A stretch of 34,969 nucleotides of DNA from an uncultured Ruminococcus sp. (GTDB lineage: Bacteria > Bacillota > Clostridia > RUG12999). Location: the NCBI GenBank assembly GCA_902784805.1, contig CACZWD010000039.1:1-34969 (forward strand). Reading direction: 5' to 3'. Under the pieces are notes generated by a model. The model worked only from the letters and a program-made list of their open reading frames with translations, ran no database searches and was not told the DNA's origin. Positions 1-34,969 of the stretch are shown piece after piece. Within the stretch, counting starts at the first letter, position 1. Every line of letters starts with the position of its first letter. The position numbers and the translations under genes were made by a program.

Positions 1-208
1 GGTCACGGCAAGTCACTCGGCTCGCTTGCAAGCGCACTCGCTGTCGCTTGGTTGCCTACCAACCTTTTTCGGGTATGCGCCTTCGGCGCTTCTTTATTAT
101 GTAGGAACTCACCTGAATTCGAGATAATTTCCGAAATAACAAAAATGGCACATTATACCCACGCCTGCAGATGGAGCTTCGTTCAAAAGCTTTTTTATCA
201 AATACTGT
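1..208. other. Gene-free window start with small GC-rich palindromes
   Basis: I see no credible gene here. The first 60 bases are GC-rich compared with the rest of the window and contain a perfect 12-bp palindrome, CGCTTGCAAGCG, at 23-34. A 5-bp hairpin (GCGCC/GGCGC, loop TTC) lies at 77-89. The GC-rich stretch could be the edge of a repeat or of another gene's 3' region. A search for further copies in the genome would be needed to call it a repeat. Confidence 0.4.
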
Positions 209-250
209 AAAAATGAGGACTGTTGCGCTTGCAACAGTCCTCATTTTTTT
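209..250 (-). terminator. Intrinsic terminator, probably bidirectional
   Basis: A perfect 18-bp stem (arms 209-226 and 231-248) closes a GCTT tetraloop. The core is GAGGACTGTTGC/GCAACAGTCCTC, flanked by A5 on one side and T7 on the other, so it can terminate on both strands. It lies 28 bp past the stop codon of the zinc-ribbon gene and probably ends the nrdD-trxB transcript. Confidence 0.85.
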
Positions 251-277
251 ACTTTTATTTTGTTTTAATATGCTTTA

Positions 278-712
278 TCACCACACACTGTCATAGTTTG
301 TAATTATACTTGCTATTGCCGCGCCGAAAACAACAACTAACAAAATGGTCAGGATAATGCTTATGGCTGTGAGTATAAGCTTTGCCTTTGCCCAATTTCT
401 GAAGGTTTCGTCTTTTGTATTATCGCCCATCCATACAAAAAGCATAATTAAATATACAAGCCCGCCCACAATCGGGATAAACGGAATAAGCATACGACCT
501 ATCCAGCCGCCTATACCCATGTGCTGAGGCTGATAATAACCTGCTCCCTGCGGCGGCATACCGCCTGCCATATTATTGCTTTGATTTACGTTATTGCTTA
601 CCGCGTCTTGCTGCGGCGCCGCGGCAGATACTTCTGTGCGTACTCCGCAATTTGTGCAGAATGCAACGTTATCGGGAATTTCCGCTCCGCATTTTTTGCA
701 TATCATTTTCAT
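278..712 (-). CDS. Zinc-ribbon membrane protein of unknown function
   Basis: This 144-aa protein begins with a short zinc ribbon: C5-x2-C8 and C19-x2-C22 in the pattern ICKKCG...AFCTNCG, a common zinc-ribbon type in Firmicutes. A low-complexity Gln/Asn/Gly/Pro linker follows (about 32-66), then two predicted membrane segments (about 72-93 and 110-136). The first ATG is chosen because AAAGG lies 5 nt upstream; a second in-frame ATG two codons later is possible. The gene starts 29 bp after trxB and is followed by a strong terminator, so it is probably the last gene of the nrdD-trxB transcript. The ribbon is probably cytoplasmic. No enzymatic motif is visible and I do not assign a function. Confidence 0.8.
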   Translation of the reverse strand: MKMICKKCGAEIPDNVAFCTNCGVRTEVSAAAPQQDAVSNNVNQSNNMAGGMPPQGAGYYQPQHMGIGGWIGRMLIPFIPIVGGLVYLIMLFVWMGDNTKDETFRNWAKAKLILTAISIILTILLVVVFGAAIASIITNYDSVW

Positions 713-741
713 TTCATCCTTTCGTTTCTTATTTTAAAAAA

Positions 742-1656
742 TTAAAGCTCATTTATGTATCTGCAAGCCGCAAGCGCTGCCGAAGTGCCGTCCGCCGCCG
801 CTGTTGTAAGCTGACGAATTTGTTTGCTTCTGCAATCACCGGCGACAAATATGCCCGGCGTTTTTGTTCCGCAGCTTTCATCGGAATCAAAATACCCGTA
901 GCTGTTTAAATCGGCAAGCGATTTAAACGGCTCGTTTTCGGGAATAAGCCCTATTGCCACAAAAAGCCCGTCACAGGAAATTTCCTGTTTTTCAAGGGTA
1001 TCTCTGTTTTCGATTTCAACGCCGCAAAGCCCTCCGTCATTTGTTATAAAACGGTTGATTTTTATATTTGTTATTCCCTTAACGTTTTGTCTTGTAAAAA
1101 GCACATCTTGCAAGCGCTGTTCGCCTGTATATTCCGGTAAATCCTGCAAAACTGTAACTTCTTTACATTTTTCCGAAAGAAGAATTGCTTCCTGAAGCGC
1201 CGAATTTCCTCCGCCGGCAACACAAACCGTTTTACCCGCGTAAAAATCCCCGTCACATACAGCGCAGAAGGATATTCCCTCGCCGACAAGCTCATTCTCT
1301 CCTTCAAGCCCCAGCATACGGTGACGAACACCTGTAGCGATTATCACGGCTTTTGATTCATATTTTCCGCCTTCTTCGGTTATTACAATTTTTCTGTCCG
1401 CTTCCGATTTTATTCCGGTAACAGTTTCAATTTCAATTTCCGCTCCCTGCGCCAAAATCTGCTCCATAACGCTGTCCGCAAACTCGTTGCCGCTCATGGA
1501 TAACGTCCCCGGATAATTTTCAACCTTAGGCGAATGAGTTATCTGCCCGCCAAAACTGCTTTTTTCTATTACAAGAGCTGTTTTGCCGTTACGAAGTGCG
1601 TAAAGCGCCGCCGTCATTCCGGCAGGACCGCCGCCGACAATTATTATATCATACAT
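742..1656 (-). CDS. trxB: Thioredoxin reductase (NADPH), TrxB
   Basis: This 304-aa flavoprotein is of typical low-molecular-weight thioredoxin reductase length. Visible motifs are the FAD-binding VGGGPAG at residues 7-13, the redox-active C131-A-V-C134-D-G, the NADPH-binding GGGNSA near 148-153, and the C-terminal FAD motif GIFVAGDCR. The family transfers electrons from NADPH through FAD and the CxxC pair to a thioredoxin or other redoxin in the cytoplasm. The gene lies 86 bp downstream of nrdD with no promoter I can see between them, and NrdD carries a fused redoxin domain. The obvious inference is that TrxB recharges that domain, although it may also serve free thioredoxins. The ATG start has only a distant AAAGG (12 nt). 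Confidence 0.95.
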   Translation of the reverse strand: MYDIIIVGGGPAGMTAALYALRNGKTALVIEKSSFGGQITHSPKVENYPGTLSMSGNEFADSVMEQILAQGAEIEIETVTGIKSEADRKIVITEEGGKYESKAVIIATGVRHRMLGLEGENELVGEGISFCAVCDGDFYAGKTVCVAGGGNSALQEAILLSEKCKEVTVLQDLPEYTGEQRLQDVLFTRQNVKGITNIKINRFITNDGGLCGVEIENRDTLEKQEISCDGLFVAIGLIPENEPFKSLADLNSYGYFDSDESCGTKTPGIFVAGDCRSKQIRQLTTAAADGTSAALAACRYINEL

Positions 1657-1703
1657 AGGAACACAAGACCTTTCGCATTTTTAAACTTAGCCTGATGGCG
1701 CTA

Positions 1704-1727
1704 GGGCTGTGACAAAACGCACAGCCC
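1704..1727. other. Hairpin in the nrdD-trxB gap
   Basis: An 8-bp perfect stem, GGGCTGTG/CACAGCCC, with an 8-nt loop lies between nrdD and trxB. No T-run follows on the minus strand. It is more likely an mRNA-stability or processing element, or a leaky attenuator, than a full terminator. Confidence 0.5.
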
Positions 1728-1742
1728 CCTGCACTTATTATT

Positions 1743-4133
1743 TTAATTCTGCATAAGCCAGCCCTTAATTTCGGAGACACCGCGGTATTTTTCAAAAGAA
1801 GCCCCGTTTGTGAGAACAAGTGTGGGCGCCTGCTTTATACCGTATTTTTCCACAAGCTCTTTTTCCTCGTTTGCGTTAAGCGCCGTATATTTTATACCTG
1901 CCTTTTCAAGTAACGCGCCTGCCGCCTTACAGTTAGGACAAGTCGGTGTTTTAAATAATATCGCGCCGCAGTTATCATTTGAAATTTCAACCGCTTCGCT
2001 CGGAGACGAAACACTTACAGGCTCGTCAACGGGTGCCGGATTAGGACCTGTGTGGTTAAGCTTTGACCTACCGATATCATATACCTTACGGTCTTTATAT
2101 TCCTGCGCTTTACCGTCGTTCCAATTCTGAATAGGACGGTAATAGCCTGTAATACGGCTGTAAATTTCCGTTTTCTGTCCGCAAATCGGGCATATACCCT
2201 GTTCGCCCGTCAAATAGCCGTGGTCTTTACATACCGAATATGTGGGTGACATTGTATAATACGGAAGTTTATAGTTTTCGGCAATTTTACGCACAAGGTT
2301 TGCCGCTGCTTTCCAATCGGGAAGTTTTTCGCCGAGAAAAGCATGGAAAACTGTACCCGATGTGTAAAGAGTCTGTAAATCGTCCTGAATATCAAGCGCC
2401 GAGAAAACATCCTCCGTATATCCCACCGGAAGGTGAGATGAATTTGTATAATACGGCGTGCCGTTCATATTTGCGGTAATAATATCCGGGAAATCCTCCT
2501 TGTCGTGTTTCGCGAAACGATACGTTGTCGATTCCGCCGGCGTTGCTTCAAGATTGTAAAGGTCGCCGTATTTTTCCTGATAATCGGATAAGCGCTCACG
2601 CATATGATTAAGCACGTCGCGTGTAAAGCGCTGAGCTTTTGCGTCCGTAAGGTCCGCCCGAAGCCATTTTGCATTCAGACCAACCTCATTCATACCGATT
2701 AAGCCTATTGTTGAAAAATGGTTTGCAAACGTGCCGAGATAGCGCTTTGTATAAGGATAAAGTCCCTGTTCAAGCAGCTTTGTTATTACTGTTCGTTTCG
2801 TTTTAAGGCTGCGTGCCGAAATATCCATAAGGTTATCAAGCCTTGCGTAAAAATCTTTTTCATCTTTGGCAAGATAAGCAATTCTCGGCATATTAATCGT
2901 AACAACGCCGATTGAACCTGTTGATTCACCCGAACCGAAGAAACCTCCCGATTTTTTGCGAAGCTCACGAAGGTCAAGCCTAAGACGGCAGCACATTGAA
3001 CGCACGTCGCTCGGCTCCATATCGGAGTTTATGTAGTTCGAGAAATACGGAGTACCGTATTTTGCCGTCATTTCAAAAAGAAGCTTGTTGTTTTCTGTTT
3101 CGCTCCAATCAAAATTACGTGTGATTGAATAAGTCGGAATGGGATATTGGAAACCTCTGCCGTTGGCGTCGCCTTCAATCATAACTTCAATAAACGCCTT
3201 GTTTACCATATCCATTTCCTTCTGGCAATCGCCGTAAGTGAAATCCATTTCCTCGCCGCCTATTATCGCGGGAAGGTTTTTAAGGTCTCCCGGCACTGTC
3301 CAGTCAAGCGTAATGTTTGAGAAAGGCGCCTGCGTACCCCAGCGACTTGGTGTATTAACACCGTAAACAAATGACTGTATGCACTGTTTAACCTCTTTTT
3401 GCGTAAGGTTATCTACCTTGACAAAAGGAGCAAGATATGTGTCAAACGATGAAAACGCCTGCGCGCCTGCCCATTCGTTCTGCATTATGCCGAGGAAATT
3501 AACCATCTGATTGCAAAGCGTTGAAAGATGATTGGCTGGTGATGACGTGATTTTACCCGGAACACCGCCAAGACCTTCCTGAATGAGCTGTTTTAAGCTC
3601 CAGCCAGCGCAGTATCCCGTAAGCATTGAAAGGTCATGCAGATGTATTGCCGCGCTGCGGTGAGCTTCGGCTATTTCATCGTCATAAACCTCGCTGAGCC
3701 AATAATTCGCGGTTATCGCACCCGAATTTGAAAGAATAAGCCCGCCTACCGAATATGTAACGGTGGAATTTTCCTTCACCCTCCAGTCGTTTATTTTAAG
3801 ATAGTTATCGACAATCTCTTTATAATTCAGAAGGGCGGAATTGACATTACGAACCTTCTCACGCTGCCTGCGGTACAAAATATACGCCTTGGCAACGTCC
3901 GCGTATCCCGACTCGGACAAAACTTTTTCTACACTGTCCTGGATATCCTCCACCGTAATTTTATCTTCTTTTATTTTGTTTTCAAAATCCGCAGTCACAT
4001 GGAGAGCTATCATATCCACAACGCTGGGATGATATTGTTTTCCGAGAGCTTCAAAAGCTTTTGTTATGGCATCGCTGATTTTATTTATGTTAAAATCAAC
4101 AATTTTTCCGTCTCTTTTTACAACCTGATACAT
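1743..4133 (-). CDS. nrdD: Anaerobic (class III) ribonucleoside-triphosphate reductase with fused C-terminal redoxin domain
   Basis: This 796-aa enzyme reduces ribonucleotides to deoxyribonucleotides under anaerobic conditions using a glycyl radical installed by NrdG. Residues 1-95 form an ATP-cone (starts MYQVVKRDGKIVDF). The central barrel contains the conserved GYCAGW and MCCRLRLD cysteine segments. Zinc-site residues are visible as C635-x2-H638 and C648-x2-C651, and the glycyl-radical motif is RITGY with G663 as the likely radical site. Unlike most NrdD proteins, it continues into a redoxin-like domain (about 717-796) with C732-P-N-C735 and a cis-proline segment QAPT. This suggests redoxin-dependent rather than formate-dependent turnover; that is inference. 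The ATG has AAGGAG 8 nt upstream. trxB follows in the same transcript and nrdG lies just upstream under another promoter. Confidence 0.95.
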   Translation of the reverse strand: MYQVVKRDGKIVDFNINKISDAITKAFEALGKQYHPSVVDMIALHVTADFENKIKEDKITVEDIQDSVEKVLSESGYADVAKAYILYRRQREKVRNVNSALLNYKEIVDNYLKINDWRVKENSTVTYSVGGLILSNSGAITANYWLSEVYDDEIAEAHRSAAIHLHDLSMLTGYCAGWSLKQLIQEGLGGVPGKITSSPANHLSTLCNQMVNFLGIMQNEWAGAQAFSSFDTYLAPFVKVDNLTQKEVKQCIQSFVYGVNTPSRWGTQAPFSNITLDWTVPGDLKNLPAIIGGEEMDFTYGDCQKEMDMVNKAFIEVMIEGDANGRGFQYPIPTYSITRNFDWSETENNKLLFEMTAKYGTPYFSNYINSDMEPSDVRSMCCRLRLDLRELRKKSGGFFGSGESTGSIGVVTINMPRIAYLAKDEKDFYARLDNLMDISARSLKTKRTVITKLLEQGLYPYTKRYLGTFANHFSTIGLIGMNEVGLNAKWLRADLTDAKAQRFTRDVLNHMRERLSDYQEKYGDLYNLEATPAESTTYRFAKHDKEDFPDIITANMNGTPYYTNSSHLPVGYTEDVFSALDIQDDLQTLYTSGTVFHAFLGEKLPDWKAAANLVRKIAENYKLPYYTMSPTYSVCKDHGYLTGEQGICPICGQKTEIYSRITGYYRPIQNWNDGKAQEYKDRKVYDIGRSKLNHTGPNPAPVDEPVSVSSPSEAVEISNDNCGAILFKTPTCPNCKAAGALLEKAGIKYTALNANEEKELVEKYGIKQAPTLVLTNGASFEKYRGVSEIKGWLMQN

Positions 4134-4196
4134 GTCTGTTTCTCCTTTTTATATTATTTTTCATCAAATTTTTTACAAAGACAAGTTACAAGTATC

Positions 4197-4225
4197 ATTA
4201 TAACATTAAGAAAGAGATTTGTCAA
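4197..4225 (-). promoter_or_regulatory. Sigma-A promoter of nrdD
   Basis: On the minus strand a perfect TTGACA (4225-4220) and a perfect TATAAT (4202-4197) are separated by 17 bp. The -35 hexamer overlaps the proximal NrdR-like box. A/T tracts at 4239-4263 sit just upstream and could act as an UP element. Confidence 0.9.
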
Positions 4226-4235
4226 TATATTGTGG
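4220..4235. promoter_or_regulatory. NrdR-box-like operator, proximal
   Basis: The site contains the palindrome CAATATATTG (4223-4232) and matches about 12 of 16 positions of the NrdR consensus as I recall it (acaCwAtATaTwGtgt). It overlaps the -35 hexamer of the nrdD promoter, a position suited to repression. Confidence 0.7.
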
Positions 4236-4260
4236 TTATTTTTTTAAAATTTTTTTTAAA

Positions 4261-4276
4261 AAACAATATATAGTTG
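4261..4276. promoter_or_regulatory. NrdR-box-like operator, distal
   Basis: The core CAATATATAG (4264-4273) matches about 13 of 16 consensus positions. Its centre is 41 bp from that of the proximal box, close to four helical turns. Tandem boxes at whole-turn spacing are the known NrdR arrangement. It ends just before the nrdG stop codon. Confidence 0.65.
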
Positions 4277-4277
4277 T

Positions 4278-4967
4278 TCAAATTCCCCGAATTTCTGTTT
4301 TAGACACATATTTTTTCACAATCGCGGCGTATTTTTCAAGCTCATCTCTTCCGGGCGCATGTAAATTTCCGAAAGGAACGGTGTCCCTGTCCGTAAACGC
4401 CTGAAGAAAATATTTTCTCCCGCCTTTTATCATCTTACCGATTTCTTCAAAATCCTTTTCCGAATGAAATTCGCTCACAACAGTAGTGCGAAATTCGTAA
4501 TCCTTTGCTTTTTCCATTATTATACCAATGCTTTTTTTAATTACGGAAATGTCGATTTTGTCAATTCCGCAGGTTTCGGCATATTTTGAAGGGCTGTTTT
4601 TTATGTCCATGGCGACATAATCCGCAAGCTTTTTATCTAAAATATTTTCAAGCATTGTGGGGTGATAGCCGTTTGTATCAAGCTTTACGGCAAATCCAAG
4701 CTCCTTTATTTTTGCAAGAAAATCCGGAAGCTCCTTATGCATACAAGGCTCTCCGCCTGTTATCGCAACGCCGTCAAGCAGCCCCTTTCTGCCTGAAAGG
4801 AACTTAAAAAACTCATCATCTGTCATAACTGCTTTCGCGCTGCTGTCCGCAAGCTCAAAATTATGGCAAAACGGACAGCGGAAATCGCAGCCGCCGAGAA
4901 ACACTGTACACGCTACGTGACCCGGAAAATCAAGCAGCGTCATTTTTTGAAGCCCATGCAGTTTCAT
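4278..4967 (-). CDS. nrdG: Anaerobic ribonucleotide reductase activating protein (radical SAM), NrdG
   Basis: This 229-aa radical SAM enzyme should install the glycyl radical on NrdD using S-adenosylmethionine and a [4Fe-4S] cluster. The cluster motif is CDFRCPFC, the Cx3Cx2C signature, near residues 27-34. ITGGEPC follows as the SAM-binding glycine motif, and MDIKNSP is another radical-SAM segment. The protein is longer than the short E. coli NrdG and resembles the subgroup found with clostridial NrdD. AAGGAG lies 10 nt before the ATG. The gene starts 17 bp after the DUF4037 gene and appears to belong to the upstream transcript, whereas nrdD has its own NrdR-type promoter. Activator and reductase may therefore be regulated differently. 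Confidence 0.92.
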   Translation of the reverse strand: MKLHGLQKMTLLDFPGHVACTVFLGGCDFRCPFCHNFELADSSAKAVMTDDEFFKFLSGRKGLLDGVAITGGEPCMHKELPDFLAKIKELGFAVKLDTNGYHPTMLENILDKKLADYVAMDIKNSPSKYAETCGIDKIDISVIKKSIGIIMEKAKDYEFRTTVVSEFHSEKDFEEIGKMIKGGRKYFLQAFTDRDTVPFGNLHAPGRDELEKYAAIVKKYVSKTEIRGI

Positions 4968-4984
4968 CTTAAAAAATCTCCTTT

Positions 4985-5923
4985 TTAAATTGCGGCAAGA
5001 ATATGCATATTTCTAAGCTCTGAATCCTCTATGCCGTCGTTTACGGAATAAGCGTGCTTTTCAAGGTCGCCGCAGCTTGCTTTTGTAATGCCTCGGTTTA
5101 TAAGCTCCGCTGTAATATCCGAAGAAATGCTCTCGATTAAAATATATTTTTCCTCACATATATTTTTGCCGTTACCGCTTGAAATAAGATATTCAAGCGT
5201 TTCAGAAAGCTCCGAAAACTTTTTGAGCTCTCTTAACGCCTTAAAACTCCATTTATAATAAGGCATATATCTTTGATTCAGTAAAAAAATCACCGCCATC
5301 GCGCTTTTTACAAATTCAAACGCGGCAAGCTGTGCCGCCGCGGTTTCCCCGTGACCGATACACCGCTTATAATTATACTGCCCCGACTGTGCCATAATCA
5401 GAAGCTGTCCGGCAAGCTTTTTAAGAAAAATATCTTCGGGATAAAATTCAAGCTTTTCCCTTATTTTTGATACCTCACCGTAATTGTCAAAAAATATTTC
5501 GCCGTTTGTAACCTCCAAAAGCGCCTGCTGCGGAACAGTCAGCCAGCCGCTTAAACTCAAACTGCCGTCGGGCGAGCCGATTTTTTCATCAAAAAATTCA
5601 TCTGTGCGAAAAACTCCGTGCCTTGCCCCGCCGACGGGCTGCATCAAAGCCCTTTTAAAGCCCATAAACTCTTTAGGGAGCTTTGCGTACGCGCGTTCAA
5701 GCAAAAACGCCGTTCTGCGGTCAATAACATCTTCACCCGGCAAAAAAATACAAAAGCCCGGCTCAAAATCGTGGTCTTTAGAAATATCGTCATCATAGCC
5801 CAGACACTCCGAGCCGCTGCCGAACATTCCCGCCGCAAGATACGGCATAATCTCTTTAAATTCATCAAGCATAGGCTTGCCGTATGCTTCGTAAAACGCC
5901 CTTGAAAGTTCAAGCCCTTTCAT
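4985..5923 (-). CDS. DUF4037 protein with nucleotidyltransferase-like N-terminus
   Basis: This 312-aa protein has an N-terminal segment GSGSECLGYDDDISKDHDF (about residues 35-53) that resembles the G-S...DxDxD metal site of nucleotidyltransferase-fold proteins. The remainder is mostly helical and fits the DUF4037 family as I recall it. No substrate is established. The gene overlaps the end of the TPR gene by 14 bp, with GGAG 10 nt before the ATG, which indicates translational coupling. I recall TPR plus DUF4037 as a recurring clostridial pair, but this is not proven here. A nucleotidyl-transfer or nucleotide-binding role is inference. Confidence 0.75.
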   Translation of the reverse strand: MKGLELSRAFYEAYGKPMLDEFKEIMPYLAAGMFGSGSECLGYDDDISKDHDFEPGFCIFLPGEDVIDRRTAFLLERAYAKLPKEFMGFKRALMQPVGGARHGVFRTDEFFDEKIGSPDGSLSLSGWLTVPQQALLEVTNGEIFFDNYGEVSKIREKLEFYPEDIFLKKLAGQLLIMAQSGQYNYKRCIGHGETAAAQLAAFEFVKSAMAVIFLLNQRYMPYYKWSFKALRELKKFSELSETLEYLISSGNGKNICEEKYILIESISSDITAELINRGITKASCGDLEKHAYSVNDGIEDSELRNMHILAAI

Positions 5924-6755
5924 TATATATATTCTCCATTCTCTTGTTTAACTCGTCCGCCGCGAGAAAATAACCGTAATACGAAAAAGTCGGCGCGCAT
6001 TTTTCGCATACAAAAGCATAATACCCGTCACGCTCCGCGGAGGAATCGTTAAGAAGGTCATACGCCTTATCAAGAAGCGAGAAAATCTGCTTTTCACCCT
6101 GCTCCATACCGATTTCGTCCTCAATAGCGTTTGCGCGGTTAAGGCAGGTAATCGCCTGTTCAAGCACGCCGCCCTTAACCTTTCCCATAAGCTCCATGGC
6201 TTTATCGTAATAAACGTATGCCTCTTTAAACTGTTTTAAAGTTACAAGAGTAAGCGCCATATTATTATAAAGACCGCCAAGAAGCCGGTGCTGTACAGCT
6301 TTGCTTTCCTCATAGATTTTTTTTGCTTTTTCAAAAAACTTCAGAGCGTCCCCGTTTCTTTCAAAAGCGTTGTATGCCGTAGCGATATTTATATATGTAG
6401 TGCCCGCGCTGACAGTATTTCCCATATCAAGCTCTTTTAAAAGCGATAATGCCGCATCGGCGTTTTCAAAAGCTTTTTCCTTGTTGCCGGTCTTGCGGTA
6501 ATGCCCAATATATTCATTCCTTATCATAAGCTCGCCTTTTTTATCTCCGCCGAGCTTCGCCTCCTTAAGCCAGTAGGCAAGATGCTTTTCCGCCCCATCA
6601 TAATCACGGCGGCTCATATATTCGTTCATTTTGTCAATTATACGCTGCTGCGGCACAGGCTTTACGGACGGTTTCGCTCCGTAGGGCTCGTCACACAGCA
6701 GACAACGAGGCTCTGCGTAATCTTCGGGTTTAAGATATTCATATTTTTTTTGCAT
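5910..6755 (-). CDS. Tetratricopeptide-repeat protein
   Basis: This 281-aa soluble protein has several TPR-like helix pairs between about residues 35 and 215. Examples are the segments beginning TYINIATAYNAFERNGDALK and GGLYNNMALTLVTLKQFKEA. These repeats normally form a superhelical protein-binding surface. The N-terminus contains a single CLLC pair (RCLLCDEPYG) that could bind metal, but no second pair is seen nearby. The ATG has GGGAG 5 nt upstream. It overlaps the DUF4037 gene, so the two products probably work together, with the TPR protein as scaffold or regulator. The partner and process are unknown. Confidence 0.8.
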   Translation of the reverse strand: MQKKYEYLKPEDYAEPRCLLCDEPYGAKPSVKPVPQQRIIDKMNEYMSRRDYDGAEKHLAYWLKEAKLGGDKKGELMIRNEYIGHYRKTGNKEKAFENADAALSLLKELDMGNTVSAGTTYINIATAYNAFERNGDALKFFEKAKKIYEESKAVQHRLLGGLYNNMALTLVTLKQFKEAYVYYDKAMELMGKVKGGVLEQAITCLNRANAIEDEIGMEQGEKQIFSLLDKAYDLLNDSSAERDGYYAFVCEKCAPTFSYYGYFLAADELNKRMENIYNERA

Positions 6756-6775
6756 ATTTTCTCCCTCTCTTGCTA

Positions 6776-7930
6776 TTATGTATCCGATTCAAAAATATAT
6801 AATATATTATCATCTGCCGAATAAACGCCCGCAATATAATTAAACGAATACTCGTGTATTCCCGGAAATTCGGCACTATGATTATGCTTATCATAAAAGC
6901 AGTAATATCCGTTTTCCGTTTCGGGAACCTCACCTTCCAAAAGTCCCGAACTAAAATAACCCTCCGCGCCGCCAAACAAAATGTTTTTGCTTTGTTCGTC
7001 TAATTTTTTCCAATTTTCGTTATTTTCGGTATCTTTTTTAACAAGCTTCGTTTCTTCTTCCGATAAAACGTATTTTTGTATCCGTGAGCCGTCCCCGTTA
7101 AAACCTCCGTGAGTATCGTTGTCGTAATCGGGGCTTCTTTGCGGAACATACACTTTTAATCTTGCACGGTATTTGTTTGCATAAGTTGTTTTAAAATCGT
7201 TGCTTATGTTATAACGCACGCCGTCAATTACGACGGTTTCGTTATCTTCCCAGCTCACCGAAGGATTTACGCTCCAGTCTCCTGTCCATATTGCTTTACG
7301 CTGTGAAATGAGCTTTCCCGCAATTAAAGAAATAGTGTTTTTGTCGTTATATACCTCTACGTAGGTATCGCCGCCAAGCGCCCCCTCGTCATTTGAAATA
7401 ACCCTTGCGGCAAATGTTTTGTCGGGAGATTTTACGGTCTGTAAAATTTTGGTTTCTCCCAAAGGCTCAAAAACAAAACCCAAAAAGAAAAAAAGGATAA
7501 GTCCCAATAACGCTATAGGTCCCGTCAAAAAAAAGGCAACCAAAAGTTTAAGCCATTTTAAGGAATTGTATATAAAAAATATTACAAATGAAAATGTCAT
7601 TATCGCCGCAAACATTATTGCATAATATGCTATATCATATGTTTTGTAATTTACGCTGAAATCAAATGAAAAATACAGAGTTACCGCAAACAGCATTGCG
7701 GGTAAAAACATAAAAGAGGCGAATATTTTTGAGGCTTTGCCGGAAACTGCCTTGCTTCTGCCCGAAAAAACCGCCGCGAACACTGTAAGCGCAATATAAA
7801 GGCCAAAAAAAACCGCGTAATTTTTTGGTCTGTACATATAATTCAACGAGTACAACATATAATTTACTGCCGACCAGACAAGCAGTGTAACAGTGTAAAT
7901 TATATTGCAATTCTTTCTTATTCCGTTCAA
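6776..7930 (-). CDS. Membrane protein with C-terminal extracytoplasmic domain (possibly DUF5412-like)
   Basis: The protein is about 384 aa. Five hydrophobic segments fill roughly residues 5-170, and a hydrophilic domain follows. Part of that domain (VKSPDKTFAARVISNDEGA, then WTGDWSVNPSVSWEDNETVV) resembles DUF5412-type domains; this assignment is from memory and weak. The start is placed at a TTG at 7930 because GGAAGGAG lies 8 nt upstream. The reading frame also runs nine codons further up to another TTG at 7957, but that start would place the ribosome-binding site inside the gene. It heads a transcript with the TPR, DUF4037 and nrdG genes, and the TPR gene begins 20 bp after its stop. Function is not recognisable. 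Confidence 0.7.
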   Translation of the reverse strand: MNGIRKNCNIIYTVTLLVWSAVNYMLYSLNYMYRPKNYAVFFGLYIALTVFAAVFSGRSKAVSGKASKIFASFMFLPAMLFAVTLYFSFDFSVNYKTYDIAYYAIMFAAIMTFSFVIFFIYNSLKWLKLLVAFFLTGPIALLGLILFFFLGFVFEPLGETKILQTVKSPDKTFAARVISNDEGALGGDTYVEVYNDKNTISLIAGKLISQRKAIWTGDWSVNPSVSWEDNETVVIDGVRYNISNDFKTTYANKYRARLKVYVPQRSPDYDNDTHGGFNGDGSRIQKYVLSEEETKLVKKDTENNENWKKLDEQSKNILFGGAEGYFSSGLLEGEVPETENGYYCFYDKHNHSAEFPGIHEYSFNYIAGVYSADDNILYIFESDT

Positions 7931-7968
7931 ACAAGCCTCTCCTTCCGATAATATCAATATTTAATATT

Positions 7969-7997
7969 ATTATACCACATATTTATCGGTTTTTCAA
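7969..7997 (-). promoter_or_regulatory. Sigma-A promoter of the membrane protein-TPR-DUF4037-nrdG transcript
   Basis: TTGAAA (7997-7992), a 17-bp spacer and TATAAT (7974-7969) lie on the minus strand. TGG directly precedes the -10 hexamer, giving an extended -10. The first gene starts about 40 bp downstream. Confidence 0.85.
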
Positions 7998-8009
7998 CAA
8001 TAAAAAGTA

Positions 8010-8047
8010 AAAAGCGCGCAAAATCCGTCATGGACCCACACGCTTTT
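8010..8047 (-). terminator. Probable terminator of the DUF3343-desulfurase transcript
   Basis: AAAAGCG (8047-8041) pairs with CGCTTTT (8016-8010). The minus strand then continues into a T-rich stretch. The loop is 24 nt and contains a minor TCC/GGA stem, so the hairpin is moderate. Confidence 0.55.
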
Positions 8048-8053
8048 GAATGA

Positions 8054-9175
8054 TTATCTGTTTATTATTTTATTAACGGCATCAAGCGTTATTTTAATAT
8101 CGTTTAACGTATTGAAACAACCGGGTGTAAGGCGAACTGTCCCCTGCGGCATTGTACCGTACGCGCTGTGCGCCGAAGGCGAGCAGTGAAGCCCGCTTCG
8201 GCAAGCAATGTCATATTTTTCGTCAAGTGCCGCCGCGATTTCCGAAGGCTGCATATTTTTTGCCGAAAAGCTTATGACCGCGCCAAAATTTTTAAGGTCC
8301 GGCGCAGTTACCTTTACATTTTTCATATTCATAAGCCCTTCCCGCAGCATTGATGTAAGCTCTGTTTCCACACGTAAAATTTCTTTATGTGTCTTTACAT
8401 ACCGTGCGCCCTCCAAAAGCCCCGCTATGCCGTAAAGATTAAGCGTTCCGCTTTCATAGTAATCGGGCAAAGTCACAGGCTGGCTCATACTCTCCGAATC
8501 GCTGCCCGTACCGCCGTAGCAAAGAGGCTTTGGCTTTATTCCGCACAGATAAACCGCGCCTGTTCCCTGCGGTCCCAAAAGCCCTTTATGTCCGGGAAAC
8601 GCGAGCGAAGCGCGGAGCTTTTTAACATCAATATTAAAATGTCCTATTGACTGCGAGCAATCAATTAGCAGAGGTATTTTCTTTTTTTCGCATATTTCCG
8701 AAGCAAGGTAAATATCGCTTACCGCGCCGCTTACATTTGAAATATGATTTATTATTACAAGTCCTGTGTCCGCGTCAATTTCCGAAAGCGCCGAAATATT
8801 CGCTTTCCCCTCTTCATCAAGCGGCAAAACGTTTATGTCTGCTCCCATTGCATAAAGCGGTCGCATTACCGAATTATGCTCATACGGCGAAACAGTAACC
8901 TTTTCGCCGTTTTTTACGCAGCCTTTTATAATGATATTCAGCCCTTCTGTTGCGTTTTTTGTAAATATTATTTCTTCCGGATTATCCGCGTTTATAAGTT
9001 CCGCTATTTCGGCACGGCAAAGTGTGGCTATTTCCATAGCCTCTCTCGCTTTTTTGTGCGCGGAGCGTCCCGCGCCTCCTCCTATACTGCGCATATAATC
9101 TTCAACCGCCTTATATACAGGCGGCGGTTTTGGAAATGAAGTCGCGCCATTATCAAGATATATCGTTTCTATCAC
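8054..9175 (-). CDS. Cysteine-desulfurase-family PLP enzyme (aminotransferase class V)
   Basis: This 373-aa fold-type I PLP enzyme starts with YLDNGATSFPKP. The Schiff-base lysine is K197 in FPGHKGLLGPQGTG. The mobile catalytic cysteine lies in SGLHCSPSAH (C331), with an extra cysteine at C325. The family takes sulfur from cysteine, or selenium from selenocysteine, as an enzyme-bound persulfide or selenide. It differs from housekeeping IscS/SufS and resembles the clostridial subgroup encoded next to DUF3343. The gene begins 9 bp after that gene. The GTG start at 9175 is uncertain: GAGGTG overlaps it, and no ATG lies at ideal spacing. The acceptor is presumably the neighbouring DUF3343 protein, which is inference. 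Confidence 0.88.
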   Translation of the reverse strand: MIETIYLDNGATSFPKPPPVYKAVEDYMRSIGGGAGRSAHKKAREAMEIATLCRAEIAELINADNPEEIIFTKNATEGLNIIIKGCVKNGEKVTVSPYEHNSVMRPLYAMGADINVLPLDEEGKANISALSEIDADTGLVIINHISNVSGAVSDIYLASEICEKKKIPLLIDCSQSIGHFNIDVKKLRASLAFPGHKGLLGPQGTGAVYLCGIKPKPLCYGGTGSDSESMSQPVTLPDYYESGTLNLYGIAGLLEGARYVKTHKEILRVETELTSMLREGLMNMKNVKVTAPDLKNFGAVISFSAKNMQPSEIAAALDEKYDIACRSGLHCSPSAHSAYGTMPQGTVRLTPGCFNTLNDIKITLDAVNKIINR

Positions 9176-9184
9176 CTCTTTTTT

Positions 9185-9457
9185 CTAACTTGTTCCGAGC
9201 GGCAGCTTACGGTAACGGTTCGGACCTTCGGTTTCGGTATCAAGATATATTCCCCTGCTTTTTATCCCCGAACGCTCTAAAAATTTTTCCGCTTCACCTG
9301 CCGCGCGGCTTTCTGTTCTTACGCTGTAACCGCAGCCGGAAGGCGCGAGTCTTGACGGCGTACCGATAACCTTTGCGCGAAAGCCTTTTCCGGCAAGCGC
9401 CTCTTTCATTCTTACAGCGCTTGTCGAGGAAGAAAACAGAATAATAATATTATCCAT
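9185..9457 (-). CDS. DUF3343 protein, putative Se/S carrier-like
   Basis: This 90-aa protein matches the DUF3343 family, which Pfam describes as putative Se/S carrier-like. The N-terminus is a short beta-alpha unit (IIILFSSSTSAVRMKEAL) and the central motif PSGCGYSVR contains the only cysteine, C42, the likely persulfide or selenide carrier. The ATG has AAGGAG 8 nt upstream. It is the first gene of a two-gene transcript with the desulfurase-family enzyme. The pair plausibly moves sulfur or selenium from donor enzyme to carrier. No selD, selA or yedF is present in the window to settle which element is used. Confidence 0.8.
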   Translation of the reverse strand: MDNIIILFSSSTSAVRMKEALAGKGFRAKVIGTPSRLAPSGCGYSVRTESRAAGEAEKFLERSGIKSRGIYLDTETEGPNRYRKLPLGTS

Positions 9458-9503
9458 CTTACTCTCTCCTTAAAATAAGAGTTTACGGAAGACTTAAATT
9501 TTT

Positions 9504-9532
9504 ATTATGTCCCCCTTTATTATATTATTCAA
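9504..9532 (-). promoter_or_regulatory. Candidate sigma-A promoter of the DUF3343 gene
   Basis: TTGAAT (9532-9527) and CATAAT (9509-9504) are 17 bp apart on the minus strand, about 47 bp before the ATG. Each hexamer departs from consensus, so this is a moderate call. Confidence 0.5.
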
Positions 9533-9569
9533 ATATATTTACTTGGGTGTCACAAAAAAGAATATTATG

Positions 9570-9599
9570 TCATTTTTTGTCAGTAACAAAGCATATTAT
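9570..9599 (+). promoter_or_regulatory. Candidate sigma-E-type promoter of sigK
   Basis: TCATTTT (9570-9576), a 15-bp spacer and CATATTAT (9592-9599) resemble the mother-cell sigma-E pattern (TCATATT/CATACAAT), as expected for sigK from B. subtilis. The implied 5' leader is very short, because GAGGTG begins at 9608. It is a candidate only. Confidence 0.4.
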
Positions 9600-9618
9600 T
9601 CTAATATGAGGTGATTAT

Positions 9619-10344
9619 ATGATATCTGTGCTGCTTGCCTCCGTATGGGGCTTTCTTACAAACAATATTATCTTCTTCGCCTGCTACATAGGCTCAGGCA
9701 ATACCTTCCCGCCGCCGCTTTCAAAAGCTGAAGAAGCAAAGCTTATAACCATGCTTGACAGCGGCAGCAAAGAAGCCCGCGACAAGCTTATCGAGCATAA
9801 TCTCCGGCTTGTTGCTCATATCGCGAAAAAATATACCGTAGGCGGTCACGATGCCGATGATTTACTTTCAATCGGAACAATCGGGCTTATTAAAGGCGTT
9901 TCAAATTTCAGCTCAGCAAAAAAAACAAAGCTAAGCACCTTTCTTGCCAAATGCATACAAAACGAAATCCTTATGTATTTGCGTTCAGGCAAAAAACTGC
10001 GGCATGAAATCCTTTTAAGCAACGCTTTAGGCGGTGATTCCGAAGGAAACGAGCTTACCTTCAGCGATATTATTTCCGATGAAGACGAATCAGTGATAAA
10101 TGAGGTTGCTCATAACCTTCGTTTAAAGGCGCTTTATGACAAAATCGGCGATGTGCTGACGGAACGTGAAGTTTACATAATATCACGCAGATACGGACTT
10201 TTCGGCTGCGTGGAACAAACACAGAATGAAATTGCCGAAAGCCTTGATATAAGCCGCTCATATGTATCGAGAATTGAAAAAAAAGCGATTGAAAAGCTTC
10301 GGGAAGCTCTTGGTATTGAATTGCACAAAACAAAATCCGAATGA
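9619..10344 (+). CDS. sigK: RNA polymerase sporulation sigma factor pro-sigma-K
   Basis: This 241-aa sigma-70-family protein matches the late mother-cell sigma factor. The hydrophobic N-terminus MISVLLASVWGFLTNNIIFF corresponds to the B. subtilis pro-sequence that SpoIVFB removes, with cleavage probably near residue 22 before YIGSGNTF. Region 2 contains LIEHNLRLVAHIAKKY and DLLSIGTIGLIKG; region 4 contains the helix-turn-helix EIAESLDISRSYVSRIEKKA. GAGGTG lies 5 nt before the ATG. The reading frame is intact, with no skin-type interruption. It is the only plus-strand gene, divergent from the DUF3343 gene and convergent with tuf. Its presence implies a spore-former. Confidence 0.93.
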   Translation: MISVLLASVWGFLTNNIIFFACYIGSGNTFPPPLSKAEEAKLITMLDSGSKEARDKLIEHNLRLVAHIAKKYTVGGHDADDLLSIGTIGLIKGVSNFSSAKKTKLSTFLAKCIQNEILMYLRSGKKLRHEILLSNALGGDSEGNELTFSDIISDEDESVINEVAHNLRLKALYDKIGDVLTEREVYIISRRYGLFGCVEQTQNEIAESLDISRSYVSRIEKKAIEKLREALGIELHKTKSE

Positions 10345-10377
10345 TACACCACCTCTACAAAAGCACCTTAAAATACA

Positions 10378-10415
10378 TAAAAGCGAGCAACCAATAATTC
10401 GGTTACTCGCTTAAA
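10378..10415. terminator. Bidirectional terminator between sigK and tuf
   Basis: AAGCGAG pairs with CTCGCTT (10381-10387 with 10406-10412), continuing after one mismatch into AACC/GGTT. A-runs and T-runs flank the stem. It lies between convergent genes and can serve both. Confidence 0.8.
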
Positions 10416-10443
10416 TTTTACTTTTTAAACGTCCTGTTTAAAA

Positions 10444-11628
10444 TTATTCAACAATAGCTGTAACAATACCGGAACCTACTGTACGTCCACCTTCACGGAT
10501 AGCGAAACGAAGTCCTTCTTCCATAGCGATAGGTGTAATAAGTTCAACGGAAATCTCAACGTTATCGCCGGGCATACACATTTCTGTACCTTCGGGAAGT
10601 GTGATAACGCCAGTAACGTCAGTTGTTCTAAAATAGAACTGCGGTCTGTAGCTGTTAAAGAAAGGTGTATGACGTCCGCCTTCTTCTTTCTTTAATACGT
10701 AAACCTGTCCTTTAAACTTTGTGTGAGGATGAATTGAACCGGGAGCAGCAAGAACCTGTCCTCTTTCAATATCCTTTTTATCAATACCACGAAGAAGCGC
10801 ACCGATATTATCGCCTGCCTGTGCTTCGTCAAGAAGCTTTCTGAACATTTCGATACCGGTAACAACTGTCTTTCTTGTTTCTTTAATACCAACGATTTCA
10901 ACTTCGTCAGACATATGAAGAACACCTTTTTCAACTCTACCTGTTGCAACCGTACCACGACCTGTGATAGAGAATACGTCCTCGACAGGCATAAGGAACT
11001 TGTCGTCAACATCTCTCTTAGGTTCAGGAATATAGCTGTCAACAGCGTCCATAAGATCAAGTACACATTTGTACTCAGGAGCGTTCGGATCTGTTGATGT
11101 GGATTCAATAGCTGCAAGAGCAGAACCCTTAATAATCGGAATCTCATCACCCGGGAAATCGTACTCTGAAAGAAGGTCACGGATTTCCATTTCAACAAGC
11201 TCAAGAAGCTCTTCGTCATCTACCTGGTCAATCTTGTTCATGAAAACAACGATTGAAGGAACGCCAACCTGACGAGCAAGAAGAATATGCTCACGAGTCT
11301 GAGGCATAGGACCGTCTAGGATAGCACCGTCCATCTGAGCCGCACCTGTAATCATGTTTTTAACATAGTCAGCGTGTCCGGGGCAGTCAACGTGTGCATA
11401 GTGTCTCTTGTCTGTCTCATACTCAACGTGAGCTGTTGAAATTGTGATACCTCTTTCTCTCTCTTCGGGAGCCTTGTCAATCTGGTCATATGCTTCATAC
11501 TGAGCCTGACCTTTCATAGCAAGTACCTTTGTGATAGCTGCCGTAAGAGATGTTTTACCGTGGTCAACGTGACCGATTGTACCAATGTTAACGTGGGGCT
11601 TTGTTCTTTCAAATTTAGCTTTAGCCAT
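10444..11628 (-). CDS. tuf: Translation elongation factor Tu with a five-residue G-domain deletion
   Basis: This 394-aa GTPase delivers aminoacyl-tRNA to the ribosome. The P-loop GHVDHGKT, the G3 motif [12 protein letters not shown] and domains 2 and 3 are all present, through [15 protein letters not shown]. One oddity is clear. The nearly invariant [19 protein letters not shown] reads [14 protein letters not shown] here, so VVSAA, five residues of a core beta-strand, is missing between L104 and D105 (11316/11317). The cut is exactly 15 nt and stays in frame. It is either a sequence or assembly error or a compromised copy, since many Firmicutes carry two tuf genes. AAGGAGGA precedes the ATG. 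It is the last gene of the rpsL-rpsG-fusA-tuf transcript. Confidence 0.95.
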
Positions 11629-11692
11629 TTTAGTTTATCCTCCTTAATACATTTTTACTTTTTATAAGCTTTATTAATAATATAAATATTAT

Positions 11693-13801
11693 TTAATCTT
11701 TTTTAGCTCTGCCTGCAACGATAGTTTCCTGAATATTCTTGGGAACTGCTTCGTAGTGGCTCGGCTCCATTGAATAGTTACCGCGTCCCTGTGTTGCAGA
11801 ACGAAGGTCTGTTGCGTAACCGAACATTTCCGAAAGCGGAACAAACGCTTTGATTTCCTCCGCGCCGTTTCTTGCTTCCATACCCTGTATCTGTCCGCGG
11901 CGTGAGTTAAGGTCGCCTATAACATCACCCATATACTCCTCGGGAACAACAACGGTAATATCCATAATAGGTTCTTTCAGAATTGCGTTACCCTGACGGC
12001 AAGCATCCTTAAACGCCATTGAACCTGCTATCTGGAACGCTATTTCGGACGAGTCAACCTCGTGGTAAGAACCGTCGTAAAGCGTAACCTTAACATCTAC
12101 AACGTTATATCCCGCAAGTACACCGGACTGCATAGCGCCCTGAATACCTTTATCAACAGCGGGTATAAATTCCTTCGGAATTGCGCCGCCGACAACGGAA
12201 TTGACAAATTCATAGCCTTTACCTGCTTCAAGCGGTTCAACCTTCATCTTAACGTGAGCGTACTGACCGCTACCGCCGGACTGACGTTTGAATTTCTGTT
12301 CAACGTCAACAGCCTTTGTAATGGTTTCTTTGTAAGAAACCTGAGGCTTGCCGACATCAGCTTCAACTTTAAATTCACGGAGAAGTCTGTCAACTATAAT
12401 TTCAAGGTGAAGCTCACCCATACCGGCAATAATAGTCTGACCTGTTTCTTCATCGGTATAAGTTCTGAAAGTCGGGTCTTCCTCCGCAAGCTTTGCGAGT
12501 GCTATACCCATTTTTTCCTGACCTGCTTTTGATTTCGGCTCAATGGCAACACGGATAACAGGATCCGGAAATTCCATTGATTCAAGGATAATCGGGTTGT
12601 TCTCATCGCAAAGCGTATCACCTGTTGTCGTGTTTTTAAGACCGACTGCCGCAGCAATATCACCGGAATAAACGGTTGAAATTTCTGCTCTGTGGTTGGC
12701 GTGCATCTGAAGGATACGGCCAAGCCTCTCCTTTTTATCCTTTGTGGAATTAAGCACGTAAGAACCTGCGCTTACTGTACCCGAATACACACGGAAGAAG
12801 CAAAGTTTTCCTACATACGGGTCCGTCATAATTTTAAACGCGAGAGCTGAAAACGGCTCTTCATCGCTTGCGTGTCTCTCATGCTCCTCACCGCTGTCGT
12901 CGTTCGGAAGAACGCCCCTTATTGCGGGAATGTCAAGCGGAGAAGGCATAAAATCAATAATTGCGTCAAGAAGCTTTTGCACACCCTTGTTACGGTAAGA
13001 AGTACCGCAAACAACAGGCACAAGCTTAAGACTTATTGTAGCAGCTCTTAAAGCTTTCTTTATTTCGGCTTCGGTGATTTCCTCTCCCTCGAAATATTTG
13101 TTCATAAGCTCATCGTCTGTTTCTACAATTTCTTCCATCATACTGTCGTGATATTCCTGCGCCTTTTCTTTCATATCGTCCGGAATATCAATTTCGGAAA
13201 TATCTTCACCTTTATCATCATTATAAATGTAAGCTTTCATCTTAACAAGGTCGATAATTCCTTTGAAATCGTCTTCAGCTCCTATCGGAAGCTGAATGGG
13301 ACAAGGATTGCAATGCAACCTGTCTTTCATCATTTGTACAACATTATAGAAATCAGCTCCCATAATGTCCATTTTATTAATATAAGCCATACGTGGTACG
13401 CCATATTTGTCGGCCTGACGCCATACGGTTTCTGACTGCGGTTCAACACCGCCCTTAGCACATAAAACCGTAACCGAACCGTCAAGTACGCGAAGCGAAC
13501 GTTCAACCTCAACAGTAAAATCAACGTGTCCCGGTGTATCTATAATGTTTATGCGGTGCTCGGGATACTGATGCTCTGTTCCTGCCCAATGGCAAGTAGT
13601 TGCCGCGGAGGTGATTGTAATACCTCTCTCCTGCTCCTGTTCCATCCAGTCCATTGTTGCTTCACCGTCATGTGTTTCACCAATTTTATGGTTTACACCG
13701 GTATAGTAAAGAATACGCTCTGTTGTCGTAGTTTTACCTGCGTCAATATGCGCCATGATACCAATATTACGTGTAAGCTTAAGGGAATATTCTCTTCCCA
13801 T
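11693..13801 (-). CDS. fusA: Translation elongation factor G
   Basis: This 702-aa GTPase translocates tRNA and mRNA on the ribosome and helps recycle ribosomes. Domain I contains the P-loop [15 protein letters not shown], switch segment [18 protein letters not shown] and NKMD. Domain IV is recognisable from [19 protein letters not shown], and domain V continues to [19 protein letters not shown]. No truncation or missing motif was seen. AGGAGG lies 11 nt before the ATG. The gene sits between rpsG (39 bp upstream) and tuf (64 bp downstream), the standard str-operon order in Firmicutes. Confidence 0.98.
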
Positions 13802-13840
13802 GGTATCGTTTTCCTCCTTTTTAAGCGGAAGGCTTTTGCC

Positions 13841-14311
13841 TTACCATCTGAAATGGGCGAAAGCTTTGTTAGCTTCTGCCATTTTATGAGTATCTTCACG
13901 TTTCTTAACAGCCGCGCCCGTATTGTTAAGAGCATCAAGAATTTCTCCCGAAAGCTTCTCTCTCATGGTTTTTTCACCACGAGCACGCGCGTAGGTTGTA
14001 AGCCAACGTAAGCCTAATGTCTGCCTTCTCTCAGGTCTTACCTCAAGCGGTACCTGGTAAGTCGCGCCGCCCACACGACGGGCTTTAACCTCCAGTACAG
14101 GCATAATGTTCTCCATTGCCTCTTCAAAAACCTCAAGAGCGTCTTTGCCGGTTTTTTCGGCTACAATTTCAAAAGCGTCATAAACTATCTTCTGAGCAAC
14201 ACCTTTTTTACCGTCAAGCATAACATTGTTAATAAGTTTTGTAACAAGTGTACTATTGTACATCGGGTCTGCCAAAACTTCTCTTTTTGCTATAAATCCT
14301 CTTCTTGGCAC
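13841..14311 (-). CDS. rpsG: 30S ribosomal protein S7
   Basis: This 156-aa primary 16S rRNA-binding protein nucleates assembly of the 30S head. The N-terminus [20 protein letters not shown] and the C-terminus [14 protein letters not shown] are typical and length is standard. The start is GTG, chosen because AGGAGG lies 9 nt upstream and the protein start matches the family. In E. coli S7 represses its own operon by binding the rpsL-rpsG gap, and the 188-bp gap upstream here contains two hairpins. Confidence 0.98.
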
Positions 14312-14353
14312 TTGTACTTCCCTCCTTCATATTTAATGATTTTCACAGGTACT

Positions 14354-14441
14354 CGGCAGAAATGCCCCTGCCGTTAAATGCCGCCGGAATTTACAATATA
14401 TATATAAATCCATTCAGCAGCACTTTTTACAGTGATACTGC
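14354..14441 (-). promoter_or_regulatory. Hairpins in the rpsL-rpsG intercistronic gap
   Basis: Two stems lie in this 188-bp gap. One is CGGCAG/CTGCCG (14354-14373) with an 8-nt loop. The other is GCAG-CACT paired with AGTG-CTGC, with an ATA bulge (14417-14441). The position matches the S7 autoregulatory site of the E. coli str operon. A regulatory role here is inference, and no T-run follows either stem. Confidence 0.45.
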
Positions 14442-14499
14442 GGATAAAAAACTATCGTTTTAAAAACACAATAATTAATTTAACCACAAACCTTAAAGA

Positions 14500-14922
14500 T
14501 TATTTTTTCGCATCTTTAGGCTTTTTAGCACCGTACTTTGACCTTGCCTGCATTCTCTTCTGAACGCCCTGTGTATCAAGCGTACCACGTATAATATGAT
14601 AACGCACACCGGGTAAGTCCTTAACTCTTCCGCCTCTGATTAAAACAACGCTGTGTTCCTGAAGGTTATGACCTTCGCCCGGAATATACGCGCTGACTTC
14701 AATACCGTTTGTAAGCCTTACTCTGGCAACCTTACGAAGAGCTGAGTTGGGCTTTTTAGGCGTCATTGTTTTAACCGTTGTGCAAACACCTCTTTTTTGC
14801 GGTGAGCTTATATCGGTTGAAACCTTTTTAATGGAGTTAAGTCCCTTCTGGAGAGCAGGCGCAGTAGATTTTTTGGCTACGCTGTCACGTCCTTTGCGGA
14901 CTAACTGGTTAAATGTCGGCAA
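14500..14922 (-). CDS. rpsL: 30S ribosomal protein S12
   Basis: This 140-aa protein of the decoding centre has the invariant [17 protein letters not shown] and [16 protein letters not shown] segments. Both lysines at the classical streptomycin-resistance positions are wild type, so no rpsL-type resistance is predicted. The aspartate of VKDLPG is the site that carries methylthio modification in some bacteria. The start is TTG, chosen because AGGAGG lies 9 nt upstream and [11 protein letters not shown] is the family N-terminus. It is the first gene of the str transcript and has its own promoter downstream of rpoC. Confidence 0.98.
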
Positions 14923-14963
14923 TCCTTTTCACCTCCTGCGTATAAAATGTAATATCTAAAACC

Positions 14964-15003
14964 GCGAACAGTATGGCAAGTTTTCACTTGCCATACTCTT
15001 CGC
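14964..15003 (-). promoter_or_regulatory. Long leader hairpin upstream of rpsL
   Basis: GTATGGCAAG (14971-14980) pairs perfectly with CTTGCCATAC (14987-14996) across a 6-nt loop. GCGAA/TTCGC extends the stem past a 2x2 internal loop. It lies about 10 nt downstream of the predicted rpsL transcription start. Only a short T-run follows, so a leader regulator or processing site is more likely than a terminator. Confidence 0.65.
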
Positions 15004-15019
15004 AAATTTTAACATATAT

Positions 15020-15048
15020 ATTTTACCACTTTGTTCCGCTTCTGTCAA
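15020..15048 (-). promoter_or_regulatory. Sigma-A promoter of rpsL-rpsG-fusA-tuf
   Basis: TTGACA (15048-15043), a 17-bp spacer and TAAAAT (15025-15020) lie on the minus strand between rpoC and rpsL. TGG before the -10 hexamer makes it an extended -10. The predicted leader is about 90 nt. Confidence 0.85.
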
Positions 15049-15062
15049 TAGTTTTTTAAAAT

Positions 15063-18000
15063 TTATTTTTCAGCGGACTGCAATTCATCTGCAGTGGCGG
15101 TATGCTCACGCACACCAATTTCGTTATACCTCGGCACACCCGTTCCCGCGGGAATAAGCTTACCTATAATAACATTTTCTTTAAGACCCACAAGCGGATC
15201 GGTTTTACCCTTTATTGCAGCATCTGTAAGAACTCTGGTCGTTTCCTGGAAAGACGCCGCCGAAAGGAACGAATCCGTAGCAAGTGAAGCTTTGGTTATG
15301 CCAAGCAGCACATCACGCGCCACAGGTGGCTTTTTGCCTTCGGCTTCAAGCGCTTCGCAGGTTCTCTTAAACTCGTTACGGTCTACCATGGCTCCCAGAA
15401 GATATCTTGAATCTCCGCTGTCCTCAACGCTAACTTTGCGCATCATTTGACGTATAATTATTTCAATATGCTTGTCGCAGATATCAACACCCTGAAGCCT
15501 ATAAACCTTTTGAACCTCTTGTACGATATATTCCTGAACAGCGTTCGCTCCCTTAATTCTCAAAAGGTCAACAGGATAAATTGAACCTCTTGTAAGCTCC
15601 TGACCTTTTTCAACCATCTGTCCGTCCTCAACCTTAAGCGTTGCACCGTATGCAATGTTATAATCGGTTTTAAGCCCGGTTTCAGGGTTAGTAACGGTAA
15701 TTACTTTACCCTTCTTTGTATCGTTTATTTCAACTTTACCCGAATCTTCCGTAATCATTGCGAGACCTTTTGGCTTTCTTGCTTCAAAAAGCTCCTCAAC
15801 ACGGGGAAGACCTTGCGTAATATCATCTCCCGCAATACCGCCGGAGTGGAACGTTCTCATTGTAAGCTGAGTACCCGGCTCACCGATGGACTGCGCCGCG
15901 ATAATACCGACAGATTCGCCGATATTGACAAGCTGTCCGAGCGCAAGGTTTTCGCCGTAACATTTGGCGCAGACGCCCACCTTCGCGCGGCAGGTGATAA
16001 CCGAGCGTATTTTAACCGTTTCTACACCTGATTTTTCAATCAAATCGGCCGTTGCAGCATCAATAAGCTCGTTTTTCTTGGCAAGAATTTCTCCCGTTTC
16101 GGGATGAATAACATCTTCAAACGGTACTCTGCCTTTAAGTCTTTCCGCAAGCGATTCAAGTGTGTTATCGCTCGTGCCGTTTTCGGAGTGCTTTTCTTCT
16201 TTAATTGCTTTAATATTTATAAATTCATTTGTTCCGCAATCTTCTTCTCTTATAATAACATCCTGGCTAACATCGACAAGACGTCTTGTAAGATAACCGG
16301 AGTCGGCAGTACGAAGCGCCGTATCGGTAAGACCTTTTCTCGCTCCGTGCGATGAGATAAAGAACTCTATAACATTAAGACCTTCACGGAAAGAAGCCTT
16401 AACGGGGATTTCAACCGTTCGTCCCGTTGTATCTGCCATAAGTCCTCTTATGCCGGCAAGCTGCCTAATCTGTCCGGTATTACCACGAGCGCCGGAAGTT
16501 GCCATCATATTAATCGGGTTAAATTCACCCATTGAATTCATAAGCGCGTTTGTAATATTATCGATTGCTTTTTTCCAGGTGTCAACAACACAAGTATAAC
16601 GTTCCGCATCCGACATCATACCCATATTAAAATATTCGGTAATTCTGTCAACTTCCGCTTCGGCGGCTTTGATATATCCCGCCTTCGCGCTCGGAATTTC
16701 CATATCGGCAACGCCAACCGTAATGGCTCCTCTTGTTGAATATTTAAAGCCGTTTGCCTTAATCTTGTCAAGCACGTCGGCGGTTTCGGTTATACCGTGA
16801 ATTGCGATACATCTGTCAATTATCTTACCAAGAGCTTTTTTAGTAGCTTTGCCTGTAAATTCAAAATTGAACTTTGTATCATCGTCCGACCTATCAACAA
16901 AGCCAAGATCCTGCGGTATGCCTTCATTAAAGAATATACGTCCTATCGTTGCGTCAATAATACGTTTTTCTTTATGGCTTCCCTCCTGTGACTTCACAAG
17001 AACCGTTCCGTTTTCGTCAACATCTTTCGTAACCGTAACTTTTATAGGCTCATGAATCTTTATAACCTTGTTTTCATAAGCAAGTATGGCTTCATCAATA
17101 TCAACAAAATGTTTTGCCGTTATATGTTTATAAGTTGTAACAATACCTGTTCCATCATTTTTGCCGTAAGCGTCATTGCATTTTTTTACTTTTACGACAT
17201 CATATTCGCCTATTTCACCGTTATTAAAGGCATCTATAACCTCAAATATATCTTTATACGTGTTCATTTTTTCTCTTACCATATTAGTAACACGTTTTCC
17301 TATCATAATAACGGTTTCAGGGCTTATTTCGGAATTTTCAAGCGCTTCTTCGGCAGCTTTTTTATTTTCAAATACAATATCAGACGATTTTTTGCCTACT
17401 GCCGACATTGCGTCATCAATCTGCTTTTCTCCTCTTGCAACCGTAAGATAGTAACTTCCGAGTACCATATCCTGCGTTGGAACGGTTACGGGTTTTCCGT
17501 CTTGCGGTTTAAGAAGGTTATTCGCGGAAAGAATGAGGAATCTTGCCTCTGCCTGAGCTTCGGGTGAGAGCGGAACATGGACCGCCATCTGGTCGCCGTC
17601 AAAATCGGCATTAAACGCCGTACAAACAAGGGGATGAAGCTTTATCGCTCTGCCTTCGACAAGTATCGGTTCAAACGCCTGAATACCAAGTCTGTGAAGC
17701 GTGGGCGCACGGTTAAGAAGCACAGGATGCTCCTTAATTACTTCAGCAAGTACGTCCCATACGGTATCATCCGCGCGTTCAACCTTTTTCTTCGCGTTTT
17801 TAATATTATGCGCGCCGCCGTCGTTTACAAGCTTTTTCATTACAAAAGGCTTAAACAACTCAAGCGCCATTTCTTTCGGCAGACCGCACTGATATATTTT
17901 AAGCTCCGGACCTACAACGATAACCGAACGTCCCGAATAGTCAACACGCTTACCGAGAAGGTTTTGACGGAAACGTCCCTGCTTACCTTTCAGCATATCC

Positions 18001-18956
18001 GAAAGTGATTTAAGCGGGCGGTTGCCCGGTCCCGTTACGGGTTTACCTCTCCTGCCGTTGTCAATAAGAGCGTCAACAGCTTCCTGTAACATTCTCTTTT
18101 CGTTTCTTACGATAATATCGGGAGCGCCGAGAGTGAGAAGCTTTTTAAGACGATTATTGCGGTTAATAACTCTCCTGTAAAGGTCGTTTAAGTCGCTTGT
18201 CGCGAACCTTCCGCCGTCAAGCTGAACCATCGGGCGTATTTCCGGCGGAATAACCGGTATAACATCCATAACCATCCATTCGGGCTTGTTGCCGGATTGT
18301 CTGAAAGCTTCAACAGCGTCAAGCCTTTTAATAATTTTACTCTTTTTCTGTCCCTGGGCATTTTCAAGCTCCTCACGAAGCTCTGCCGCCATTTTATCCA
18401 GGTCAATTTCCTGCAAAAGCTCTTTTATGGCTTCTGCGCCCATACCGGCTTTAAACTTACCTTCACCGTATTTTTCAAGATTTTCTCTGTATTCTCTTTC
18501 TGTAAGAAGCTCTTTCTTTTCAAGACCTGTCTTACCCGGGTCAATTACAATATATGCCGCGAAATACAAAACTTTTTCAAGATTTTTAGGCGTAATATCA
18601 AGCATAAGTCCTATTCTGCTCGGTATGCCTTTAAAGTACCATATATGCGATACCGGCGCCGCAAGCTCTATGTGTCCCATTCTTTCACGGCGCACCTTCG
18701 CCCTTGTAACCTCAACGCCGCACCTGTCGCATATGATGCCTTTATATCTTATCCTCTTATATTTTCCACAATGACATTCCCAGTCCTTCATCGGACCGAA
18801 AATTCTCTCGCAGAAAAGACCGTCCTTTTCGGGTTTAAGTGTTCTGTAATTTATTGTTTCGGGCTTTTTAACCTCGCCCTTTGATATTGACCTTATTTTT
18901 TCAGGAGACGCCAGACCAATCTGAATTGCGTCAAAATCAACTTTATTTTCGTTCAT
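15063..18956 (-). CDS. rpoC: RNA polymerase subunit beta-prime with a ~100-residue insertion
   Basis: This 1297-aa subunit forms half of the polymerase active-site cleft. The N-terminal zinc site is C61-x-C63 with C76-x2-C79. The catalytic [12 protein letters not shown] (449-460) holds the three Mg-binding aspartates. The trigger-loop segment [20 protein letters not shown] and a second zinc cluster [13 protein letters not shown] are present, and the C-terminus is intact. About 115 residues lie between SYYLT (residue 505) and DEAILAY, where B. subtilis has about 16, so roughly 100 residues are inserted at about 506-620. The insert is mostly charged. GGGAG lies 10 nt before the ATG, and the gene follows rpoB by 18 bp. 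Confidence 0.98.
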
Positions 18957-18974
18957 AGCTATCTGTCTCCCTTC

Positions 18975-22744
<3,770 letters not shown>

Positions 22745-23074
22745 TTTGTTCACCTCAATCAATAATATTGTATCCGAGATTCGCAATACGAAAAACCCTC
22801 TGATGTCAGATATAATGCTAACAGCACCTCCTGCTGTCATTTAGCATCACTTAACCCGTAAAAACGAATTCTTTTGCAGCCATGCTCGCTGCCCTGTCTT
22901 AACTTCAGCTATTAATATTGTTTCGCAAAAAAACGGCGGATACAGCGTAATCTTCGGTCTAAAGCCTGACCACAGCTCCGCAAGTTGTCGCATAAAACGA
23001 CAGAATATTTAAGGTGTAGTTTTTTCAATAATATATGATAAAACTTACCTTGCAATTGCGGAGATATACGCCAT
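22745..23074 (-). promoter_or_regulatory. Long structured 5' leader of rpoB
   Basis: About 330 nt separate the predicted start site from the rpoB ATG. In transcript order, stems include TGTCG/CGACA and GCGGA/TCCGC, the latter enclosing GGTC/GACC and followed closely by CG and T7, which is terminator-like. Further on, GCAGC pairs with GCTGC. A bulged hairpin follows, ATGCTAA/TTAGCAT with CAGCA/TGCTG, whose loop is GGAGG. No L10/L12 genes (rplJ, rplL) lie upstream, although they usually precede rpoB. I cannot assign it to a known RNA family by eye. Confidence 0.6.
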
Positions 23075-23080
23075 TTTATC

Positions 23081-23109
23081 ATTATACCACATATTTCCTA
23101 AAAAGTCAA
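23081..23109 (-). promoter_or_regulatory. Sigma-A promoter of rpoB-rpoC
   Basis: TTGACT (23109-23104), a 17-bp spacer and a perfect TATAAT (23086-23081) lie on the minus strand, with TGG before the -10 hexamer. A-rich tracts upstream could act as an UP element. Confidence 0.88.
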
Positions 23110-23140
23110 GCCCTCTTTTTTGTATATTTTTAGATAAAAA

Positions 23141-23205
23141 ATAAAGCAAAAAAATTATAAACAGCAATCAAACGTTTCTCTTTGCTTATAATTTTTTTGC
23201 TTTAT
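23141..23205 (-). terminator. AT-rich 20-bp inverted repeat, probable terminator
   Basis: ATAAAGCAAAAAAATTATAA (23141-23160) is the exact reverse complement of 23186-23205, with a 25-nt loop. T-runs follow on the minus strand. It lies just after the alpha/beta hydrolase stop and before the rpoB promoter, so it probably separates the two transcripts. Confidence 0.7.
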
Positions 23206-23219
23206 CTTTTTCTTAAAGC

Positions 23220-24032
23220 TTACTGGTTTTTTTCGGTAAAAAAATCGTACAATCTTTTTCTGAAATCCGGTGCCGTGTCATATAAGGCATGCCCGAAATT
23301 TTCGTATAAATGGTATTTAAAACCCGGTAAATTCCGAAATGTTTCAACAATCTCACGGATAGCACTTTCTCCAAAAATTTTGTCATCAACCGCGCCGACC
23401 GCAAAAATCGGACAGCGTATGTCTTCTGCGCTCAGCTTTGAATTATATCCTTTAACAGCCTCGGCAAGCGTTATGAACCGTCGCATCTCATTGTCTGTCA
23501 CAGCTTTTCCTGCCTCAATCAATGCCTGTCTATACTTCTCATAAATATCTGTAGGATAGATATTTTTCCCAAAATCAATATAAATTCCCGTGCCGTCCCT
23601 AGCTTTTGCTTTTTCTATCCAGCCTTTAATCACTGCAAATTGCCTTTCCGATACTTTTAGCGATGTTGAAGCAACAGCGACTTTTTTTATATTATCGGGA
23701 TAATGGGCAGCAAGTTCAAGAGCAATCATTCCTCCCTGTGAAGCCCCAAAAATGTAAACATCACGCAAACCGAGCGCTTTAATCGCAAGCGCTGTATCAT
23801 CAGCCATATCCTTAATTGAATAAGAAGACGGCAAAACCTTTCTCCTGTCAAAAACATACACGGTAAATTCATCTTTCATAACGCTATATTCATCGGATAT
23901 CGCCTCGGCGGCACCCATAACGCTTTGCACGCTGAGCCCCGGAAGAATTACAAGCGGCTTTTCACCTTTTCCGAAACGAAAAAAATCCATAATAAATTCG
24001 TTCACGCATACAGATTTAATTTTTATACTCAT
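23220..24032 (-). CDS. Alpha/beta hydrolase of RsbQ-like size
   Basis: This 270-aa cytoplasmic protein has the alpha/beta-hydrolase fold. The nucleophile elbow is GASQGG with S98, the acid is probably D216 or D217 in AVGAVDDKIFG, and the histidine is H248 in NFGHALYD. Length and triad spacing resemble B. subtilis RsbQ (269 aa), the hydrolase that activates the PP2C phosphatase RsbP. Many unrelated hydrolases share this layout, so the comparison is only suggestive. It lies 50 bp after the MATE-ATPase gene with AAGGGG 5 nt before its ATG and no clear promoter of its own. It is probably the last gene of the partner-switching operon. Substrate unknown. Confidence 0.85.
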   Translation of the reverse strand: MSIKIKSVCVNEFIMDFFRFGKGEKPLVILPGLSVQSVMGAAEAISDEYSVMKDEFTVYVFDRRKVLPSSYSIKDMADDTALAIKALGLRDVYIFGASQGGMIALELAAHYPDNIKKVAVASTSLKVSERQFAVIKGWIEKAKARDGTGIYIDFGKNIYPTDIYEKYRQALIEAGKAVTDNEMRRFITLAEAVKGYNSKLSAEDIRCPIFAVGAVDDKIFGESAIREIVETFRNLPGFKYHLYENFGHALYDTAPDFRKRLYDFFTEKNQ

Positions 24033-24082
24033 ATTTTCCCCTTTTTAATCAGTAATGAACCGTTTTGATTATTAAGAACTCT

Positions 24083-25858
24083 TTAAATTTTTATAAATAA
24101 ATTGTTCAATCTTAAAAAACTTGTATATCGGACATTTTTTGCCGTTCTGATAATCATACGCAAGCCTATATGGTGAGCGGGATCGTCATCAGAGTATAAT
24201 TTCAGCTGGCTGACCGGGTCAAAAATCAGACAGTCATCACGAATCCTTATTATGTAGTCTTCTCCTTTATGTATAATCCGCACATCAATGCTGTGATTTT
24301 TTTTATCTTTTGAAAAACCATGCTCTATCACGTTGCCCGCCATTTCCTCCACGGCAAGTGACATAAGATATTTGCGGCGGTCATCGCAGCCGTATGCTTC
24401 ACAGAAACCCCACACCTCCTGCGAAAGCTTTGCGACCTCGGTCATTGTCGTAATACTTCGGTCCATACAATCCTTCTCCGTTACATCAAAACTATCCGGC
24501 AAAAGAAGCACCTTTTGCCAGAATCCTTCCGGGCGAATGTTCAATCTGTGATTTTCCAAAAAAATTACCGCAATAAAATAAATTACCAAAAGCACCTGAG
24601 TGACCGGAAAAGCATACCACACAGCGTCAGCTCCAAGCAGACCTGCCATAATTCCCGCGGAAAGAATCATAAACCCGCACTCCGTTAAAAATCCCGAAAC
24701 CGCCGACAGACGGGTTCTTCCTATTCCGTGAATATAGTCCTGATAAATAAGATTCAGCCCGTGAAGCGGCATACCGATTGAATACGCCCTCACAGCACGG
24801 ATTGACATTTTAAGAGTTTCCGAATCGCCGTTAATAAACAATGCCGCAAACTGCGGAGCAAAAACCCAGCTTATAACAGATACTCCGAGTGTAAATATAA
24901 ACGTCGCCCGTACAGATGTAACAAGCAAGTGCTTCATCATAGGCCGGTCACCTTCGCCCGTCAGCACACCCGCAAGCGCAGAAACGGTATCCGCTATACC
25001 TGCCGCCATCGGTACAAGCAAGGCTTCGGCCTGCCCGTAAACCGAATACGCCGCAATTGCCGCGGAAGAAGCAATCACCGCCAAAAGACGGTTCATAAAA
25101 ATCCCTTTTATTGTATGCCCCAGCCGGTGTATTCCGGAAGGGACGCCTTCCTCCAGCAGTTCTCCCGTACACTTCAAAGAAATGTTTTTGAAGGAAAGCT
25201 TTAAAAAAGTGTTATGTCTGAAAAAATGTGTCATAAAAACAAGCAGCGCGGCTATATAGCTTATACTTGTAACCAGCCCCATTTCAAAAGTATCACCGTG
25301 AAAAACAAAAACAACGGCAAGGTCAAGCAGAATATTTGTGACAGTCATGACGGCGGAAGCAATAACCGGAAGTCCCCTGTTATTATCAATCGGTACAAAC
25401 GCCCACAATACCCATATAACGTTTCTTGCCGGGATACCTATCGCAATACCTATCATATAAGCCCGCGCCTTAGGAAGCAGCGCCGCGGCATTTCCTGTAG
25501 CACCAAGCATTCTTGTTATCGGGACCGAAAATACCAAGACTATTATAACCACAGCCGTAGCAATTCCTGCCGCAAGCGCGCAAGCGAGAGAAAACACGTT
25601 TTGTGCCTCTTTTGTCTTTCCGCTGCCCATAAGCCGTACAAAACGGCTCCGCGCGCCGTTGGCGAGGACAGCGCCGATTAACGCAAGAATGACCATAAGG
25701 GGATTTATGATTCCAAAAGCGGCTATGGAATCAACTCCAAGGTATTGACCTATTATGACACCGTCAATAAGCGAACCCAAAGAAGATGTAATGGCAGCCC
25801 CCACGTAAGATGCGAGCTGAACGTAAAATGTATTGCGAATAATTCTTCCGTTTTGCAT
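24083..25858 (-). CDS. MATE-family transporter fused to an RsbW-like HATPase domain
   Basis: This 591-aa protein begins with a MATE-type transporter (about 1-445) of about twelve hydrophobic segments, starting VQLASYVGAAITSSLGSLID. The C-terminus (about 460-591) is a cytoplasmic ATP-binding domain of the anti-sigma-kinase class. Its N box is LAVEEMAGNVIEHGF. The G1 box is degenerate (RIRDDCLIFDP instead of DxGxPFDP) and the G2 box is reduced to HHIGLRMI. Serine-kinase activity may therefore be weak or lost, leaving a binding domain. The gene is in the operon of STAS and PP2C genes, so STAS binding could gate transport, which is inference. GAGGAG lies 5 nt before the ATG. Ordinary MATE proteins lack this domain. 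Confidence 0.88.
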   Translation of the reverse strand: MQNGRIIRNTFYVQLASYVGAAITSSLGSLIDGVIIGQYLGVDSIAAFGIINPLMVILALIGAVLANGARSRFVRLMGSGKTKEAQNVFSLACALAAGIATAVVIIVLVFSVPITRMLGATGNAAALLPKARAYMIGIAIGIPARNVIWVLWAFVPIDNNRGLPVIASAVMTVTNILLDLAVVFVFHGDTFEMGLVTSISYIAALLVFMTHFFRHNTFLKLSFKNISLKCTGELLEEGVPSGIHRLGHTIKGIFMNRLLAVIASSAAIAAYSVYGQAEALLVPMAAGIADTVSALAGVLTGEGDRPMMKHLLVTSVRATFIFTLGVSVISWVFAPQFAALFINGDSETLKMSIRAVRAYSIGMPLHGLNLIYQDYIHGIGRTRLSAVSGFLTECGFMILSAGIMAGLLGADAVWYAFPVTQVLLVIYFIAVIFLENHRLNIRPEGFWQKVLLLPDSFDVTEKDCMDRSITTMTEVAKLSQEVWGFCEAYGCDDRRKYLMSLAVEEMAGNVIEHGFSKDKKNHSIDVRIIHKGEDYIIRIRDDCLIFDPVSQLKLYSDDDPAHHIGLRMIIRTAKNVRYTSFLRLNNLFIKI

Positions 25859-25911
25859 ATATACTCCTCGTTCTGTTTTATCCCGGCTTCTTTCGCTTTT
25901 CGCAAAATCTT

Positions 25912-27129
25912 TTATTTATTGTAAGCAAAAATTGTCAGAACTGCATAGAAAACCGCTGTGCCTCCAAGAATAAGCGCCTGTTTTACTCTGTGATTCACAA
26001 GAAGCCCCGCAAATTCGCGTACCGCCGCATTGGGCCAGAAATACCACTTTGTTTTTGCGCCCATACCTACCGCGCGCATCTTTACCCGCCTTGCGAAAAT
26101 ACCGCTGCGGAAAACATGATAATTTGTGGTCGAAAAAGCAATCTTGCCTTCGGGATTAATTTTCTGTATCTTTTCTTTCGAGAATTTCATATTTTCAAAG
26201 GTGTTTTTTGACCTGTCTTCCTCAATAATATTTTTTTCGTGAACGCCGCAATCAATAAGGCAGCGCTTCATCGCGGCACTTTCGGAAATTATTTCGTCAT
26301 CGCCTTTGCCGCCCGAGGTGATAAATATAAGGTCTTTTCCTGTCAGCGACTTCTGTTTTTCGTAAAAAGCGACCGCGCGCTCAACTCTGCCGCGCAGCAG
26401 CGGTGTCGGCGTACCGTCTTTTTTAAGACCGCAGCCGAGAATAATAAGAAAATCTATATTTTTTTCAGGCTCATAACGCGCTGTAACAGCACCTGCAACA
26501 ATAGTCCCTATAAGCATACATTCAAAATACAGGTAAAGAGACGCTAAAAAATTTGTTATAAGGTCGTGAAGCATTACTTCAAGCCGACTGCCCGATACCG
26601 CAAAGTCAAAGGTGAATATAAACACTTCTCCCGCAACAATAACAAACGAAAGGAAAATTCCGAGCAGGTTTACAAATCTCATTCCTTCGTGCCTTATCAG
26701 CGAAATATTGGAAAGACAGAGCGCTGCGAAAAATATAAGCAGAAAAGGTGATGAAATAAATATATAATTTTTTGCCGAGGTCAGCAGAGAACGGATAACT
26801 TCGTCTGCTCTGTATATTTCGGGATATTTAAATATACGGACCGCAAGGACAATATGCGTAATCATAACGGAAAATGCAAACAACGCAAATCCGAAATAAA
26901 TAATTGTATTGTAAGAATACGGATTGTAGCGAATCTGCTCACAAAATGAGTAAATAAGCGTAAATTCGGCAAAAAAACAATATGCCGCAATAAGCAAACA
27001 AACTGCCCCGATGTTTCCGGAGGGGCTGACTGTAATAAGCAATGCTGCGGCAATTAGTGATACGACTGTCAGAATCAGCAAATTAAAAAGTTTTGGTTTT
27101 TTATCTCTTGTATCAAATTTCAGAACCAT
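25912..27129 (-). CDS. DUF218 (YdcF-like) membrane protein
   Basis: This protein of about 405 aa has six or so N-terminal membrane segments (roughly residues 10-220), a DUF218 domain, and one more hydrophobic segment at the C-terminus. The domain starts FLIILGCGLKKDGTPTPLLR and contains ITSGGKG, SKNTFENMKFS and STTNYHVFRS. DUF218 proteins are associated with envelope metabolism (for example SanA/ElyC in E. coli), but biochemistry is largely undefined. The ATG at 27129 is chosen because GAGGGG lies 7 nt upstream; it overlaps the end of the HD gene by 17 bp. The tight overlap suggests a shared role with the HD and partner-switching proteins. Confidence 0.82.
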   Translation of the reverse strand: MVLKFDTRDKKPKLFNLLILTVVSLIAAALLITVSPSGNIGAVCLLIAAYCFFAEFTLIYSFCEQIRYNPYSYNTIIYFGFALFAFSVMITHIVLAVRIFKYPEIYRADEVIRSLLTSAKNYIFISSPFLLIFFAALCLSNISLIRHEGMRFVNLLGIFLSFVIVAGEVFIFTFDFAVSGSRLEVMLHDLITNFLASLYLYFECMLIGTIVAGAVTARYEPEKNIDFLIILGCGLKKDGTPTPLLRGRVERAVAFYEKQKSLTGKDLIFITSGGKGDDEIISESAAMKRCLIDCGVHEKNIIEEDRSKNTFENMKFSKEKIQKINPEGKIAFSTTNYHVFRSGIFARRVKMRAVGMGAKTKWYFWPNAAVREFAGLLVNHRVKQALILGGTAVFYAVLTIFAYNK

Positions 27130-27694
27130 TATGAATCCCCTCAAAAACCGTTTCCACCAGCCGGTTATATTCTGACCATGCTTCCGAGTCTTTCAGGTCT
27201 TCAACAAGAATGCAGACCGAACGGTAATACCATGCCTGCCATGCGGGGTCCTTTTGGTTAAAGGTTTCCCACATCGCGCTGCCCTCATTCTTCCACAGCC
27301 TGTAAAACGAACGCATATTTGATAACTTATCCGCAAGCCATAATATTTTTACGCCGATGTCGGAGGCTTGTTTTAACTTTTCGAGAGATTCCTTCTTACG
27401 GATACGCCAGCTTTCTTCGGGATTTGTTTCCGGACGCTTGTTTTCCGTTTCGGAGGCAACCAGCGCCGCCACGCGCGAACCGAAAACAGCCTCAATTTCC
27501 TCTATTGATGCATCGGTATCTTCAGCTGTATCGTGAAGAACCGCCGCCGCAAGAATCTCCGTATCATCCGTTAATGTTCCGGCAATTGCCGCCACCTCCA
27601 GGGGGTGAAGAATATATGGAATTTTTTCACGTTTACGCATCATACCACTATGTTTCTTTATAGCAAATTCCAGTGCGTTGTCAAACAAATTCAT
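27113..27694 (-). CDS. HD-domain hydrolase resembling SpoT/MESH1 (p)ppGpp hydrolases
   Basis: This 193-aa protein is a single HD domain without a synthetase domain. The metal-ligand set of SpoT-type hydrolases is visible: ILHPLEVA (H30), VLHDTAEDTD (H54, D55) and ILWLADKLSNMRS. Small proteins of this kind remove the 3'-pyrophosphate of (p)ppGpp, as in MESH1, but some act on other nucleotides, so the substrate is inferred. The domain ends near residue 130, and a Trp-rich helical tail follows. The gene starts 6 bp after the STAS-kinase-ATPase gene and overlaps the DUF218 gene, so it is firmly part of the operon. A weak AGAGG lies 12 nt before the ATG. Confidence 0.82.
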   Translation of the reverse strand: MNLFDNALEFAIKKHSGMMRKREKIPYILHPLEVAAIAGTLTDDTEILAAAVLHDTAEDTDASIEEIEAVFGSRVAALVASETENKRPETNPEESWRIRKKESLEKLKQASDIGVKILWLADKLSNMRSFYRLWKNEGSAMWETFNQKDPAWQAWYYRSVCILVEDLKDSEAWSEYNRLVETVFEGIHNGSEI

Positions 27695-27700
27695 ATTGAT

Positions 27701-29308
27701 TCAAAGCCTCTTTCTCAATATAAGAATATTCTGTCCGTCCCTGTGTTCGTAAAAAATTTCGTCCATAATTTTTTTTGTCATAAATATACCGACTCCGCCG
27801 ATTTGACGTTCATCTGCCGAAAGCGTTATATCGGGGTCCTCTTTTTCAAGGGGATTGTACGGAACCCCACGGTCGGCAAAGGTAATCTCTGCCGCGGAAG
27901 GCTCTCCCGATAATTTCACACTTACCGAAACTTTTCCGACGTCCGGCGCGTAAGCGTAGTTTGCGATATTTACAAATATTTCCTCGACTGCCAAATCTAT
28001 CTGCATAAGTTTTTTCGCAGAGCAATCGACTTTTTCAAGACGAGAGTTGATAAAGCCTATCACCTTCTGCAAATTATTAACGGAGGCTTCAATATCAAGC
28101 TCGTCGGAATCGCTTTTTTCACCGCAATTAATGTCAAATTCAAGAGAATCCACTCTCCGAAGAAGCTCTGTAAGTCTGTTTTGCCAAAGTGAAATCGTCG
28201 CGTTTTCGACCTCACTGTTATTGCCCGGATGACGTGTACGCCAATCAATAAGATATGCATATGACAAACAGCGGATTTTTTCCTCAATCTCACGGATTTT
28301 ATTTTCATCTTTTGTGTCAAAATAAGCCTCAAGAGTTTTGTGCCAAAACTCACCGGCAACATTGATATCATAGCCCTGAAACTTTAAAACAATTTCGGGG
28401 TCGTATTCGGCATATCCGATATAGGAGTTGTACATACGCAAAAACTCAAAAATCGGATGCCCCACGGAAAGTGTATCCATATCAATAAGCAACACCTCAT
28501 TATCGGCAATCACAATATTCTTTGTATGGAAATCACCATGCACCATATGATTACTTTCGGGAACAGCGTTTGCCATTCGCAGAAGCTTGTCGCCAAGACC
28601 GTCCGGCAGGCGGTCTTTCATTCTTTCAAGCGCTTTAAGTGTTTTTTCTTTTATCGACGGCAGTTTACCTTCAGGCACCGTAATACTGTGTATTTTTTTC
28701 AGCATTTTAACGTATTCCGCTACGCAAAAATCCATACGCTCCGGCTCTTTGGCAAGTATATTTGAAAAAGAACGGGCATTAAGAAGCTCAAAAACAGAGC
28801 CATAGCTGTCGCCGACCCTGACCACGTCATAAGATATTGCTGTCGGGACGCCGAGAATCAGTGCCAGCCGCGCCACTTCGCGCTCATGCTGAATTTCGGC
28901 AATCGCGTCGGCATTTTTATATGTCTTTACGACATTATCACGGTCGATACGGTAAACTTTTCCGTTAAAGCCCTCGCCGATAACCTCACAGCCCTCAACG
29001 GAAACAACAACCCGGTACGCCTTTTCCACCCGCATCATTTCGGTAAAACCCGTCATTTCCAGAATTTCATACACCTCTGTGCGGACATTTATAATTCTGA
29101 GGTCGGAATATATTTTTTTGACACGCAGTATTACACGTAATCCGGCGCTCGAAATATATTCCAAATGCTCCGCGTCCAGAATAACGGACGATGAGCCGCT
29201 GTCGGCAAGCTGCGCAAATATTTTTTTCTCTGTTTCCGCGGAATTTTCGGAATCAATCCTTCCTGACAATTTAACAGTGACATAATTTTTTTCTATTTTG
29301 TTTGTCAT
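27701..29308 (-). CDS. STAS / APH-like kinase / HATPase triple-domain protein
   Basis: This 535-aa soluble protein joins three domains. Residues 1-100 are a STAS anti-anti-sigma domain with LEYISSAGLRVIL; S54 aligns with the phosphorylated serine of SpoIIAA and RsbV. Residues 105-375 are an aminoglycoside/choline-kinase-like domain with the glycine-rich GEGFNGKVY, K128, the catalytic HGDFHTKN (257-264) and DMD (276-278). Residues 405-535 are an RsbW/SpoIIAB-like ATPase with VEEIFVNIANYAY, DRGVPYNP and GGVGIFMTKKI, all intact. It holds the switch substrate and its kinase in one chain with an additional small-molecule-type kinase. The ATG has AGGAGA 9 nt upstream. The kinase substrate is unknown. 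Confidence 0.9.
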   Translation of the reverse strand: MTNKIEKNYVTVKLSGRIDSENSAETEKKIFAQLADSGSSSVILDAEHLEYISSAGLRVILRVKKIYSDLRIINVRTEVYEILEMTGFTEMMRVEKAYRVVVSVEGCEVIGEGFNGKVYRIDRDNVVKTYKNADAIAEIQHEREVARLALILGVPTAISYDVVRVGDSYGSVFELLNARSFSNILAKEPERMDFCVAEYVKMLKKIHSITVPEGKLPSIKEKTLKALERMKDRLPDGLGDKLLRMANAVPESNHMVHGDFHTKNIVIADNEVLLIDMDTLSVGHPIFEFLRMYNSYIGYAEYDPEIVLKFQGYDINVAGEFWHKTLEAYFDTKDENKIREIEEKIRCLSYAYLIDWRTRHPGNNSEVENATISLWQNRLTELLRRVDSLEFDINCGEKSDSDELDIEASVNNLQKVIGFINSRLEKVDCSAKKLMQIDLAVEEIFVNIANYAYAPDVGKVSVSVKLSGEPSAAEITFADRGVPYNPLEKEDPDITLSADERQIGGVGIFMTKKIMDEIFYEHRDGQNILILRKRL

Positions 29309-29361
29309 AATTATTTCTCTCCTGTATAAATGCTAAAATATTAAATATCAAAAAAATATAT

Positions 29362-31083
29362 TTATTCTTCAATTTTTTTGTACTCCATACAAAGCATGGT
29401 CAAATCATCGAACTGCTCCGCGCTTTTTACAAACTCGTCAATAGCTGTATGCACATTTTTAAGTATTTGTTCGGGTGCCGCATTTGTATCTTTGTTGAGA
29501 GCCGAAAGCATACGTTCTTTTTCAAACATATTTCCTTGAGCATCTGTTGCTTCGGGCACTCCGTCGGTGTACAAAAATATCTTTGAACCCGGCTCAAGCA
29601 TCAGCTCATACTGCTTATACTTTATGCCGTCCATACCGCCGATTACAAAACCGTGAGTATCCTTTAACAATTCAAAAGCACCGCCGGGATTTTTTAATGC
29701 AGGGTATTCATGTCCGGCGTTTGCCGCCGTGAGCTTTCCGGTGGATATTTCCAGTATCCCCAGCCAGACCGTTACAAACATTTCTTCACGGTTATTGGAA
29801 CAAATCGCTGCGTTTGTATCGCTCAATATTTGTGCGGGGCTTTTGCCCATCATAGCATTGTTGGCGAGAATTATCTTGGTTGCCATCATAAACAGTGCCG
29901 CGGGGATACCTTTTCCCGAAACATCAGCTATAACCATACACAGATGATTGCTATCTATAAGGAAAAAGTCATAAAAATCGCCTCCGACCTCTTTTGCCGG
30001 ATCCATTGTTGCATAAATATCAAATTCAGACCTGTCCGGAAAGGCGGGATAGACGTTTGGAAGCATATCTGCCTGTATTCGGGTAGCAAGATTCAATTCC
30101 GTGGTAATTCGTTCTTTTTCTGCCGTTATTTTCGTCAGATTTTCCTCGTATTCGGAAAGAGACATCTCCATATCCGCCATAACAAGGCTAAGATTTTCCA
30201 CCTCGTCTCCGGTATGTATATCAAGTGATGCAAAACAGTTCGTGTCCTTAACTCCCGCGCTTCGTTCTTTCGCGTATTCCTGTGCGGCATTGGCAATCTC
30301 GTCAATCGGTTCCACCAATGTTTTTTTCATATGCCTTATCATCAAGAACGAAATAATCATAATTATCAGCAACATGGCAACAGTGACCTGCAGCGTGTAT
30401 GTACGTATACCTGTCAAAACATTATCTATTGTCACATCAACAAGCAGAAACGCACAAATTTTTCCCTTATCATTCCGTAGTGGCGTCCCTGCGGTACAAA
30501 TCCAGCCGTATTTATCGATATGCTCAATATCATAAAGCATACCTTCGCCGTTCCAATCCAAAAACTTATGCATCCCTTTTTCGTTTACCGGCTCCCATTC
30601 ACCGGGCAAAAGCCGGTCTTCTTCGTCGGGGTCAACAATATACACCATGGCGCTGTTTTCTTCATCATACATAGCAAGATAAACATCCGAAACATCTTCC
30701 GAACGGGTATAATTTGAAAGCATATTAATTAAAACAGTATAGTTTTTGGCGCTTTCAAATTCGGAAAATTCGGCACGATATTCAGCGGTGCCGGTTTTCA
30801 TACGTTTTTCCGCATTTAAGCTTTTGTATTTTTCCATAACCTCCTGCGCAAACGCAAGCGGATCTGCTCCATATGTTGCCGACATGGAGGCGTACTGCGA
30901 AATATAAAAAGCATGGTTTACATACTGCATTGTAAGTGAATAACTGTATAATCCCAAGCCGACTATCAGCATGACAATGCCGAGCAAAATACAGCCTAAC
31001 AGCGTCGCGCGAAATGTTTTTGCTTCAAGAGAATAGTGCTTTCGTTGTGCAGCACTCATTTCTCTGACTGTTTTTTCAGGCAT
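29362..31083 (-). CDS. Membrane SpoIIE/PP2C serine phosphatase with extracellular sensor and HAMP
   Basis: The protein is about 573 aa. A membrane segment (about 27-50) is followed by an extracellular domain (about 52-228) that looks Cache-like. A second membrane segment (about 231-250), a HAMP linker (about 251-310), a coiled coil, and a PP2C/SpoIIE domain (about 345-570) follow. Catalytic metal aspartates are visible in VGGDFYD (D369) and IADVSGKG (D387), with LYTDGVPEA and EQFDDLTMLC later. Such enzymes dephosphorylate STAS proteins, here probably the adjacent STAS protein and/or the fused one. The ATG at 31083 is preferred over a TTG at 31104 because GGAGG lies 6 nt upstream. It starts 13 bp after the STAS gene. 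Confidence 0.92.
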   Translation of the reverse strand: MPEKTVREMSAAQRKHYSLEAKTFRATLLGCILLGIVMLIVGLGLYSYSLTMQYVNHAFYISQYASMSATYGADPLAFAQEVMEKYKSLNAEKRMKTGTAEYRAEFSEFESAKNYTVLINMLSNYTRSEDVSDVYLAMYDEENSAMVYIVDPDEEDRLLPGEWEPVNEKGMHKFLDWNGEGMLYDIEHIDKYGWICTAGTPLRNDKGKICAFLLVDVTIDNVLTGIRTYTLQVTVAMLLIIMIISFLMIRHMKKTLVEPIDEIANAAQEYAKERSAGVKDTNCFASLDIHTGDEVENLSLVMADMEMSLSEYEENLTKITAEKERITTELNLATRIQADMLPNVYPAFPDRSEFDIYATMDPAKEVGGDFYDFFLIDSNHLCMVIADVSGKGIPAALFMMATKIILANNAMMGKSPAQILSDTNAAICSNNREEMFVTVWLGILEISTGKLTAANAGHEYPALKNPGGAFELLKDTHGFVIGGMDGIKYKQYELMLEPGSKIFLYTDGVPEATDAQGNMFEKERMLSALNKDTNAAPEQILKNVHTAIDEFVKSAEQFDDLTMLCMEYKKIEE

Positions 31084-31096
31084 AGCGCTCCTCCGT

Positions 31097-31396
31097 TTAC
31101 TCAATAGTCAAAATATCCGAAAATCCCGTAACTTCAAAAATCTCCTTTATTGTTTCGTTCACACGGCAAAGCTTCATTTTTCCCTGTCTGTTCATAGCTT
31201 TCTGTGCCAAAAGCAACACACGCAAACCCGCGGAAGAAATATATTCCAGCTTTTTGAAATCCAATATGAGTTCCGTAAGTCCCGGGAGCGCTTCACGTAT
31301 AACCTTTTCCATTTCCGGCGCCGTAACCGTATCCAGCCGCCCTTCAAGTGTCAGGACAGCCTTTGTGTTTTCGATTTTTTTGCTAATATTCAGCAT
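31097..31396 (-). CDS. STAS-domain anti-anti-sigma factor-like protein
   Basis: This single STAS-domain protein of about 99 aa resembles SpoIIAA, RsbV and BtrV. The motif LEYISSAGLRVLLLAQ contains the serine that RsbW-type kinases phosphorylate and PP2C phosphatases restore. It is nearly identical around this motif to the STAS domain of the fused kinase two genes downstream. The start is uncertain: ATG 31396 has AAAGGA 12 nt upstream, while ATG 31408 lies only 1 nt after it. The reading frame extends further upstream into the diguanylate cyclase gene but without a better site. Its partners are probably the two HATPase domains in this operon, because no separate RsbW is present. Confidence 0.88.
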   Translation of the reverse strand: MLNISKKIENTKAVLTLEGRLDTVTAPEMEKVIREALPGLTELILDFKKLEYISSAGLRVLLLAQKAMNRQGKMKLCRVNETIKEIFEVTGFSDILTIE

Positions 31397-31442
31397 TTTT
31401 ATATTCATTCCTTTCTGACGCACATATACGCAGCAAAATTCG

Positions 31443-32657
31443 CTACATCTGCTGTGCCATATCATTCAATAATTGTTTTCTCTCGTACATTTTTTTATCA
31501 GCCTGCTTAAAAACATCATTAAGGCTGCGGTCAATACCGGGGTAAAACTCTTTAAGTCCCGCGGCAATAATTACCGACCCGTTTTTAAGATTTTTTTCTA
31601 TCTGTATATTAAAGGACAATAAGAGCTCTTTTCGTTTGTTATAATCGGTACCTTCAAGAATTGCCGCAAATTCATCTCCGCCTATACGGTAAAGCGGGCT
31701 GTTTTTAAATATGTTGCAAATAAGCCTGCAAGCATCTTTAAGCAGCCTGTTTCCTGCCTCGTGTCCCAATGTATCGTTCGCAGTTTTAAGCCCGTTAAGG
31801 TCAAAAACAACAACGGCAAATTCCTTCATCACACCGTTTGCGATTCGCCTGTTTATACTTGTTTCCGCTTCGGAATAGGCGTGTAAGCTTCTGACTCCCG
31901 TAAGAGAGTCGGTATATGCCATATTCTTTACCGTTCCGAGCTCCTGTTTACGTAGCTGCTCCCGTTTAAGAAGCTTTTCAAGCTCTGTTCTGCGTTCTTC
32001 TTTTTCATCTTCCAAAACAAAGGTATGAATAATACAGGTGCCGAGTAAGTATCCGATTGCGTATAGCGGCAAAAGAGGATAAAATATCTGGGCAAAAATA
32101 AAAATTGTCATTGCAACGCAGTAAAAACCAATTGTTCTGTATCGGCGCCCTCTTCTGCTTTTTTTCTTTAAGCTGATGAAAAGCGTATATGCGGATATCA
32201 TTAAAAACAAGAGAATCTGAATAAACAAGTTTATATATCTCACTTTACCGGCATTATAAACACCGCTTTCATCGAAATAAAATAATATCGGATAAAAGAA
32301 ATTAACCGACAAAACGATTAATTCGCATACAAAATAAATTCGGCCGGTAAAGAACAATATTTTTCCAAATAAAAGTTTTTCATTCAGATATTCTATTACA
32401 TACTGCGTCAGCAAAAAAACCGACATAGCCATAGTTATAAAATAAATAACCGTATTAAAATAATTGATATATATAAGCTTGTGCTCGTACAGAATCCCCC
32501 ATAAAGTATCGGAAATATAGTAGCACATAACGCAATTCAAAAAATGACGATATGTTTTATTCGCGGATGATTCGTCTTTATTGCTGTTTCTTAAAACATC
32601 ATAATTAATTATAATATGTATAAGCAGAGCAATAATTCCAAAGCTTGAATACACCAT
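31443..32657 (-). CDS. Membrane diguanylate cyclase (GGDEF)
   Basis: This 404-aa protein has about seven hydrophobic segments in residues 5-215, a short coiled coil (about 217-240), and a GGDEF domain (about 245-400). The active site YRIGGDEF (326-330) is intact, and so are DSLTGVRSL and VFDLNGLKTANDTLGHEAG. It should make cyclic di-GMP from two GTP. The usual inhibitory RxxD site before GGDEF reads KNSP here, so product inhibition through that site is not expected. It is the first gene of the partner-switching operon, behind a consensus promoter. The multi-span sensor has no ligand I recognise. GGGAG lies 10 nt before the ATG, with a closer AGGA. Confidence 0.9.
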   Translation of the reverse strand: MVYSSFGIIALLIHIIINYDVLRNSNKDESSANKTYRHFLNCVMCYYISDTLWGILYEHKLIYINYFNTVIYFITMAMSVFLLTQYVIEYLNEKLLFGKILFFTGRIYFVCELIVLSVNFFYPILFYFDESGVYNAGKVRYINLFIQILLFLMISAYTLFISLKKKSRRGRRYRTIGFYCVAMTIFIFAQIFYPLLPLYAIGYLLGTCIIHTFVLEDEKEERRTELEKLLKREQLRKQELGTVKNMAYTDSLTGVRSLHAYSEAETSINRRIANGVMKEFAVVVFDLNGLKTANDTLGHEAGNRLLKDACRLICNIFKNSPLYRIGGDEFAAILEGTDYNKRKELLLSFNIQIEKNLKNGSVIIAAGLKEFYPGIDRSLNDVFKQADKKMYERKQLLNDMAQQM

Positions 32658-32727
32658 ATTCCTGCCACTCCCTAAAAACCAATCAGAACTTGCTTTACAA
32701 ATGTGTTTTTTTATTTCACAATTACAA

Positions 32728-32756
32728 ATTATATATCATAATTCAAAATATGTCAA
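32728..32756 (-). promoter_or_regulatory. Sigma-A promoter of the GGDEF/partner-switching operon
   Basis: A perfect TTGACA (32756-32751), a 17-bp spacer and a perfect TATAAT (32733-32728) lie on the minus strand, about 70 bp before the GGDEF start codon. It suggests vegetative expression. Confidence 0.88.
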
Positions 32757-32807
32757 CATTTTTTGTAATTTTTAAAAAAATCGCAGTATCTTGTTTTTTT
32801 AACGTAA

Positions 32808-32835
32808 TAATGTCCTCATTTTCAGGAGGACATTA
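32808..32835 (-). terminator. Hairpin after the LOG gene, possible terminator
   Basis: A perfect 10-bp stem TAATGTCCTC/GAGGACATTA with an 8-nt loop lies 9 bp past the LOG stop codon. The T-run is on the plus strand side; on the minus strand only TTACGTT follows. Termination of the LOG transcript is plausible but not certain. Confidence 0.55.
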
Positions 32836-32843
32836 AAATTTTT

Positions 32844-33428
32844 TTACTTTGCCGGCAAATTTTTCATATCTTCAACACGGATTTCCTTTGCCTCGTATTT
32901 CTCCAGCCAGTCAAGAAGGATGCCCGGAGCGTCAAATACTCTGAAAAGTTCAAGGCTTGCCTCGGACATAAAGCCTTGTTTCGCGGTTTTCACAAGCATT
33001 TTAACCATATCGTCATAATAGCCGTCAATATTATAAAGCGCTATTGCCTTTTTGTGTCTGGCAAGCTGTTTTAAAGTAAGCACTTCAAAAAACTCGTCAA
33101 ATGTTCCCACACCGCCGGGAGCAACAATAAAAGCTTCCGATTTCTCAAAGAGAATTCTTTTTCTTTCACCCATTGTTTCGGTATATATAAACTCATTGCT
33201 GTGCGGAAAAAGAATGCCGTCGGCGTTAAAAAACGAAGGAGCGACACCTATAATATAGCCGTGGTTTTCGTACATTCCTCTTGCAGCGGCGCCCATCATA
33301 CCTCCGATTCCGCCGCCGAAAACAAGAGTATGACCGCGCTGAGCCATTAACTTTCCGAGTTCCTCGGTTTTTTCAATATATATTTTTTTTATTTTATTGC
33401 TTGAAGCACCGTAAATACAAATATTCAT
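32844..33428 (-). CDS. LOG-family protein (putative nucleoside 5'-monophosphate phosphoribohydrolase)
   Basis: The protein is about 194 aa with a Rossmann-like lysine-decarboxylase-superfamily fold. MNICIYGASSNK, VFGGGIGGMMGAAARG and the signature PGGVGTFDEFFE are all present, which places it in the LOG (YvdD/TIGR00730) family. Characterised members cleave cytokinin or AMP-type nucleotides to base and ribose 5-phosphate. The bacterial role is often unclear, and old lysine decarboxylase labels should be avoided. The ATG at 33428 is chosen because AGGTGA lies 5 nt upstream. It follows the broken hydrolase by 5 bp and probably shares its transcript with proC. Confidence 0.88.
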   Translation of the reverse strand: MNICIYGASSNKIKKIYIEKTEELGKLMAQRGHTLVFGGGIGGMMGAAARGMYENHGYIIGVAPSFFNADGILFPHSNEFIYTETMGERKRILFEKSEAFIVAPGGVGTFDEFFEVLTLKQLARHKKAIALYNIDGYYDDMVKMLVKTAKQGFMSEASLELFRVFDAPGILLDWLEKYEAKEIRVEDMKNLPAK

Positions 33429-33433
33429 AAAAA

Positions 33434-34214
33434 TCACCTATTTATATTTTTAATCCATCGTGCCGCTTCGTCAATCCACTTTGCGGCATACGGAATATCC
33501 ATTTCACTGTTTCCGCACGAGGTTATTTCGTTTGCAAGCGCAACACCGTGACAGCCCTCCGGATAAATATGCAGCTCGTAAGAAATGCCGTTATCGGTAA
33601 GCGCCTGCGCCATAGCAAGTGAATTATATACAGATACTACTGTGTCTGGTACTGTATGTACAAGAAACATCGGCACGGTTCTTTCGTCAACACAATTTTC
33701 AAGAGAATATTTTTCCAGCTGCTCCACTGTCGGATTTTCCGTACCGAGTATATTGTAAAAAGAGCCTAAATGAGCGCCCCTGACAACTCCTGAAATTACG
33801 GGATACACGGGAATAACGGCTTTCGGCTTATTATAGCCGTAAGGCATATCTGTCGCCTCGTAAATTTCCTTCATATGCCAAAGAGTACCGAGGCTTGCGC
33901 ATAAATGCCGCATCGGCATAAAAACGCTCCGCGTTATCCTTAATATATTTCATTGCTTTTGAAGCTTCAATAAGCGGTTTCGGGAAAACGGCTTTTTCTT
34001 TAACCGAATAGTGCAGTACAAAAGCGTTAAAACCCTTTGCCGCAAAAGCAAGCGCGACAGGTTCGCCTTCACGGTCACTGCATACCTCCGAATAGCCGCC
34101 GCCCGGAATTACAAGTATTGAATCCTTTATTCTTCCGTAAATATCATCGGGAACATAAGTTTCAAGAAACACATTTTCATCATTTTCATCTAAACGTATT
34201 TTTTCATAAATCAT
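33434..34214 (-). pseudogene. Alpha/beta hydrolase (acetyl-esterase-like), broken by an internal deletion
   Basis: Two overlapping frames encode the halves of one esterase-like alpha/beta hydrolase. The 5' half (from ATG 34214) has the oxyanion motif VIPGGGYSEV and runs to KYIKDNAERF. The 3' half has HLCASLGTLWHM, the acid-site segment HTVPDTVVSVYNS and the histidine segment PEGCHGVALA. The family usually has about 16 residues including GFSAGG between AERF and HL. Here only 13 bases remain, a loss of about 35 nt near 33905-33930 that removes the catalytic serine motif and shifts the frame. No active product is expected. It lies between proC (14 bp) and the LOG gene (5 bp), so the rest of the operon may still be transcribed. 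Confidence 0.85.
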
Positions 34215-34228
34215 TTTTTAACCTCTTT

Positions 34229-34969
34229 TTAATTTATATTTTTATTTTTCATATACGCTCCGCAGACAGCGTCAATTACCGCCGCTCTCATACCGCCTTT
34301 TTCAAGCGCGTGTACGCCTTCAATGGTTGTTCCGCCGGGGCTGCATACATCATCCTTTAAGCTTTCAGGGTGTCTGCCGGTTTCAATAATCATAGCTCCG
34401 GCACCTGTTATCGTCTGCGCCGCGAGCCTTGCGGCAAGCGCTCTCGGAAGTCCGCATTTAACCGCGCCGTCCGCCATACTCTGCGCGAACATATACACAA
34501 AAGCGGGACCGCAGCCCGAAACCGCGCTTGCGGCATCAATGAGTCTTTCCTCAATTTCCATAAGCACCCCGGATTTTTCCATAGCGGAGACAAATTCCTC
34601 TTTTTCGTCTTTTGTTACCGCTTCGTTTGCACAATAAACCGTTGTTCCCATACCGATACTTACGGGTGTATTTGGCATAATGCGTATAACAGGATATTTT
34701 TCTCCCAAAATATCACATATTTTTTCTGTTGTAACGGCTGCCGCCATTGTAACGATAACAAAACGCTCCTTACGGTTTTTAAGCGTATCTTTTATTGTTT
34801 CAAACAATTGCCCTATCGTTTGCGGCTTTACGCCGATAAAAATGTATTGCGCTTTTTCCGCGACATCAAAATTATCACCGACCACACAACCGATTTTTTT
34901 TGCCAAAGCTTCGGCTTTTTCTTTTGTGCGGTTTGAAACGATGATTTTTTCGGGATTTTCCGCCTTTGA
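34229..34969 (-). CDS. proC: Pyrroline-5-carboxylate reductase, N-terminus cut by window edge
   Basis: The last 246 residues are visible. The N-terminal start with the GxGxxG NAD(P) motif lies beyond the window; the first visible codons read SKAENPEKIIVSNRTKEKA. Family motifs include FIGVKPQ, RIMPNTPVSIGMGTTVY, the DAASAVSGCGPAFVYMF segment and SPGGTTIEGVHALEKGG. The enzyme reduces 1-pyrroline-5-carboxylate to proline with NAD(P)H in the cytoplasm, the last step of proline synthesis. The visible length fits a full protein of about 265-270 aa. It heads a short transcript with the broken hydrolase and the LOG gene. Confidence 0.95.
   Translation of the reverse strand, partial: SKAENPEKIIVSNRTKEKAEALAKKIGCVVGDNFDVAEKAQYIFIGVKPQTIGQLFETIKDTLKNRKERFVIVTMAAAVTTEKICDILGEKYPVIRIMPNTPVSIGMGTTVYCANEAVTKDEKEEFVSAMEKSGVLMEIEERLIDAASAVSGCGPAFVYMFAQSMADGAVKCGLPRALAARLAAQTITGAGAMIIETGRHPESLKDDVCSPGGTTIEGVHALEKGGMRAAVIDAVCGAYMKNKNIN

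Follow-up and report, generated by a model that had tools for sequence, protein, structure and literature searches.

Partner switching is best known for freeing a sigma factor, and a partner switch encoded with no sigma factor beside it raises the question of what it controls. Such a locus lies in the window analysed here, the whole 34,969-nucleotide stretch of DNA from an uncultured Ruminococcus sp. The reading developed below, to which we assign a probability of roughly 0.5, is that a sigma-free partner switch would gate an APH-type kinase, to which an eraser hydrolase would be paired, and would have a MATE transporter fused to a HATPase domain (MATE-HATPase) as a second client.

Organization of the operon

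The eight genes to which an earlier note had given domains from the sequence are all present on the minus strand, from 32657 to 23220, and the assigned domains of all eight proteins pass the curated Pfam cut-offs. The close spacing described there holds, with intergenic gaps that range between -32 and 53 bases when 31396 is taken as the STAS start. Its open reading frame begins at 31465; since most relatives are 98-99 aa long, the true start probably lies near 31396, and therefore the overlap with the GGDEF gene is not required. A putative promoter, TTGACA-17-TATAAT (32728-32756, minus strand), matches the sigma-70 consensus at 12/12 positions and, by consensus only, is the top-scoring site on both strands across 22800-33000; promoter-like sites as a class barely exceed chance here (32 found, 24.6 expected). 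Pfam agrees that the operon encodes the switch parts (STAS, HATPase and PP2C) and lacks both a sigma factor and a stand-alone RsbW, its two HATPases being fused. A phage or plasmid origin was considered and rejected, with no phage match and partial domain matches only in 9 plasmid records, none covering 80%.

The core fusion protein and the other switch proteins

The core of the module is the STAS-APH kinase-HATPase fusion (27701-29308, minus strand; STAS at residues 6-96, APH at 108-306, HATPase_c_2 at 407-533). Its APH part scores above the cut-off of PF01636 and reaches 106.8 bits against the APH-like family TIGR02172, missing the curated cut-off of 228.2. The catalytic residues are maintained across relatives: the APH His, Asp, Asn, Asp, Asp and Lys are kept in 41/41 rows, and the HATPase Glu, Asn, Asp, Gly and Gly in all 39 rows that have this domain, with the N, G1 and G2 boxes intact. 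The Ser matching the SpoIIAA phospho-acceptor, as aligned by eye, is found in the STAS-APH proteins (41/41 rows) as well as in the stand-alone, RsbV/SpoIIAA-like STAS protein (31097-31396, minus strand; PF01740, TIGR00377; 44/44 rows). Likewise, the SpoIIE-type PP2C phosphatase (29362-31104, minus strand; PF07228, E 2.2e-48, residues 385-575) has its metal-binding Asp, and six Asp positions are kept in 34, 30, 34, 33, 34 and 34 of 34 rows. The N-terminal part of the phosphatase is poorly conserved and looks like a membrane sensor. An AlphaFold model of the fused protein (pLDDT 82.5) gives confident individual domains, but its pTM of 0.58 indicates nothing firm on how they are arranged.

Conservation of the switch genes

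The earlier note had made co-occurrence beyond this genome one of the tests of its proposal, and this one the proposal passes. In a collection holding one genome per species, the APH kinase part has relatives in 40 other species, with the HATPase fused in 38. Together with the window and one same-genus genome these make up 42 APH loci, in which gene calls were codon-scored. Of these, 31/42 have a same-strand STAS gene within 6 kb, and 26/42 a PP2C gene at the same range. The parts are also found in other combinations: L055 and the class genomes L115-L120 and L122 encode STAS-APH as a protein of its own and a HATPase joined to PP2C, an arrangement that marks STAS-APH as the part on which the kinase/phosphatase pair would act. 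A further split, between STAS-APH and HATPase in L053, was not counted because the reading frame changes there, possibly through an assembly error. The link between APH and switch genes is looser in the class draw, where 11/25 APH genes have no same-strand STAS, PP2C, psW or HATPase gene within 6 kb, several of these stretches being cut by contig ends; at L121 and L123-L129 the models used detected none of the four. Here psW denotes a neighbour of about 200 aa whose sequence profile matches the HATPases weakly (probability 19.6; 12.3 for the MATE-HATPase) and whose predicted fold matches SpoIIAB.

A hydrolase slot beside the kinase

The gene that adjoins the fusion in the window encodes an HD_4 protein resembling MESH1 and the SpoT hydrolase (27113-27694, minus strand; PF13328, E 3.9e-23), with Lmo0812 and MESH1 as PDB relatives; the HD..ED motif is read in its sequence and there is no synthetase. 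A nucleotide-hydrolase gene adjoins the APH gene, within 450 bases, in 34/42 loci. The occupant of this slot is a PHP phosphoesterase in 30 loci and a MESH1-like HD protein in 4, never both at one locus. Small departures occur, with the STAS gene sitting between the APH and hydrolase genes in L045 and the PHP gene placed upstream in L040. Neither type is adjacent in the remaining 8/42, two of which end within 420 bases downstream, and in the class draw 18/25 APH genes have no adjacent or fused PHP or HD, several stretches again being contig-cut. Searches of the window's genome, which is 84% complete, found neither PHP nor psW, and had no positive control.

That the hydrolase is tied to the kinase is argued by HD-APH fusions in 2/391 class genomes (L181, with Pfam confirmation, and L182, whose hydrolase lacks one of the acidic residues in the HD..ED motif). 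On a tree of 65/67 APH genes, two with fewer than 200 aligned residues being left out, the HD label requires 6 changes, at least 4 of them forced, and is partly clustered (4/500 shuffles as low). HD-type loci fall inside well-supported PHP-type groups, as seen for the window with L019 (99/95) and for L047 with L049-L051 (99/97). HD/MESH1 enzymes and PHP 3',5'-nucleoside bisphosphate phosphatases both have ribose 2'- or 3'-phosphates or pyrophosphates as substrates. The mutually exclusive slot would point to the substrate of the kinase, which should be hydrolysable by both HD and PHP enzymes.

The MATE-HATPase protein

The second fused HATPase belongs to a MATE transporter (24083-25858, minus strand; PF01554 and PF13581, HATPase_c_2 at residues 473-579). 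MatE passes the Pfam cut-off with 87.3 bits over two stretches, and TIGR00797 reaches 91.8 bits, under its cut-off of 147.4. Its HATPase matches the other HATPases by profile (probability 97.2); the G1-box Gly is replaced by Cys in 13/13 proteins, so ATP binding by this domain may be altered or absent. In the class draw, 14/26 MATE-HATPase places have a same-strand STAS, PP2C, psW or HATPase gene within 3.5 kb and the other 12 have none; excluding four rows used in model building, the count is 10/22. In one genome (L130) the MATE-HATPase gene ends 68 bases ahead of a STAS-APH gene, with no further switch gene in the 7-9 kb examined on each side.

Alternative outputs of the switch

Several other readings of the locus have to be weighed. 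The MATE efflux protein, the APH-like kinase, DUF218 and a dipeptidase found in relatives could form a regulated envelope or drug-protection cluster, with an envelope signal entering through PP2C. It is consistent with this that M15 D-Ala-D-Ala dipeptidase genes accompany the fused gene in 7/42 loci, at distances of 0 to 6.3 kb, that the DUF218 gene (25912-27144, minus strand; PF02698, E 3.2e-24) is present in 11/42 including the window, and that Foldseek ranks APH(2'') and related antibiotic kinases highest against the fused-protein model. However, methylthioribose kinase and maltokinase are also among the matches listed, so that these mark the APH fold and not a substrate. In addition, the conserved neighbour is of nucleotide-hydrolase type and no resistance gene, aminoglycoside kinases are generally of little use to strict anaerobes, and a known defence system was rejected, since none of the 10 proteins searched matched PADLOC at E 1e-5. 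Protection of this kind is an unlikely reading.

An ordinary sigma switch, in which the HATPases of the operon bind an unlinked sigma factor elsewhere in the genome, appears slightly more doubtful still. Unlinked partner switches as such are known, and the genome offers 10 Sigma70_r4 places, some of which by eye resemble other helix-turn-helix proteins; one sigma-70-family gene lies in the window itself (9619-10344, other strand), about 12.9 kb from the operon. Against this, the sigma-F system already has its own linked SpoIIAA and SpoIIAB, in a SpoIIAA-SpoIIAB-SigF operon on contig C13, and the HATPase is covalently joined to kinase, phosphatase or transporter in relatives. The absence of a sigma factor also extends to the conserved neighbourhood: a same-strand sigma-70-type gene occurs within 6 kb in 1/42 loci, as judged with a model of six sigma-70-type proteins that would leave most ECF sigma factors undetected.

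The switch might instead control a diguanylate cyclase, with STAS binding the GGDEF protein (31443-32657, minus strand; PF00990, E 2.9e-18, residues 247-395). Its gene heads the operon, its GGDEF motif is intact, and three systems, SiaABCD, HsbA-HsbD and BgrV-BgrR, act in this way according to the available portions of the papers (PMC7647112, PMC8457831). Nevertheless, a same-strand GGDEF gene within 6 kb is found in only 3/42 loci (the window, L028 and L038), and the L028 and L038 proteins have no match to the N-terminal part of the window protein in a single-sequence search at E 1e-5; L028 encodes a fuller homologue on the other strand. The GGDEF gene is thus probably a local addition and not a conserved member, and a cyclase output is quite improbable. 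The earlier proposal that the outputs lie within the operon probably stands, with this second-messenger cyclase being unlikely as a core output because it is near the switch in so few loci.

It is very improbable that unrelated genes merely travel together in a few related rumen metagenome assemblies: many loci do come from rumen surveys, judging by titles, gene order differs among loci, and a locus can do without the DUF218, MATE or alpha/beta hydrolase gene, but the collection has one genome per species, the hydrolase keeps the same slot, fusions and splits recur, and the far flanks are nearly empty (in 211 kb beyond 6 kb at the same loci, none of the searched families was found except the window's sigma gene). 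The last gene, for an alpha/beta hydrolase (23220-24032, minus strand; PF00561, E 2.6e-16), has counterparts in 4/42 loci including the window. It had been likened to RsbQ in size, an identity set aside for want of any further family support, the protein matching alpha/beta hydrolase only. RsbQ-type hydrolases pair with a PAS-PP2C (RsbP); in the operon's PP2C, Pfam shows no PAS match at E 0.01.

A proposed mechanism

In the favoured sigma-free circuit, PP2C would sense a signal and dephosphorylate the STAS protein, the STAS domain in STAS-APH-HATPase, or both, and the HATPase domain would restore the phosphate. Unphosphorylated STAS would dock on the HATPase and alter the APH-type kinase of the same chain, the presumed main output. 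The adjacent hydrolase, of HD type in the window and of PHP type in most relatives, may remove the group added by the kinase or act on the same metabolite. The HATPase of the MATE protein would give STAS a second place to dock, and transport would in this way follow the same STAS state. A more specific version, in which the STAS-gated kinase phosphorylates a nucleotide-type ribose, the enzyme of the HD/PHP slot removes this phosphate and STAS docking sets MATE-HATPase transport, is considerably more speculative and, taken as a whole, improbable. If true, the write/erase reading would constitute a new second-messenger or cofactor-control circuit of uncultured gut Clostridia. Switch parts joined to a kinase and a transporter recur in some 40 Clostridia species.

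Comparison with known systems

The RsbU/V/W and SpoIIE/AA/AB sigma switches are built from the STAS, HATPase_c_2 and PP2C families, and both the families and their catalytic residues are the same here. Unlike RsbV/W-SigB and SpoIIAA/AB-SigF, this operon has its HATPases fused to STAS-APH or MATE, and it has neither a stand-alone RsbW nor a linked sigma factor. SypE combines kinase and phosphatase, a union that the PP2C-HATPase fusions of relatives resemble. To our knowledge, SypA-SypE has no APH, hydrolase or transporter. In the portion of the paper available, this Vibrio fischeri system comprises a STAS protein and a serine kinase (PMC10120452). The small alarmone hydrolases and MESH1, HD_4 hydrolases with an HD..ED motif as far as the accessible part of the source describes them (PMC9765508), are similar to the window's enzyme of about 190 aa, whereas here the operon partner is a kinase, to which HD is fused in two relatives.

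The earlier note, which knew of no described system composed like this one, needs to be qualified. The class itself is not unknown, because sigma-free switches that control a diguanylate cyclase have been described in a few proteobacteria, at least in the part of the paper available (PMC8457831). SiaABCD of Pseudomonas aeruginosa, as the available parts of the papers present it, shares with the window a PP2C phosphatase, a kinase and a STAS-like switch protein, and has an output other than a sigma factor, namely a diguanylate cyclase; these parts name no APH kinase, hydrolase slot or MATE-HATPase (PMC7647112, PMC8457831). SiaC is of the DUF1987 family, whereas the switch proteins of the window are PF01740 STAS proteins, and the window's PP2C scores 65.4 bits against the SiaA equivalog NF038263, for which the cut-off is 700. 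The co-encoded cyclase of SiaABCD has a counterpart in the window, but in 3/42 loci overall. In HptB-HsbR-HsbA-HsbD and BgrSTUWV-BgrR, again from the accessible part of the source, a STAS partner switch sets a diguanylate cyclase (PMC8457831), whereas here the cyclase is not conserved and the conserved output candidate is the kinase. No description of kinase/eraser and transporter outputs of a partner switch was found in the literature searched; the kinase/eraser and MATE outputs seem to be new and, if the proposed reading is right, would extend the outputs of partner switches to enzyme gating and transport.

A Conserved Sigma-Free Operon

Judging from its genes and their relatives elsewhere, the minus-strand operon running from 32657 to 23220 is a real, conserved partner-switch module that lacks a sigma factor. 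The eight genes claimed in the earlier note are all present in the window and Pfam identifies their domains as named, the order of transcription being GGDEF, STAS, PP2C, STAS-APH-HATPase, HD_4, DUF218, MATE-HATPase and alpha/beta hydrolase. A consensus scan of the region finds a perfect sigma-70 consensus that ends 70 bases before the first start codon; on the same strand, the next strong match (11/12) sits past the last operon gene, before rpoB, and a 10/12 match is found inside the MATE gene. As a class, promoter-like sites show little excess in the operon region (32 against a shuffled expectation of 24.6). The rpoB gene (18975-22840) is split into two ORFs, 20984-22840 and 18975-20861, probably by an assembly frameshift or a natural break, and two overlapping ORFs likewise make up an alpha/beta hydrolase-like gene (33434-34214).

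The window is an entire contig of a 1.67 Mb genome with an estimated completeness of 84%. A genome scan, with neighbours read by eye, revealed five HATPase_c_2 places, two of them in the operon. The remaining ones are a SpoIIAB adjoining SigF, a short protein set amid hydrogenase-type genes (L006, G000:C23:28634-28984) and a sensor-kinase-like protein scoring under the cut-off. Since SpoIIAB/SigF occupies its own place, the sporulation switch is separate from the operon.

The gene set described in the earlier note is not confined to this genome. Relatives of the fused STAS-APH-HATPase protein were sought in a one-genome-per-species collection, yielding 53 loci, many of which have titles pointing to rumen or omasum. 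The APH part is present in 40 (L018-L057), and in 38 of these it shares its chain with the HATPase (one truncated by a contig end). Together with the window and a locus from a same-genus genome (L080 in G008), which also carries the APH part, the 40 loci make a set of 42 APH loci. On the same strand and within 6 kb, they contain a stand-alone STAS (31/42), PP2C (26), a PHP phosphoesterase (30), HD (4), DUF218 (11), MATE-HATPase (8), alpha/beta hydrolase (4) and psW, a HATPase-like neighbour (12), and a sigma-70-type gene only once (L023), by a model that most ECF factors would escape. Where at least 6 kb is available on both sides (20 loci), STAS is found in 18, PP2C in 13, PHP or HD in 15 and sigma in none. 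In the 211 kb of APH loci lying more than 6 kb from the APH gene, the twelve models used match nothing except the window's sigma gene.

The distribution of the fused gene is patchy: it appears in 2 of 9 genomes of the window's own family and in 6 of the 391 genomes drawn from the class; in that draw, 15 further genomes have STAS-APH with no HATPase fused to it (some truncated at contig ends) and two have APH fused to HD. D-Ala-D-Ala dipeptidase (Peptidase_M15) genes are located 0 to 6.3 kb off the fused gene in 7/42 loci (L018, L019, L021, L031, L032, L036, L054), and an alpha-acetolactate decarboxylase-type gene (k17 cluster) lies close to STAS/HATPase genes in L061, L063 and L070.

The Kinase and Its Proposed Hydrolase Partner

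In the alignment of the fused protein, the STAS Ser and the APH His-Asp-Asn, Asp-Asp and Lys are invariant in 41/41 rows, as are the HATPase Glu, Asn, Asp and Gly in the 39/39 rows having that domain; the catalytic ones among them are those known from these families. Sequence profiles tie the protein's ends to SpoIIAA/RsbV and RsbW. Its structural model has confident domains (pLDDT 82.5, pTM 0.58), and the best Foldseek matches listed are small-hydroxyl kinases, namely APH(2''), Cph001, AmiN, methylthioribose kinase and maltokinase.

Outside the window's genus, the 25 class-draw APH genes have PHP adjacent in 2 cases, HD adjacent in 3, HD fused in 2 and neither in 18. In a tree built from 65 APH domains, whose bootstrap had not settled, 6 changes are required for the HD label, of which well-supported branches force at least 4; the label shows partial clustering (as low a count in 4 of 500 shuffles). 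The HD-type window groups with L019, and the HD-type L047 with L049-L051, each inside a well-supported PHP-type group (99/95 and 99/97, respectively). Because HD-type loci nest in this way, two unrelated folds swap in one slot. The PHP protein tested, from L051, has 3',5'-nucleoside bisphosphate phosphatase as its best family match (129 bits, under the model cut-off of 400), with 3e0f and 2yb1 as closest PDB entries; the window's HD protein is closest in the PDB to Lmo0812, MESH1 being among the next matches. One bacterial HD-type enzyme is described as hydrolysing (p)ppGpp, pppApp and NADPH (PMC9765508), and removal of the CoA 3'-phosphate is reported for MESH1 (PMC13221220). We infer that the chemistry shared by the HD and PHP enzymes would be action on ribose 2'/3'-phosphates. 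At L046:11623-12495, the place after the fused gene is taken by an Rv2578c/PA0069-type radical SAM protein, with no hydrolase there.

STAS-APH stands alone as a protein of 389-413 aa in L055, L115-L120 and L122, where the HATPase is carried on the PP2C C-terminus instead. In these split loci a one-chain kinase/phosphatase pair would face STAS-APH, its obvious putative STAS client. HD adjoins STAS-APH in L115, L119 and L120. L181 and L182 carry a fusion of an HD_4-type domain (by Pfam for L181) to an APH of the same family without STAS, a link between hydrolase and kinase that does not depend on gene order. STAS-APH genes also adjoin tyrosine-phosphatase-like genes in L121, L123, L027 and L125:8167-12415, two of each alternating in the last; Pfam Y_phosphatase3 was confirmed for one gene in L125 and one in L027, the others being judged by eye.

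The Transporter and the psW Protein

HATPases of the MATE-HATPase type occur at 26 places in 20 of the 391 class genomes. A STAS, PP2C, psW or HATPase gene (fused HATPase genes included) lies within 3.5 kb on the same strand at 14 of the 26, often as the next gene, and at 10/22 after dropping four rows used in the model. For comparison, the fetched class loci contain about 208 kb at a distance of over 6 kb from every APH and MATE-HATPase gene, and this sequence carries four switch genes, two of which belong to a locus fetched for its HATPase. In genome G185, MATE-HATPase and STAS-APH genes are adjacent, and no other switch gene was detected in the stretch fetched around the pair (L130). On the basis of these neighbour counts and the G185 pair, the transporter is probably an independent partner-switch client. 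Cys replaces Gly in the G1 box of its HATPase in 13/13.

The psW protein, of about 200 aa, adjoins a STAS gene in 12/42 loci; no copy turned up in the window's genome (84% complete). The three members tested gave no Pfam match, and sequence comparison with HATPases is by itself weak. The model of one member (pLDDT 75.7, pTM 0.73) has SpoIIAB as best PDB match, RsbW and other anti-sigma factors ranking high, and the N-box Asn is replaced by Met or Leu in 13/13 aligned proteins. From this predicted fold and the absent Asn, psW is probably a kinase-dead docking protein, or pseudo-kinase. It lies beside a STAS or PP2C gene in L020, L022, L027, L035, L039, L040, L043, L049, L051, L054, L056, L060, L080, L111, L119, L122 and L157.

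Relation to Known Systems

The likely outputs of the module are the putative kinase/eraser pair and the transporter. In the open PMC library, no paper was found on the STAS-APH, MATE-HATPase or TIGR02172 combinations. Partner switches that set diguanylate cyclases have already been described in SiaABCD (PMC7647112, PMC8457831), with HsbA-HsbD and BgrV-BgrR as further cases (PMC8457831).

Follow-up and report, generated by a model that had tools for sequence, protein, structure and literature searches.

Partner switching is known mainly as a way to control sigma factors, with a few other targets, and its kinases RsbW and SpoIIAB are dimers that pair through the GHKL dimer mode. Some described systems reach further. 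In SiaABCD of Pseudomonas aeruginosa, a phosphatase, a kinase and the STAS-type protein SiaC control a target that is not a sigma factor by direct binding (PMC8457831, PMC7647112). MlaB-MlaF is a case of STAS-type control of a transporter, in which the binding becomes weaker upon a phosphomimetic substitution at the MlaB site (PMC7367683), while TciR is a fusion of a REC and an RsbW domain (PMC12826045). We found no description of a fusion between a MATE transporter and an RsbW-like HATPase domain in the open literature, subscription journals being outside this coverage. MatE and HATPase_c_2 are both known Pfam domains, and it is quite likely that domain databases already include their fused architecture.

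The window, i.e. the whole stretch of 34,969 nucleotides that we analysed, forms one contig of a draft genome of 1.67 Mb. Its open reading frame at 24083-25858 (minus strand) starts with ATG behind a good Shine-Dalgarno sequence, GAGGAG, and encodes 591 amino acids that form a 12-TM MATE transporter fused to a GHKL domain of the RsbW/SpoIIAB type. Pfam detects MatE in two stretches (1.1e-24) and HATPase_c_2 at residues 473-579 (5.5e-9), both above the curated cut-offs. The transporter part, residues 1-440 with twelve TM helices (24539..25858, minus strand), was also recognised by Foldseek, with MATE structure 6fhz among the best matches (1.8e-12, from a query model of pLDDT 60), and by phmmer, with PfMATE 3w4t (4.1e-13). 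Residues 441-591 (24083..24538, minus strand) make up a linker and the C-terminal HATPase_c_2 domain, and profile A1, built on this domain, matched RsbW 6m36 (8.6e-4) and SpoIIAB 1th8 (0.034) in the PDB. AlphaFold gave models of poor to moderate quality, with pLDDT 53 for the domain alone and 60, and no interface could be read from them; the model of the domain alone, based on an alignment of four rows that was too shallow for a pocket to be read either, had no match in the PDB.

The original prediction was a MATE transporter with a degenerate RsbW-like domain, having a good N box, a G1 box reading RDDCLIFDP and a G2 box that had lost most of its glycines, and both the Pfam matches and our own reading of the boxes bear this out. 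The N box EEMAGNVIEHG (residues 504-514; 24317..24349, minus strand) retains Glu504, Glu505 and Asn509, so that the fused domain resembles the RsbW/SpoIIAB kinases in its domain type and in the Glu and Asn of the N box. It departs from them in the two glycine boxes. G1, DDCLIFDP (residues 541-548; 24215..24238, minus strand), deviates from the pattern DxGxxFDP solely at its third residue, where Gly has become Cys (C543), and the kinase DxG thus reads DDC. In the G2 region, DPAHHIGLRMI (residues 559-569; 24152..24184, minus strand), the GxG is gone, the ATP lid is short instead of full and a single Gly remains.

The pump itself belongs to the MATE family by its MatE profile, its 12-TM fold and the TM1 aspartate of the N-lobe cation site. 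This aspartate, D32 (25763..25765, minus strand), is the equivalent of PfMATE D41 in the sequence alignment, and N175 and D179 align with PfMATE N180 and D184. Since these equivalents are retained, the pump looks competent; among 40 fusions D32 is found in 34, N175 in 31 and D179 in 34. Other residues are specific to the fusions, namely E302, F89, N256, P53 and D304. Two of them, E302 and D304, lie in the sequence GEGDR of the loop between TM8 and TM9 (residues 301-305; 24944..24958, minus strand), within a GE[ED]DR motif common to the fusions. The fraction of fusions having E302 is 0.93, against 0.03 of stand-alone MATEs, and for D304 the fractions are 0.88 and 0.25. From the established topology of MATE transporters we take this loop to be cytoplasmic, and we infer that it is a candidate docking site for the HATPase tail.

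The fusion gene is the seventh of eight genes on the same strand, which are separated by about 55 bp or less, or overlap. The cluster starts with a membrane GGDEF protein (31443..32657; Pfam GGDEF 2.9e-18), followed by a stand-alone STAS protein of the RsbV/SpoIIAA kind with the serine motif ISSAGL (31097..31465; Pfam STAS 1.5e-15, TIGR00377 2.8e-22), a SpoIIE/RsbU-type PP2C phosphatase with a membrane sensor part (29362..31104; Pfam SpoIIE 2.2e-48) and a triple fusion STAS-APH-HATPase (27701..29308; STAS 2.7e-13, APH 1.6e-14, HATPase_c_2 5.3e-21). Thereafter come a SpoT-like HD protein (27113..27694; Pfam HD_4 3.9e-23), a DUF218 membrane protein (25912..27144; 3.2e-24), the MATE-HATPase fusion and an alpha/beta hydrolase (23220..24032; Abhydrolase_1 2.6e-16), all on the minus strand. 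The cluster thus co-encodes the PP2C phosphatase, the STAS protein and the intact kinase of a partner switch. Aligned with other HATPases, the triple fusion has canonical N, G1 (DRG) and G2 (GGVG) boxes and is the candidate kinase of the circuit; it joins an antagonist to its likely kinase through a phosphotransferase-like domain. Close homologues of it adjoin MATE-HATPase genes at three other loci (L025, L061 and L066). The profile of the SiaA equivalog phosphatase, NF038263, reached only 65 bits against a cut-off of 700. Elsewhere in the window, rpoB is split into two open reading frames (18975-20861 and 20984-22840, minus strand) where the frame shifts in a stretch of seven A; since reading resumes in another frame, an indel from sequencing or assembly of the draft genome is the probable cause, and the overlapping frames 33434-33919 and 33831-34214 (minus strand) resemble the halves of one frameshifted alpha/beta hydrolase/esterase gene.

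Such fusions, of about 590 residues, are a family that is widespread in Clostridia and relatives. We collected 64 fused domains including that of the window, a set from the class (59) and five more (L181, L182, L183, L184 and L187), and with 63 further fusions of the same layout the architecture is far beyond chance. Whole-length matches were present in 18 of 391 genomes of the class, the window's own included, and the eight other genomes searched from the window's family and small order had none. Profile A1 matched in 24 genomes of the class and, within one other family, in 25 of the 40 searched. Three further fusions were found in public genome contigs, which belong to MAGs of the rumen and other sources under the names Lachnospiraceae, Oscillospiraceae and uncultured Clostridia, and a survey of the phylum gave additional ones in other classes; a search of plasmids matched the MATE part only. 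In a tree of the MATE columns alone, 40 fusions fall on one side of a branch (100/97) and 32 stand-alone MATEs, drawn from genomes of the same kinds, on the other, and judging from this tree the fusion arose from a single origin. The tree of HATPase domains places the MATE-fused domains apart from the kinase-like ones (98% SH-aLRT), a split that drops to 50/48 when the lid columns are removed and more rows are added.

The genes around the fusions were surveyed at 36 non-redundant loci, on the same strand and within 6.5 kb. SpoIIE was found at 16 of them, STAS at 13, another HATPase at 17 (three of these atypical) and an NRPS or adenylation-domain gene at eight; at least one switch component (SpoIIE, STAS or other HATPase) is present at 23. 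SpoIIE genes are scarce in these genomes, none of which has more than five. In nine genomes it lies within 5 kb of six of 15 fusions and of none of 59 stand-alone MATEs (Fisher p=2.7e-5), and from its density 0.23 of the 15 fusions would be expected to have it that close. Chance proximity of switch genes was rejected on these two controls. One clade (100/99) holds the NRPS neighbours, adjacent C-A-T modules that end in a thioester-reductase-like domain, the layout described for AusA/aureusimine (PMC6712304). An NRPS-reductase or adenylation-domain gene is directly upstream at L073, L074, L075, L078, L081, L085 and L086, and directly downstream at L125, L128, L132 and L133.

Some neighbours were of other kinds. 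At L071, L072, L076 and the loci of genus g79, two genes for GNAT-like acetyltransferases stand between SpoIIE and the kinase, and STAS was undetected. A conserved family of about 194-204 amino acids adjoins STAS or SpoIIE (L061 6732-7316, L058 8250-8864, L065 18172-18783, L083 2411-2995); the one member scanned had no Pfam match, and its LRLxAEEL helix, which recalls the GHKL N box, suggests that it may be another degenerate HATPase. Just upstream of the STAS and MATE-HATPase genes of L181, a small frame (4681-4998) has a motif like a double-glycine leader (LTDEELDAIVGG), a possible peptide natural product context.

None of the 59 Clostridia-class fusions has all four canonical features (Asn, Asp, Gly and GxG), which are present in 28 of 28 kinase-like HATPases of neighbouring genes; the GxG alone gives the same counts, 0/59 and 28/28, and the median of the ATP lid is 14 in fusions against 20 in neighbouring kinases. 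The third residue of G1 is G, C or S according to clade, and these states need three changes for four states on the MATE-only tree, which is the minimum. The original prediction looked to G1 in other fusions, and counted homologues with a canonical G1 box and an active kinase against a binding module. The Cys is indeed conserved in all 17 members of the window's clade (15 full-length ones in the tree, L064 and L112), but homologues beyond this clade retain DxG, which makes the G1 change specific to the clade; those of the Clostridia class lack the GxG as well. What is nearly family-wide, with the exception of L181, is the degeneracy of G2 and the ATP lid. These alignments show a genuine catalytic degeneracy, which is both old and conserved. 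The boxes are most eroded in L059 (G331:C9) and L112 (G421), with Tyr for the N-box Asn and Arg for a G2 Gly. We dropped the idea that DxC is coupled to a change from Thr to Leu of the final strand (LNNT/LNNL), as intact neighbouring kinases also have NILT.

A kinase domain that merely decays without function would account for the changes in G1 and G2, but conservation is higher in the fused domain than in the pump (48% against 20% in L066, 42% against 20% in L063 and 77% against 67% in L058), four residues (E504, E505, Y578 and N585) are invariant in 56 of 56 domains, and DxC is fixed across a clade of at least six family-level groups. On these comparisons the constraint on the domain exceeds that on the pump, and we rejected decay as highly improbable. 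The catalytic Glu and Mg-binding Asn are mostly retained (E504/E505 in 59 of 59 domains, N509 in 51 of 59) and D541 is kept in most, so residual nucleotide binding, even catalysis, is possible. A still-active STAS kinase with an unusual pocket would agree with this and with L181, a fusion of another class that keeps a full lid and GGLG, with a G1 of DDA, and in whose gene cluster we found no separate kinase before the contig ends soon afterwards. L181 falls within the fusion clade of the MATE-only tree, and for these reasons it suggests that the ancestor's fused domain was an active kinase. Yet the GxG is gone in all Clostridia-class members, intact kinases are encoded next door and the N-box Asn is lost in L059, L062 and others, so that activity today seems improbable. 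Nor do we expect much of a nucleotide-sensing regulator, in which the retained Glu, Asn and Asp would bind ATP or ADP and the energy state would gate the pump independently of STAS, as the phosphate-holding GxG and lid are lost in 59 of 59 and the linkage to SpoIIE and STAS would be left unexplained.

Our preferred explanation, to which we give slightly less than an even chance, is that the retired kinase domain is a docking module that ties the MATE exporter into a partner-switching circuit. In this circuit, the phosphorylation of STAS would be set by the SpoIIE-type phosphatase together with the intact HATPase kinase, here STAS-APH-HATPase. The RsbW-like domain of the pump, lacking the G2 and lid machinery required of a kinase, would provide the surface on which STAS, most likely in its unphosphorylated form, docks. 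It would then relay the STAS state to the pump, perhaps by way of the cytoplasmic TM8-9 loop that is specific to the fusions. The original prediction of a binding module that reports STAS phosphorylation survives in part: a non-catalytic module fits the loss of G2 and lid, the strong constraint and the SpoIIE, STAS and intact-kinase neighbours, while we infer that the domain is inactive as a kinase, that it binds STAS and which way control runs. A strongly conserved domain that has lost its catalytic features, situated among switch genes, points to direct control of the pump by the switch or of the switch by the pump, and SiaC-SiaD and MlaB-MlaF, as analogous cases of STAS-type control of non-sigma targets through binding that responds to phosphorylation, make docking plausible. 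Against it stand 13 of the 36 loci, where the 6.5 kb surveyed on the same strand hold no switch gene, some being near contig ends and four having an NRPS neighbour instead, the genome G331, the one checked in the genus of L059 and L112, which has no SpoIIE gene at all, genus g79, where no STAS was detected beside the fusion, the largely retained pocket residues, and L181 with its lid and GxG. The fuller version, that unphosphorylated STAS docks on the fused pseudokinase to open or close the pump and in one branch gates the export of an NRPS-reductase product of the peptide-aldehyde type, is more tentative and on the whole unlikely; if true, a stress-type switch would control the release of a specialised metabolite post-translationally. 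The signal could also run in reverse, with the pump as membrane anchor or transport sensor, the dead domain pairing with the intact kinase or sequestering STAS, and the switch, along with what lies downstream of it (a sigma factor or diguanylate cyclase), taking its state from substrate flux. The linkage to SpoIIE, STAS and kinase fits this too, the GGDEF gene heads the window cluster and RsbW and SpoIIAB offer the dimer mode, but the transport residues and the NRPS adjacency suggest that the pump matters as a pump and a known sigma target was not identified in these operons; we find this direction rather doubtful.

If docking is true, secondary transport would be a direct output, or input, of partner switches, with a specific handle on the timing of specialised-metabolite release by some anaerobes, and C543, the missing GxG and E302/D304 offer simple tests. 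The fusion shares with RsbW and SpoIIAB (HATPase_c_2, PF13581) the domain family, the N box, the G1 Asp and the linkage to STAS and a SpoIIE/RsbU-type phosphatase, but it carries a transporter, has lost the GxG and the lid, has Cys for the G1 Gly in the window's clade and has no sigma partner that we could see. With PfMATE and the DinF-BH branch of MATE transporters it has in common the 12-TM fold, the TM1 Asp and the N-lobe residues, to which it adds the C-terminal GHKL tail, the E302/D304 loop, N256, F89 and P53, and its clade is separate from the stand-alone MATEs. Like SiaABCD, the window combines a GGDEF gene with a STAS protein and a phosphatase, here SpoIIE, but the target there is the diguanylate cyclase, whereas the candidate target here is the fused GHKL domain on the pump. 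TciR and SypE likewise have an RsbW-like domain fused to another module, with a target that is unknown or not a sigma factor, but these are soluble response regulators without a transporter. In MlaB-MlaF and the SLC26/SulP proteins a transporter is under STAS-type control, as we predict here, but the STAS domain is there on the transporter side, whereas here the transporter bears the putative STAS-binding counterpart, the RsbW-like domain.
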